Shown here piece by piece: positions 1 to 64,000 of a stretch of DNA of 64,000 nucleotides; position 1 is the first letter of the stretch; every line of letters starts with the position of its first letter. Source of the DNA: an uncultured Caulobacter sp. Its GTDB lineage: Bacteria; Pseudomonadota; Alphaproteobacteria; Caulobacterales; Caulobacteraceae. The notes beneath the pieces were generated by a model. It had not been told where the DNA came from. It saw nothing but the letters and a program-made list of their open reading frames with translations, and did not search any database. The position numbers were made by a program, and so were the translations under genes. The stretch spans positions 186,001 through 250,000 of the forward strand of contig CAJYMH010000006.1 of assembly GCA_913776195.1 (NCBI GenBank), given 5' to 3'.

Positions 1-2
1 AC

Positions 3-1040
3 ACCCCGGCCAAGGCCTTCTACGGCGTGGACCAGGACGTGGATGCCTTCTCGCGCGCCATCCAGCGCTATGTGACCACCACCGGCCGCTGGGCCTCCCC
101 GAAGTACATCTTCGGTGAAAGCTACGGCACGCTGCGCGCCGGCGCCCTGGCCAATAAGCTGCAGGAAAGCGGCATGGCGCTGAACGGCGTCATCCTGCTG
201 TCCTCGATCATGAACTACGGCGTGCGTCAGCCGGGCTACGATCAGAACCACCTGACCCTGTTCCCGACCTATGCGGCGACGGCCTGGTATCATAACCGCG
301 TCCAGAACCGTCCGGCCGACCTGGCGACCTTCGTCCAGCAAGCCCGCGAATTCACCAGCGGCCGCTACGCCGCCGCCCTGGCCAAGGGCGACACCATCTC
401 CGCCGAGGAGAAGGTCGCCGTCGCCAACGAGATGTCGAAGTTCATCGGCATTTCTCCGCAGTTCATCCTGAACAGCAACCTGCGCGTGGACCTCGGCCGC
501 TTCCGCAAGGAGCTGCTGCGTGACCAGCGCCTGACGGTCGGCCGTCTCGACAGCCGTTATCGCGGCGTGGACGTGGACGCCGGCGGCGCCGCTCCCGAGG
601 GCGACATCGCCAACGACGCCATCACCGGCGCCTACGGCGGCATGGTGCGCGACTACGTCAACAACACGATCGGCTACAAGACCGACCTCGACTACCGCCT
701 GTCGGCCCGTGACGCGGGCGGCTTCGACTGGGACTGGAAGCACCGCGCTCCGGGTCAGGGCTTCGGCGCCCAGACCACCCCGAACACCGCCGTCGACCTG
801 TCTCTGGCCATGCGCAGCAACCCGCACCTCAAGGTGTTGGCGCTGAACGGCTACTACGACATGGCCACGCCGTTCTACGGCCTGGAGTACGACGTCTCGC
901 ACATGATGCTCGAACCGGCTCAGCGTAAGAACGTCGAGCTGACCTACTACCCGTCGGGTCACATGATCTATCTGAACCCGGAAGCCATGAAGACCATGCA
1001 CGAGGACGTCGTGCGCTGGTACCGCCAGTCGGCCCGCTAA
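3..1040 (+). CDS. S10 family serine carboxypeptidase-like peptidase, 5' end outside window
   Basis: Open frame runs in from window start; YIFGESYGTLRAGALANKLQ resembles the S10 GESYG nucleophile region; late GHMIY His region. Confidence 0.8.
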   Translation, partial: TPAKAFYGVDQDVDAFSRAIQRYVTTTGRWASPKYIFGESYGTLRAGALANKLQESGMALNGVILLSSIMNYGVRQPGYDQNHLTLFPTYAATAWYHNRVQNRPADLATFVQQAREFTSGRYAAALAKGDTISAEEKVAVANEMSKFIGISPQFILNSNLRVDLGRFRKELLRDQRLTVGRLDSRYRGVDVDAGGAAPEGDIANDAITGAYGGMVRDYVNNTIGYKTDLDYRLSARDAGGFDWDWKHRAPGQGFGAQTTPNTAVDLSLAMRSNPHLKVLALNGYYDMATPFYGLEYDVSHMMLEPAQRKNVELTYYPSGHMIYLNPEAMKTMHEDVVRWYRQSAR

Positions 1041-1062
1041 GAGCTCAGGACCGACTGAACTT

Positions 1063-1097
1063 AACGCCCGGCTGGCCCTCTCCAGCCGGGCGTTTTT
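1063..1097. terminator. Rho-independent terminator between convergent genes
   Basis: cgcccggctgg-ccctct-ccagccgggcg followed by ttttt. Confidence 0.85.
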
Positions 1098-2026
1098 CAT
1101 TGATCGGGGGTGCTGACCGCGAACCCCTGCTGGCGCAGCCGGTCCAGCACGCCGTTCTGGCTGAGCAGGGAGCGCAGACCCATCAACGCCACGCTGTGCC
1201 CAGGCGTCTTCAACGCCCAGGCGATGGCCGCCGCCTGATCGGCGTTGGCCTTGTTCAGCTGGTCCGCCATGCCGGGCAAGCCGTTGATGCACAGGTCATA
1301 ACCCCGGCGGCCGTCCACAGCGGCGCGCACATTCCCCTGCGCCCAGGCTCGCGCCGTGGCCTCGAAAGCGGATGGGCCCGCCTCCACCTCGTCCAGCGCC
1401 ACTTCCAGGCATGTCTGGCCGATACTGTCAGGGGCGGCCATCACCGCGCGCCCCAGAACCACCGCTTCATAAGTCGCCGCCCTTGCGCTCTTCAACTTCG
1501 CCTTCTTCGCCGCCTTGATCACGGCGGCATGCGGCTGCGAGGGGTCAATACGCGTGACCTTGCGGTTGTCGGACAGCAGCATCAGCGCCCCGGCCACCGG
1601 CTTCCATTCCAGATACCGATCGCTCTTCCTGTCCAGCCGCGCCGACGCCGCGTCCACGCGCGTCTGCAAGGCGGATGGGAGGGGAGCCACGTCGCGGCGC
1701 GCCTGTTTGCGCAGGGCCAGCAGCCCGCCGATATCACCCAGCCCGGCCGTCGCGGCCGCCGGCAGGATCAGCTGGTTCGCCCCTTCCAGCCGGCGCTTCA
1801 GGATTGTCTGGTCCCAGGTCAGCCCCTTGGGAAGAGCGTTGGGCGCACCCAGCACATAGACCGTGCTGTCGCCATCCGTGACTTTCCACCAGGCCGGCCC
1901 AGGCAGACGCGCCTCGACGATCAGTTCGTCCAGCAGCACGGCTTCGGGATCGATAAGCTCATCCGCCCGGCTCAGGGTCGGAGCGAGGCACAGGGCCATG
2001 ACGAGGCCCGCAATCAATCGACGCAC
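1097..2026 (-). CDS. TraB/GumN family protein, secreted
   Basis: Signal peptide; [22 protein letters not shown] motif typical of TraB/GumN. Confidence 0.75.
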
Positions 2027-2094
2027 AGGTTGGTCTCCACGGAGCCCCCGCCCCGGAATCGACCTATATTGATCAGCTTGGAACGAGCTTGACC

Positions 2095-3963
2095 ATGCCC
2101 ATCCGCCGCCTCCCGCCCGAGACCGTCAACCGCATCGCCGCCGGCGAGGTGGTCGAACGCCCGGCCAGCGCCATCAAGGAGCTGGTGGAGAACGCCCTCG
2201 ACGCCGGCTCCACCCGCGTGGAGATCGAGGCGCATGGCGGCGGCCTGACCCGCATCCTGGTGGCCGACGACGGCTGCGGCCTGTCGCCGGACGAGCTGCT
2301 GCTGGCGGTTGAGCGTCACGCCACCTCCAAGCTGGCGCCGCAGGATGACGGCACCTGGGACCTGTTGCGCATCGCCACCCTGGGCTTCCGGGGCGAGGCC
2401 CTGCCCTCCATAGGCTCCGTCGCGCGCCTGTCGATCACCTCCCGCGCCAAGGGCGCGTCAGACGCCCACAGCCTGCTGGTCGAGGGCGGCGCCATGGGCG
2501 CGCCCGCGCCGGCCCCCTTCCCCGGCCCGCACGGCGCCCGTGTGGAGGTCCGCGACCTGTTCTACGCCACCCCCGCCCGCCTGAAATTCATGAAGTCCGA
2601 GCGGGCGGAGGCCATGGCCATCGCCGAGGAGATCAAGCGCCAGGCCATGGCGCACGAGGCGGTGGGCTTCACCCTCGATCTCGATGGCAAGCGCGTCCTG
2701 CGCCTGAGCGCGGAGCATCCTGGCCCGGACGGCCGCCTGGCCCGCCTAGCCGCCGTGCTGGGCCGCGACTTCCAGGACAACGCCATTCTGATCGACCAGG
2801 AACGCGAGGGCGTGCGCCTGACGGGCTTCGCCGGCCTGCCCACCTATTCGCGCGGAAACGCCGCCCACCAGTACCTGTTCGTCAACGGCCGCCCGGTCCG
2901 CGACCGGCTGCTGCAAGGCGCCCTGCGCGCGGCCTATGCCGACTATCTGGCCCGCGACCGCCACCCGACGGCCGCCCTTTATCTGGAGCTCGACCCGACC
3001 CAGGTGGACGTCAACGTTCACCCCGCCAAGGCGGAGGTCCGCTTCCGTGATCCAGCCCTGGTGCGCGGCCTGCTGATCGGCGCCCTGCGTCACAGCCTCG
3101 CCGCCGCCGGCCATCGCGCCTCGACCACCGTGGCGGCCTCCGCCCTCAGCGGCTTCCGCCCGCAGAGCAGCCCCCCATCCTACGCGCCCTCCCCCGCCGG
3201 CTTCTCGGCCTGGGGGGCGGGCGGCTGGACGCCGTCGCCGCAGCCCTCGCCCCAGATCCTGCCCGGCCTGACCCAGGTCTCGGCCCGCGTGGAGACCAGC
3301 TTCGGCGAGGTGCTGGAGCAGGCCGTCGCCTACGCCGATCAGCCGACCTCGGCCTCGCACCCAGGCCATGTGGACCTGATCGATCATCCGCTCGGCGCCG
3401 CCCGGGCCCAGCTGCACGAGACCTATGTGGTCGCCCAGACCCGCGACGGCATCGTCATCGTCGATCAGCACGCCGCCCATGAGCGCCTGGTCTATGAGCG
3501 CATGAAGGTCGAGATGGCCGGCGGCGGCGTCGCCCGCCAAGCCCTGCTGCTGCCCGAGGTGGTGGAGCTCGATCCCGCCGAGGCCGAACGCGTAGTCGCC
3601 AAGGCCGACGAGCTGGCCGAAATGGGCCTGATCGTCGAAGGCTTTGGACCCGGCGCCGTGCTGGTGCGCGAGACCCCGGCCTTGCTGGGCGAGACCGACG
3701 CCGGCGCCCTGATCCGCGACATCGCCGACGACCTGTCCGAGAACGGCCAGGCCCTGGCCCTCAAGGAGCGCATGGCCGAGGTCTGCGGCACCATGGCCTG
3801 CCACGGCTCCATCCGCGCCGGCCGCCGCCTCACCGGCGAGGAGATGAACGCCCTCCTGCGCCAGATGGAGGCCACCCCCCACTCCGGCCAATGCAACCAC
3901 GGCCGCCCGACCTATGTGGAGCTGAAGCTCGCGGACATCGAGCGACTGTTCGGGAGAAGGTAG
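2095..3963 (+). CDS. mutL: DNA mismatch repair protein MutL
   Basis: [45 protein letters not shown]-terminal [12 protein letters not shown] and CNHGRPT. Confidence 0.97.
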
Positions 3964-3969
3964 CGCGAT

Positions 3970-4085
3970 CTAAAATCCTCCCCCTTTGGGGGAGGGGGCC
4001 CAGGGGGCCGGAGGGGGTTCTGCTGAGTCAGCAAAGTCCCCCTCCACCGCTTCGCGGTCCCCCTCCCCCGGCGGGGGAGGATCTT
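3970..4085. repeat. Composite intergenic dyad element, copy A
   Basis: cctcccccttt-gggggagg arms, tgctgagtcagca centre, mirrored ccccctccaccgcttcgcggtccccctcccccggcgggggagg; related to 59585-59692. Confidence 0.7.
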
Positions 4086-4092
4086 GGCGCCC

Positions 4093-4860
4093 TTACAACC
4101 GCTCCTCCGCATACGCCTCCATCGCCGCGCCCATGTACTCCGTCAGCCCCGGCGCCAGCGCCTCATAGCGCGCCGTGAAGTCCGGGTGCTCGGCGTACAT
4201 CCGGCCCAGGCCGATAAAGGCTTCGCGGGTCGGCGGCTTGGGCCAGGTGCGGGTGATCATGGCGTGGTGGCGGGCCATCAGGGCCGTCACCGCCGCGCTG
4301 TCCACGGACAGGCCGTCGCGCAAGGCCTGGGCCATGGCCGCCTCGATCTCTTCCACCTCGGCCTTGAGGCTGGCGTAGTCGGCCTTGCCCCAGCCGCTCA
4401 TCTTCACCCGCGCGCCGTCGATAACCGCGGCGGCGCCCTCGTAGCGATCGGCGACCCAGGCCTCGTACTCGGCCTGCTTTTCGGGCGCGAAGCCCATGTA
4501 GAGGTTCTTGTCGTCCATATCCGTCTCTCCTTCGATGGAGGCGATGGTCTCGTCCAAGGTGCGCAGGAGGCGGCCGTACCGCTCGGCCTTGGCGGCCAGG
4601 ACCGGGCGCTGGGCTTTCAAGGTCGCCGCGCGATCGAACTCCGCAGCGTCCAGCAGGCGGCCGATAGCCGCCAGCGGCATCTCAAGCTCCCGGTGCAACA
4701 GGATCTGCTGCAGGCGCAACAGCTATTCTCGCCCGTACCAGCGGTAACCGTTCTCTCCCACGCGCGCCGGCTTGAGCAGGCCGATCTCGTCATAGTGGTG
4801 CAGCGTGCGGACAGAGACGCCCGACATCCTCGCCACCTGCTTGACCGTGTGCTCGCTCAT
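4093..4860 (-). pseudogene. MerR family regulator with TipAS domain, interrupted by in-frame TAG at 4723-4725
   Basis: Minus strand from ATG at 4860: MSEHTVKQVARMSGVSVRTLHHYDEIGLLKPARVGENGYRWYGRE*LLRLQQILLHRELEMPL..., continuing in the same frame to 4093. Confidence 0.8.
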
Positions 4861-4895
4861 GACCTTCTCGCCGTGTTGACGGACAAGGTGATCAG

Positions 4896-4918
4896 CCCTC
4901 ACGTCGCGTGAGGGTCAA
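4896..4918 (-). promoter_or_regulatory. MerR/TipA-type operator-promoter upstream of the interrupted regulator
   Basis: Perfect dyad ccctcacg-tcg-cgtgaggg (4896-4914) with minus-strand TTGACC adjacent. Confidence 0.6.
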
Positions 4919-5140
4919 GCATCGCCGCAACTCGAGCGCTCCGCCGAGGCCGTGGTGGTGATCTGGGACGACTGATCTGCTAGGCTGAGGTCTCCTGATC
5001 GAGGATGCCTTATGTCTTCCGCCCAAGAGGCCCGAGCTTAGGGACTGTCCGCCGAAAGGCCTGACGGTCCCGCGAGCCCCCTGACCGCCCGTCGCTGATC
5101 TCAGCGGCGAGATCCGTCATGCCTCTTCGGAAGATCTCAA

Positions 5141-5416
5141 TTGAACATCTCCAAGCCGCAGCAAAGAACGCTGCACGCGCTCGCCCAAGGCGGACGCATC
5201 CAACTCGCGCGCGACGACCGTGGCGCCGTCATCGACGCCGAATGCCTCAGCCATGAAGGCTGGCGTCTCGGCGACTGCGACCTCGCCGTCTTCAACACCC
5301 TGAAGAAACGGGGCCTGATCGCCAGCCACGGCGGCCAGCCCTACCGCATCACGCGGGAAGGCCTGCGCCGGCTGCGATCGCAACTCGACAACCGGGTCTC
5401 GGCCAAGCGCTGGTGA
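5141..5416 (+). CDS. yjhX: YjhX family toxin-like protein, TTG start
   Basis: [21 protein letters not shown]... and [22 protein letters not shown] resemble YjhX/UPF0386. Confidence 0.8.
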
Positions 5417-5487
5417 TCTTAAACCGCCCGCCGATGCAACCCGTCGGCGGGCGGCGCGATCTATGCTGACCCCGTCAGGAGCATTCC

Positions 5488-5910
5488 ATGCAGCAACAGG
5501 TCGCGGTCATAACCCTGGGCGTCGCCGATCTCGCCCGCTCTCGCCGGTTCTACGGCGAGGGGTTCGGCTGGTCGCCAGCCTTCGAGAACGAGGAGATCAT
5601 CTTCTACCAGATGAACGGCTTTGTACTTGGGACCTGGCTGAAAGCTCCGCTGGAGCTGGACATGCAGCGCCGCTGCAACTCCGCGTCCGCCCCGATCGCC
5701 CTGGCGCACAATGTCGTCTCGGAGGCTGAGGTCCAGCCCCTGCTCGACCAACTCGTCGCCCATGGCGGATTGCAGCTTCGCCTCGGCGACGCCCCGCCCC
5801 ATGGCGGCTTTCGAGGTTATGTCCAGGATCCGGACGGCCACGCCTGGGAGATCGCCTGGAACCCTGCCTGGCCGATCAGCCCTGAAGGCTATGTGAAGTT
5901 CGCGCTCTGA
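5488..5910 (+). CDS. VOC (glyoxalase/bleomycin resistance) family protein
   Basis: VAVITLGVADLARSRRFYGEGFGW and YVQDPDGHAWEIAWNP. Confidence 0.85.
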   Translation: MQQQVAVITLGVADLARSRRFYGEGFGWSPAFENEEIIFYQMNGFVLGTWLKAPLELDMQRRCNSASAPIALAHNVVSEAEVQPLLDQLVAHGGLQLRLGDAPPHGGFRGYVQDPDGHAWEIAWNPAWPISPEGYVKFAL

Positions 5911-5919
5911 GGCGGCGGC

Positions 5920-6642
5920 CTAGAAGGGGATCGGCGCTCCGTCCCAGGCGATCAGCCGGCCGCTGCTCTGGCTATCGGCCCGATCGATCACCTCGAGCAG
6001 ACGCGCGGCGCTGTGTGCGGGGGTGAACAGCTTCTCCGCCGCCACGCCCGCTTGGAACGGTCGGCTCAAGCCCGTATCCACTGTTCCGGGATGCAGGGTC
6101 AGCAGCACGGCTTCGGGCCGCAGGCGGGCGGTCTCGACCGCCATCGTCCGGATCAACTGGTTCAAAGCCGCCTTCGACGCACGATAGGCGTGCCATCCTC
6201 CAAGCCTGTTGTCCTCGATGCTGCCTACCCGCGCCGACAGGGCGGCGAACACGCTCTTTCCAGCCTTGGGCAGAAGCGGCAGGAAGTGCTTGGCCGCCAG
6301 GGCCGGACCGATCGCATTGATCTGGAACGCCTTGGTCAGCATCAGCGGATCGAGGGCGCGCAACGTCTTCTCCGGCGTCAAACCCTCGCCCTGCAGAAGG
6401 CCGCTGGCGATGAAGACCAGCCTTATAGGGGTCTCGCCGTCGACGAGGCGGGCGGCGGCCGCAGCGATGCTGGCCTCGTCCTCGAGATCGATTCGGTCCT
6501 CGACCCGGGCCGCAGAGCGCGACAGGCGCATGACGTCCAGTCCGCAGGCCTCGATCAACTCGGCCACGGCCGCGCCGATCCCGCCCGACGCCCCGACCAC
6601 CACCGCCCGCGCCGGGCGTGGCAGGCTGGCCAGCCCCGTCAT
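5920..6642 (-). CDS. SDR family oxidoreductase
   Basis: VVGASGGIGAAVAEL nucleotide-binding motif; YRASKAALNQLIRT active-site region. Confidence 0.9.
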   Translation of the reverse strand: MTGLASLPRPARAVVVGASGGIGAAVAELIEACGLDVMRLSRSAARVEDRIDLEDEASIAAAAARLVDGETPIRLVFIASGLLQGEGLTPEKTLRALDPLMLTKAFQINAIGPALAAKHFLPLLPKAGKSVFAALSARVGSIEDNRLGGWHAYRASKAALNQLIRTMAVETARLRPEAVLLTLHPGTVDTGLSRPFQAGVAAEKLFTPAHSAARLLEVIDRADSQSSGRLIAWDGAPIPF

Positions 6643-7205
6643 CAGATCGCTCGCAGGAAGAACACCTTGGCCGCGCCATACTTGCGCTCGTCCAAGACCT
6701 CGAAGCCTTCGACCGCGGGGGCGGCTTCGTCGTCGCCCTTTTCCAGCATGGCCACCGCTCCGGGCGCCAGCCAGCCGCCGGACAGCAGGCCGGCCAGAGC
6801 TTTCTCGCCCAGACCCTTGCGATAGGGCGGGTCCAGGAAGGCCAGTTCGAACGGCGCCCCGGCGCTGGCCGGGCGCTGGCCCAGGTCCGTGGCGTCGCGA
6901 CGATGCACGCGAGTGTTCCCGAAAAGGCCGAAGGCGTCGACGTTCTCACGGATCGCCCCACGCGCCGCCTCGTCGGTCTCCACGAACAGGCAGAAGGCCG
7001 CCCCGCGCGAAATCGCCTCGAAGCCCAGCGCCCCCGATCCGGCGAACACGTCGATCACCCGCAGGTCCCGCAGGCCCGGCGACCAGTCGGCATGCTCCAG
7101 GATATTGAACACCGCCTGCCGCGCACGGTCGGAAGTCGGCCGGGTGGCCGAGCCCTCCGGCGCGGCGATGGCCTTGCCGCGGAATGCGCCCGAAACGATC
7201 CGCAT
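6642..7205 (-). CDS. rsmD: 16S rRNA (guanine(966)-N(2))-methyltransferase RsmD
   Basis: MRIVSGAFRGKAIAAPEG...TRPTSDRARQAVFNIL; DVFAGSGALGFEA; FLDPPY. Confidence 0.93.
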   Translation of the reverse strand: MRIVSGAFRGKAIAAPEGSATRPTSDRARQAVFNILEHADWSPGLRDLRVIDVFAGSGALGFEAISRGAAFCLFVETDEAARGAIRENVDAFGLFGNTRVHRRDATDLGQRPASAGAPFELAFLDPPYRKGLGEKALAGLLSGGWLAPGAVAMLEKGDDEAAPAVEGFEVLDERKYGAAKVFFLRAI

Positions 7206-7816
7206 CAGGCGGTCTTGGTTAGGCGGCGCTGGATGGCGTTCGACCCAACCAGCAGCAATGCGGCGACCACGAAGCCCCATGCCGCGCCGCCGGCCAAGCT
7301 GGACAGCAGCAGAGCGCAGATCAGCCCCGGCAGCACGCCGCTGGAGAACAGCACATACAGGCGGGCCGGCAGGCGAATGGCCGGATCGACCAGCTTGCCG
7401 ATGAAGGCCGCATAGGCCCAGCCCACGGCGTGGGCCACGCCGATGGCGGCCACCAGTCCGATATAGAGCAGGCTCGACGAGGCGCTCGGCTTCTCCCACA
7501 GCAGCACCGTGCCTAGCGGCAGCAGGCCAAGCAGGCCCAGCATCAGCAGGTTCAGCACATCCAGAACGCCGTCGGCTCGCAGCAACCGCCCGAACGAGCG
7601 ACGGTGGGCGATCCAGTACACCCCGATGACCGCGAAGCTGACCGCGTAGGCGGTGAGCTTGTGGCCCATCAGACCGAAGAACGCAGCGACGCCCCCGCGC
7701 CACGCCTCCGGCGGATGGATCTCGATCGCCAGCAAGGTGATGGCGATGGCGAAGACCGCGTCCGAAAACAGGATCAGCCGGTGAAGATGTCTCTCGTCTC
7801 TCGCTTCGCTGCTCAT
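7205..7816 (-). CDS. TMEM175 (DUF1211) family membrane protein
   Basis: RLILFSDAVFAIAITLLAIEI signature, multiple TM segments. Confidence 0.85.
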   Translation of the reverse strand: MSSEARDERHLHRLILFSDAVFAIAITLLAIEIHPPEAWRGGVAAFFGLMGHKLTAYAVSFAVIGVYWIAHRRSFGRLLRADGVLDVLNLLMLGLLGLLPLGTVLLWEKPSASSSLLYIGLVAAIGVAHAVGWAYAAFIGKLVDPAIRLPARLYVLFSSGVLPGLICALLLSSLAGGAAWGFVVAALLLVGSNAIQRRLTKTA

Positions 7817-7830
7817 AACACCCCCTCAGG

Positions 7831-9096
7831 TCAGAGCTTCGGTCCCTTGGGACCCGGTTTCTTCGGGCCGCCGCTCTTGGGCGCGTGGCTCGGCTTCTTC
7901 TTCGGCTTCGCCCAGCCGGCCTTGTAGACCGGCTTGTCGGACGAGGCCTCGGCGCCGGCCGCCTTCGGGCGCGGCTTGCGGGTCTTGTCGGCGCGGCGCG
8001 GATCGCTGGTCTCCAGGCCCGGCGCCCGGAACGGCTTCTTGGGACCGCCGGGCTTCGGGCGACCCGGCCCACGCGGACGCTCGTCCTCGTCGCGCGGACG
8101 ACGCGGCGGAAAATCGCGGCCGCCAGGGCCCTTGCGGGGGCGCTCGTCCTCGCCACGACGCGGGCTGCGATCGTCACGACGCCCCTCGGCCTTGTCCTCG
8201 CGCGGCGTACGGCGATCAACCTTGCCGCCGCGACGCGGGGCGGGACCGTCACTTTCGACAGGCGCCGCGCCGCGGTACAGGGGCCGGTCGCCCAGGGGCA
8301 TGGAGCCGGCGGTGATGTGCTCGGCCAGCTGCTCGCGGATCACGCGGGGGCCGACCTCCTCCACCTCGCCCGGCGCCAGGGTCCCCAGCGAGAACGGGCC
8401 ATAGGACAGGCGGATCAGGCGGTTGACCTTCAGGTCAAGAGCTTCCAGCACCCGGCGTACTTCGCGGTTCTTGCCCTCGGCCAAGGTGACGGTGATCCAG
8501 ACGTTGCGGCCGAAGTTCTCCGGCCCCTTGGCCTTGTCCAGCTTCGCCTCGATGGCCCCGTACTTCACGCCCTCAATGGTGATGCCGTTCTTCAGGCGGT
8601 CCAGCTTCTCCTGGGTGGCGTGGCCGAAGGCGCGGGCGCGATAGACGCGCGACCAGCCGTTCGACGGCAGCTCCAGCGCCCGGGTCAGGCCGCCGTCATT
8701 GGTCAGCAGCAGCAGCCCTTCGGAATTCAGGTCGAGGCGCCCGACGGAGATCACCCGTCCGATCTCCTTGGGCAGGGCCTGGAACACCGTCGGCCGCCCC
8801 TTCGGGTCGTTATGTGTGGTCACCAGCCCGACCGGCTTGTGATAGCGGAACACGCGGGTGGGCTCGGCCGAGCCCACCACCACACCGTCCACGGTGAGGA
8901 TGTCGCCCTCGCCCACCTTGACCGCCGGATGGGTCAGGACCACGCCGTTCAGGGCCACGCGGCCGCTCTCGATCAGGCGCTCCACTTCCCGGCGCGAGGC
9001 CACGCCCGCGCGGGCCAAGGCCTTGGCGATGCGTTCGCCGCCTTGACCGTCGCCGGCCTCATCCGTCAGGTGGGGATCGTAGGTTTTCTTGTTCAT
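7831..9096 (-). CDS. RsuA/RluB-type pseudouridine synthase with long basic Pro/Arg/Lys-rich tail
   Basis: S4-like RIAKALARAGVASRREVERLIESGRVALNG; GRLDLNSEGLLLLTNDG; low-complexity C terminus. Confidence 0.9.
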   Translation of the reverse strand: MNKKTYDPHLTDEAGDGQGGERIAKALARAGVASRREVERLIESGRVALNGVVLTHPAVKVGEGDILTVDGVVVGSAEPTRVFRYHKPVGLVTTHNDPKGRPTVFQALPKEIGRVISVGRLDLNSEGLLLLTNDGGLTRALELPSNGWSRVYRARAFGHATQEKLDRLKNGITIEGVKYGAIEAKLDKAKGPENFGRNVWITVTLAEGKNREVRRVLEALDLKVNRLIRLSYGPFSLGTLAPGEVEEVGPRVIREQLAEHITAGSMPLGDRPLYRGAAPVESDGPAPRRGGKVDRRTPREDKAEGRRDDRSPRRGEDERPRKGPGGRDFPPRRPRDEDERPRGPGRPKPGGPKKPFRAPGLETSDPRRADKTRKPRPKAAGAEASSDKPVYKAGWAKPKKKPSHAPKSGGPKKPGPKGPKL

Positions 9097-9149
9097 GTCG
9101 CGTCCTGCTTCGGGCCGGGCGCATCTCACGATGGGCCGTAAAGTCGCAA

Positions 9150-9650
9150 ATGCGCAAAGAACCGCCTGACGATCAAGTCGCCCTGAACGCCGCCATGGGC
9201 CTTGCGCTGGAGCAGGCCCGGGCCGCCGCCGAGCGTGGGGAGACTCCGGTGGGGGCGGTGATCCTCGATCCGATCACGGGGGAGATCGTCGCCGTCGCGG
9301 GCAACGGTCCCATCGGCGCCCACGACCCCACGGCCCACGCCGAGATCGTCGCCATGCGCGCTGCGGCGGAGAAGTTCGGCAACTACCGCCTCACCGACCT
9401 GACCCTGGTGGTGACGCTGGAGCCCTGCGCCATGTGCGCGGGCGCCATCAGCCACGCCCGCATCGGCCGGGTGGTCTATGGAGCCGACGACCCCAAGGGC
9501 GGCGCCGTCGCGCACGGCCCGAAGTTCTTCGAACAGCCCACCTGCCACTGGCGTCCGGCGGTGACCGCCGGACTCATGGCCCAGGAAAGCGCCGACCTGC
9601 TGCGCGGCTTCTTCCGCGCCCGCCGCAAGCCCAAGGGAGACGCCGCATGA
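9150..9650 (+). CDS. tadA: Nucleoside deaminase, probable tRNA-specific adenosine deaminase TadA
   Basis: TAHAEIVAMRAA and EPCAMCAGAISHARI zinc motifs. Confidence 0.85.
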   Translation: MRKEPPDDQVALNAAMGLALEQARAAAERGETPVGAVILDPITGEIVAVAGNGPIGAHDPTAHAEIVAMRAAAEKFGNYRLTDLTLVVTLEPCAMCAGAISHARIGRVVYGADDPKGGAVAHGPKFFEQPTCHWRPAVTAGLMAQESADLLRGFFRARRKPKGDAA

Positions 9651-10078
9651 CCGCTCTCGCCCTCATCGCCCTGCTGGCCGTCGTCCAGCCCGCCAGCGAA
9701 CTGTCCTGGCTGGTGGGCAACTGGACGGAAAAGTCCGCCGAACGTGAGGTGGTGGAGACCTGGGTCGCGCCCGTGAACGGCGTCATGACCGGCAAAAGCA
9801 TCACCACCCGGCTTGGCCGTCCCGACTTTGTCGAAGACATGACGATCACCACCGAACCCGCCGGCCCGACCTTCACCGCCACCATCCCCGGCCAGGCGCC
9901 GACCGCCTTCGTCCGCCAGCCCGGCCCGCCGGGCGAAGCCGTGTTCGAGAACAAGGCCCACGACTTCCCGCAGCGGGTCATCTACCGCCGATGCGGGATC
10001 GACCTGTGCGCCGCCATCGAAGGAACGGTCGCAGGCGAGCTGAAGCGCACCGAGTGGCGCTACCGGCGGGCGCGCTAG
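9647..10078 (+). CDS. Secreted DUF6265-like protein
   Basis: Signal peptide; ELSWLVGNW...; ATGA overlap with tadA. Confidence 0.65.
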   Translation: MTALALIALLAVVQPASELSWLVGNWTEKSAEREVVETWVAPVNGVMTGKSITTRLGRPDFVEDMTITTEPAGPTFTATIPGQAPTAFVRQPGPPGEAVFENKAHDFPQRVIYRRCGIDLCAAIEGTVAGELKRTEWRYRRAR

Positions 10079-10860
10079 ACCAGCGCCAGCCGGATCGCCG
10101 CCTCCACAGGCGACGGACCGTCCAGCCTCAGCGGCTCGGAAGGCAGCAACGGCGGCTGGGCCAGGAAGCGGGGGCGAGTTCCCCGATGCGGCTGGGCGCT
10201 GTGCACCAGGAACGGATGGCACAGATAGACCGTCCCGGCAGGGCCGTCGGCCAGAACTTCGTCCCGCCCCTCGCTGCCGCCGAAGCCTCCGGCCGCCAGT
10301 TCGGCCAGCGTCAACCCCGCCTCTCCGGCTGGGGCCAGCACGCGGGCTACGTCCAGGTGCGAGCCCTTGCGTATGCGGGTCGGGGCGTCTTCCCGCCCCA
10401 CGTCCGAGAACAGGAGCAGCATCAGCACCGCGCGCCCCCTGGAGACGATGTTTGCCCGCCATTGCATTAAGTCCGGGTGCTCGTGGCCGAAGCTGACATC
10501 GATGTGCCAGCCGGCGTCGCCAGGATCCTCCCGCGAAGGAAATCGCACCGGCACGGTTCCTACGGCGCCGCATGGCGACCACCGCCCCGGCCCGATCAAT
10601 TGGTCAAAGGCGGCGCGCAGGACCGGCGTATTCGCCGCCTTCACGAAGGCAGGCTGACTGTACATGCCTAGCCGGATCACAGGCCGGGTCCATGTGGCGG
10701 GACCGTCAGGGTCGAGCCCAAGGTCGCGCCACAAGATCGCTCGGGCCTCGTTGGCCAGGGCGCGGGGAAAGGCGCCGTCGATCCTGACGAAGCCGTCCAG
10801 GATGAAGGATTGAATTTGCGCGTCGCTCAAGGCGCGCGGCTTTTCGCCTGCTGCAGGCAT
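10075..10860 (-). CDS. Phytanoyl-CoA dioxygenase (PhyH)-like protein
   Basis: FILDGFVRIDGAFP, WHIDVSFGHEHPD, LCHPFLVHSAQPHRGTRPRFLAQP; start chosen by upstream GGAGAG. Confidence 0.8.
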   Translation of the reverse strand: MPAAGEKPRALSDAQIQSFILDGFVRIDGAFPRALANEARAILWRDLGLDPDGPATWTRPVIRLGMYSQPAFVKAANTPVLRAAFDQLIGPGRWSPCGAVGTVPVRFPSREDPGDAGWHIDVSFGHEHPDLMQWRANIVSRGRAVLMLLLFSDVGREDAPTRIRKGSHLDVARVLAPAGEAGLTLAELAAGGFGGSEGRDEVLADGPAGTVYLCHPFLVHSAQPHRGTRPRFLAQPPLLPSEPLRLDGPSPVEAAIRLALV

Positions 10861-10880
10861 GTCTGCTCTCCACATATCCG

Positions 10881-10965
10881 ACCGGTCGGCCGCCTTGCGG
10901 CGGACCGGCGATGAACCTCTCGGGCGCGAGGCCCGGCTTCGCGCGTCCGCGAGACGCGCTCGGGC
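10881..10965 (-). promoter_or_regulatory. Putative attenuator-like leader with mutually exclusive hairpins
   Basis: gcgcgtc-cgcga-gacgcgc (10941-10959); cgggc-gcgag-gcccg (10921-10935) competes with gcccg(10931-10935)/cgggc(10961-10965); bulged ccggt..ccgcc-ttgc-ggcgg..accgg (10882-10908). Confidence 0.4.
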
Positions 10966-11001
10966 TCAGCTTCGGAAATAGTGGAAGGCGAACATCATCA
11001 T
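10966..11001 (-). CDS. Putative leader peptide MMMFAFHYFRS
   Basis: ATG ATG ATG TTC GCC TTC CAC TAT TTC CGA AGC TGA with AGGA 7 nt upstream. Confidence 0.4.
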   Translation of the reverse strand: MMMFAFHYFRS

Positions 11002-11027
11002 TGAATCATCCTAACCGACTGCGGCTC

Positions 11028-11618
11028 TCAGACGAAATCCTCGCTTAGCCGGAAATCCAGCCGCTGCTTGATGCCCGGCCAGTCGTAGTCGGTGATCGAG
11101 AACACCGCCGTGTCGCGCACGTGGCCGGTCCAGGTGATCTTGTGGTTGCGCAGGACGCCTTCCTTGCTGGCGCCCAGCTTCAGGACCGCCGCCTGGCTGC
11201 GGGCGTTGCGCACATCGACCATGAACTCCACGCGGATGGCCCCGGCCTCGAAGGCGTGGGTCAGCATCAGGCGTTTCACTTCCGGGTTCACCGGACCCGA
11301 GCGGGCGTCCGGGTGCAGAAAGGTGGAGCCGATCTCCAGCCCCGAATGAACCGGGCGCATGTTCAGGTAGCTGGACGTGCCGACCACCTTACCGTCCTCC
11401 AGCCGCCGGATGGCGTAGGCGATGCGTTCGCCGCGAGCCGTCTCGGCCTCCAGCGCCCCCCACCAGTCCTCGAAGCCCTCGCCGCAGCCGTTGACCGACA
11501 TGATCTCCCAGGCTTCGGGGTCGCAATCAACGGCGCCGCGCAGTTCGTCGCGCAGTTCCGGGGTGACGGGTTCGAGCCGCACATAACGGCCGTCGAGGGG
11601 GATGGCTCTCAGATGCAT
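11028..11618 (-). CDS. GNAT family N-acetyltransferase (RimJ/RimL-like)
   Basis: PLDGRYVRLEPVTPE; GLEIGSTFLHPDARSGPVNPEVKRLMLTHAFE. Confidence 0.9.
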   Translation of the reverse strand: MHLRAIPLDGRYVRLEPVTPELRDELRGAVDCDPEAWEIMSVNGCGEGFEDWWGALEAETARGERIAYAIRRLEDGKVVGTSSYLNMRPVHSGLEIGSTFLHPDARSGPVNPEVKRLMLTHAFEAGAIRVEFMVDVRNARSQAAVLKLGASKEGVLRNHKITWTGHVRDTAVFSITDYDWPGIKQRLDFRLSEDFV

Positions 11619-11703
11619 GGCGGCAATCTGCCGTCGCGCTCGAGTCTGGGCAAGCTCATCCGGCTAGGCGCTTGCCGCGCGCGTCAACTCATGCAAAATG
11701 CGC

Positions 11704-11719
11704 TCAAACAAGCGTTTGA
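11704..11719. promoter_or_regulatory. Palindromic operator upstream of acyl-CoA dehydrogenase (TetR/PsrA-like)
   Basis: Perfect dyad TCAAAC-AAGC-GTTTGA ending 21 bp before the start codon. Confidence 0.5.
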
Positions 11720-11740
11720 ACGATTAGGGACTGGTCCGCC

Positions 11741-13045
<1,305 letters not shown>

Positions 13046-13090
13046 GCTAAGAACACTCCTCCCCTGCAAAGCGGGGGAGGATTTTCTCTG

Positions 13091-13492
13091 CTAGACCATC
13101 CAGCCTCGCGCCAGCAGCGCCTTGCCATAGCTCCAGAACGGCGAGGCCAGGCTGGCCGCCATCAGCAGGGCCAGCAGCACGCCGGTCTGGCGCGCGCCCT
13201 TGCCGTTCAGCAGGCTGGACGCCGCCCCGCCGAACCATAGCCCGGCCAGCGCCAGAGCCAGGGCCGAGCCGGCCAGGGGCGAGTAGCCCAGCATGGCCGC
13301 CGCGATCACGTGAGAGCCCACCAGGGCGCCGCCCACCGCCCGCGCCTGCGCCAGGCCGTTCTCTTCCGCCTCGGTGGTCAGACCCAGCCGCTTCATCGCC
13401 CCCTCGGGGCTGGCTAGGAGAAAGCCTCCTATGGCGCCGCCGATCATGCAGGCGACTATGGCGAGAAGGATTGAAACCGTATGGGAAGCCAT
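13091..13492 (-). CDS. Hypothetical small membrane protein
   Basis: About four hydrophobic segments; clean ORF between convergent/divergent genes. Confidence 0.6.
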   Translation of the reverse strand: MASHTVSILLAIVACMIGGAIGGFLLASPEGAMKRLGLTTEAEENGLAQARAVGGALVGSHVIAAAMLGYSPLAGSALALALAGLWFGGAASSLLNGKGARQTGVLLALLMAASLASPFWSYGKALLARGWMV

Positions 13493-13719
13493 GGGCCAAG
13501 CTTACTCCGCTGCGTGGCGGACCGCCTCGATATTGTGGCCGTCCTATCCAGGCTGAACGCGCTCTCCCCATCGAGGTCGCGCTCAAGGTCTTATAATCGA
13601 CACGCCCCGCCCCTAGATGTCGAGCCTTGCGGTGAGACTGCGAAATCGCAGCAAACCCGAACGGCGCTAACCGCGGAGCCTTGACTCCCCCGGTCGCCCA
13701 ACCTACCTCCCGCGCACCG

Positions 13720-13746
13720 TTGGCACTCAGGGTGGGCGACTGCTAA
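13720..13746 (+). promoter_or_regulatory. CIRCE-like HrcA operator upstream of groESL
   Basis: ttggcactc-N9-gactgctaa versus consensus TTAGCACTC-N9-GAGTGCTAA, one mismatch per arm. Confidence 0.85.
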
Positions 13747-13803
13747 CAGCCCGCTCGCCAGCGACAAAAACACCAACCCCGTAACGCTACGGAGAGCCTC
13801 AAG

Positions 13804-14094
13804 ATGAAGTTTCGTCCTCTTGGCGACCGCGTGCTCGTGAAGCGCGTCGAAGAAGAAGAGAAGACCAAGGGCGGGATCATCATCCCGGACACCGCCAAGG
13901 AAAAGCCGCAGGAAGGCGAAGTCGTCGCCGTCGGTCCGGGCGCCCGCAACGACAAGGGCGACGTCGTCGCTCTGGACGTGAAGGCCGGTGACCGCATCCT
14001 GTTCGGCAAGTGGTCGGGCACGGAAGTGAAGGTCGACGGTGAAGACCTGCTGATCATGAAGGAAAGCGACGTCCTGGGCGTGGTCGAGCGCTAA
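13804..14094 (+). CDS. groES: Co-chaperonin GroES
   Basis: [44 protein letters not shown]. Confidence 0.99.
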
Positions 14095-14130
14095 GCGCCG
14101 ACGCCTTCGACGATCTCCCTCAACCCCTAA

Positions 14131-15786
<1,656 letters not shown>

Positions 15787-15811
15787 GAAGTCCAAACACT
15801 CACTGACGTTG

Positions 15812-15843
15812 AAGGGCGGGACCGCAAGGTCCCGCCCTTTTCT
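15812..15843 (+). terminator. Rho-independent terminator after groEL
   Basis: aagggcgggacc-gcaa-ggtcccgcccttttctt. Confidence 0.9.
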
Positions 15844-16199
15844 TTATCCCCTCGCTCCCTTTGGGGGAGAGGGGATGCGTTATCCCCCTCCTCCCCAACC
15901 TACCCTACACTTCCCTCATCTCCCCGCATGGGAGGGCGCGTGGCCACGTGCTGTCGTTGCGGGTAGAGCGGGCTCCCCCTGGAGGCCGACCGACGCCGGG
16001 CACGACATACGAAGGCGTCGATCGCAGCGTTCACGACAAGGACCCGCGCGGAGCGCCGGACGATCTTCACTGTCCACTCCAACCCTAATCGAGAGCCGTC
16101 CGTCGCTCCGCCGCCCTTCCAACCTTCATGGATTTCCCGTGGGGACAATGAGCCACGCCCATATACTCCGGTCTTCGTCGGGGTGAGCGGGCTCTAACC

Positions 16200-17012
16200 T
16201 CAAGCCCCCTCGATCGCCCCTTGCACCACCAGCGCCTGGACCGTCTCGCGCACGTCGTGCACCCGCACCGCCCCCACCCCGGCCCGCGCACCCGCCAGGG
16301 CAGCTGCCAGCGAGCCGCCCAACCGCCCGGTCGCCTCGACCGCCAGCGGATCGAGCCCCAGGATGAACCGCTTGCGGCTCGCTCCCAGCAGGACCGGAAA
16401 ACCCGTCTCAACGAACAGCGGCAGGGCGGCCAGCAGGGCCAGGTTGTGCTCCACCGTCTTGCCGAAGCCGATGCCGGGATCGAGCCAGATCTTCTCCCGC
16501 GACACGCCCGCCGCCATGGCGGCCCCCGCCCGCGCGGCGAGGAAGGCGAGAACCTCGCCCACCACGTCGTCATAGGCCGGCGCCGCCTGCATGGAGCGAG
16601 GCTCGCCCTGCATGTGCATCAGCACCACGTCGCAGCCCAGCTCGGCCGCCACAGCTAGTCCCTCGGGCGCGAAGCCCAGGGCCGTCACGTCGTTCCAGAT
16701 CGTCGCCCCAGCGGCGACGGCGGCGCGGGCCACGACGGGCTTCATGGTGTCGATGGAGATGGCGACGGGGCTCTCCGCCCGGATCGCCGCGATCAGCGGG
16801 ACCACCCGCGCGATCTCGTCCGCCTCGCTCACCGGCGCCGCTCCCGGCCGGGTGGACTCGCCGCCGACATCCAGGATGTCGGCGCCATCGGCGATCAGCC
16901 GGCGCGCGTGGTCCAGCCCGTCCTGCAGCCCGATGAAGCGCCCGCCGTCGGAGAAGCTGTCCGGCGTGACATTGACGATCCCCATCACCTTGGGGCGGGC
17001 GTTTGCGGTCAT
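16200..17012 (-). CDS. folP: Dihydropteroate synthase
   Basis: VMGIVNVTPDSFSDGG; GADILDVGGESTRPGA; DPGIGFGKT. Confidence 0.96.
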   Translation of the reverse strand: MTANARPKVMGIVNVTPDSFSDGGRFIGLQDGLDHARRLIADGADILDVGGESTRPGAAPVSEADEIARVVPLIAAIRAESPVAISIDTMKPVVARAAVAAGATIWNDVTALGFAPEGLAVAAELGCDVVLMHMQGEPRSMQAAPAYDDVVGEVLAFLAARAGAAMAAGVSREKIWLDPGIGFGKTVEHNLALLAALPLFVETGFPVLLGASRKRFILGLDPLAVEATGRLGGSLAAALAGARAGVGAVRVHDVRETVQALVVQGAIEGA

Positions 17013-18025
17013 GGCGCCAGGAAGTCGAGGACGGCCTTCTGGAAGGCCTCGGGATCCTCCAGATGGATCAGGTGGCCGCGCCCGTCAAACACCCGCACGC
17101 TCGCGTCCGGCATGGTCGGGGCCAAGTCCCGGGCCAGCTCGGCCACGATCTTGAACTTCGGCTTGTCCGCCTCGCTCGCCTGCGCCTTGCCCGGCGCGGC
17201 GCGATCCGTGCTCCCCACCAGGAACAGGGTCTTCACCGGGATGCGCGGAATGTCCTGCGCCACCGGCAGGTCGCGGATGGCGACGGCGCTGGCGTTGAAG
17301 GTCCGCACATAGAACGGCCATTCGCCGCTGGCCTTCAGCTGCTCGCGCAGGGCCACGAACGGCTCGATCACCTCCGACGAGGCCAGGCCGTAGGAGCCCA
17401 CCAGCTCCTTGCGATAGGCCTCCGCCCCCTTGGCGCTCTCGGTCCGCACCAGAGCCTCCGGATCGATAGGCGGCGTCAGGGAGCGATAATCCTGAAGGCC
17501 GATGGGCGCGTACATCACCAGTCGCCCCACCCGCTCAGGATGGGCCAGCACCAGCCGCGTCGCCGCCATGTTGCCCATGGAGTGGGCCAGCACATCGACC
17601 TTCTCGATCTTCAGGTGATCCAGCAGCGCCCACGTGTGCTCCGCCATCGCCTCGAAGCTGACCGCCATGCCGTCGACGCGGCCGGACTTGCCGAAGTTGA
17701 TCTGGTCGGGCGCGATCACCCGATAGCCGGCGGCCGTCAGCGCCTCGATCGTCCCGCCCCAGTAGCCGGCCGGAAAGTTGCGGCCGTGCAGCAGCAGCAC
17801 CGTGCGCCCGTTGGCCAAGCTGGTCGGCGCCGCGTCCATATAGGCCAGCTTGGTCTGCACCCGCTTGCCCTTGGCCTCAACCACCACCGGCAGGAAGCTG
17901 ACGGGATAGGGATAGGCGTAGCCTTCGAGGCTGGCGCCCATCGGCGCCGGCGTCTGGGCGACGGCGGGCCTGGTCAGCGGCGCGACGGCCAGGATGAGGG
18001 CGCAAAAGAAAAGGGGGAGCTTCAT
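17009..18025 (-). CDS. Secreted alpha/beta hydrolase
   Basis: Signal peptide; LLLHGRNFPAGYW; LAHSMGNMAATR; DGRGHLIHLEDPEAF. Confidence 0.88.
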   Translation of the reverse strand: MKLPLFFCALILAVAPLTRPAVAQTPAPMGASLEGYAYPYPVSFLPVVVEAKGKRVQTKLAYMDAAPTSLANGRTVLLLHGRNFPAGYWGGTIEALTAAGYRVIAPDQINFGKSGRVDGMAVSFEAMAEHTWALLDHLKIEKVDVLAHSMGNMAATRLVLAHPERVGRLVMYAPIGLQDYRSLTPPIDPEALVRTESAKGAEAYRKELVGSYGLASSEVIEPFVALREQLKASGEWPFYVRTFNASAVAIRDLPVAQDIPRIPVKTLFLVGSTDRAAPGKAQASEADKPKFKIVAELARDLAPTMPDASVRVFDGRGHLIHLEDPEAFQKAVLDFLAP

Positions 18026-18042
18026 GGCTCCCCCTTAACGCA

Positions 18043-19920
<1,878 letters not shown>

Positions 19921-20002
19921 GGCTCTTCAATCTTCTCCCGCCCAACGGGGCGATCTACGCAAGATAGGATGACCGGCGCGATTTCGCCACGCACGCGTGT
20001 GG

Positions 20003-21214
20003 TCAGCCTGGTTCGCGGGTCGTTAGGCCGCAGGCGGCGGAATGCCGTTCCGCGGCCAGAGCCCTTACACGCACTGGGGTTTCATCGTCCAGCAGCGGAC
20101 ACGAAACGCCGCCGTCGGCCAGAAAGATCACCGGCAGGGAGGGCCGCGCCAGGGCCGGGATCGCCCTGAGGGCCGCCTGCTGCGGCTTCGGAAGGCGCGC
20201 GCCCTGCCCGCGCAAAGGCCCGACGCTCAGCCCCCGCTGGTCGGCGAGAAGCTCGAACCTGCCGTCCCAGACGGCCTCTCCCTCGACCGCCAGCGACATA
20301 GCGGCCAATCCGCCACGCGCCGCCTCCCCGGCGTTACGGGCGATCAGCACACGATCGCCGAAGCCCTCGATCCGGGCGCCGGCCAGGGTGGCGGTGAAAT
20401 CCTCCCCGCCCCTCACCTGATCCATCAACCGCGCCAGCCGTTCGCCACGCGGCGGCACATCCGTTCCGGCGGCGCAAAGGCAGGCGGCGGCCAGACTGCG
20501 GGCGCTCAGGGTGCGGGGGAGGTCGAGCACACCCCAATGGGCCGCCGCGGGCTCGGGAACGGCCGTATCTGCGACAGGATCGGCGGCCTCCGCCAGATCC
20601 GGCTCCGCCGCCCGCGCTCGACTGCGGGCGAAGCGCTGATCCTCGTTGGCGGGATCGTCGATCCAGTCCCGCCCCCGCGCCGCCAGCCACTCGCGGATTT
20701 CGGACCGTCGCAGGCCCAGCATCGGCCGCAGCACGAAGACCCCGCGCCCTTCCGGCCAAGCCGGCGAGGGCGACCACTCGCGAGGATCGGAAACGCTGGA
20801 GCCCTCGGCGCGCATGGCCACGCCCTCAGCCAGATCATCGGCGGTGTGGCCCAACAGGATCACCCTCGCCCCCGCCTCTCGCGCCGCATCGGCCAACAGG
20901 GCGTGGCGCGCCCGTCTCGCGGCGGCGGGAAGGCCCGTGGACGGCTTGTCGCCCGCCCAGCCCAGGGCTCGAAAGCCCCAGCCCAGCTCGGTCGCCACGG
21001 CTCCGCAGCGGGCGGTCCAGCCGGCGCTGAGGGGATTGAGGCCGTGATCCACCGTCAGGACCAGCAGCCGCCGGCCATGGGTCTTCGCCCACGCGTCGGC
21101 GATCAGCAACAGCGCCAGGGAGTCGCCGCCGCCCGACAGGCCGACGGCCAGCGGGGCGGTGATATCCGACAGCAGCCGGCGGTCGAGAACCGCCGAGACC
21201 GCCTCTAGGCGCAC
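20003..21214 (-). CDS. tilS: tRNA(Ile)-lysidine synthetase TilS
   Basis: LAVGLSGGGDSLALL PP-loop; VDHGLNPLSAGW; HTADDLAEG. Confidence 0.92.
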   Translation of the reverse strand: MRLEAVSAVLDRRLLSDITAPLAVGLSGGGDSLALLLIADAWAKTHGRRLLVLTVDHGLNPLSAGWTARCGAVATELGWGFRALGWAGDKPSTGLPAAARRARHALLADAAREAGARVILLGHTADDLAEGVAMRAEGSSVSDPREWSPSPAWPEGRGVFVLRPMLGLRRSEIREWLAARGRDWIDDPANEDQRFARSRARAAEPDLAEAADPVADTAVPEPAAAHWGVLDLPRTLSARSLAAACLCAAGTDVPPRGERLARLMDQVRGGEDFTATLAGARIEGFGDRVLIARNAGEAARGGLAAMSLAVEGEAVWDGRFELLADQRGLSVGPLRGQGARLPKPQQAALRAIPALARPSLPVIFLADGGVSCPLLDDETPVRVRALAAERHSAACGLTTREPG

Positions 21215-22056
21215 TTGGCCTGGGTCCGGGTGGTGGCCGCGCGGCTCTTCACCGCCGCCGAGGCGTTCGGATAGCGCTTGGGCAGCTCGTCCAGGGTCTT
21301 GCAGGCGTCAGCTGCGCGGTTCATCGCCGACAGCGAGCGGGCCAGCTTGACCACCGCGTCCGGGGCCCAACCCGTCTTCGGCCAGCCCCGGATCGCGCCG
21401 ATATAGGAGGCGGCGGCGTCGGGATAGGCTTGGCGCACATACTGCGTCTCGGCCAGCCAGTAGCGAGCCTCGGCCCCCTTCGGGCTGTCGCCGTGCTGCT
21501 CCACAAAGGCGGCGAAAGCGCGCTCGGCGCCGGCATAGTCGCCATCCAGCAACATCTGCCGGGCGTTGGCGAAGGCGGTGTCGGGATCGACGTCCTGCGC
21601 CATGGGCAGGCCGCCCGTCTCGCCCGGCGGCGGCGCGGCGACCATGCCGGCGGCGATTTTCTGCTCCAGGGCGGTCAGGCGTTCGTTCAGGGCGGCGGCC
21701 TGGTTCTTGGCATCGGTCGCCTCGCGCTTGGCCTGGTTCAGGTCGAAGTTGAGCGTCTCGTTCTGGCCGTTGAGGCGCTGCAGGCTCTCCTCCAGGTCGG
21801 TCACCCGGGTGGCCATGGTCTGGATCATCGCCTCGGTCTCGGCCGGCTGCACGACCACCGGCTTGCCGGTGTCGCGACCCTGGAAGACGATTGAGCGCAG
21901 CTCGCGGACCACCTTCTCCATGCGTTCGACCCGACGGGCGGAGCGGTCGTCCAGCGGATCGGCCTCCAGCGGCAGCGGCGTCTGGGCGATGGCGGCCGCG
22001 CCGGTCAGCGCGGACGTGGCGAGCAGGGCGGCGAAGGCGGCGGACTTGAGCTTCAT
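21205..22056 (-). CDS. cpoB: Tol-pal system protein YbgF/CpoB
   Basis: Signal peptide, coiled coil, C-terminal TPR-like repeats, adjacent to pal. Confidence 0.9.
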   Translation of the reverse strand: MKLKSAAFAALLATSALTGAAAIAQTPLPLEADPLDDRSARRVERMEKVVRELRSIVFQGRDTGKPVVVQPAETEAMIQTMATRVTDLEESLQRLNGQNETLNFDLNQAKREATDAKNQAAALNERLTALEQKIAAGMVAAPPPGETGGLPMAQDVDPDTAFANARQMLLDGDYAGAERAFAAFVEQHGDSPKGAEARYWLAETQYVRQAYPDAAASYIGAIRGWPKTGWAPDAVVKLARSLSAMNRAADACKTLDELPKRYPNASAAVKSRAATTRTQAKCA

Positions 22057-22181
22057 CAGACTCTCTTCAGCGAAGGCGGCGACGAAATTACGGCGCACTC
22101 ACCCGTATGCAAAGTAAAGGCCGCCCCTTCGCAGGAGCGGCCTCGACTTGTCTCCCCGGCCCGCGAGGGACCGGCGAACGC

Positions 22182-22733
22182 TTAGCGCGCGCCTTCGGTG
22201 ATGGCGGTGCCGGCGTTACGGTTCTTGGCCCAGGCGTCCTCGCCCGAACCGCCGTCGATCGGACGTTCCTTGCCGTAGGAGATCGTCTCGATGCGGGCGG
22301 CCGACACGCCGCGGGCGACCAGGAAGTCACGCACGGAGTTGGCGCGGCGGGCGCCGAGTGCCAGGTTGTACTCGCGGGTGCCGCGTTCGTCGGCGTTGCC
22401 TTCGATGCGGACCTTCACGGCCGGATAGCGGGCCAGCCATGCGGCTTGGCCGGCCAGGACCGGCTCGGCGTCGGCGCGGACCGAATAGCTGTCGAGGTCG
22501 AAATAGACCCGGTCGCCGACGTTGACGACGAAGTCCTGCACCGAGCCCGGGATCGGGCCGCTCTGCACCGGCGGCGGCGGCGGCGGGGTGGTCGGATAGG
22601 CCGGAGCCTCCGGAGCCGGCGGCGGGGCGGCCGGAGCCGGCTGCGGCTTCGGCTTCGAGGCGCAGGCGGCGAGAGTGGCGGCGGCGACGCCGATAAGCAC
22701 CAGTTGACCGGCGCGCTTGGTGTTGAAGCTCAT
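22182..22733 (-). CDS. pal: Peptidoglycan-associated lipoprotein Pal
   Basis: Lipobox LAAC; OmpA-like VRIEGNADERGTREYNLALGARRANSVRDFL. Confidence 0.96.
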   Translation of the reverse strand: MSFNTKRAGQLVLIGVAAATLAACASKPKPQPAPAAPPPAPEAPAYPTTPPPPPPVQSGPIPGSVQDFVVNVGDRVYFDLDSYSVRADAEPVLAGQAAWLARYPAVKVRIEGNADERGTREYNLALGARRANSVRDFLVARGVSAARIETISYGKERPIDGGSGEDAWAKNRNAGTAITEGAR

Positions 22734-22896
22734 AGCTTCCTCCTCAGCTAAAAAGTCCAGCGAACCCTATACTCAAGCTTGTTTGCGTCAGGATGACAAA
22801 ACGCAGAGCGCCGGTCACAAACGCGTCAGAAGACGTCACAAACATGGCCATAGGGTTGTCGAAAGGCGCAACGCGGCAGCGCGGCCTAGGTTGCAG

Positions 22897-24195
22897 TCAG
22901 TCCAGAAGCGGCGACCAGGCCGGGTCCGAACCAGAGCCCGGATACGGCGCGGGACGCAGGATGCGGCCAGTGATGTCCACAGTCCAAAGCTTGGCCCCGC
23001 CGCTGTTCTCGCGGAAGAACATGATCACCCGGCCGTTGGGTGCCCAAGTAGGTCCCTCCTCCAGCGAGGACGAGGTCAGGATGCGCTCGTCCGAGCCGTC
23101 CGGACGCATCACGCCGATGGAGAAGCCGCCGCTTTGCTTGGTGAAGGCGATGAAGTCGCCGCGCGGGCTCCACACCGGCGTGGTGTAGCGGCCGCCGCCG
23201 TAGGAGATGCGGCGCACGCCCGAGCCGTCGGTGTTCATCACATAGATCTGGGCGGTGCCGCCCCGGTCCGAGTTGAACACGATCTTGCTGCCGTCCGGCG
23301 AGAACGACGGCGAGGTGTCGATGGCCGGATCGGTGGTGATCCGCGTGGACTGCCGGCTGCGCAGGTCCATAATGTAGATGTCGCTGTTGCCCGCCCGCTC
23401 GACCGAGAAGGCGACCTTGCTGCCGTCTGGCGAGAAGCGCGGCGCGAACACCATGCCGGGGAAGCGGCCCAGGGTCTCCTGACGGCCGGTCTCCAGATTG
23501 AACAGATACAGGCTCGACCCCGTGGGTCGCAGCGCCATGTAGGTGATCTCCTGGCTGTTCGAGGAGAACCGAGGCGTCATGACGATGTACGAACCGTCGG
23601 TCAGGTAGTTCGGATTGGCCCCATCCTGATCCATGATCGCCAGGCGCTTGATGCGGTTCAGCTTCGGGCCGCTTTCGGCCACGAACACCACGCGGGTGTC
23701 AAAATAGCCCTTCTCACCGGTCAGGCGCTCATAGACGGCGTCGCTGATCTTGTGGGCGATCCGGCGCCAGTTCTCGGCCGGGGCGGAGAACTGCAGGCCT
23801 AGCAGCTGTTGCTGCGCATAGATGTCCCACAGGCGGAAATCGACCCGCAGGCGGCCGTCGGACTCCACCGTCACCTGGCCGTTAATCAGGGCCTGAGCGC
23901 CGACGCCTTTCCAGTTTTCGAACACCGGCTGGACGTTCACATCCAGGGTCTGGGTCGGGAAACGACCAGGGGCCACGGGCGCGAACAGGCCCGAGCGCTC
24001 CAGATTTCCGGTGATGACCTGGGCGATGTCGCCACCGCGGGTCGCACCGGAAAAGTTCGGCACGGCGATCGGCAGCGGGGCGATCGCGCCCTTGTTGACG
24101 TCCACCACCAGTTCCTGGGCGCGCGTCACGGCCGGCGCGGCCATCCCGACCACAAGGGCGGCGGCGACTGCGAGAAAGGCGAAGCGGGCTTTCAT
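22897..24195 (-). CDS. tolB: Tol-Pal system protein TolB
   Basis: Beta-propeller repeats [11 protein letters not shown]...DIYIMDL; position in tol operon. Confidence 0.96.
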
Positions 24196-24213
24196 AGCGT
24201 CAACGGTCCTTAT

Positions 24214-25041
24214 CTAGTTTGAACAGGCCGACTTGGCGTTGAATCTGAACGAGATCGCCTGTTGGCGGAAGCCAGGCGGCACTGAGAACGGCGCCGCTCG
24301 TCCGAACGCGGAAACCGCCCGGGTGGCTGCAGCCTGGGTGATCGGATTGGCGGTCAGGCCGCTGGTCACGCGCGGTTGGCCGACCAGTTGGCCAGAGGAC
24401 GAGATGGTCGCCTGGACGATCAGATTCACGTCCGCCCCACCCTCGACCTCGCAATTGGGGTTCCACAGGCGCTCGAGCTGCGCCCCCAGGGTGGCCAGTT
24501 GCGAAGCGGTCATGCCGGTGGCCGCACCGGCGGCGGGGCGCGCCTCAACAGCGGTCTCGGCTTGGTTCGGGCCCCTCTGGGCGTTGGAGTTCGGGCGGCC
24601 AGCGGGCTTGCGGCCCTTGTTGATCGAGGCGGCCAGGGCGTCCAGGTCGAAGCTGTCTTCCTTCGGCTTGGCCTGGTTCGGCTTCTTGGGCTGCGGCTTC
24701 TGGGGCGCGGGCGTCGGCGCCGGCTTCTGCGGGACCGGCTTTTGAGCCGCCTTGGGCGCGGGGGTCGGCGGCGCCGGCTCGGGCACGGGGGCGGGCGGCG
24801 CCGGCGGCTCGGGCGTCGCGTCGGGAACCGGGCTTTCGGTCTGGGCGGGAAGCTCCTCGGGCCCCTGCACCGCCGGGCGAACGTTGGTCGGCCCCTCGGC
24901 GACGATGGTCACCGGCACGGAGGCGACGACCATCTTCTTCGTCATCCAGGGCCAGGAGACGAAGAAGGAGCCGATCACCGCCGCGTGGAGGATCAGCGAC
25001 CCTGCCAGGAACGGCGTGCGGTTGGACCGTTCACGCGCCAT
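24214..25041 (-). CDS. tolA: TolA-like cell envelope integrity protein
   Basis: N-terminal TM, Pro/Ala-rich linker, C-terminal TonB/TolA-like domain, between tolR and tolB. Confidence 0.85.
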   Translation of the reverse strand: MARERSNRTPFLAGSLILHAAVIGSFFVSWPWMTKKMVVASVPVTIVAEGPTNVRPAVQGPEELPAQTESPVPDATPEPPAPPAPVPEPAPPTPAPKAAQKPVPQKPAPTPAPQKPQPKKPNQAKPKEDSFDLDALAASINKGRKPAGRPNSNAQRGPNQAETAVEARPAAGAATGMTASQLATLGAQLERLWNPNCEVEGGADVNLIVQATISSSGQLVGQPRVTSGLTANPITQAAATRAVSAFGRAAPFSVPPGFRQQAISFRFNAKSACSN

Positions 25042-25043
25042 GC

Positions 25044-25535
25044 CTACCGCGCCTCGGCGCTATCCGCAGACGCGCCTGAAGACGGGCCGCCCGTCTCGGT
25101 GACGAGGTTGATCTTGGTGAAGCCGGACGTGGACAGGGAGGCCATGACCTGGGCGACGATCTCGTAGGAAGCGCGGCCGTCGGCGCGGACGAAGATCGGC
25201 GTCTCGGTCCCTTCGGCGGCGATTTCGTGCAGGCGCGGCGACAGATCGGCGAACGGGACCTGGTCCTCGCCGATGAACACGGCGGCGTCCTGCCGGATGG
25301 AGACCGTCAGCGGCTCCTTCTGATCCTGCATCGCCCCGGCCTCGGTCTTGGGCAGCTCGACCTCGACCCCGGCCGTCAGCAACGGCGCGCTGATCATGAA
25401 GATGATCAGCAGCACCAGCATCACGTCCACCAGCGGGGTGACGTTGATCTCCGACAGGGCGCCGCGGCGGCGCCCCCGCCGGCGCCGGCCCCGACCGCCG
25501 CCGGTCGAGAAGGCGTCGTGGGAGGACATGCCCAT
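25044..25535 (-). CDS. tolR: TolR
   Basis: [24 protein letters not shown]. Confidence 0.95.
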
Positions 25536-25538
25536 GGA

Positions 25539-26228
25539 TCAGCGCTCCGCCAGGCGGCGCTGGATCGCGGTGGACAGGTCGTCGGCGAAGTTCTCCAGAC
25601 GGCCGCCGAACTTGGCCGCGTCGGTGGAGAACTTGTTGTAGGCGATATAGGCCGGAATGGCGGCGATCAGGCCGATGGCCGTGGCGAAAAGGGCCTCGGC
25701 GATGGCCGGGGCCACCACGGCCAGCGAGGTGTTCTTCTCGGCGGCGATGGCCTGGAAGGCGTTCATGATGCCCCACACCGTGCCGAACAGACCGATGAAC
25801 GGCGAGGCGGTGGCGACAATGGCCAGCAGGCCCAGGCCGTCCTCGGCCTTCGCGGTCTCGCGGGCGATGGTGTTGTCCAGGGTGCGGTCGATGCGGGTGA
25901 TGAGCATGGCCGTCTGGGCGTCGTCCAGGCGGCCCTTGGCGCGGGCGTCGCGCCACTCCTTCAGGGCGGCGACCAGCATCTTGGGCAGCGGGTGCGTCGG
26001 AGCGGAGCCGGCCTCGGCCGCCACGTCCTCAAGCGAGCGTCCGCCGCTGACCTTGTCTTCGAAACGATCCGCCTCGCGGTTCAGCGAGGTGAACTTGAAC
26101 GCCTTGTCCAGGATCACGGCCCAGGACCACAGCGACGCCAGGCCCAGCCCGATCATCACCAGTTTGACGACCCAGTCGGCCTGCATGAACAGATGCAGGA
26201 ACGAAAAGTTGGCGGCTGCGGCGTCCAT
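25539..26228 (-). CDS. tolQ: TolQ
   Basis: [41 protein letters not shown]. Confidence 0.96.
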
Positions 26229-26346
26229 GCGGTCTCCGGCAAGATGCGAATCAGTAGCGGTTCGGGTCCGTTTGCCATGACCCGGGCGGATGGTGAAACT
26301 ATGGCGTGGCTTGGTTAACGGCTTTTTCAGCCGACCTCCCCCGCGT

Positions 26347-26793
26347 TCAGTCCCGCTTAGCGAACAAAGGCGACAGACGTTCCACCATATCGGCCGGCGG
26401 ACGTCGCGGACGGCCGTCCAAGGTGATGCAGGCTGCCTCGACGGCGGCCTGGGCGATCAGCTCGTCGCCGCGCATGATCCGCTGCGTCACCAACAGGCGC
26501 GGGCCTTTGACCGCATCGTACAGGGTCACCACCGTCAGGGCGTCGTCCACCTTGGCCGGGCGCTTGAAGTCGATCTCCATCCGCACCACCACGAAGGCCG
26601 CCGGATCGTCGCGGCCCGCCAGATCGGTGTGTGAGATCCCCGCCAGCCGCAGGAAGTCGCTTCGCCCCCGCTCGAAATAGCGCAGGTAGTTGGCGTGATA
26701 GACGACCCCGGTGAAGTCTGTGTCCTCGTAATAGATGCGCACCGGCAGGTGATGCTCGCGCCCGATCAGGACGCCGCAGGTGGGTTCGGTCAT
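26347..26793 (-). CDS. ybgC: Tol-Pal-associated acyl-CoA thioesterase YbgC
   Basis: RIYYEDTDFTGVVYHANYLRYFERGRSDFLR hotdog motif. Confidence 0.95.
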   Translation of the reverse strand: MTEPTCGVLIGREHHLPVRIYYEDTDFTGVVYHANYLRYFERGRSDFLRLAGISHTDLAGRDDPAAFVVVRMEIDFKRPAKVDDALTVVTLYDAVKGPRLLVTQRIMRGDELIAQAAVEAACITLDGRPRRPPADMVERLSPLFAKRD

Positions 26794-27650
26794 GGGCGCT
26801 CCTGAACTCTGGCCCGCCCCATATGCGCCAGGGCCAGTCCCAGCGAAACGCCCCAGCCCAGCACAGGCGAGGCGCCGTAGCCGATCACCGGCGTCGGATA
26901 GTTGCCGAAGACCCCGGCCAGGACGAATCCGCCCCACAGCGCGCCGAGCGCCAGGGCGGCGGCGGAGTCATGCTTGAGGCCGATGAAGACGAAGGGCGCC
27001 GGCAGCAGGGCCAGCATCAGGCCGGCGAACAGGCCGATCAGCGGGGCCGTCGCGAAGGCGGCCGAGACCACCTCCTCCACATAGCTGACGGCCGGCAGGC
27101 TGTCGGGCCGAGTCCAGGCCCATGCGGCTGCGACGACGGCCACGGCGGCGGCGGCCAGGTCCAGCCGCCCGCGATAACCCCATAGCCGAACGACCAGCGC
27201 CAGGGCGAAGGCGACGGCCGTTCCACCATCAGGTTGAAGCGCGAGGACGAGAGCGATCCCGGCGCAAAGGCTGGCCGTCAGAAGCGTCGCTGGGCGCAAG
27301 GCGAAGACCCAAGCCGTCGCCGGGAGGGCCAGCGAGGCCGGATGCAGCAGCACGGGCCCGACGCCGATCCAGCGGGTCGCGCCGTCCATGCTGACGCCGA
27401 ACAGCGCCGTCCCCGCGACCGCGAACAGACTAAACGCCATGACCGTCACCTGCGCCCCGCTGCTCAGCGCCGACCGGTTCCTGGACATGAGGAAGGCCAG
27501 AGCGGCGGCGATGACGCCCGCCGCGCCCTGCACCGCCAGCATCGAGGTCGAGGCCCCCGCCGCCCGGATGGCCAGCAGTGAGGCCGCCAGGGTCAGCAGG
27601 GCCAGAAGGGCGACGAGACCCCAGACGCGACTTACCGCCCCGTCGATCAT
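26790..27650 (-). CDS. Compact SEDS (FtsW/RodA)-like membrane protein
   Basis: [32 protein letters not shown] and C-terminal [23 protein letters not shown] resemble SEDS motifs; only 286 aa. Confidence 0.55.
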
Positions 27651-28669
27651 TCGAACAGACCGCTCTGGGCCGCCGGTTGCGGCGGCGGGGTCAGGCCGAT
27701 GTGCATGTAGGCCTTGGCGCAGGCCACGCGGCCGCGCGGCGTGCGCTGGATGAAGCCCTGCTGCATCAGATAGGGCTCGATCACGTCCTCCACCGCGTCG
27801 CGGGCCTCGGCGATGGCGTAGGCCAGTGTCTCAACCCCGGCGGGGCCGCCGTTGTAGTGCTCGATCAGCGCCCGTAGATAGCGGCGGTCCAGGCTGTCCA
27901 GGCCCACCTCGTCCACCTCCAGCCGAGCCAGGGCGCGGGAGGCGTGGCCCTTGTCGATGACGGTGGCTCCGTCGGCCCCGGCGAAGTCGCGTACCCGGCG
28001 CAGCAGGCGGCCGGCCACGCGCGGGGTGCCCCGGGCGCGGGCGGCGATCTCCATGGCCCCCTCTTCGGCCAGGGGCGCGCCCATCTTGCGGGCGGCGTGC
28101 AGCAGGACGTGCTTCAGCTCGTCGTGGGTATAGAACTCCAGCCGCACCGGAATGCCGAAACGGTCGCGCAGCGGCGTGGCCAGCATCCCCGCCCGCGTGG
28201 TGGCCGCCACCAGGGTGAAAGGCGCCAGGTCGATGCGGATGGAGCGGGCCGACGGCCCCTCCCCGATCACCAGATCGAGGACGTGATCCTCCATGGCCGG
28301 ATAGAGGATTTCCTCAACATTCGGCGACAGGCGGTGGATCTCGTCGATGAAAAGGACGTCGTTGGCTTCCAGATTGGTCAGGATCGCCGCCAGGTCGCCG
28401 GGCTTGTTCAGCACCGGGCCGCTGGTGGCGCGGAAGTTCACGCCCAGCTCCCGCGCGACGATCTGGGCCAGGGTGGTCTTGCCCAGGCCCGGGGGACCGA
28501 ACAGCAGGACGTGATCCAGGGACTCGCCCCGGCCGCGCGCCGCCTCGATGAAGATCTTCAGATTAGCCTTGGCCTGCGCCTGACCGACGAACTCGGCCAG
28601 GGTCTGGGGCCGCAGGGCGCGGTCGGAGCCCTCCAGCGGGGCCTGCTCGCCGGAGACGATGCGCGTCAC
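27647..28669 (-). CDS. ruvB: Holliday junction branch migration helicase RuvB, GTG start
   Basis: [38 protein letters not shown] overlap with ruvA. Confidence 0.98.
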
Positions 28670-29283
28670 CGGCCCAGCTCCTGCAGGCCGGCCTTGATCA
28701 GGGCGGCGACGTCGGCCTCCTCGCCCAGGCGGGTCGCGGCGGCCTCGACCACGCGGCGGGCCTGCGCCTCGGCGACGCCCAGGCCCATAAGGCCGACCAC
28801 CGCCTCGCCCGATGCGGAGGGCCGCACAGGTTCCGCCGGGCCGCTGCTGGGCGAGGGTGCGAAGGTGACCGGGCCGTCGGTGATCGGCTTGTCCTTCAGC
28901 TCGGTGACGATGCGCAGGGCCAGCTTCGGGCCGACTCCCTGGGCGCGGCCCACGGCGGCCTTGTCCTCCCGCGCCACGGCCCCGGCGAGTTCGGACGGGG
29001 TCAGGACGTCGAGCACGGCCATGGCCGCCTTGGGGCCGACGCCCTGGATCGCCTGCAGCAGGACGAAGGCGCGGCGATCCTCGCGCGTGCCAAAGCCATA
29101 CAGGCGAAGACCCGCGCTTTCGCTCCACTGACTTTCGATGTGCAACAGGGTCTCTTCGCCCAGGGCCGGCAAGCGCCCCAGGGTCCGCGCCCCGCAGCGG
29201 ACCACATAGCCCACGCCCATGACGTCGATCAGGGCTTCCTCTTCGCCGACCTCGGCGACGGCGCCGCGCAGACGACCGATCAT
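28666..29283 (-). CDS. ruvA: Holliday junction DNA helicase RuvA
   Basis: [43 protein letters not shown]. Confidence 0.97.
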
Positions 29284-29858
29284 TGGATGCCTTTCGCGGC
29301 GAGCGCGGCGGCCCAGGCCGCGCCGGACGAGCCTTTGCGCGACCGCACCGGGGCGCGGGTGATGATCGGAACGGCGGCCCGGCCGCGCGCATGGGCGTGG
29401 GCGATGGCCACCGCCAGGGCGTCGGCGGCGTCGGCGACCGCTCCGGCCGCCGTGGGCAGGATGCGGGCGATCATGAAGCCTATCTGGTCCTTGTCGGCCG
29501 CGCCCGTGCCGACCACCGCCTTCTTCACGTGGCGGCTGGCGTACTCGGCCACCGGCAGGCCGGCGCGGGCCGGGGCGATCAGAGCCGCCGCGCGGGCATG
29601 GCCTAGCTTCAGGCTGGACTGGGCGTTGGTGTTCAAGAAGGTCTCCTCCACCGCCGCCTCGTGCGGGGCGTGGGTGTCGATCACGCCCTCGATGCCCTCG
29701 AACAGGGTCAGTAGGCGGGTCGCGAAAGGGGCGGTTTCGTCGGGCGCGATGACCCCATGGGCCACATGGGTCAGGCGCGAGCCGTCCATGATGATCACCC
29801 CCCAACCGGTGCGCCGGAGGCCGGGATCGAGCCCGAGAATGCGAATCGCGTTCGTCAT
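29280..29858 (-). CDS. ruvC: Crossover junction endodeoxyribonuclease RuvC
   Basis: [51 protein letters not shown]. Confidence 0.97.
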
Positions 29859-29914
29859 GTGTTCCGCAATTTCTCTCGTCGAGACCCGGCGGGAAAGCGG
29901 TTTTTAGTTAACGC

Positions 29915-30607
29915 TCAGGTGCGGCGGGGGCGCAGCTCGAAGCTGGCCACGCGCGGGTCGGCCAGCAGCAAGGCCGACACGTCCGAGGCCGGCACGCGGC
30001 CCAGGCCGTGAAATGTGCCGCTGAGCTCCACAGAGCCGTCGGCGTGAAGGCGATGGTCGATGACGCCGGCGCCCAGGCCGAACGCCTTCAAGGCCTTGCG
30101 CAGTTCGGTCTCGTCCAGGGGTTCGTCGCGACGCGACCGCACCCGGATATGGGCGGCCCGCATCTGCGGCACGTGCTTGTCGACGAAGCGCAGGCCGCTG
30201 AGCACCAGCACCGTCACCGCCGTGCCGGCGACGGCCAGGTCATAGACCTGCATTCCGTACAGGGTGCCGAGGGCCGAGGTGATCCACAGGGACGCCGCTG
30301 TGGTCAGGCCGTGGACGCTGAAGCCATGGCGGAAGATCACCCCGCCGCACAGGAACCCGACGCCGGTCAGGATGCCGTGCGCCATGCGCACCGGATCGAT
30401 GCGGACCACCGCCGCCGGATCGTCGATCCTCATCCACGAGAGCTGATGCACCGCCGCCAGCATCAGCAGGGCCGAGGCCAGGCTGACCAGCATATGGGTG
30501 CGAAGGCCGGCGGGATGCCCTCGAAACTCACGCTCGAAACCGATCAGACCGCCGGCCGCGATCGCACCGAGGATGGGAAAGAACAGATCGGGCCGCCACC
30601 AGTCCAT
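29915..30607 (-). CDS. MgtC/SapB family membrane protein
   Basis: GGLIGFEREFRGHPAGLRTHMLVSL; GVGFLCGGVIF; LTTAASLWITSALG. Confidence 0.93.
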   Translation of the reverse strand: MDWWRPDLFFPILGAIAAGGLIGFEREFRGHPAGLRTHMLVSLASALLMLAAVHQLSWMRIDDPAAVVRIDPVRMAHGILTGVGFLCGGVIFRHGFSVHGLTTAASLWITSALGTLYGMQVYDLAVAGTAVTVLVLSGLRFVDKHVPQMRAAHIRVRSRRDEPLDETELRKALKAFGLGAGVIDHRLHADGSVELSGTFHGLGRVPASDVSALLLADPRVASFELRPRRT

Positions 30608-30654
30608 GAAGGGGGAACGGCTGAGAGTCAGTGAAGCTCCCCCGAACCCCGCTC

Positions 30655-30722
30655 ACTCCCGCGAACGCGGGAGCCCATACTGAGATTCAGCTAGGGTCCC
30701 CGCCTTCGCGGGGATGAGCGGC
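30655..30722. repeat. REP-like intergenic palindromes
   Basis: ctcccgcgaacgcgggag and tccccgccttcgcggggatgagcgg; related to 35846-35935 and 52356-52387. Confidence 0.6.
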
Positions 30723-30730
30723 CTTGATTG

Positions 30731-31501
30731 TCAGCCCAGCTTGGCCAGGTCTTCGTCCGAGATGCTCTCGTTGGAATAGACGCTCTGCACGTCGTCCTCG
30801 GCGTCGAGGGCGTCCAGCAGCTTCATCAGGGTGTTGACGGCGTCGCCGGTCACCTCGACCTCGGTCTGGGGCTTCCAGACGATGGCGGTGGACTTCGGGT
30901 CGCCCAGCACCTTGGACATGGCCTCGGCCACGTCGTTCAGGTCCTCGAAGGCGGTCCAGATGATGTGCCCCGGCGCGTCCTCGTAGATATCCGGCTTCAC
31001 CAGATCGCTTTCGACGTCCTGGGCGCCCGCCTCTATGGCGGCCTCCATGACGGCGTCCTCCGAACCGGCTTCGGCGGCGTAGACGATCTTGCCGACGCGA
31101 TCCCACATGAAGGCGACCGAGTTCATTTCGCCCAGGGCCCCGCCGTTCTTGGCGAAGGCCGAGCGGATGTTGGCGCCCGCGCGGTTGCGGTTGTCGGTCA
31201 GGGCTTCGACGATGATTCCGACGCCGCCGGGGCCGCGGCCCTCGTAGCGGACGTCTTCCATGGCGTCGATTTCGCCGCCCGAGGCCTTCTTGATGGCGCG
31301 GTCGATGACGTCTTTGGGCACCGACTCGGCCTTGGCGTTGTTCACCGCCAGGCGAAGACGCGGGTTCATGGCCGGGTCGGGCAGGCCGCTCTTGGCCGCC
31401 ACGGTGATTTCCCGCGACAGCTTGGAGAAAAGCTTGGAGCGCGCGGCGTCGGCGCGGCCCTTGCGGTGCATGATGTTCTTGAATTTTGAGTGGCCGGCCA
31501 T
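30731..31501 (-). CDS. YebC/PmpR family protein
   Basis: [59 protein letters not shown]. Confidence 0.97.
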
Positions 31502-31619
31502 GCTCGGGCTCTTCGATCTCGAAAAGTGAAGGTGGGCGCTTCTAGCGCTTTGAATTGCTTCTGTTCAAGGGCGGCAACCGCCTTGGCACGGCCGCGTTTG
31601 GCTGACGAAGGAGCCGCCC

Positions 31620-31859
31620 ATGACCGAAGTTGAACCGGAAGTCCTGCCGAAATCCATCATCGCCTGGCAGCCCAACCACGGCGTCGGGCTGCATCGCGGC
31701 GCGGTGACCAATGTCGCCAGCGAGACCGCCATCGCGGTCGCCGTGGGCGCGGTCGCCCTGGCGGCGGTCGCCGTCGGCGCGTTCTTCCTGGGCCGCTCGA
31801 CGGCGGACAAGTCGCTGGACGACTTCGACCCGCGCGGCCTCGTGAAGCGCTGGATTTAG
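31620..31859 (+). CDS. Hypothetical protein with a single TM segment
   Basis: ORF with AIAVAVGAVALAAVAVGAFFLGRS hydrophobic segment. Confidence 0.6.
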   Translation: MTEVEPEVLPKSIIAWQPNHGVGLHRGAVTNVASETAIAVAVGAVALAAVAVGAFFLGRSTADKSLDDFDPRGLVKRWI

Positions 31860-32692
31860 GCGCTCGCCAGCGCCAGCGACGGAACATACTCCCGCAGTCG
31901 GCCGCCCACGCGGATCGGCTCGACGCGGACGGCGAGGCCCGTGCGGTCGTCCGTCTCCACAAAAACCCCGCAGACTGTCGCCGGCCCGCTGGCCGGCTGG
32001 TAGCGGCCGCCGCTGATCTTGGTGGTGAAGCGGCGCAGGGGCTCTTCCTTCTGGTTGCCGATCACGCTGTCATAGTCGGCGCAGGCCCCGGCGTCGGTCT
32101 GATAGGCCGTCCCCCCGGTCAGGATCTGGCAATCGGCTGTCGGCACATGGGTGTGGGTGCCGACGACCAGGCTGGCGCGACCGTCGCAGAAGTGGCCCAT
32201 GGCCATCTTCTCGGACGTGGCCTCGCAATGCATGTCGACGATCACCGCGTCGGCGACCATGCCCAGGGGGGCCTTCTCCAGCTCCCGGTCGGCGGCGGCG
32301 AAGGGGTCGTCCATGGCGTCCATGTGCACCCGGCCCAGCAGGTTGACCACGAACACCGTCCTTCCCCGGTCGGTCTGGTACAGGTGCGAGCCACGCCCCG
32401 GCGCGTCCGACAGGATCGGGTAGTTGGCGGGACGGATCAGCCGCTCCTCGCGCACGATGTAGGTCAGGGCCTCGCGCTGGTCCCAGCTGTGGTTGCCCAG
32501 GGTCAGGCAGTCGGCGCCCGCCTCGAACAGCTCCCGCGCCGTGTTCTCGGTGATGCCGAAGCCGGCCGCAGCGTTCTCGGCGTTGACGATCACGAACTCC
32601 AGGTCGAGCTGGCGGCGTAGATTGGGAAGGTGGTCGGCCAGACCGTCGCGGCCGGATTTGCCCACGACGTCCCCGAAGAAAGCGAAGCGCAT
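31856..32692 (-). CDS. YmdB-like (TIGR00282-type) metallophosphoesterase
   Basis: MRFAFFGDVVGKSGRDGL; VNAENAAAGFGIT; DCLTLGNHSWDQRE; VDMHCEATSEK. Confidence 0.93.
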   Translation of the reverse strand: MRFAFFGDVVGKSGRDGLADHLPNLRRQLDLEFVIVNAENAAAGFGITENTARELFEAGADCLTLGNHSWDQREALTYIVREERLIRPANYPILSDAPGRGSHLYQTDRGRTVFVVNLLGRVHMDAMDDPFAAADRELEKAPLGMVADAVIVDMHCEATSEKMAMGHFCDGRASLVVGTHTHVPTADCQILTGGTAYQTDAGACADYDSVIGNQKEEPLRRFTTKISGGRYQPASGPATVCGVFVETDDRTGLAVRVEPIRVGGRLREYVPSLALASA

Positions 32693-32693
32693 G

Positions 32694-33311
32694 TCAGGAA
32701 AGGTCCTTTCGGACCTCGATATACCCGTTTTCCGTAAGAATGGCGTCCAGATGCATGTCGTGCGGCTCGCAAGGCACGCGGGCCACCTCCTGGCCGGCAT
32801 AGGCCAGACCGATCACGAACACCGGCTTGACCGCCCGCGCCGCCTCGATGGTGCGGTCATAGGCGCCCGCCCCTTGGCCCAGGCGCGCGCCTCGGCGGTC
32901 GAAGGCCACCAGGGGCGCGATAATCAGATCCGGATGCAGTTGCGGCGCCCCGGGCGGCGGGCCGGGAACGCCGAACGCATCGGGCAGATAGGTGTCGCGG
33001 CTGTCGGCGGCGCGGAAGATCAGCGGGGCCTCCCGGCTGACGGCCGCCGGCAGGGCCACGGACGCCCCCGTGGCGGCCAGGCGGTCCAGCACCGCTGCGG
33101 GGACCATCTCGGCCCCGTGGGGATGATAGCCGGCCACCACGGCGAAGGCGGGCAGGCGATCCAGCGGCAAATGCTCCGCCGCCCGCTCAGCGGCGTCGGG
33201 CGAACGCTCGGCGAGAGTCTTGCGCAGGGCGCGCATTTCAGCGCGCAGCATCGTCTTGGCGGAGGACAGGGTAGCGTGGACCATGGCGACAGCTTCTAGT
33301 TCAGCCGCCAT
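32694..33311 (-). CDS. 5-formyltetrahydrofolate cyclo-ligase
   Basis: IIAPLVAFDRRGARLGQGAGAYDRTI; downstream of the 6S/zapA interval; true start may be internal. Confidence 0.9.
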   Translation of the reverse strand: MAAELEAVAMVHATLSSAKTMLRAEMRALRKTLAERSPDAAERAAEHLPLDRLPAFAVVAGYHPHGAEMVPAAVLDRLAATGASVALPAAVSREAPLIFRAADSRDTYLPDAFGVPGPPPGAPQLHPDLIIAPLVAFDRRGARLGQGAGAYDRTIEAARAVKPVFVIGLAYAGQEVARVPCEPHDMHLDAILTENGYIEVRKDLS

Positions 33312-33365
33312 CGGGCGGCCATGCTGGAACCAACGCCTGACGACGCCCGCCGTGCCCGAACCGGA

Positions 33366-33647
33366 CTAGGAGACGTCGCGCTGTGCCTGGGCCGCCTTGG
33401 CGGCCTTTGCTTCGGCCTTCGCCTTGGCGACGGCGATACGGGCCGCCTTGCGCTCCGCCACGGTCTTCCCGTTATGGATGGCGATGGAGCCGGCGGTCTC
33501 TTCCGGCCGGCTCGCGCCGTTGCTGGACTGGTAGTTGCTCTGCCAAGCGCCGGTGGCGTTGACGCTCCCGTTGGATTCCGCCTGGGCGAACGCGTAGCCG
33601 CCGGTCAGGGCGGTCGCAGCGGCGGCGACGATCAGACTCTTACGCAT
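33366..33647 (-). CDS. Small secreted hypothetical protein with Ala/Lys-rich C terminus
   Basis: Signal peptide MRKSLIVAAAATALTGGYAFAQA; KAARIAVAKAKAEAKAAKAAQAQ tail. Confidence 0.6.
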   Translation of the reverse strand: MRKSLIVAAAATALTGGYAFAQAESNGSVNATGAWQSNYQSSNGASRPEETAGSIAIHNGKTVAERKAARIAVAKAKAEAKAAKAAQAQRDVS

Positions 33648-33714
33648 GGCGGTTCCCTTTCGATCAGACAGCAATATCTGCACGCTATGGTAGCGGCGTC
33701 CTGCTGTCGAGCCG

Positions 33715-33880
33715 CAAAGGCCTCAAAGCCTCGAGGAGGAAAGGGTGGCGGCGCCGCGAGAACCGTGAAGGACGTGTTCAATCCCCTCGGACCTGGAATA
33801 CCAGGTGGGCGCCATATACCCGCAGCCACGGCCACGGACAGGGACAGCTCCCTTCGAGATGATTAAGGTCTCTGGGATGT
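33715..33880 (-). ncRNA. ssrS: Candidate 6S RNA
   Basis: Noncoding gap between zapA and 5-FCL; end pairings CCUUAA/UUGAGG and CUCGA/UCGAG plus GUGGC/GCCAC suggest one long interrupted hairpin. Confidence 0.5.
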
Positions 33881-33923
33881 GAAGCCTTCGACGAGGGCTG
33901 CAGCAGACCCGCCGCTGACTAAT

Positions 33924-34262
33924 CTAGTCAGTCTGATCGCCGTTCGCCAGCTTCTCGATACGTTTCGCCGCGGCTTCCAGCGCCTGGACCGCCTTGGCCT
34001 CCGCCCCGGACTGGCCGTTCTGCAGTCGCATCTGGTCGGCCTGCAGGGCGCCGTAGCGCAATTTCAGGTCGGCCAGTTCGTCGGCCAGCAGCAGGGCGCC
34101 CATCAGGAACAGGCGGGTCTCGCCCAGTTGCCCCATGTCCTGGGACACGTGACGAACCTGGCGGTCGAAGGCCTTGGCCAGCTCGCGCAGGTGGTTTTCC
34201 TGCCCGTCTTCGCAGCCGACGGTGTAGGGGCGGCCGTTGATGTCGATGGTCAGCTGGGCCAT
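33924..34262 (-). CDS. zapA: Cell division protein ZapA
   Basis: LTIDINGRPYTVGCEDGQENHLRELAKAFDRQV. Confidence 0.92.
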   Translation of the reverse strand: MAQLTIDINGRPYTVGCEDGQENHLRELAKAFDRQVRHVSQDMGQLGETRLFLMGALLLADELADLKLRYGALQADQMRLQNGQSGAEAKAVQALEAAAKRIEKLANGDQTD

Positions 34263-34265
34263 GGG

Positions 34266-34553
34266 CTATTCCTTCGCGCCATCGCCGTCGCCGAGGGCGG
34301 CGCGGATTTCGGTGATGGCCCGACCCAGGGCGGCGGACGCCTGGGCCCCCGCCTCCTCCAGCGCCTTTTCACGGGCGCGGGCGGCGTCCAGCTCGGCCGC
34401 CAGCTTGTCGCGATCCTGGGCGAACAGGTCGTCGCTGTTCGCGGCCGTGCGGGCGGCGAATTTCTGCTCCAGCAGGGCGACGGCGCGTTCGAGCCGCTTT
34501 GCCGCCAGATCGAGGGCGCTTGCCTCGCCGTTCATCGGGGGAGTTCCGCTCAT
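34266..34553 (-). CDS. DUF4164-like coiled-coil protein adjacent to zapA
   Basis: LDLAAKRLERAVALLEQKF...; position next to zapA. Confidence 0.7.
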   Translation of the reverse strand: MSGTPPMNGEASALDLAAKRLERAVALLEQKFAARTAANSDDLFAQDRDKLAAELDAARAREKALEEAGAQASAALGRAITEIRAALGDGDGAKE

Positions 34554-34764
34554 GGGCTCCAAACATATAGATCGCGACGCTTATCGCCAGTCACACAAGG
34601 CCCTCGCAAGCGATCTTGGCGCCCTTTAGGCGACATCGTCACAAACACTCACTCGTTGTGAAGGTAGCCTGGGGTTGACTTCCCTGCCCCCGCCTTCAAA
34701 ACCCCTCGCAAAATCAAGAACGCCGCTCGTCCTTGAGCGTGCGAATTCGTAGGAGAGCACCACT

Positions 34765-35772
34765 ATGGCTATTCGCGTCGCCATCAACGGGTTCGGCCGC
34801 ATCGGCCGCCTGGTTCTGCGTTCCATCGCCGAGCACGCGCGCCGCGATATCGAGGTCGTCGCCATCAACGACCTGGGCCCGGTGGAAACCAACGCTCACC
34901 TGCTGCGCTACGACAGCGTCCACGGCCGCTTCCCCGGCACGGTCACGTCCGGTGAGGACTGGATCGACGTGGGCATGGGCAAGATCAAGGTCACGGCGAT
35001 CCGCGACCCCAAGGATCTGCCGCACAAGGAGCTGGGCGTCGACATCGCGTTCGAGTGCACCGGCATCTTCACGTCCAAGGACAAAGCCGCCGCCCACCTG
35101 GCCGCCGGCGCCAAGCGGGTGCTGGTCTCGGCTCCGGCCGACGGCGCCGACAAGACCATCGTCTTCAAGGTCAACCACGAGACCCTGACCGCCGACGACA
35201 TCATCGTGTCCAACGGCAGCTGCACCACCAACGCCCTGGCCCCGGTGGCCAAGGTGCTGAACGACCTATTCGGCATCGAGCGTGGCTACATGACCACGAT
35301 CCACGCCTACACCGGCGACCAGCCGACCCTCGACACCATGCACAAGGACCTCTACCGCGCTCGTGCGGCCGGCCTGAGCATGATCCCGACCTCGACCGGC
35401 GCCGCCAAGGCCCTGGGCCTGGTCCTGCCGGAACTGAAGGGCAAGCTGGACGGCTCGTCTATCCGCGTCCCGACCCCGAACGTCTCGGTCGTCGACCTGA
35501 AGGTCGTGGCCGCCCGCGACGTGACGGTGGAAGAGATCAACGCCGCCCTGCAGGCCGCCGCCGACGGTCCGATGTCGGGCGTGCTGGCCACCACCACCGA
35601 TCCGGTGGTGTCCATGGACCTGAACCACATCGCCGCCAGCTCGACGGCCGCCCTGCCCCAGACCCAGGTGGTCGACGGCAAGCTGGCCCGCGTCCTGTCT
35701 TGGTACGACAACGAATGGGGCTTCGCCACGCGCATGAGCGACACCGCGCTCGTGATGGCCAAGTTCCTGTAA
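34765..35772 (+). CDS. gap: Type I glyceraldehyde-3-phosphate dehydrogenase
   Basis: IRVAINGFGRIGRLVLR; SNGSCTTNALAP; WYDNEWGFATRM. Confidence 0.98.
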   Translation: MAIRVAINGFGRIGRLVLRSIAEHARRDIEVVAINDLGPVETNAHLLRYDSVHGRFPGTVTSGEDWIDVGMGKIKVTAIRDPKDLPHKELGVDIAFECTGIFTSKDKAAAHLAAGAKRVLVSAPADGADKTIVFKVNHETLTADDIIVSNGSCTTNALAPVAKVLNDLFGIERGYMTTIHAYTGDQPTLDTMHKDLYRARAAGLSMIPTSTGAAKALGLVLPELKGKLDGSSIRVPTPNVSVVDLKVVAARDVTVEEINAALQAAADGPMSGVLATTTDPVVSMDLNHIAASSTAALPQTQVVDGKLARVLSWYDNEWGFATRMSDTALVMAKFL

Positions 35773-35783
35773 AACCCCTTCAA

Positions 35784-35811
35784 ACACCCCGGCGCGATCC
35801 GGGGTGTTTTC
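35784..35811 (+). terminator. Rho-independent terminator after gap
   Basis: aaacaccccggcgcgatccggggtgtttt. Confidence 0.85.
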
Positions 35812-35845
35812 ATATGGCTGAGTTCGTTTCGCGCTAATCAACCGC

Positions 35846-35935
35846 TCACCCCGGCGCAGGCCGGGACCCAGGTGAAGCCCTGCTGAGGTTGTGGATGCAT
35901 CTGTATCCCGGCCTTCGCCGGGATCAGCGGATGGA
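35846..35935. repeat. REP-like intergenic palindromes
   Basis: ccccggcgcaggccggga and tcccggccttcgccgggatcagcgg. Confidence 0.55.
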
Positions 35936-36025
35936 GGATGAGTTGCGGACCTAGCCCCCCTTATCCGTCTCGCTCCGCGAGCCACCTTCTCCCACTAGGG
36001 GAGAAGGAACAACAGGACGCCCCGC

Positions 36026-37219
36026 ATGACCTTCCGCCCGCTCGCCGACGCCGATCTCGAAGGCAAGACCGCGCTCGTTCGCGTGGACTTCAACGTCCCG
36101 ATGGAGGACGGCAAGGTCACGGACGACACCCGCCTGCGGGCGGCCCTGCCGACCATCCATGCGTTGAGCCTGCGCGGCGCCAAGGTCGTCCTGCTGGCCC
36201 ACTTCGACCGCCCCAAGGGTAAGCGCGTCCCGGAAATGAGCCTGAAGCCGGTGGTCGCCCCGCTGGCCGCCCTGCTTGAGCAGCCCGTGGCCTTCGCCGA
36301 CGACTGCATCGGGGATGACGCCAAGGCCGTGATCGACGGGCTGGAGCCGGGTGGCGTCGCGCTGCTGGAGAACGTCCGCTACCACGCGGGCGAAGAGAAG
36401 AATGATCCGGCCTTCGCCGAGGCCCTGGCCGCCCTGGGCGACCTGTACGTCAACGACGCCTTCTCGGCCGCGCACCGGGCCCACGCCTCGACCGAGGGCC
36501 TGGCTCGCAATCTGCCGGCCTATCCGGGCCTGGCCATGCAGCGCGAGCTGGAGGCCCTGGACGCGGCCCTGGGCAACCCAAAGAAGCCGGTGATCGGCAT
36601 CGTCGGCGGCTCCAAGGTCTCCACCAAGCTGGACCTTCTGAACAATCTTGTGGCCAAGCTGGACAAGCTGGCCATCGGCGGCGGCATGGCCAACACCTTC
36701 CTCCACGCCCAGGGTCATGAGATCGGCGCCTCCCTGTGCGAGAAGGACCTCGCCGACACGGCCCGTCAGATCATGGCCAAGGCCAAGGAAAGCGGCTGCG
36801 AGCTGCTGCTGCCGGTGGACGTGGTGGTCGCCCAGGACCTGAAGCCGGGAACGAAGGGGGAGGTTCGCGCGCTGAACGAAGTTCAGGGCGACGACAAAAT
36901 CTTCGACGCCGGTCCGAAGACGACGGAAATCCTGCTCGCCGCCATGGACGGCTCCAAGACGCTGATCTGGAATGGCCCGCTTGGCGTCTTCGAGGTCCCG
37001 CCCTTCGACGAAGCGACCGTAGAAGCGGCGAAACATGCCGGAGAACTCGCCAAAGCGGGGAAGATCGTGGCGGTGGCTGGCGGTGGTGATACGGTGGCGG
37101 CGCTGAACCACGCGGGAGTCGCGGCGGAACTGACCTTTGTGTCGACCGCCGGCGGCGCGTTCCTGGAGTGGATGGAAGGCAAGACCCTGCCGGGGGTCGC
37201 GGCTCTCGAAGTCGGCTAA
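36026..37219 (+). CDS. pgk: Phosphoglycerate kinase
   Basis: LVRVDFNVPMEDGKVTDDTRLRAALPTI; GGSKVSTKLDLL; AVAGGGDTVAAL. Confidence 0.98.
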   Translation: MTFRPLADADLEGKTALVRVDFNVPMEDGKVTDDTRLRAALPTIHALSLRGAKVVLLAHFDRPKGKRVPEMSLKPVVAPLAALLEQPVAFADDCIGDDAKAVIDGLEPGGVALLENVRYHAGEEKNDPAFAEALAALGDLYVNDAFSAAHRAHASTEGLARNLPAYPGLAMQRELEALDAALGNPKKPVIGIVGGSKVSTKLDLLNNLVAKLDKLAIGGGMANTFLHAQGHEIGASLCEKDLADTARQIMAKAKESGCELLLPVDVVVAQDLKPGTKGEVRALNEVQGDDKIFDAGPKTTEILLAAMDGSKTLIWNGPLGVFEVPPFDEATVEAAKHAGELAKAGKIVAVAGGGDTVAALNHAGVAAELTFVSTAGGAFLEWMEGKTLPGVAALEVG

Positions 37220-37280
37220 GCCGGTACAAGAATAAGACGACCCAAAACAAAAAACGACACACGCAGACGGAGATTTAGAC

Positions 37281-38372
37281 TTGGCGAGGATCACCCTCAG
37301 ACAGTTGCTCGATCATGCGGCTGAGGACGGCTACGGCCTCCCGGCCTTCAACATCAACAACATGGAGCAGGGCCTCGCGATCATGGAGGCCGCCGACGCC
37401 GTCGACGCGCCGGTGATCATCCAGGCAAGCCGCGGCGCGCGGAACTACGCCAACGACATCATCCTGACCCGGCTGATCGACGGGCTGGTCGAGCTGTATC
37501 CGCATATCCCGGTGTGCATGCACCAGGACCACGGCAACGGCCCGGCGACCTGCGCCACGGCGATCCAGTACGGCTTCACCTCGGTGATGATGGACGGCTC
37601 GCTGATGGAGGACGCCAAGACCCCCGCCTCCTACGAGTACAACGTCGAGGTCACCCGCCGGGTGGTCGAGATGGCCCATGCCTGCGGCGTGTCCGTCGAG
37701 GGTGAGCTGGGCGTGCTGGGCTCACTGGAGACGGGCATGGGCGAGGCCGAGGACGGCCACGGCTTCGAAGGCAAGCTGTCGCATGACGAACTGCTGACCG
37801 ACCCTGACCAAGCCGTGGACTTCGTCCAGAAGACCGGCGTCGACGCCCTGGCGATCGCCATGGGCACCAGCCACGGGGCCTACAAGTTCACGCGCAAGCC
37901 GGACGGCGACGTCCTGGCCATGAACGTGATCGAAGAGATCCACCGCCGCCTGCCGAACACCCACTTGGTGATGCACGGCTCGTCGTCGGTGCCGCAGGAC
38001 CTTCAGGACATCATCAACCAGTACGGGGGCGAGATGCCCCAGACCTGGGGCGTGCCGGTCGAGGAAATCCAGCGCGGCATCAAGCACGGCGTGCGCAAGG
38101 TCAATGTGGACACCGACAACCGCATGGCCATCACCGGCGCCATCCGTAAGCTGCTGATCGAGAAGCCGCAGGAGTTCGACCCGCGGGCCTATCTGAAGCC
38201 GGCCAAGGAAGCGATGCGCAAGGTCTGTCAGCAGCGTTATGAGGAGTTCGGGGCCGCCGGCCACGCTTCGCGCATCCGCGCCCTGTCGACCGCCAACATG
38301 GCCAAGCGCTACCTGACGGGTGAACTGAACCCGACGATCGGCGCGCCCAAGGCCGCCAACGCCGCCGCCTGA
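37281..38372 (+). CDS. fba: Class II fructose-bisphosphate aldolase
   Basis: [48 protein letters not shown]. Confidence 0.97.
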
Positions 38373-38430
38373 TCCAGGCCGGCTTGATCTGTCTGTCCGG
38401 GCCTCGCCTAGCGGGGTCCGGACCGTCCGG

Positions 38431-39072
38431 TCACCACCTCAGCACCCAACGGCCGGCCGCCGCGCCCAGAGCGCCGCTCAGGACCATGCCGAGCGTGTAC
38501 CAGGTCGCCACGAAGGTGGCCGTGCTCTCCGCACAGGACAGCCCATAGACCGTCGCCGCCACGGCGCCGCTGAACACGCCCGCCGCCAGGCCGGCCAGGG
38601 TCGGCTGCGTGGGCGCGAAGGCGCGCATAGCCAGCAGCATGGCCGCCAGCACCGGAATGCTGAGGGTGATGATCGCCGACAGGCAGTAGCTGAATGAGTT
38701 GCCATGGACCATGTGGGCGTGGTGGCTGCTGTCGGTCGAGACCAGCTCCATCCCTGCCGCCGCCACGAATCCTAGAACCAGGGTTCCGGCGATCCACGGC
38801 GCGGCGTCGGCCCTGCCCCCCGGCCGCGACAGACGACTGACGGCCCAGAAGGCCACCGCCGCCATCAGCACGGTGTACCCGGCCTTGATCCAGATGAAGG
38901 CGCCGCCGATGGCCTCGATCAGGTCCCCGCGCAGGCCCAGCAGGCAAATGACCAGCAGCAGGGCGACCGCGCCCCCCGCTGCGGCGCCGACGGCCAAGCG
39001 CAGTGTCATCGCCCCCCGCGGCGTGGGCCGCAGATCGGCGGCCATGGCGTCGAGAAGATCGTCAGTCCTCAT
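38431..39072 (-). CDS. nrsF: NrsF/DUF1109 family anti-sigma factor
   Basis: Six-TM protein overlapping an ECF sigma gene; Cys in SYCLSA and LSCAEST. Confidence 0.85.
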   Translation of the reverse strand: MRTDDLLDAMAADLRPTPRGAMTLRLAVGAAAGGAVALLLVICLLGLRGDLIEAIGGAFIWIKAGYTVLMAAVAFWAVSRLSRPGGRADAAPWIAGTLVLGFVAAAGMELVSTDSSHHAHMVHGNSFSYCLSAIITLSIPVLAAMLLAMRAFAPTQPTLAGLAAGVFSGAVAATVYGLSCAESTATFVATWYTLGMVLSGALGAAAGRWVLRW

Positions 39073-39604
39073 GGCCGCGGGCCCTTTCGGTAAGACGTTT
39101 CATGGCCCGGTGCAGGGCGACCTTGGCGGCCCCCTCGCTTAGGCTGGCGCGGGCCCCTGCTTCCGCCAGGCTCAGTCCTTCCAGCTTCACGTCGCGCACC
39201 AGGGCCTGATGCTGGGCGGAAAGTCCGGACATGACGCGGTCCAGGTCGCCCGCCGCGGCGGGATCGTGGCTGTCAGCGGCGAGAAAGTCGGCATAGTCCT
39301 CGATCGGCAGGTGGACGCGGATGCGTCGGCGACGCCAATGGTCGATCAGCTTGTAGCGGCCCAGGGCGTAGACCCAGGGCGTCAGGGGCTGGCTGCGGTC
39401 ATAGGTGGCCCGGCGAGTGTGAGCGGCCAGCAAGGTGTCCTGCACCAGGTCCTCCACGTCATCGCGGGCCTCACCCAGACGTCGGGCGAAATACAGCCGA
39501 AGCCGGTCCGACAACAGGGCGAGCAGCCGCCGGTAGGCCTGGGCGTCACCGTCCAGTCCCCGCAACATCAGTCCCTTCAAGGCAACTTCACTATCGTCCA
39601 CGCA
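39062..39604 (-). CDS. sigF: ECF sigma factor, SigF-like
   Basis: DDVEDLVQDTLLAAHTRRATYDRSQPLTPWVYALGRYKLIDHWRRRR region 2; region 4 LSLAEAGARASLSEGAAKVALHRAMKRL; start chosen at VDDSEVALKG, ORF extends to 39658. Confidence 0.9.
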   Translation of the reverse strand, partial: CVDDSEVALKGLMLRGLDGDAQAYRRLLALLSDRLRLYFARRLGEARDDVEDLVQDTLLAAHTRRATYDRSQPLTPWVYALGRYKLIDHWRRRRIRVHLPIEDYADFLAADSHDPAAAGDLDRVMSGLSAQHQALVRDVKLEGLSLAEAGARASLSEGAAKVALHRAMKRLTERARGHED

Positions 39605-39610
39605 GCCCCC

Positions 39611-39640
39611 TAGTCCGCGTGATGAGGGGTGAAGGTTACA
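39611..39640 (-). promoter_or_regulatory. Candidate SigF promoter of the sigF-nrsF unit
   Basis: Minus strand TGTAAC-N17-CGGACTA. Confidence 0.5.
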
Positions 39641-39700
39641 CCCGCTGCTGAAGATCATGATAGCGGCCGGGCGAACGTGGTTCGATTTTTATTGCAGCGC

Positions 39701-39729
39701 TGTAACGCTTCCCGGCGAACGGCGAACTA
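39701..39729 (+). promoter_or_regulatory. Candidate SigF promoter upstream of the XRE gene
   Basis: TGTAAC-N16-CGAACTA. Confidence 0.65.
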
Positions 39730-39788
39730 ATCCGGGCGGGGCGCGCGGCCGATGGGCGGCTAGCGGTCCCGTGCGTAAGGACCGCACG

Positions 39789-40064
39789 ATGAAGAGTAGC
39801 GCCGCCGTCGCGCGCATTTCCCAGAAACTCGATAGCGAGGGCCGCCTGGAGAAGCTGGGCAAGGTGATCGCCTCCGCCCGCCATCAGGCGGACGGCCCGA
39901 CCGCGATCACCCAGGAACGTCTCGCCAACGCCACGGGCATCGACCGGGCGCATATGAGCCGGCTGGAACGCGGCAAGAGCAATGTCACGATCCTGAACGT
40001 GCTGCGGGTCGCGGACGCCCTGGGCGTGCCGGCCTCCGAACTGCTGAAACGCGCCGGGCTTTAG
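39789..40064 (+). CDS. XRE-family HTH transcriptional regulator
   Basis: TQERLANATGIDRAHMSRLERGKSNVTILNVLRVADALGVPASELL. Confidence 0.9.
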   Translation: MKSSAAVARISQKLDSEGRLEKLGKVIASARHQADGPTAITQERLANATGIDRAHMSRLERGKSNVTILNVLRVADALGVPASELLKRAGL

Positions 40065-40168
40065 GTCCGCCGCGAACTGATTTCAAAAACGCGAGCGACG
40101 CCTCGAGCGGACGCTCGCGCTCGCCATTCTGCGGATATTGCGGCTGTCCAAATAATCGAACGCACCAA

Positions 40169-40197
40169 TGTAACGCTTGGAGGGAGCCGCCGAACTA
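40169..40197 (+). promoter_or_regulatory. Candidate SigF promoter of the bufABC-like operon
   Basis: TGTAAC-N16-CGAACTA, identical boxes and spacing to 39701-39729. Confidence 0.7.
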
Positions 40198-40259
40198 GCC
40201 CTTCAACCGGGGAATGGGTCGATGGTCGACCCGGAGCCCCGGACGGAAGGAACGGCTCC

Positions 40260-40538
40260 ATGAAGACCACCCTCGCCCTCGCCGCCATGGCGGCCCTCAG
40301 CGCCGGCGTCGCCTACGCCTCGCAAAAGCCTGTCCATGTCGAGGCCAAGCCCGATCAGGAGAAGTGCTATGGCATCGCCAAGGCGGGCGAGAACGACTGC
40401 GGCGCAGGGCCGGGCACGGCCTGCGGCGGCACCTCGACGATCGATTATCAGGGCAACGCCTGGAAGTACGTGGCCAAGGGGACCTGCACCTCCATCAAGA
40501 CGCCCAAGGGTATGGGCTCCCTGACGCCCAAGGCCTGA
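40260..40538 (+). CDS. bufA: DUF2282 bufferin-like RiPP precursor
   Basis: Signal peptide to AYA; four Cys (36, 47, 55, 76) in [22 protein letters not shown] and KGTCTS. Confidence 0.88.
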
Positions 40539-40551
40539 GGCGGAGCGTCCG

Positions 40552-41415
40552 ATGGCCACCCCCTCCGCCGGCCTGGGCCTGAAGCCCAAGCACTTCCGGG
40601 ACGCTGCGGCGTGCCCGGCGGCGGGGCTGTGGTTCGAGGTCCATCCCGAGAACTATCTGTGCGACGGCGGTCCCCGGCTGGCCGGACTGACCGCCGTCCG
40701 CGAGGTTCATCCCCTGTCGCTGCATGGGGTGGGCCTGTCCCTGGCCGGGGACGAGCCGCCGGATCGCGCGCACCTGAAGGCCCTGCGCCGGCTGGCCGAC
40801 CGGTTCGAACCGTTTCTGGTGTCGGAGCATCTGGCCTGGTCGCGGCGCGGCGGCGCCTATCATCCCGACCTGCTGCCCTTCCCCCGCACGATGAGCGCCC
40901 TGGTCCGCATCACCGACAATGTGGACGCCATGCAGACGGCGCTGGGCCGCCGGGTGCTGATCGAGAACCCGTCCCTCTATCTTGACCTGAGAGGTCACGA
41001 GATGAGCGAGATTGAGTTCCTGTCCGAACTGGTCCGCCGCACCGGCTGCGGTCTGCTGCTGGACGTGAACAACGTCTTCGTCAGCTGCGCCAACCTCGGC
41101 GGCGACGCGGAAGCCTATCTCGACGCCGTGCCCGCAGAAGCGGTGGGCGAGATCCATCTGGCCGGTCATGAGCGGGACGCGCGTCCGCGCTCGCCGCTGC
41201 TGATCGACACCCACGGCGCGCCGGTCGCGCCGGAGGTCTGGGCCCTCTATCGCCGCCTGGTCCACCGCATCGGGTCGCGGCCGACCCTGATCGAGCGCGA
41301 CGATGAGCTACCCCAATTCCCCAAACTGATGGCCGAGCGCGACATCGCCGACGCCGTCCTGCAATCGCTCGCCCCACACCCTGATCGGGAGATCGCCCAT
41401 GCCTGCGCTCAATGA
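40552..41415 (+). CDS. bufB: DUF692 multinuclear non-heme iron-dependent oxidase (MNIO)
   Basis: GLGLKPKHF, SLHGVGLSLAG, VSEHLAWSRRGG, IENPSLYLDL, LLLDVNNVFVSC, EIHLAGHE, IDTHGAPV. Confidence 0.93.
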   Translation: MATPSAGLGLKPKHFRDAAACPAAGLWFEVHPENYLCDGGPRLAGLTAVREVHPLSLHGVGLSLAGDEPPDRAHLKALRRLADRFEPFLVSEHLAWSRRGGAYHPDLLPFPRTMSALVRITDNVDAMQTALGRRVLIENPSLYLDLRGHEMSEIEFLSELVRRTGCGLLLDVNNVFVSCANLGGDAEAYLDAVPAEAVGEIHLAGHERDARPRSPLLIDTHGAPVAPEVWALYRRLVHRIGSRPTLIERDDELPQFPKLMAERDIADAVLQSLAPHPDREIAHACAQ

Positions 41416-42157
41416 CCTGGCCGCGTTTCAGGACGCCTTCGCCGGCGCCCTGATCGGCGAGCCTACCAAGCTGACCCCGTGGTTGGCGCCGGACGAGACG
41501 CCGCCCGGCCTGGCGGTCTATCGCGGCTCCACGACCTCGGGGATGATCGACGCCCTGGAGGCCAACTATCCCACGGTGCTGCAGATCGTAGGGCGCGACT
41601 GGTTCCGCGCGGCGGCGGGTCGTTTCGCCGCCGAGCATCCGCCGACCGAGCCCAGCCTGCTGGCCTACGGCGCGGCGTTCGGAGCTTGGCTGGAACACTT
41701 CGCCCCCAGCGCGGACCTGCCGTACCTGCCCGGGATCGCCCGGCTGGACCGACTGTGGACCGAGGCGCTGTTCGCCGCCGACGCGCCCGTGCTGAACGCC
41801 TGCGACTTCGCCGCGATTCCGCCGGCCCGGCTGCCGTTCCTGAGAGTATGCGTGCACCCGGCCGTCCGCTGGGCGGTCTTCGACCAGGGTCTGCCCGGTC
41901 TGTGGCTGGCCAGCCGGGCGGGCGATAGCGAGCTGGAGATTGAAGACACTCCCCAGGCCATGCTGGTCACCCGGCCGGCGACAGGGATCGAGACGCGGCT
42001 GATCGCCCCCGCCGCCACGACCTTCCTGAAGGCCTGCGTCGGGGGGAAACATCTGCACAGGGCCACGGCCGACACCCTGGCTCGGCATACGGAGGCGGAG
42101 GTGTCGCGGATCTTCGCCGGCCTGATCGGAGCCGGCGCCTTCACCGCCCTGCGCTAG
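41399..42157 (+). CDS. bufC: DUF2063 family protein, MNIO partner
   Basis: LAAFQDAFAGALIG...YRGSTTSGMIDALEANYPTVLQIVGRDWFRAAAGRFAAEHPPTEPSL; overlaps the DUF692 gene. Confidence 0.9.
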   Translation: MPALNDLAAFQDAFAGALIGEPTKLTPWLAPDETPPGLAVYRGSTTSGMIDALEANYPTVLQIVGRDWFRAAAGRFAAEHPPTEPSLLAYGAAFGAWLEHFAPSADLPYLPGIARLDRLWTEALFAADAPVLNACDFAAIPPARLPFLRVCVHPAVRWAVFDQGLPGLWLASRAGDSELEIEDTPQAMLVTRPATGIETRLIAPAATTFLKACVGGKHLHRATADTLARHTEAEVSRIFAGLIGAGAFTALR

Positions 42158-42161
42158 GACT

Positions 42162-43793
42162 TCAGTCCTCGGTGTGCGCGCCGCGCATCTCGTGGACGAA
42201 GAACATGCCTATGACCACCGTCGCGGCGGAGACCACCACCGGATACCAGAGCCCGAAATAGATGTTCCCCGTGGCCGCCGACATGGCGAAGGCCGTGGTC
42301 GGCAGGAACCCTCCGAACCAGCCATTGCCCAGGTGATAGGGCAGCGACATGGAGGTGTAGCGGATGCGGGCGGGGAACATCTCCACCAGGGCGGCGGCGA
42401 TCGGGCCGTAGACCATGGTCACCAGCAGGACAAGGACGAACAGCACGCCCACCACCATGGGCTTGTTGACCTTGGCCGGGTCGGCCTTGGCCGGATAGCC
42501 GGCGGTCTGCAGCTCCTCGTTCAGCTCCTTGCGCCAGGCGGTCTGCTGCTTCGCGAAGTCGGCCGTGGACAAGGCCTCGCCGCGGAAGGAGGGAACGCTC
42601 ACCCCGCCCACCTCGACGCTGGCGATCTCGCCCTTTGGCGCGGTGCGATTCTCATAGGAGATACCGGCGGAGGCCAGGGCCGACTTGGCCACGTCGCAGC
42701 TGGTGGTGAAGGCGGTCTTGCCGACCGGGTCGAACTGGAAGGCGCATTCGGACGGATCGGCGATGACGGTCACCGGCGCCCGCTGGCTGGCGGCGGCCAG
42801 TTCCGGGTTGGCCGCGGCGGTCAGGGTCTTGAACAGCGGGAAGTACAGCACCGCCGCCAGCAGGCAGCCGGTCAGGATCACCGGCTTGCGGCCGATCTTG
42901 TCCGACAGCCAGCCGAAGACGATGAAGAAAGGCGTGCCCAGCACCAAGGCGATGGCGATCAGGGTGTTGGTCAGGGCGCCGTCGACCTTGAGCACCTTCT
43001 CCAGGAAGAACAGGGCGTAGAACTGTCCTGTGTACCAGACCACCGCCTGACCGGCGGTAAGGCCCAGCAGGGCGAAGATCACCAGCTTCAGGTTCGACCA
43101 CTTGCCGAAGGCTTCGGCCAGGGGCTGTTTGGAGGTCTTTCCCTCCTCGACCATCTTCTGGAAGATCGGGCTCTCATTGAGCTGCAGGCGGATCCACAGC
43201 GAGACGCCCAGCAGCAGGACCGAGATCAGGAACGGCGCGCGCCAGCCCCATTCGGCAAAGGCGTCCTCCCCCGTCTGGCCGCGCACCACCAGGATCACCG
43301 CCAGGCTCAGGAACAGGCCCAGGGTGGCGGTCGTCTGGATGAAGCTGGTGTAGAGGCCGCGACGGCCAGGGGGCGCATGTTCGGCCACATAGGTCGCGGC
43401 GCCGCCGTACTCGCCGCCCAGGGCCAAGCCCTGCAACAGCCGCATCAGCACCAGCAGGATCGGGGCGGCGACGCCGATGGTGTCGTAGCTGGGCAGCATG
43501 CCGACCGCGAAGGTCGATCCGCCCATCAGCAGCATGGTCACCAGAAAGGTGTTCTTGCGTCCCCAAAGGTCGCCCAGCCTGCCGAAGACCAAGGCGCCGA
43601 GAGGCCGGACCGCGAAGCCGGCGGCGAAAGCGAGCAGGGCGAAGATGTAGCCGGTGGTTTCGTTGACCCCCGAGAAGAAGTGCTTGGTGATGAAGGTCGC
43701 CAGCGAGCCGTAGAGATAGAAATCGTACCACTCGAAGACCGTGCCGGCCGACGCGGCCCCAATCACCAGCCCATGCTTGCGCCCTTGCGCCAT
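42162..43793 (-). CDS. MFS transporter, MHS/proline-betaine-like, with a long inserted domain
   Basis: ASAGTVFEWYDFYLYGSLATFI; RPLGALVFGRLGDLWGRK; about 120-residue non-TM insert. Confidence 0.9.
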   Translation of the reverse strand: MAQGRKHGLVIGAASAGTVFEWYDFYLYGSLATFITKHFFSGVNETTGYIFALLAFAAGFAVRPLGALVFGRLGDLWGRKNTFLVTMLLMGGSTFAVGMLPSYDTIGVAAPILLVLMRLLQGLALGGEYGGAATYVAEHAPPGRRGLYTSFIQTTATLGLFLSLAVILVVRGQTGEDAFAEWGWRAPFLISVLLLGVSLWIRLQLNESPIFQKMVEEGKTSKQPLAEAFGKWSNLKLVIFALLGLTAGQAVVWYTGQFYALFFLEKVLKVDGALTNTLIAIALVLGTPFFIVFGWLSDKIGRKPVILTGCLLAAVLYFPLFKTLTAAANPELAAASQRAPVTVIADPSECAFQFDPVGKTAFTTSCDVAKSALASAGISYENRTAPKGEIASVEVGGVSVPSFRGEALSTADFAKQQTAWRKELNEELQTAGYPAKADPAKVNKPMVVGVLFVLVLLVTMVYGPIAAALVEMFPARIRYTSMSLPYHLGNGWFGGFLPTTAFAMSAATGNIYFGLWYPVVVSAATVVIGMFFVHEMRGAHTED

Positions 43794-43877
43794 ATACGTT
43801 TCCCCCAGCCTGTCCTCGGCATTGGGGGCTATGGTTGGGGCAGTCTTGCTCAGCGCACAAGCAAAGTTGCGTGCCGA

Positions 43878-44435
43878 TCAGTGAACTGTGGCTTGGCCGC
43901 CCTCTTCGCGTGAACGACGGACGTCGCCTGCCATAGCGCTGGTGAAGCTCATCAGCCCGGCATAGGGGGCGACCATGCCGGCCGCCTTGGCGTCGATGCG
44001 CTTGGCGGTTTCCGAGTAAGCTACGGTGACGCCGGCGGTGGCGAGGGCTCCGACGAGCTGTGCGGAGCGGCGCTTGGGCGCCACCCAGACCAGGGCGGCG
44101 TTGACCGCCTGCATCACGCCCCACAGGGCCAGGGCGCGGGTGCGGCGCGGGCTGTCAGGGGCGTTCCAGATGCGCAGGGCCGACAGGCTGGACAAAGAGA
44201 ACAGCGCCGGCAGCAGGAGGGACAGGGTCGGCTTGGACGGCGCTGCCGTCGCCCCGTCCGTCGCAGCGGCCTTCTCGATCGAATCGGCCGGAGGCGCGCG
44301 CTTGATGGTCAGCAGAGCGGCGCCGCCAGCGATGGCGGCGCAAACGGCCACGCCGAAAGCCACATGGCCGACGCCGCGTCCGTGGCTATTCAGCTGATCC
44401 TCGATCTTGTCTTGGGCCGTGTCGACCAGTCCCAT
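43878..44435 (-). CDS. Divergent TspO/MBR-like membrane protein
   Basis: RALALWGVMQAVNAALVWVAPKRRS...MVAPYAGLMSFTSAM resembles TspO core. Confidence 0.5.
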   Translation of the reverse strand: MGLVDTAQDKIEDQLNSHGRGVGHVAFGVAVCAAIAGGAALLTIKRAPPADSIEKAAATDGATAAPSKPTLSLLLPALFSLSSLSALRIWNAPDSPRRTRALALWGVMQAVNAALVWVAPKRRSAQLVGALATAGVTVAYSETAKRIDAKAAGMVAPYAGLMSFTSAMAGDVRRSREEGGQATVH

Positions 44436-44496
44436 GGCGTCCTCCCTGCTACGCAAGGAGAACCGGCGGAACCTTGAGCGGTTCCGCCTTTTGACC

Positions 44497-44994
44497 TTAG
44501 CCGTCCGCGTGGCCTTCGCCGACCAGCTCGCCCAGGGCGCTCTGCAGATAGTTCTGCTCGCCCAGCGCCTTCACCAGGCCCAGCTGGGTCTCCAGGAAGT
44601 CGATGTGATTCTCGGTGTCTTCCAGGATCTTCAGCAGCAGGTCGCGGCTGACATAGTCCTTGGCCGCTTCGCAGGCGGCGATGCCCGGAACGAGGGTGGC
44701 GTGGCCCTGCTGCTCCACCGACAGGTCGGCGGCCATACATTCCGGCACGGTCTCGCCGATCTTCAGCTTGTGCAGGTCCTGCAAGTTCGGCAGGCCGTCC
44801 AGGAACAGGATGCGCTTGATCAGCATGTCGGCGTGCTTCATCTCGCCGATGCTTTCATCGTAGGTGATCTTGCCCAGGCGCGCGAAGCCCCAGTGCTGGT
44901 AGACGCGCGCATGCAGGAAGTACTGATTCACCGCCGTCAGCTCGTTGGTGAGCACAGCGTTGAGCAGGTTGATGATGGTCTTGTCGCCCTGCAT
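44497..44994 (-). CDS. bfr: Bacterioferritin
   Basis: MQGDKTIINLLNAVLTNELTAVNQYFLHARVYQHWGFARLG. Confidence 0.97.
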   Translation of the reverse strand: MQGDKTIINLLNAVLTNELTAVNQYFLHARVYQHWGFARLGKITYDESIGEMKHADMLIKRILFLDGLPNLQDLHKLKIGETVPECMAADLSVEQQGHATLVPGIAACEAAKDYVSRDLLLKILEDTENHIDFLETQLGLVKALGEQNYLQSALGELVGEGHADG

Positions 44995-45125
44995 TGGTCT
45001 CTCCTGATCGCGGGTTCGGGCGGAACCTGATTGATCAGGAACAGAGCTTCAACTGCTTTGTGTGCAAGTGTTTCGCAGGCGCACGCTTTTCTTCGCGAGC
45101 GCTTCGCAGTTGCTGAAAGCCGGCT

Positions 45126-45311
45126 CTATTCAGCCGCAAAACGCAGCGCCTGGCGGGACTCTTCGATCATCTGGCGCATCTCGCAGACGCACTTGGCGCA
45201 CTGCGCCTGGCACTGGTGAGCGCGGAAAATCTCGGCAGGACGGGACGCGCCGGCGTCGATCGCCGCGCGGACCTGACGTTCACGGATGCCGTTGCAGTTG
45301 CAGACGTACAA
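45126..45311 (-). CDS. bfd: Bacterioferritin-associated ferredoxin, TTG start
   Basis: MYVCNCNGIRERQVRAAI...CQAQCAKC four-Cys [2Fe-2S] pattern. Confidence 0.9.
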   Translation of the reverse strand: MYVCNCNGIRERQVRAAIDAGASRPAEIFRAHQCQAQCAKCVCEMRQMIEESRQALRFAAE

Positions 45312-45333
45312 AGGACGCGAGACCCGACCGAGT

Positions 45334-45349
45334 GATTATCATTCGCATC
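45334..45349. promoter_or_regulatory. Candidate Fur-like site upstream of bfd-bfr
   Basis: gattatcattcgcatc resembles half of a TGCGAATGATNATCATTCGCA dyad. Confidence 0.45.
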
Positions 45350-45452
45350 TAACAAAGGTCGCGCTGACTCTGCAAGTCATTTGCACCTGCGCCCGCTCGT
45401 CGCAGGCCGCCAGGAAGTCGCCGCGGGCGGCGAAATGAGCTACGGAGCGGCC

Positions 45453-46097
45453 ATGACCGCCGAATGCCGCCTCTATCTGATCACCCCGCCCGCCATCGAC
45501 GACCTGGCCGCCTTCGGCCGGCTGCTGGCCGAGGCGCTGGACGCCGGCGACGTGGCCGCCCTGCAGATCCGCCTGAAGGACGTCCCCGACACAGTGATCG
45601 AGGCGGCGGTCCACGCCCTATCCCCCATCGCCCAGGCGCGCGGCGTGGCGGTGATCCTCAATGACCGGCCGGACCTGGCGGCCAAGCTGGGCTGCGACGG
45701 CGTGCATGTGGGCCAGGACGACGCAGGCTGCGCCGAGGCGCGGCGGGTGATGGGGCCTAAGGCCATGGTCGGCGTCACCTGCCATGACAGCCGCCACCTG
45801 GCCATGGAGGCCGCCGAGGCTGGGGCCGACTACGTGGCGTTCGGGGCGTTCTTCCCCACCGACACCAAGGACGCCTCCACACGGGCCGAGCCGGAAATCC
45901 TGTCGATCTGGCAGGAGTTCATGGAGGTCCCCTGCGTCGCCATCGGCGGGATTGCGGCCGACAACGCCGCCGATCTGGCCGCTGCGGGCGCGGACTTCCT
46001 GGCGGTGAGCGCCGGGGTCTGGAAGCACGCCGACGGCCCGGCCGCCGGGGTGAAGGCTCTCAACGCCGCCATCGCCGAGGGCCTGGCCCGGCGCTGA
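45453..46097 (+). CDS. thiE: Thiamine phosphate synthase
   Basis: [43 protein letters not shown]. Confidence 0.88.
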
Positions 46098-46205
46098 GCC
46101 GGCCCACAGCCAAGCTTTCAGACACAATCCAGACACATTCGTTGCGCGGCTCCACGACCGAGCGTAGCGTCCTCCCATAACAACAAGACTATGGGAGGAG
46201 CGGTC

Positions 46206-46613
46206 ATGAGACGGCTCGTGGTGTGTCTGGTTGGTCTGGCGCTGAGCGCGCCGTTTACGTCCGGGGCCTTGGCCGAGAACTGGCAGCCCGTCCCCGGGGA
46301 CCCGTCGTTCCGATACGACGCCGACTTCATGAAGGTGGACGAGCAAAGCGGCCTAGTGGTGCTGCGCTACGCGTCCGGCGGCAAGGCGGCGCCCTATGCC
46401 ACCTGGGCGGCGTCCAAGTCCCCGATCATGATGTTCGCCATCGACTGCGCGTCGGACGGGGTCATCGACCTGGGCCTCGACTACAAGGGCGACGGCAAGC
46501 TGCCCAAGAACTGGCGCGCGGGCCAGAAGGACACAGGCATCAGCGCCATTGTCGGCCCGGCCGGAAAGATGGCCTGCGAGAAGAAGGACAGCCTGCCGAA
46601 AGGCGCGATGTAG
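46206..46613 (+). CDS. Secreted hypothetical protein
   Basis: Signal peptide MRRLVVCLVGLALSAPFTSGALA; clean ORF. Confidence 0.65.
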   Translation: MRRLVVCLVGLALSAPFTSGALAENWQPVPGDPSFRYDADFMKVDEQSGLVVLRYASGGKAAPYATWAASKSPIMMFAIDCASDGVIDLGLDYKGDGKLPKNWRAGQKDTGISAIVGPAGKMACEKKDSLPKGAM

Positions 46614-46624
46614 GAAGCCTGTTT

Positions 46625-46770
46625 CTCCTCCCCTGTAGCGAAGCTTACGGGGGAGGGGGATCGGCGCGCTAGCGACGAGACGGAGGGGGCGTCCGCCTAG
46701 CTCCGAGCCCGGTCACGCCCCCTCCACCACTTCGTGCCCCCCCCTCCCCCGTTGCACGGGGGAGGGGTGT
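46625..46770. repeat. Composite intergenic dyad element, divergent copy C
   Basis: ctcctcccctgtagcgaagcttacgggggaggggg ... ccccctccaccacttcgtgcc...ctcccccgttgcacgggggagggg. Confidence 0.55.
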
Positions 46771-46854
46771 TTGAGCGCGACCGCAGCCGGCCGCCTTGCT
46801 TTCAGGAGGCCTCACCGCTAGTTTCCGCGGCCAAATTTCCCGGACTCCACACAC

Positions 46855-47421
46855 ATGAAAATCAACGGCAACACCATCAAACCCGGCATGGTGATCCAGC
46901 ATGACGGCGGCCTGTGGGCCTGCGTCAAGGCTTCCCACGTGAAGCCGGGCAAGGGCGGCGCCTTCGCCCAGGTCGAGCTGAAGAACCTGATCGACGGCCG
47001 CAAGCTGAACGAACGCTTCCGTTCGGAAGACAAGGTCGAGCGCGTCACCCTGGAACAGAAGGATCACACCTTCCTGTACCGCGAAGGCGAGATGCTGGTG
47101 TTCATGGACGGCCAGTCCTACGAGCAGATCACCCTGCATGAGGACTTCGTCGGCGAAGACCGCGTGCCGTGGCTGCAAGACGGCATGACCGTCGTGGTCG
47201 AATTCCACGAAGAGCGCGCCATCGGCATCGAACTGCCGGAACACGTGGTCGTCACCATCGTCGAGGCGGAAGCCACGGTGAAGGGTCAGACCGCTTCGTC
47301 GTCCTATAAGCCGGCCAAGGCGGACAACGGCGTCCGCGTCATGATCCCGCCGTACATGGAAGCCGGCGAGCGCGTCCTGGTCTCGACCGAAACGGGCGAA
47401 TACGTCCGCCGCGCGGACTAA
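46855..47421 (+). CDS. efp: Elongation factor P
   Basis: [45 protein letters not shown]. Confidence 0.98.
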
Positions 47422-47426
47422 TCGGC

Positions 47427-48224
47427 GTGGCTACACCTTCCGCCGTCGTCACCGTCATGATCGACGCGGCCCGCAAGGCCGCGCGAGGCCTCTCGCGAGA
47501 TTTCGGCGAGCTGGGCGAACTGCAGGTCTCGCGCAAGGGCACGGCCGACTTCGTGTCGGCCGCGGACCTGAAGGCCGAGCAGGTGATCTTCGAGGCCCTG
47601 ACCAAGGCCCGCCCCGGCTACACCTTCATCGGTGAAGAGCGCGGTACGATCGAGGGCACCGACAAGACCCACACCTGGATCGTCGATCCGCTGGACGGCA
47701 CCACCAACTTCCTGCACGCCATCCCGCACTTCGCGGTGAATATCGCGCTGGAACGCGAGGGCGAGGTCGTGGCCGGCGTCACCTACAACCCGATCAGCAA
47801 CGACCTGTTCTGGGCTGAAAAGGGCAAGGGCGCGTACCTGGGTATGGAGAAGCGCCTGCGCGTCGCCGCCCGCCGCACCCTGGAAGACTCCATCCTGGCC
47901 ACCGGCATCCCGTTCGCGGGCAAGACCGGCCACGCCACCTTCCTGAAGGAACTGCACCAGATGACCCAGCGGGTCGCCGGCGTGCGCCGCTTCGGTTCGG
48001 CGGCCCTGGACCTGGCCTGGGTCGCGGCCGGCCGTTACGACGGCTACTGGGAGCGCAACCTGAACAGCTGGGACGTCGCGGCCGGGATTCTCATGGTCCG
48101 TGAAGCCGGCGGCAAGGTCACCGACCTGTCCGGCGAGGAAACCAACGTGACCGGCGGCGCCTCGATCCTGGCGTCCAACCTCGACCTGCACCCGCTGGTG
48201 CTGGAGAAGCTGAAGGCCGCCTGA
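47427..48224 (+). CDS. suhB: Inositol monophosphatase family protein, GTG start
   Basis: GEERGTIEGTDKTHTWIVDPLDGTTNFLHAIPHF; WERNLNSWDVAAG. Confidence 0.93.
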   Translation: MATPSAVVTVMIDAARKAARGLSRDFGELGELQVSRKGTADFVSAADLKAEQVIFEALTKARPGYTFIGEERGTIEGTDKTHTWIVDPLDGTTNFLHAIPHFAVNIALEREGEVVAGVTYNPISNDLFWAEKGKGAYLGMEKRLRVAARRTLEDSILATGIPFAGKTGHATFLKELHQMTQRVAGVRRFGSAALDLAWVAAGRYDGYWERNLNSWDVAAGILMVREAGGKVTDLSGEETNVTGGASILASNLDLHPLVLEKLKAA

Positions 48225-48240
48225 AGCCGACTGTGCAGCT

Positions 48241-48273
48241 GTCATGATCGCCGGCTAAGCTGGCGATCATGAC
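48241..48273. repeat. 12-bp perfect inverted repeat overlapping the GDPD start codon
   Basis: gtcatgatcgcc-ggctaagct-ggcgatcatgac; ATG at 48269. Confidence 0.85.
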
Positions 48274-49339
48274 GCTGACCCGCCGCGCGCTCGCCGCCTC
48301 CGCCCTCGCCCTGCCCTTCATCGCCGAGATGGCGCAGGCCGCTCCCAAGAAACCCATCGTGATCGCCCACCGGGGCGCCAGCGGCGAGCGGCCGGAGCAC
48401 ACCGAGCTGGCCTATCGTCTGGCCGTGGACCAGGGCGCCGACTTCATCGAGCCGGACCTGGTGGTCAGCAAGGACGGCCATCTGGTCGTTCGCCACGAGA
48501 ACGAGATCGGCGGCACCACCGACGTGGAGTCGCGGCCCGAATTCGCCTCCCGCAAGACCACCAAGCGCATCGACGGCCAGGAGATGACCGGCTGGTTCGC
48601 CGAGGACTTCACCCTGGCCGAGCTGAAGAGCCTGCGCGCCCGCGAGCGGCTGCCGCAGCTGCGGCCCGCCAGCGCCAAGTTCGACGGCCAGGCCCAGATC
48701 CTGACCTTCCAGGAAGTGGTCGCCCTGGCCCGCGCCGAAGGCGCCCGCGTGGGCCGCGTCATCGGGGTCTATCCCGAGATGAAGCACCCGACGTTCCTGG
48801 CGTCGATCGGCCTGCCGATCGAGGACCGGATGGCCGCGGCCCTGCGCGAGACCGGCCTGGACAGCCCCACCGCCCCGGTCTTCGTCCAGTGCTTCGAGGT
48901 GGCGCCGCTGAAGACCATACGCCGCCGGACCAACGCTCGGCTGGTTCAGCTGGTGTCGTCCGAGGGCGGCCCGGCGGACGCGCCGGCGACCACCTACGCT
49001 CAGATGCTGACGCCGGACGGCCTGAAGACCATCGCCAGCTACGCCAGCGGCCTGGGCCCAGAAAAGACCCTGGTCATCCCGCAGAACGAAGAGACCTTGC
49101 TTCCGGCCACCAGCCTGGTGAACGACGCCCATGCGGCGGGTCTGGTGGTGCATCCCTGGACCGTGCGGGCGGAGAACTACTTCCTGCCCAAGAGCCTGAA
49201 GAAGGGCATGGCGATCCGACCGGACTACCAACGCCTTCAGGGCGACGTGATCCCAGTGCTGAAGGCGCTGTACGCCGCAGGCGTCGACGGCGTGTTCAGC
49301 GACTTCCCCGGCCTGGCGGTTCAGGCGCGGGACCAGTAG
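48269..49339 (+). CDS. Glycerophosphodiester phosphodiesterase, exported
   Basis: Signal peptide; IVIAHRGASGERPEHTELAYRLAVDQGADFIEPDLVVSKDGHLVVRHE. Confidence 0.95.
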   Translation: MTLTRRALAASALALPFIAEMAQAAPKKPIVIAHRGASGERPEHTELAYRLAVDQGADFIEPDLVVSKDGHLVVRHENEIGGTTDVESRPEFASRKTTKRIDGQEMTGWFAEDFTLAELKSLRARERLPQLRPASAKFDGQAQILTFQEVVALARAEGARVGRVIGVYPEMKHPTFLASIGLPIEDRMAAALRETGLDSPTAPVFVQCFEVAPLKTIRRRTNARLVQLVSSEGGPADAPATTYAQMLTPDGLKTIASYASGLGPEKTLVIPQNEETLLPATSLVNDAHAAGLVVHPWTVRAENYFLPKSLKKGMAIRPDYQRLQGDVIPVLKALYAAGVDGVFSDFPGLAVQARDQ

Positions 49340-49391
49340 ACGGCGGAGGCGCGAACCAGCCACTCTCGTTCCGCCGAATCGGGGGACCAAA

Positions 49392-50066
49392 GTGGCCAAG
49401 GCAGCTTCCAAGAGTTTGACGCCGCAACTGAAGTCGCTGCTGTGGCGGCGCTTCGGCGATCCCGCCCACCCGGCCGAGTGGGACGGCCGGGTCTATGGCG
49501 GCGGCAAGATCAGCCAGCGCTTCTGGGAATACTTTCAGACGGTCGAATTGCTGGACCTGAAGCCCGGCGACCGGGTGCTGGACATCGGCGGCGGCTCGCC
49601 CGCGACCGGGCTGAGCTTCTTCCCGCGCCTGCTGGCCGCCACGGGGATCGAGGTCCACGTCCTCGACACCAACTTCGGGACCAAGAGCGACATCCCCGAC
49701 AATGTGAAGCTGATCGAGGGGCTGGCCGACACCGAGACCCTGGGCCAGGTGCTGCGCGAGGTGAAGCCGTCGCACATCTCCTGCGTCTCGGTGCTGGAGC
49801 ATGCGACCCACGAGCAGCAGGTGGGCATCTTCCAGGGGGTCGAGGACGCCTTCGAGGGCGAGGCGTTCGTCACCACCTTCGAGTTCCACGAGACACAGGC
49901 GTTCTTCGAGCAGTGCCCGACCACCGAGACCTTGTCGCGGGCTGTCTCGGTGCTGAAGCGCTATTATCTGAGCGACATCGAGCGCTCGCCCCTGCATTGC
50001 ACCAACGCCGTCGTTCAGAACGTGCGGCTCTGGTATCCGATGGCGGTCCGCTTCCTGAAGGCCTAG
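49392..50066 (+). CDS. Class I SAM-dependent methyltransferase-like protein
   Basis: LKPGDRVLDIGGGSPATGLSFFP motif I; CVSVLEHATH region. Confidence 0.75.
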   Translation: MAKAASKSLTPQLKSLLWRRFGDPAHPAEWDGRVYGGGKISQRFWEYFQTVELLDLKPGDRVLDIGGGSPATGLSFFPRLLAATGIEVHVLDTNFGTKSDIPDNVKLIEGLADTETLGQVLREVKPSHISCVSVLEHATHEQQVGIFQGVEDAFEGEAFVTTFEFHETQAFFEQCPTTETLSRAVSVLKRYYLSDIERSPLHCTNAVVQNVRLWYPMAVRFLKA

Positions 50067-51916
50067 GCTGCCTCGCCGCCGAATTGCAGCTTGGCCAGGC
50101 GGGCGTAGAGGCCGCCGCGGGCGGACAGTTCGGCATGGGAGCCCTGCTCGACCACGCGGCCCTCGTCCATGACCACGATGCGGTCGGCCGCCAGGACGGT
50201 GGCCAGGCGATGAGCGATGACCAGGGTGGTGCGGTCCTTCATGGCCGCGGTCAGGGCGTGCTGCACCAGGCGCTCGTTCTCGGCGTCCAAGGCGCTGGTG
50301 GCCTCGTCCAGCAGCAGGATCGGGGCTTGGCGGACCAGGGCGCGGGCGATGGCCAGACGCTGGCGCTGGCCGCCGGACAGGGTCTTGGCGCGTTCGCCCA
50401 CGGGGCTGTTGAAGCCCTCGGGCAGGTTGGCGATGAAGCCCGCGGCCTGGGCGGCCTCGGCGGCGGCGGTCGCCTCGGCGACGGTGGCGCCCTCGCGGCC
50501 GAACTGGATGTTGTCCATGGCCGAGCCGGAGAACAGGGGGCTTTCCTGGGAGACCAGGGCCATGCGGGCGCGCACCTCGGCGGGATCGGCGTCGCGCAGG
50601 TCCACCCCGTCCATGCGGATCGCGCCGGACTGCGGGTCGTAAAAGCGCAGCAGCAGGCGCAGGACCGTGCTCTTGCCCGCGCCCGAGGGACCGACCAGGG
50701 CGACCGTCTCGCCCGGGCGCACGTCGAGGTCGAAGCCGTTGAGAGCCGGCAGGTCGGGGCGGCCCGGATAGGCGAAGGTGACGCCGCTGAAGGCTATCTC
50801 ACCGCGAGCCGGGTTGGGCATGGGGACAGGCCGTTCCGGCGCGGCCACGTTGGGCTTGGCGGCCAGGAGTTCGCCGATGCGCTCCATGGCGCCGGAGGCC
50901 TTCTGCACCTCGCCCCAGACCTCGCCGATGGCGCCGACGGAACCGGCGGCCATGACCGACAGGAAGGCGAACTGCATCAGCGCGCCCCAGGTCATCTCGC
51001 CCCGCAGGCCGGCGTTCACGCCCAGCCAGAAGACGACGACGATGCCGCCGAAGACCAGGCCGATGACCATGGCCGTCATAGTGGCGCGGGCGGTCATCCG
51101 GGTCAGGGACATGCGGAAGGTGTCCTCCACCGCCTGGCCGAAGCGCGCGCCGGCGCTTTTCTCACGGCCGAAGGCCTGCACCGTCTCAAGCGCGTCCAAG
51201 GTCTCGCCGGCATAGCCCACGGCGGAAGCGAAGCGGTCCTGGGTGGAGGTCGTCAGCTTGCGCACCCGGCGGCCAAAAAGGAACAGCGGCGCCAGGACGA
51301 AGGGGAACAGCAGCAGCACCAGGCCCGTCAGGCGCGGGCTGACCACCATCAGCATGGTCAGGGCCCCGATCAGCATCAGGGTGTTGCGCAGAGCCACGGA
51401 CACCGAGGTAGTGATCATGTTCTCGACGATCTGAATGTCGGTGGTCACCCGAGACAGAACCTCGCCCGTGCGGGTCTTCAGGAAGAATCCGGGATCCAGG
51501 GTCAGGACGTGGGAATAGAGGGCCGCGCGCAGGTCGGCGATGATCCGCTCCCCCGTCTTGGTGACGAAGAAGAATCGCAGGGCCGTGGCCGCCGCCAGGA
51601 TCAGGGCGTTGGCGCCGATCAGGGCGAACCAGGGATTGATGCTGGCCGCCGTGGGCTGACCGTTGGTCAGGTGCTCGACCAGCAGGCGCAGAGTGACGGA
51701 CAGCCCGAGGGTCGCGGCCGTTGAGCACAGAAGGAAGATCAGGGCGAGGCCCGCGTCTGCCTTGTGAGCGGCCAGGAAGGGCAGTAGACGGCCCAGGGCG
51801 CGGACGTTGCGGCTCTTGGCGCGACGCGCCGCGGCGGCCTGCAGATTCTGGGCGACTTCGGCTCCGGCGCCGGGGCGAGCCCCCGCATCCGTGTCCGTTC
51901 CGTTCGCCTCACTCAT
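50063..51916 (-). CDS. ABC transporter, fused TM and ATPase domains (MsbA/ABCB type)
   Basis: Walker [10 protein letters not shown], signature [15 protein letters not shown], Walker [13 protein letters not shown]. Confidence 0.95.
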
Positions 51917-52031
51917 GACCAACCTCTTGCCAATACGCCGGGCCTTCTGTATAGCCGCGCGTCTTCGCGGTCAGCCTCTCGGGGCCGACACGACACAAAT
52001 TTTCACGCCGCTTAGTCGGTTGGATCGCCCG

Positions 52032-52259
52032 ATGAAACAAGACACGCACCCCGACTATCACTTCATCAACGTCGTCATGACGGATGGCACGTCCTACAAG
52101 ACCCGTTCGACTTACGGGAAAGAGGGCGCGACCCTGAACCTCGACATCGACCCGAAGACCCATCCGGCGTGGACCGGCGGCAACGCCCATCTGCTGGACC
52201 GCGGCGGCCGCGTTTCGCGCTTCAACGCGAAGTTCGCCGGCTTCACGACCAAGAAATAA
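52032..52259 (+). CDS. rpmE: 50S ribosomal protein L31
   Basis: [50 protein letters not shown]...[12 protein letters not shown]. Confidence 0.97.
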
Positions 52260-52294
52260 AACCGATAAGGGCGCGCGAGCGTCCTTGGGGCTGG

Positions 52295-52329
52295 AAAGCC
52301 GGCGCGCTGGGAAAGCGCGCCGGCTTTTT
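52295..52329 (+). terminator. Rho-independent terminator after rpmE
   Basis: agccggcgcgct-ggga-aagcgcgccggcttttt. Confidence 0.88.
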
Positions 52330-52355
52330 CGTGTTTGGGGTTCAGCCAAAGAAGG

Positions 52356-52387
52356 CCGCTCATCCCCGCGAAGGCGGGGATGAGCGG
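52356..52387. repeat. REP-like perfect palindrome
   Basis: CCGCTCATCCCCGC-gaag-GCGGGGATGAGCGG, 14-bp arms. Confidence 0.8.
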
Positions 52388-52394
52388 ATGAAAC

Positions 52395-52922
52395 TCAGGA
52401 CGCCTTGCCGAAGACGTCCTGCAGGCGGGTGAACTGCGATAGGACGGGGTTGGGGGCTTCGACGGCGGCTTCGCCGTCCACGTACATGCGCTGGTCCAGG
52501 TGGCGGACGCGCTCGTAGAGACGCTCGGAGCGGCCGACCAGTTCGATGAGGCTGGAGGGCAGGCCCTCGTGCTCGGGAATTTCGGCGGTCTGGTTCACGG
52601 CCTCGTCGCCGACGCGGTAGCGCGGTTCGCAGGCGGCGGACGGCTCCATGTCGCCTTCGCGCACGGCGCGCTGCACCAGCAGCCAGGAGGCGACCTGCAT
52701 CAAACGCGTGGTCAAGCGCATGCTTTCGGCCGCGTAGGCCAGGGCCGCGTTACGCGACAGCATGCGGGAGTCCTGGCGACCGACGCCGTCGAGATAGGCG
52801 GCGCAGACCTCGACCAGCTCCATGCCTTCCTCGAAGGTCTTGTCGAACAGCTCGGAGCGGGCGAAATCCTCGATCACGCCAGCCCTCCAGACCGTCGACG
52901 CCGCCGTGGGCGCATCACTCAT
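52395..52922 (-). CDS. DUF1465 family protein
   Basis: Resembles alphaproteobacterial DUF1465: SELFDKTFEEGMELVEVCAAYLDGVGRQDSRMLSRNAALAYAAESMRLTTRLMQVASWLLVQRAV. Confidence 0.85.
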   Translation of the reverse strand: MSDAPTAASTVWRAGVIEDFARSELFDKTFEEGMELVEVCAAYLDGVGRQDSRMLSRNAALAYAAESMRLTTRLMQVASWLLVQRAVREGDMEPSAACEPRYRVGDEAVNQTAEIPEHEGLPSSLIELVGRSERLYERVRHLDQRMYVDGEAAVEAPNPVLSQFTRLQDVFGKAS

Positions 52923-53011
52923 TGGAATCATAGCCCTCAACCAGGTCGCGGCACACTAATGGCCGCATCGGACCCATGGGTGCAACGCCCGTGCCAGAAC
53001 TATCCAGAGGT

Positions 53012-53221
53012 TCAATCGTCGCGGAGGCCGCCGAACAGTGCGTCGGCGGCGGCGCGGCCGGCCTGTTTCTTTTCGAGATGCAGGCGCGTTCGCACGATTT
53101 CCGTCTCCAGGGTGGCGATGCGGTCCTGAAGGTCCGCGACCCCCAGCAGCTCCAGATCCTCCCTCATGGCCTCGTTCAGGGCGTCTCCGCGTGCGCGACG
53201 GGGTTCGACCGGCTCATCCAT
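53012..53221 (-). CDS. DUF1192 family protein
   Basis: LELLGVADLQDRIATLETEIVRTRLHLEKKQAGRAAADALF. Confidence 0.85.
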   Translation of the reverse strand: MDEPVEPRRARGDALNEAMREDLELLGVADLQDRIATLETEIVRTRLHLEKKQAGRAAADALFGGLRDD

Positions 53222-53291
53222 GGCTCGCCTCCGCTTGTGGGGGCGCTATGAGAGCCCTAGCTAGGACCGAACGCAAGCTTTGGAGGGCGCT

Positions 53292-54269
53292 GTGAGCAAC
53301 GAGACCATGACCGCGATCGCGGTGGAGAACGGCTCCGGCCCGGCGGAAGCGCTGAAGCCGGTCTCCCTGCCCCGTCCCGTTCCCAAGGCGGGCGAAATCC
53401 TGATCCGGGTCACCGCCGCCGGGGTGAACCGTCCCGATCTGCTACAGCGGCTGGGCGCCTATCCGCCGCCGCCGGGGGCGCCGGACACCCTGGGCCTGGA
53501 GGTCGCAGGCGAGGTGGTGGTCGGGGCCGGGCGCTGGAAGGTCGGGGACAAGGTCTGCGCCCTGCTGGGCGGGGGCGGTTATGCGGAATACGCGGTCGTG
53601 GACGCGCGCCACGCCCTGCCGATCCCCGACGGCCTGAGCCTGGTCGAGGCGGCGGCCCTGCCCGAGACCGTGTTCACCGTCTTCGCCAATGTGTTTGAGC
53701 ATGGAGCGCTGAAGGCCGGCGAGACGCTGCTGGTCCACGGCGCGACGTCGGGCATCGGGACGACGGCGATCCAGATGGCCAAGGCGGCCGGCGCCAGGGT
53801 GATCGCCACGGCTCGCGGCGCCGACAAGGCGGCGGAGGCCAAGGCCCTGGGCGCCGACATCGCCGTGGACGCCAAGACCGAGGACTTCGCCGAGGTCGCC
53901 AAGGCGGCCGGCGGGGTCGATGTGGTGCTGGACATGGTCGGCGCCAGCTATTTCGACCAGAACCTGGACGCCCTGAAGACCGGCGGGCGGATCGTCTACA
54001 TCGCCAGCCTGGGCGGCGGGACGCTGAACGTTCCGGTCTTCGGCCTGATGCGAAAGCGCGCGGTGCTGACCGGTTCGACCCTTCGCCCACGCGACGCCGA
54101 CGAGAAGGCGCGGCTGACCGCCGAGATCGAGCGCATCGTCTGGCCGTGGGTGGAGCGCGGCCTGCTGAAGCCGCGCATCGACGCCACGTTTGCATTGACC
54201 GAGGCGGCCAAGGCGCACGCGCATCTGGAAGCGGGAAGCCATGTGGGGAAGGTCGTGCTGACGACCTGA
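53292..54269 (+). CDS. NAD(P)H-quinone oxidoreductase (zinc-independent MDR)
   Basis: GEILIRVTAAGVNRPDLLQRLGAYPPPPGAPDTLGLEVAGEV; LVHGATSGIGTTAIQMAKAAGARV. Confidence 0.95.
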   Translation: MSNETMTAIAVENGSGPAEALKPVSLPRPVPKAGEILIRVTAAGVNRPDLLQRLGAYPPPPGAPDTLGLEVAGEVVVGAGRWKVGDKVCALLGGGGYAEYAVVDARHALPIPDGLSLVEAAALPETVFTVFANVFEHGALKAGETLLVHGATSGIGTTAIQMAKAAGARVIATARGADKAAEAKALGADIAVDAKTEDFAEVAKAAGGVDVVLDMVGASYFDQNLDALKTGGRIVYIASLGGGTLNVPVFGLMRKRAVLTGSTLRPRDADEKARLTAEIERIVWPWVERGLLKPRIDATFALTEAAKAHAHLEAGSHVGKVVLTT

Positions 54270-54362
54270 CGTTTCAGAGGCCAAGGCGTTGAAAAACCTG
54301 ACCGAGCCTGCCTGAACCCTTTGCTTCGTCATGGAAGCCCAGTATATGTGTGATCCAATACC

Positions 54363-54384
54363 CGCCCGGCCGAAAGGCCGGGCG
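54363..54384 (+). promoter_or_regulatory. GAAA-tetraloop hairpin in the trcR 5' region
   Basis: cgcccggcc-gaaa-ggccgggcg, 21 nt before ATG at 54406. Confidence 0.5.
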
Positions 54385-54405
54385 CCGTCATTTCTGGAGG
54401 GTCTC

Positions 54406-55119
54406 ATGGCCGACCAAATCCTGATGCCGAAGGCGACCGCCGTCTGGCTCGTGGACAACACTTCCCTGACCTTCGAGCAGATCGCCGACTTCTGCGGCCT
54501 GCACCCGCTGGAAGTCCGGGGCATAGCCGACGGTGAAGTGGCGCGCGACATCCGCGGCGCCGACCCGATCGCCAACGGCCAGCTGTCGCGCGAAGAGCTC
54601 GACAAGGCCCAAGCCAGCGACAAGTACCGCATGAAGGCCCTGGTCAGCCGTCACGCCGAGCTGCTGAAGCCGACGAAGAAGGCCCCGCGCTACACCCCGG
54701 TGTCGCGTCGTCAGGACCGCCCGGACGCGATCGCCTGGTTCATCCGCAACCACCCGGAAGTGACCGACGCCCAGATCGCCAAGATCCTCGGCACCACCAA
54801 GGCCACCATCGAGCAGGTGCGTAACCGCAGCCACTGGAACGCGGCCAACATCAAGCCGGTCGATCCCGTGACCCTGGGCCTGGTCGGCCAGCTGGAGCTG
54901 GACGCCCTGGTCAAGAAGGCGGCCGAGAAGAAGGCCAAGGACGACGCCAAGCGCGGCATCACTGATCCCGACGGCGCGACCCTGCGCCCGGCCGGCGAGG
55001 TCGAGGCGGCTCCCGAGCCGGAAGTCGAAGAAGAAGATTACCGCCGTCGCGGCGCCGGCCTGTCGGCCGAGGACGTGTTCGGCAAGTCGGCTCCGGTCGT
55101 CGACGAAGACGAAGACTGA
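54406..55119 (+). CDS. trcR: Cell cycle transcriptional regulator TrcR (DUF1013)
   Basis: MADQILMPKATAVWLVDNTSLTFEQIADFCGLHPLEVRGIADGEVARDIRG. Confidence 0.93.
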   Translation: MADQILMPKATAVWLVDNTSLTFEQIADFCGLHPLEVRGIADGEVARDIRGADPIANGQLSREELDKAQASDKYRMKALVSRHAELLKPTKKAPRYTPVSRRQDRPDAIAWFIRNHPEVTDAQIAKILGTTKATIEQVRNRSHWNAANIKPVDPVTLGLVGQLELDALVKKAAEKKAKDDAKRGITDPDGATLRPAGEVEAAPEPEVEEEDYRRRGAGLSAEDVFGKSAPVVDEDED

Positions 55120-55177
55120 GTCCCCAAATGAACTTCGGCCCCGCCTTCGAGAGGCGGGGCCGAAGCGACGATTTCCG

Positions 55178-55351
55178 TCAGTGGGCTCGAGACTTAAGAG
55201 TCTCTATCTCTTCCTTAAGTCGGAGTTTCTGCCGCTTTAGGGCCCTGAGGCGGACCTCGTCGAAGACCGGGCGGCTCATTTCATCCTGAATCGTGCGGTC
55301 CAGCGTCTGATGACGGACGCCCAGTTCGCGGATACGGGATTCGATGGCCAT
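55178..55351 (-). CDS. YdcH/DUF465 family protein, 57 aa
   Basis: Not in ORF track; minus strand MAIESRIRELGVRHQTLDRTIQDEMSRPVFDEVRLRALKRQKLRLKEEIETLKSRAH*. Confidence 0.85.
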   Translation of the reverse strand: MAIESRIRELGVRHQTLDRTIQDEMSRPVFDEVRLRALKRQKLRLKEEIETLKSRAH

Positions 55352-55458
55352 GGCTCTCGGCTCCTTAAGTTTGCTGTGACAAAGACAGTGAACACCCGCT
55401 TTGCGGGGCTGTCAGATCACATATGGTTGCAGGCCTGAGTCCGGAGGGTGACGGAACC

Positions 55459-56064
55459 ATGACGACGGAGGGGCATATGCGGCTCGTGGTCGGAATTTCC
55501 GGCGCTTCCGGCGTCGTCTATGGCCTGCGGGCGCTGGACGCCTGCCGGGAAATGGGCGTCGAAAGCCACCTTATCCTGTCCAAATCCGCGGTCCTGACCC
55601 TGAGCCAGGAAACCGGCCTGTCGCCGGCTGACGTCAACGCGCGGGCCGATGTGGTGCATAGAGTATCGGACGTCGGCGCCTCCATCGCGTCGGGCTCTTT
55701 CCAGACCGTGGGCATGATCATCGCCCCCTGCTCCGTGCGGACCATGAGCGAGATCGCCACCGGCGTGACCTCGTCCCTGCTGACCCGCGCCGCCGACGTG
55801 ACCCTGAAGGAGCGCCGCAACCTGGTGCTGATGGTGCGCGAGACGCCGCTGCACCTGGGACATCTGCGGACCCTCACCAAGCTGGCGGAGATGGGCGCGA
55901 TCATCGCCCCGCCCCTGCCGGCCTTCTACGCCAAGCCGAAAAGCATCGCCGAGATGGTCGATCAGTCGGTGGGCCGGGCGCTGGATCTGTTCGGTCTTTC
56001 CTGGAAGCCGGTGAAGCGCTGGGGCGAGGATCTGTCGCCAGTCCTCGGAGGCGGCGAGGCATGA
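55459..56064 (+). CDS. ubiX: UbiX family flavin prenyltransferase
   Basis: LVVGISGASGVVYGLRAL; MIIAPCSVRTMSEIATG; RRNLVLMVRETPLHLGHLR. Confidence 0.95.
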   Translation: MTTEGHMRLVVGISGASGVVYGLRALDACREMGVESHLILSKSAVLTLSQETGLSPADVNARADVVHRVSDVGASIASGSFQTVGMIIAPCSVRTMSEIATGVTSSLLTRAADVTLKERRNLVLMVRETPLHLGHLRTLTKLAEMGAIIAPPLPAFYAKPKSIAEMVDQSVGRALDLFGLSWKPVKRWGEDLSPVLGGGEA

Positions 56065-56507
56065 GCCTGTGGACCTGGGCCCTGGGGGCCTATGAGCGGC
56101 CGGGCGTGAGCGAGGCCTGCGTGGAGCTGCAGGACGAGCATGGGCAAAGCGTGCCCTATCTGCTGTTCGCCGCCTGGGCCGCGCTGGAGGGCCGCCGGGT
56201 CGAGGCGATCCGCGCCGTGGCTGCGGCCCGCGCCTGGGAAGCCGAGGTGGTCGCCCCGCTACGCGCCGCCCGTCGCCGGCTGAAGAGCGAGATGCCGGGT
56301 ACGGCGGACGCCTCGCGCCTGGCCCTGCGGGAGCAGGTGAAGGGCGTGGAGTTCGGAGCCGAGCGGCTGCTGATGGAAAGCCTGCAGGCCATGGCCGGCG
56401 AGCCTGGCCCGCAGCGCCCGGTCGCGGAGGCCCTGGCCGCCGCCGCCATGGCGTTCGGCGGCGCGCCCGAGGCGAAGATCACCCGCCTCGCCACGTTGCT
56501 GTCTTGA
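56061..56507 (+). CDS. TIGR02444-like (DUF2390) protein
   Basis: LWTWALGAYERPGVSEACVELQDEHGQSVPYLLFAAWAALEGR. Confidence 0.85.
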   Translation: MSLWTWALGAYERPGVSEACVELQDEHGQSVPYLLFAAWAALEGRRVEAIRAVAAARAWEAEVVAPLRAARRRLKSEMPGTADASRLALREQVKGVEFGAERLLMESLQAMAGEPGPQRPVAEALAAAAMAFGGAPEAKITRLATLLS

Positions 56508-56569
56508 GGCGCCTTTAACGAGGCGCGTGCTTTGATATTGAACCGCAGACGGCCTGTAGGGGGGCGCAC

Positions 56570-56785
56570 ATGAACGATGACGAACCGCTTCTCGACAGCG
56601 TGGTGCTGGAGAAACTGGCCGAGCTGCGCCAGGAGCACGCCGACCTGGACTCCTCCATCGAGGCGATCGAGGCCCAGCCTCTGCCGAACCAGCTGCTGAT
56701 CGCGCGGCTGAAGAAGCGCAAGCTGGCGCTGCGGGACCAGATCACGCACCTGGAAGGCTTGCTGACCCCCGATATCATCGCTTGA
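56570..56785 (+). CDS. YdcH/DUF465 family protein
   Basis: [47 protein letters not shown]. Confidence 0.9.
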
Positions 56786-56876
56786 TCCGTATGGTTGCCG
56801 CCGCGCTAGCGGCGCCTATACTCCGCGCCCTTCCGGGGCCCCGTTTCCAGTGGCTCCAAAGGGGAATGAAGACGCC

Positions 56877-57365
56877 ATGAGCGCTAAGCCGCCCGTCGCC
56901 ATCATCATGGGCAGCCGCTCGGACTGGCCCACCATGAAGTGGGCCGCCGACAACCTGGACGCGCTGGGCGTGGCCTATGAGGCCAAGGTCGTCTCCGCAC
57001 ACCGCACGCCCGACCGCCTGTTCGCCTTCGCCAAGGGGGCCAAGGCCGAGGGCTTCAAGGTGATCATCGCCGGAGCCGGCGGGGCGGCGCACCTGCCGGG
57101 CATGACCGCCGCCATGACCGATCTGCCGGTGCTCGGCGTGCCGGTGGAGTCCAAGCTGCAGAACGGCCTCGATTCCCTGCTGTCCATCGTGCAGATGCCC
57201 GGCGGCGTGCCGGTGGGCGCCCTGGCCGTGGGCGTGGCGGGCGCGAAGAACGCCGGCATCCTGGCCGCGCAGATCCTGGCGATCTCGGACGAGGCCTTGG
57301 CCGGTCGTCTTTCCGCCTTCCGCAAGGCGCAGACTGACAGCGTGGCCGAGACGGTCGAGGACTGA
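56877..57365 (+). CDS. purE: 5-(carboxyamino)imidazole ribonucleotide mutase PurE
   Basis: [43 protein letters not shown]. Confidence 0.98.
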
Positions 57366-57370
57366 TCCAA

Positions 57371-58456
57371 GTGACGACTTTTCCCCTTCCCCCGGGATCG
57401 ACCATCGGCGTCCTCGGCGGCGGGCAGCTAGGCCGCATGCTGGCCCTGGCGGCCGCGCGGCTGGGCTTCGACGTGGCGATCCTGACCCCGGACGAGGATT
57501 CCCCCGCCTCGCGCGTGGCGGCCCGCACCATCGTGGCCGAGTATGACGACCCCGCCGCGCTGAAGGCCCTGGCCGCCTTGGCGCAGGTGGTGACCACCGA
57601 GTTCGAGAACGTCCCCGCCGCCGCCCTGCGCGCCCTGGCCGAGGCCGGCATGCCTGTGGCCCCGTCCGCCGCCGCCCTCGCCGCGGCCCAGGACCGGGTG
57701 ACCGAGAAGAGCTTCCTGAACGGCGTGGGCGTGGGCACCGTGCCCTTCGCCGCCGCCGAGAGCCCCGACGCCGTAAAGGCCGCCGCCGCCGAGCTTGGCG
57801 CGCCGGTCCTGCTGAAGACCCGCCGCGACGGATATGACGGCAAGGGCCAGGCCTGGGTGGAGCACGCCACAGACAAGGCCGCCGCCGAAGCCTTCGCCGC
57901 CATCGGCGGCAAGCCCGCCATCGTCGAGGGCCGCGCCGACTTCGTGCGCGAGCTATCGGTGATCGCCGCGCGCGGCCGCGACGGCGAGATCGCCGTCTAT
58001 CCCCTGGCCGAGAACCACCACGAGAACGGCGTCCTGCGCCGCACCTCCGCCCCGGCCAAGGCCTCGGACAAACTGCGCGAGCAGGCCGAGCGCATCGCCG
58101 CCCAGATCCTGTCAGGCCTGGACTATGTGGGCGTGATGGGGGTCGAGCTGTTCGAGCTGAAGGACGGGCGGCTGCTGGTCAACGAGATCGCGCCCCGCGT
58201 CCACAACACCGGCCACTGGACCCAGGACGGTTGTGAGGTCGATCAGTTCGAGCAGCACATCCGCGCCGTGGCCGGCTGGCCCCTGGGTCCCACCCACGCC
58301 CTGGCGCATGTGGAGATGGTCAATTTGCTGGGCGAGGAGGTCCTGGCCTGGGCCAAGCTGGCCGCCGAGCCGGAAACCCGCGTGCATCTCTATGGGAAGC
58401 GCGAGGTGAAGGCTGGGCGGAAGATGGGCCACGTGAACAGGCTGCGGGGGCTCTAG
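57371..58456 (+). CDS. purK: 5-(carboxyamino)imidazole ribonucleotide synthase PurK
   Basis: PGSTIGVLGGGQLGRMLALAAARLGF; NEIAPRVHNTGHWT. Confidence 0.97.
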   Translation: MTTFPLPPGSTIGVLGGGQLGRMLALAAARLGFDVAILTPDEDSPASRVAARTIVAEYDDPAALKALAALAQVVTTEFENVPAAALRALAEAGMPVAPSAAALAAAQDRVTEKSFLNGVGVGTVPFAAAESPDAVKAAAAELGAPVLLKTRRDGYDGKGQAWVEHATDKAAAEAFAAIGGKPAIVEGRADFVRELSVIAARGRDGEIAVYPLAENHHENGVLRRTSAPAKASDKLREQAERIAAQILSGLDYVGVMGVELFELKDGRLLVNEIAPRVHNTGHWTQDGCEVDQFEQHIRAVAGWPLGPTHALAHVEMVNLLGEEVLAWAKLAAEPETRVHLYGKREVKAGRKMGHVNRLRGL

Positions 58457-59109
58457 GCCGCCCCATACCTCAAACGACCCAGCGCCGCCGCCACTTCGGC
58501 CGCCAGTTGCGACGGCTTAAGCTTGGTGGTCGCCTTCCACTTCTCGAAGGCCATGACGTTGTCGATGCGGGCGTCCAGCGACGCCGACGCCGCCTCGCGG
58601 CCGTTGGTCAGGTCGAGCGCCAGGGTCGAGATCAAGATTCCGGAGACGATGGCCCGCTTGGAATAGTGGTTTTCGTCCGTCGCCGTGTCGCCGGCCCAGC
58701 GCCAGATGGAATCGGCGCTGTCCCAGACCAGCTTCAGCGCCAGGGGCAGGTTGGTCGGAAAGGCCAGGAAACCGGCCCAGCGGCGAACAGCCTCGCGATC
58801 GGCGGCGGCCGCATCCAGACGGGCGATGACGCCGGAGCGGATACGCTCGCGAATCTTCAGGGTCGCGCCGTCCGGCAGGGCGGCCAAGGCCTGAGAATCG
58901 TGCCGCTGAGAGAGCAGAGCGGCCAAATCGCGCGCGCCGTGGGGCAGCAGCAGCTCCGCCTCGGCCGGGGAGAAGCCCGCCTCACGGGCGGCGGCGGGGA
59001 CGAGCGGGCCGCTCCAGCCCAGGCGCGGCGCCAGGGCGATCGCCGCGTCCAGAAGGCGTTGTTCGGCCCGCGCGGCCCAGTCCGTGGTGTCGGCGTCACG
59101 ATCAGTCAT
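58453..59109 (-). CDS. COQ9 family protein
   Basis: LKLVWDSADSIWRWAGDTATDENHYSKRAIVSGILISTL. Confidence 0.9.
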   Translation of the reverse strand: MTDRDADTTDWAARAEQRLLDAAIALAPRLGWSGPLVPAAAREAGFSPAEAELLLPHGARDLAALLSQRHDSQALAALPDGATLKIRERIRSGVIARLDAAAADREAVRRWAGFLAFPTNLPLALKLVWDSADSIWRWAGDTATDENHYSKRAIVSGILISTLALDLTNGREAASASLDARIDNVMAFEKWKATTKLKPSQLAAEVAAALGRLRYGAA

Positions 59110-59273
59110 GCGTGCATGATACATCGCGTTGAAACAGCCGTCGCGCATGGACAAGCAGGTAGGGTTCTGCTATTTCGCCCGCCTCACGTCGGCCGGGCCC
59201 GCCTTGCCGACCCCAATCATTATTCTTCGCGCGCCCGCATCAGGGGGCCGACCAACCGACCGGAGAGAGTCCC

Positions 59274-59507
59274 CTGGTTCAGATTTTTGTCCGCGACAAC
59301 AACGTCGATCAGGCCCTGAAGGCCCTGAAGAAGAAGATGCAGCGCGAAGGCTCGTTCCGCGAGATGAAGCGCCACGTGCATTACGAAAAGCCGTCGGAAA
59401 AGCGCGCTCGCCAAAAGGCTGAAGCCGTCCGTCGCGCGCGCAAGCTGGCCCGCAAGCGCGCCCAGCGCGAAGGCCTGATCGCCGCGCCGAAGAAGCCCTC
59501 GCGCTAA
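59274..59507 (+). CDS. rpsU: 30S ribosomal protein S21 with apparent CTG start codon
   Basis: Absent from ORF track; CTG GTT CAG ATT TTT GTC CGC = (M)[82 protein letters not shown] 6 nt upstream. Confidence 0.93.
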
Positions 59508-59584
59508 ATCTTCGGCGGGCCGATCGGCTCGCTAGACATCGAAAAGGCCGCGCACTCTCCGGTGCGCGGCCTTTTTGGCGTTTA

Positions 59585-59692
59585 GATCCTCCCCTTCGGG
59601 GAGGGGGACCGCGAAGCGGTGGAGGGGGTTCTGCTGAGTCAGCAAGCCCCCTCCGTCCCTTTGGGGCACCTCCCCCAGAGGGGGAGGATTGA
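59585..59692. repeat. Composite intergenic dyad element, copy B
   Basis: gatcctccccttcggggagggggaccgcgaagcggtggaggggg-ttctgctgagtcagcaa-gccccctccgtccctttggggcacctcccccagagggggaggatt. Confidence 0.7.
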
Positions 59693-59695
59693 CCT

Positions 59696-60646
59696 CTACC
59701 TCTCCGCATTCTCCATCACGAACTTCACCGCCTTGACGATCTCGTGGGCGTAGGTGCGGCCAAGCAGGGTGTTGTGGCCGGCACCTTCCACGTGGCGGAC
59801 GTAGCCGTGCTGAGACAGCTCGGCAGGGCGAGTCTGCGCCTTCTTCCAGTCCATGCGCTCGGGCGTGGGGGCGCCCGCGGTGACGGAGGCGACCGGCCAT
59901 TGCGTCGGATAGGGCGGCGCGGCCAGAGCCTGCAGCCCGGCTTCGCGCCAAGCCTCGACCTCCTTCGCGGCGGTGCGGTTGTGACGGCCGTTGGCGAAGG
60001 CCCAGCGCTTTTCCGCCGAGGCCGCCGGCGGCAGGCCGATCTTGTCGCCCAGGCGGGTGCCCTTAAGCGGTTTGTAGAGGCCGAGCGCCGCCCCCCGCGC
60101 CGCCCAGCGAGAGGCGGTGACGAACCGGTTCACGAAGGTCTGGGCTCGCTTCATCATTTCCGGCCCCGGCGAGGCGGCGTCCACCAGCACTACGCCGACG
60201 ACGCTGTCGGGGTGCGAGGCGGCGAAGAGCGGCATGCGCATACCGGCCATGGAGTGGCCGACAAGCACGAAAGGCCCCTTCTCCCCCGCCACGTTCAACA
60301 GCTTGGTCAGATCGGCCTCGATAGCCTTTCCATCGCGTACGTCGGGGCTGGGATCGGAGAAGCCCATGCCAGCGCGGTCATAGGCGCAGGAGCGGACGCC
60401 CTCGGCGGTCAGGGCTTCCTGCACCGCGCCCCAGTCAGCGGCGAAGCCGAAGGCGCCCGCCTCCAGCAGGACGGTGGGCGAGGCCGTGGACGGACCTTCG
60501 CAGACCAGGCGCATCTTGCGCCCGCCCACATCATAGAACTTGCCGCGCGGCTGGGGCGCGGCGATCGACATGGCGCCGCCGAGGGCGATCCAGGCGACGA
60601 AGGCGAGAACGAGACAGGAGACGGCGCGAACGGTGAAGCTGAGCAT
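59696..60646 (-). CDS. Alpha/beta fold hydrolase
   Basis: VLLEAGAFGFAADW; SCAYDRAGMGFSDPSP; LVGHSMAGMRMPLFA. Confidence 0.92.
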   Translation of the reverse strand: MLSFTVRAVSCLVLAFVAWIALGGAMSIAAPQPRGKFYDVGGRKMRLVCEGPSTASPTVLLEAGAFGFAADWGAVQEALTAEGVRSCAYDRAGMGFSDPSPDVRDGKAIEADLTKLLNVAGEKGPFVLVGHSMAGMRMPLFAASHPDSVVGVVLVDAASPGPEMMKRAQTFVNRFVTASRWAARGAALGLYKPLKGTRLGDKIGLPPAASAEKRWAFANGRHNRTAAKEVEAWREAGLQALAAPPYPTQWPVASVTAGAPTPERMDWKKAQTRPAELSQHGYVRHVEGAGHNTLLGRTYAHEIVKAVKFVMENAER

Positions 60647-60706
60647 GGAGCCTAGATAAGCAGGCTTACGGCTTTGGCGAATTACAAACGCGCAACGCGG
60701 CGCAGA

Positions 60707-61477
60707 TCATTCCGCCAGACGGATCACCGCGCGCGGTCGTTCACCCTTCGCAGCCGCTTTCTTGCGCACCTCGCCCTTGCGGATATGGGCCGGCCATTTG
60801 GAGACGGTGGCCATGCGCACCTTGCGCGAGACGCGGGCGGCGGCGGTGAGGGGCAGGTCGTCCGCCGTGGCGAACTGCTTGCCCATGAAGAAGGTCGGAT
60901 TGACCGGGTCGCCGTCGTTGCGGATCTCGAAATGCAGGTGCGAGCCGGTGGAGCGGCCGGAAGAGCCCACATGGCCGATGACCTGGCCCGCCTCCACCGC
61001 CGCGCCCTTGCGGACGCCCTTCGCCTTGCGGCCCAGGTGGGCGTAGAGCGAGGTGAGGCCGTCCTTGTGCGCGATCTCGATGAAGCGGCCATAGGCGGCG
61101 TCCTCGCCCGAGCGGATCACCTCGCCCGGCAAAGTGGCCAGGACCGGGGCCCCGGCGGGCGCGGCGATGTCGACGCCCTTGTGCAGGCGACCGGCCTCCT
61201 CCCATGGCAGCTGACGCATGCCGAAGGGGGAATTGACCTGCTGGCCCGGCAGGGGCGTGACGAAGCTGTAGGCGGGCGGCGGCGGGGCTGGCGCGACGAC
61301 GGGCGCGGGCGACGCGGCGACCGGCGCGGGCGCGGCGCGCGAGATGAAGGAGAATTCGTTCTCCGGGCGCGCGGCGCCGATGGCGGTCAGGGCGAACACG
61401 CCCCACAGGGCGCAGGAGCCCAGGATGGCGGCGAGGCCCATGTAAGGGACTCGTCCGTCAATGACGTCAGTGGACAA
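60707..61477 (-). CDS. M23 family metallopeptidase
   Basis: HKGVDIAAPAGAPVLATLPGEVIRSG; GSSGRSTGSHLHFEIRNDGDPVNP. Confidence 0.94.
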   Translation of the reverse strand: MSTDVIDGRVPYMGLAAILGSCALWGVFALTAIGAARPENEFSFISRAAPAPVAASPAPVVAPAPPPPAYSFVTPLPGQQVNSPFGMRQLPWEEAGRLHKGVDIAAPAGAPVLATLPGEVIRSGEDAAYGRFIEIAHKDGLTSLYAHLGRKAKGVRKGAAVEAGQVIGHVGSSGRSTGSHLHFEIRNDGDPVNPTFFMGKQFATADDLPLTAAARVSRKVRMATVSKWPAHIRKGEVRKKAAAKGERPRAVIRLAE

Positions 61478-61776
61478 TGCTTAGACCTCGTCTAGGTGTC
61501 GTGCTTTTCTTTGCGATCCGCCGAGATCAGACGGCCGCGCAACGACGTTCTTCGATGATGAAGCCCAAGAGTTAGTTAGGATTATTGGCGGGAATAGGGC
61601 TCAGCTTGGCTGTAGGAAGCCAGGAGTTCCAGGGTCATCCCCTCTCCCCATCTATGGAGAAAGGGTAGAGGTGAGGGGAAATGCTGAGATTCAACTGGCG
61701 AGACGCCGGAAGCATCCAGACCGTAGCCCCCTCACCCACCCCTCCCCCCGCAAGCGGGGGCGAGGGGAAGATTGGG

Positions 61777-63195
61777 CTAAAGCCCCTTCACGATGCCTTC
61801 GACCATCTTCTTGGCGTCGGCGAAGAGCATCATGGTGTTGTCGCGGAAGAACAGCTCGTTCTCGACGCCGGCATAACCCGACGCCATGCCGCGTTTGACG
61901 AACAGGACGGTGCGGGCCTTCTCCACGTCCAGGATCGGCATGCCGAAGATAGCGCTGGCGGGGTCGGTCTTGGCGGCCGGGTTTGTGACGTCGTTGGCGC
62001 CGATGACGAAGGCCACGTCGGCGGTGGAGAACTCGCTGTTGATGTCCTCCAGCTCGAACACCTCGTCATAGGGAACGTTGGCCTCAGCCAGGAGGACGTT
62101 CATGTGGCCGGGCATGCGGCCGGCGACGGGGTGGATGGCGTACTTCACCTCGACCCCCTCCTCCTTCAGCTTGTCGGCCATTTCGCGCAGGGCGTGCTGG
62201 GCCTGGGAGACGGCCATGCCGTAGCCTGGGACGATGATGACCTTGGAGGCGTTCTTCATGATGAAGGCCGCGTCGTCGGCGGAACCCTGTTTGACGGGGC
62301 GCGTCTCGACCTTGCCGCCCGCGGCAGCGGCAGCGGCGTCGGCGCCGAAGCCGCCCAGGATCACCGAGACGAAGCTGCGGTTCATGCCCTTGCACATGAT
62401 GTAGGACAGGATCGCGCCGGACGAGCCGACCAGGGCCCCGGTGATGATCAGGGTGGTGTTTTCGAGCGTGAAGCCCAGGGCCGCCGCCGCCCAGCCGGAA
62501 TAGCTGTTCAGCATCGACACCACGACGGGCATGTCGGCCCCGCCGATGGGGATGATCAGGGTGACGCCGATCAGCAGGCTGAGGGCGAAGATGCCCCAGA
62601 AGGCCCACTTGGCCTCGCCCCCGGTGGCGACCAGCACCACGATCAGGGCGACGACGCCGGCGGCGATGGCGATGTTCAGCAGGTGCCGGGCCGGCAGCAG
62701 GATCGGCGCGCCGCCCATGTTGCCGTTCAGCTTGGCGAAGGCGATGACCGAGCCGGTGAAGGTGATGGCGCCGATGGCCAGGCCCAGCGACAGCTCGATC
62801 AGGCTGTTGACGTGGATATGCCCGCCAGCGCCGACGATGCCGTAGGCGGCGGGGGTGTAGATGGCGGCCACGGCCACGAGGCAGGCGGCCATGCCGACCA
62901 GGGAGTGGAAGGCGGCGACCAGCTGCGGCATGGAGGTCATCGGCACCTTGCGGGCGATGACGGCCCCCACCCCGCCGCCGACGGCGACGCCGGCCACGAT
63001 CAGGCCGATGGTGATGGGATCGAGCGCGCCCTGGCTCCACAGGGTGGCCATGACCGTGAACACGGCGATGCCCATGCCCACCATGCCGTAGGTGTTGCCC
63101 TTACGGCTGGTTTCCGGGCTCGACAGGCCGCGTAGGGCCAGGATGAACAGCACCCCGGAGACGAGGTACAGGATGGCGGCGAGATTGGCGTTCAT
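61777..63195 (-). CDS. pntB: NAD(P) transhydrogenase subunit beta
   Basis: VPMTSMPQLVAAFHSLVGMAA; GYGMAVSQAQHALREMAD; HPVAGRMPGHMNVLLAEANVPYDEV. Confidence 0.97.
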   Translation of the reverse strand: MNANLAAILYLVSGVLFILALRGLSSPETSRKGNTYGMVGMGIAVFTVMATLWSQGALDPITIGLIVAGVAVGGGVGAVIARKVPMTSMPQLVAAFHSLVGMAACLVAVAAIYTPAAYGIVGAGGHIHVNSLIELSLGLAIGAITFTGSVIAFAKLNGNMGGAPILLPARHLLNIAIAAGVVALIVVLVATGGEAKWAFWGIFALSLLIGVTLIIPIGGADMPVVVSMLNSYSGWAAAALGFTLENTTLIITGALVGSSGAILSYIMCKGMNRSFVSVILGGFGADAAAAAAGGKVETRPVKQGSADDAAFIMKNASKVIIVPGYGMAVSQAQHALREMADKLKEEGVEVKYAIHPVAGRMPGHMNVLLAEANVPYDEVFELEDINSEFSTADVAFVIGANDVTNPAAKTDPASAIFGMPILDVEKARTVLFVKRGMASGYAGVENELFFRDNTMMLFADAKKMVEGIVKGL

Positions 63196-63217
63196 GTGAT
63201 GTCCCCCAGGTCCCGCT

Positions 63218-63544
63218 CTACTTCTGCTTCTTCTTGTACATGGCCAGCATCCGCTGGGTGACGAGGAAGCCCCCGAAGATGTTCACGGCGGCGAAGGCGG
63301 CGGCGACGGCGCCGGCCCCCTTTGAAATCCAGACGTTGGTCGCGGTCTCCGCATCCTGCGCGCCCGCGCCGTGGGCGGCCGCGGCCAGCAGGGCGCCGAC
63401 GATGATCACGGACGAGATGGCGTTGGTCACCGCCATGAGCGGCGTGTGCAGGGCGGGCGTGACGCTCCACACCACGTAGTAGCCAACGAAGATGGCGAGC
63501 ACGAAGATCGCCAGGCGGAAGATGGTGGGGTCGACGGCTTCCAT
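63218..63544 (-). CDS. NAD(P) transhydrogenase subunit alpha part 2
   Basis: FVGYYVVWSVTPALHTPLMAVTNAISSVIIVGAL. Confidence 0.95.
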   Translation of the reverse strand: MEAVDPTIFRLAIFVLAIFVGYYVVWSVTPALHTPLMAVTNAISSVIIVGALLAAAAHGAGAQDAETATNVWISKGAGAVAAAFAAVNIFGGFLVTQRMLAMYKKKQK

Positions 63545-63584
63545 ATCGGGCCTCCCAATTGTTCGGTGCGCGGCTCGGCCGCGA

Positions 63585-64000
63585 TCAGCTCTTGAGAGCC
63601 GGATGGACGACGGCGCCGCTCTGGCAGACCACGGCGGCCTTGAGGATCTCGTCCTCGAAGTCCGGGGCGTAGGCGCCCTCCTTGTTCAGCAGCAGGGCCG
63701 ACAAGGAGACCAGATTGCGCGAGTAGAGCGCCGAAGCATCGGCGGCGATGCGGCCTGGCAGGTTGGCGATGCCGACGATCTTGGCCCCGTTGGGCGTCTC
63801 GACGATCTCGCCCAGCTTGGCGCCCTCGACATTGCCGCCCTGCTCGATGGCCAGGTCAATCAGCACCGAACCGGGGCGCATCGAGGCGACCTGGGCTGCG
63901 GTGACGAGACGCGGCGCGGGGCGGCCCGGGATCAGGGCCGTGGTGATGACGATGTCCTGCTTGGCGATGTGGCCGGAGACCAGCTCGGCCTGCTTGGCCT
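63585..64000 (-). CDS. pntA: NAD(P) transhydrogenase subunit alpha part 1, truncated by window edge
   Basis: AKQDIVITTALIPGRPAPRLVTAAQVASMRPGSVLIDLAIEQGGNVEGAK. Confidence 0.95.
   Translation of the reverse strand, partial: AKQAELVSGHIAKQDIVITTALIPGRPAPRLVTAAQVASMRPGSVLIDLAIEQGGNVEGAKLGEIVETPNGAKIVGIANLPGRIAADASALYSRNLVSLSALLLNKEGAYAPDFEDEILKAAVVCQSGAVVHPALKS

Follow-up and report, generated by a model that had tools for sequence, protein, structure and literature searches.

The locus described here, in a 64,000-nucleotide stretch of an uncultured Caulobacter genome (the window), is a SigF–NrsF–bufferin (bufABC) cluster, and its three SigF-type sites are very probably promoters read by SigF, the ECF16 sigma factor whose gene lies at 39062-39601 on the minus strand. 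The unusual and new part is an XRE regulator gene that lies between sigF and bufA and has a SigF-type promoter of its own. An earlier note on this DNA had reported the element TGTAAC-N16-CGAACTA before the XRE gene and before bufA, and a TGTAAC-N17-CGGACTA version before the sigma gene, and all three are exactly where it placed them. The sites of xre (39701-39729) and of bufABC (40169-40197) lie on the plus strand and have identical boxes, and that of sigF-nrsF (39611-39640) lies on the minus strand, with TGTAAC at 39640-39635 and CGGACTA at 39617-39611. The pattern TGTAAC-N15-18-CGRACTA has only these three matches in the window, against 0.00 expected from dinucleotide shuffles, and all three lie at gene 5' ends in a 590-bp stretch. 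A scan of the region for sigma-70 promoters found none.

The genes were identified by profile HMM searches. SigF1 matches Pfam Sigma70_r2/r4 and exceeds the cut-off of NCBIfam NF009191, and its gene adjoins nrsF1 (38431-39072, minus strand), which encodes a membrane anti-sigma factor (PF06532, E=2.3e-59); the arrangement that marks ECF16 is an ECF sigma factor containing regions 2 and 4 beside an anti-sigma of the NrsF (DUF1109) type. NrsF1 passes the Pfam cut-off and matches the NCBIfam equivalog NF042994 over its full length, with a score below the strict cut-off of that model, and its cysteines C130 and C180 correspond to C131 and C181, the functional cysteine pair of the C. crescentus protein (PMC3511200). 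The gene xre (39789-40064, plus strand) encodes a 91-aa Cro/C1-type HTH regulator with an HTH_3 domain (PF01381, E=5.7e-10; 39.5 bits against a gathering cut-off of 23). Further downstream on the same strand lie bufA (40260-40538), a bufferin precursor of the DUF2282 (Buf1) type that has four cysteines and apparently a signal peptide (PF10048, E=3.8e-23); bufB (40552-41415), the MNIO bufferin maturase (NF050167, 360 bits, cut-off 310); and bufC (41399-42157), the DUF2063 partner protein (PF09836, E=5.3e-19), so that a cysteine-containing DUF2282 precursor, an MNIO BufB, and a DUF2063 BufC make up a Buf1 cluster. The longest sigma ORF begins at an ATG at 39658, upstream of the sigF promoter, which overlaps that ORF. 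A GTG at 39601, 9 nt past the −10 box, is found at about the same position in most Caulobacter homologues and is therefore the likely start, with the consequence that the sigF mRNA is probably almost leaderless.

Comparison with a sister species (G049) supports this reading of the sites. The gene order and all three promoters are shared, with spacings of 17, 16, and 16 nt. All 39 of the 39 box bases are identical between the two species, against 30 of the 49 spacer bases (Fisher p=2e-6), at a coding dS of 0.44-0.77 and with the rest of the intergenic DNA full of indels. More widely, an NGTAAC-N16-17-CGNA site occurs just 5' of sigF in 60 of the 80 named sigF loci, or 60 of 65 outside Janthinobacterium; the 20 loci without the site include 15 from Janthinobacterium and one that is truncated. 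Nearly all the Caulobacter bufA genes examined have a TGTAAC box and, 16-17 nt further on, CGTA or CGAA, which makes the bufA promoter of the window a member of a class common in the genus.

These sites also agree with what has been published on SigF. The C. crescentus promoter, GTAACC-N16-CGAA, was defined by 5'RACE and lacZ tests (PMC3511200), and the ECF16 consensus is (T/C)GTAAC-N17-CGAA (PMC8315932). The window promoters have the form (T/C)GTAAC-N16/17-CGAA, with CGGA as sigF's own box, and because this box is CGGAC and not CGAAC, the sigF site may be weaker than the other two; CGGAT is also seen in other Caulobacter sigF promoters. Protein families, cross-species conservation, and the published consensus together support the assignment of SigF-type promoters to the sigma gene, xre, and bufA. 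The additional prediction of the earlier note, an autoregulated sigma factor controlling two downstream units, is supported, with two qualifications. The conserved sites fit a SigF that reads all three, but in C. crescentus the autoregulation of sigF under Cr/Cd is only weak and a second regulator acts on the gene (PMC3511200), and for xre, control by SigF is a prediction from the DNA.

For a SigF–NrsF–bufferin cluster of Caulobacter, the wiring proposed here is known biology in this genus once the XRE gene is set aside, and experiments in C. crescentus have already shown most of it. Copper strongly induces sigF and nrsF in that species, where the bufferin operons are also copper-induced (PMC8224329), and release of SigF from NrsF has been demonstrated there under chromium stress. 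By analogy, copper or a similar metal stress would free SigF from the membrane anti-sigma NrsF in the window species, and the freed factor would transcribe its own operon, bufABC and, in this lineage, the small XRE-type regulator in between. BufB and BufC would then mature BufA to a periplasmic copper chelator, as they do in C. vibrioides, and BufA would undergo thiooxazole modification and bind copper like C. vibrioides Buf1 (PMC12452194). The C. crescentus/vibrioides SigF-NrsF regulon (CC3252-CC3257, CC2905-CC2907, CC2748; PMC3511200, PMC8224329) resembles the window in that sigF-nrsF adjoins a DUF2282-MNIO-DUF2063 operon, and it shares with the window species the promoter class, the msrP promoter, and the NrsF cysteines. 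In the window, however, sigF and bufA are separated by an XRE gene that has a SigF-type promoter to itself, the bufA promoter has N16 and CGAACTA, and the bufABC operon lacks a DoxX gene; elsewhere the genome carries a second SigF/NrsF/bufferin module, also complete. The ECF16 systems of Brucella (BcrS/AbcS) and Bradyrhizobium (EcfF/OsrA) share the consensus (T/C)GTAAC-N17-CGAA and the NrsF/DUF1109 anti-sigma, but drive msrPQ-type repair of oxidant damage (HOCl/ROS), whereas the window locus has bufferins and an XRE regulator (PMC8315932). The Buf1 and Buf2 clusters of a bufferin survey (PMC12452194) have the same bufABC content, and those of the Buf1 kind can include genes for a sigma factor and NrsF; the passages of the survey consulted name no XRE regulator as a cluster gene. 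Given that its core is known biology, the locus mainly validates and extends the SigF regulon, on whose wiring the XRE branch and paralogue-specific −10 elements are new variations.

The second module, on contig C21, is a complete set in which sigF2-nrsF2 is divergent from DUF2282-DoxX, followed by a BufA2 precursor, an MNIO protein, and a DUF2063 protein. It occupies positions 5442-9572 of the segment C21:257000-270000, with a counterpart in the sister species, and its Buf1 (DUF2282-DoxX) and Buf2 (BufA2-MNIO-DUF2063) units each have a TGTAAC-N17-CGAAGAA element. The sigF2 promoter reads GGTAAC-N17-CGAAGAG, and the equivalent −10 elements of the sister species are CGAAGAA twice and CGAAGGG once. 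The presence of a Buf2 unit beside sigF/nrsF differs from the survey (PMC12452194), which places sigma/NrsF genes in Buf1 and not Buf2 clusters. Because module 1 has CGRACTA and module 2 CGAAGRR, the sequences suggest that the SigF paralogues read separate promoter sets. The competing view is one of cross-talk, with both paralogues reading all these promoters and the −10 difference being neutral, in which case SigF1 would not be the sole controller of the window locus. We give this somewhat less than an even chance. The two modules have identical or nearly identical −35 boxes, CG-A is common to the two −10 forms, and the bases that follow CGAA differ between species among sigF loci. However, each module retains its own form at all three promoters in both species (CGRACTA in 6/6 module-1 promoters and CGAAGRR in 6/6 module-2 promoters), and SigF1 and SigF2 are just 42% identical. 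If the separation of promoter sets is real, the two factors would be a natural ECF16 paralogue pair for asking how the −10 element separates paralogue regulons. A third SigF-like ORF, at 9325-9789 of a locus on contig C11 (L035), has region 2 only and no region 4, and is possibly a broken or repurposed ECF16 sigma. There is also a partial NrsF match on contig C14.

The XRE gene is a rare component. Close orthologues were found only in its own genome and in the sister species, among 392 genomes of the family; no XRE homologue was found in the 80 named sigF loci searched, nor did a homologue scan over the genome contigs find any. Among the loci inspected, several have a more distant relative (40-55% identity) close to an integrase or resolvase, and for this reason we consider that xre probably derives from a mobile-element regulator that was recruited and put under SigF. 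In five loci from three genera, these mobile-element relatives have a common block like GGGTCGTAAATACCGTGGTCG upstream of the XRE match, which is probably a regulatory site of the relatives themselves.

What the regulator does may be indicated by the leaders of the two plus-strand units. A CGATGGTCGG-like dyad, which is perhaps an XRE operator or an RNA hairpin, is common to the xre and bufA leaders in both species, 20-22 nt past the −10 box. In the window it takes the form CGATGGGCGG in the xre leader (39750-39759, plus strand, 20 nt past the box), a candidate operator or 5'-leader hairpin, and CGATGGTCGA (GGGTCGATGGTCGACCC) in the bufA leader (40220-40229, plus strand, 22 nt past the box). 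The similarity across both leaders and both species was reached by none of 2000 joint position permutations, a simple mononucleotide null, and common ancestry of the two promoters could also produce it; taken alone, the 10-mer is not a rare sequence in the window. By way of this dyad, just downstream of both promoters, XRE would exert feedback on two transcription units, its own and that of bufA, a step that we propose tentatively, as possible rather than probable. Joined to the paralogue argument, the fullest model would have SigF induce bufABC together with an XRE repressor captured from a mobile element, which would bind the dyad past both promoters and form an incoherent feed-forward brake on copper-chelator production, while the two SigF paralogues separate the bufferin modules by their −10 elements (CGRACTA vs CGAAGRR); as a whole this is rather unlikely. 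Were the XRE layer true, it would amount to the domestication of a mobile-element repressor into an ECF sigma circuit, limiting expression of a metal-chelating RiPP.

The same observations allow an account in which the promoters are real but xre is a mobile-element passenger under a duplicated SigF promoter, unrelated to the bufferins, and the dyad is a 5'-UTR hairpin that stabilizes SigF-driven mRNAs. We take this account seriously without expecting it to be correct. The proximity of XRE relatives to integrases and resolvases agrees with it, as does the strong fold of the bufA leader (z=−2.9). In Caulobacter species that lack the XRE gene, the bufA leader also begins with a hairpin, at the same place and of different sequence, for which reason the dyad may be an RNA element. 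Nevertheless, xre is under purifying selection (dN/dS 0.23) and encodes the best conserved protein of the locus relative to the sister species (86% identity), and its promoter has identical boxes in the two species despite changes in the flanks. Moreover, the two leaders share the dyad sequence and not merely a hairpin, and the predicted fold of the XRE leader shows no unusual stability (z=−0.8). As an observation in its own right, many Caulobacter species have a short hairpin, GACCGAGCGGC...GCCGCCTCGGC, close to where the bufA transcript is predicted to start. A reading of the bufA-leader hairpin as a conserved RNA element was set aside as weak, with changes on both sides in only 1 of 9 pairs; the little covariation that this represents counts on the side of the passenger account.

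The genome scan proposed in the earlier note, run here with the looser pattern TGTAAC-N15-18-CGRAC, gives six sites in 3.27 Mb, three of which are the promoters of the window, and the others are isolated singletons with CGGAC boxes. Although the number of isolated matches elsewhere is small and similar to that of a reversed-pattern control, chance or base composition is an extremely improbable source of the three window sites, which cluster at gene 5' ends, fit the published consensus and are kept in the sister species, a conservation that already contradicts chance. As a possible SigF target we also considered a histidine-kinase gene in L035, which has TGTAAC-N16-CGGACTA, and left it out because its −10 box in the sister species is CCCACTA. 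In both species, TGTAACC-N17-CGTAACTA lies immediately ahead of msrP, some 310 bp from the match to the msrP domain (on the reverse strand in the window species' genome). This promoter matches the expectation from CC2748 of C. crescentus, and on such sequence grounds the SigF regulon seems to have retained its branch for methionine sulfoxide repair.
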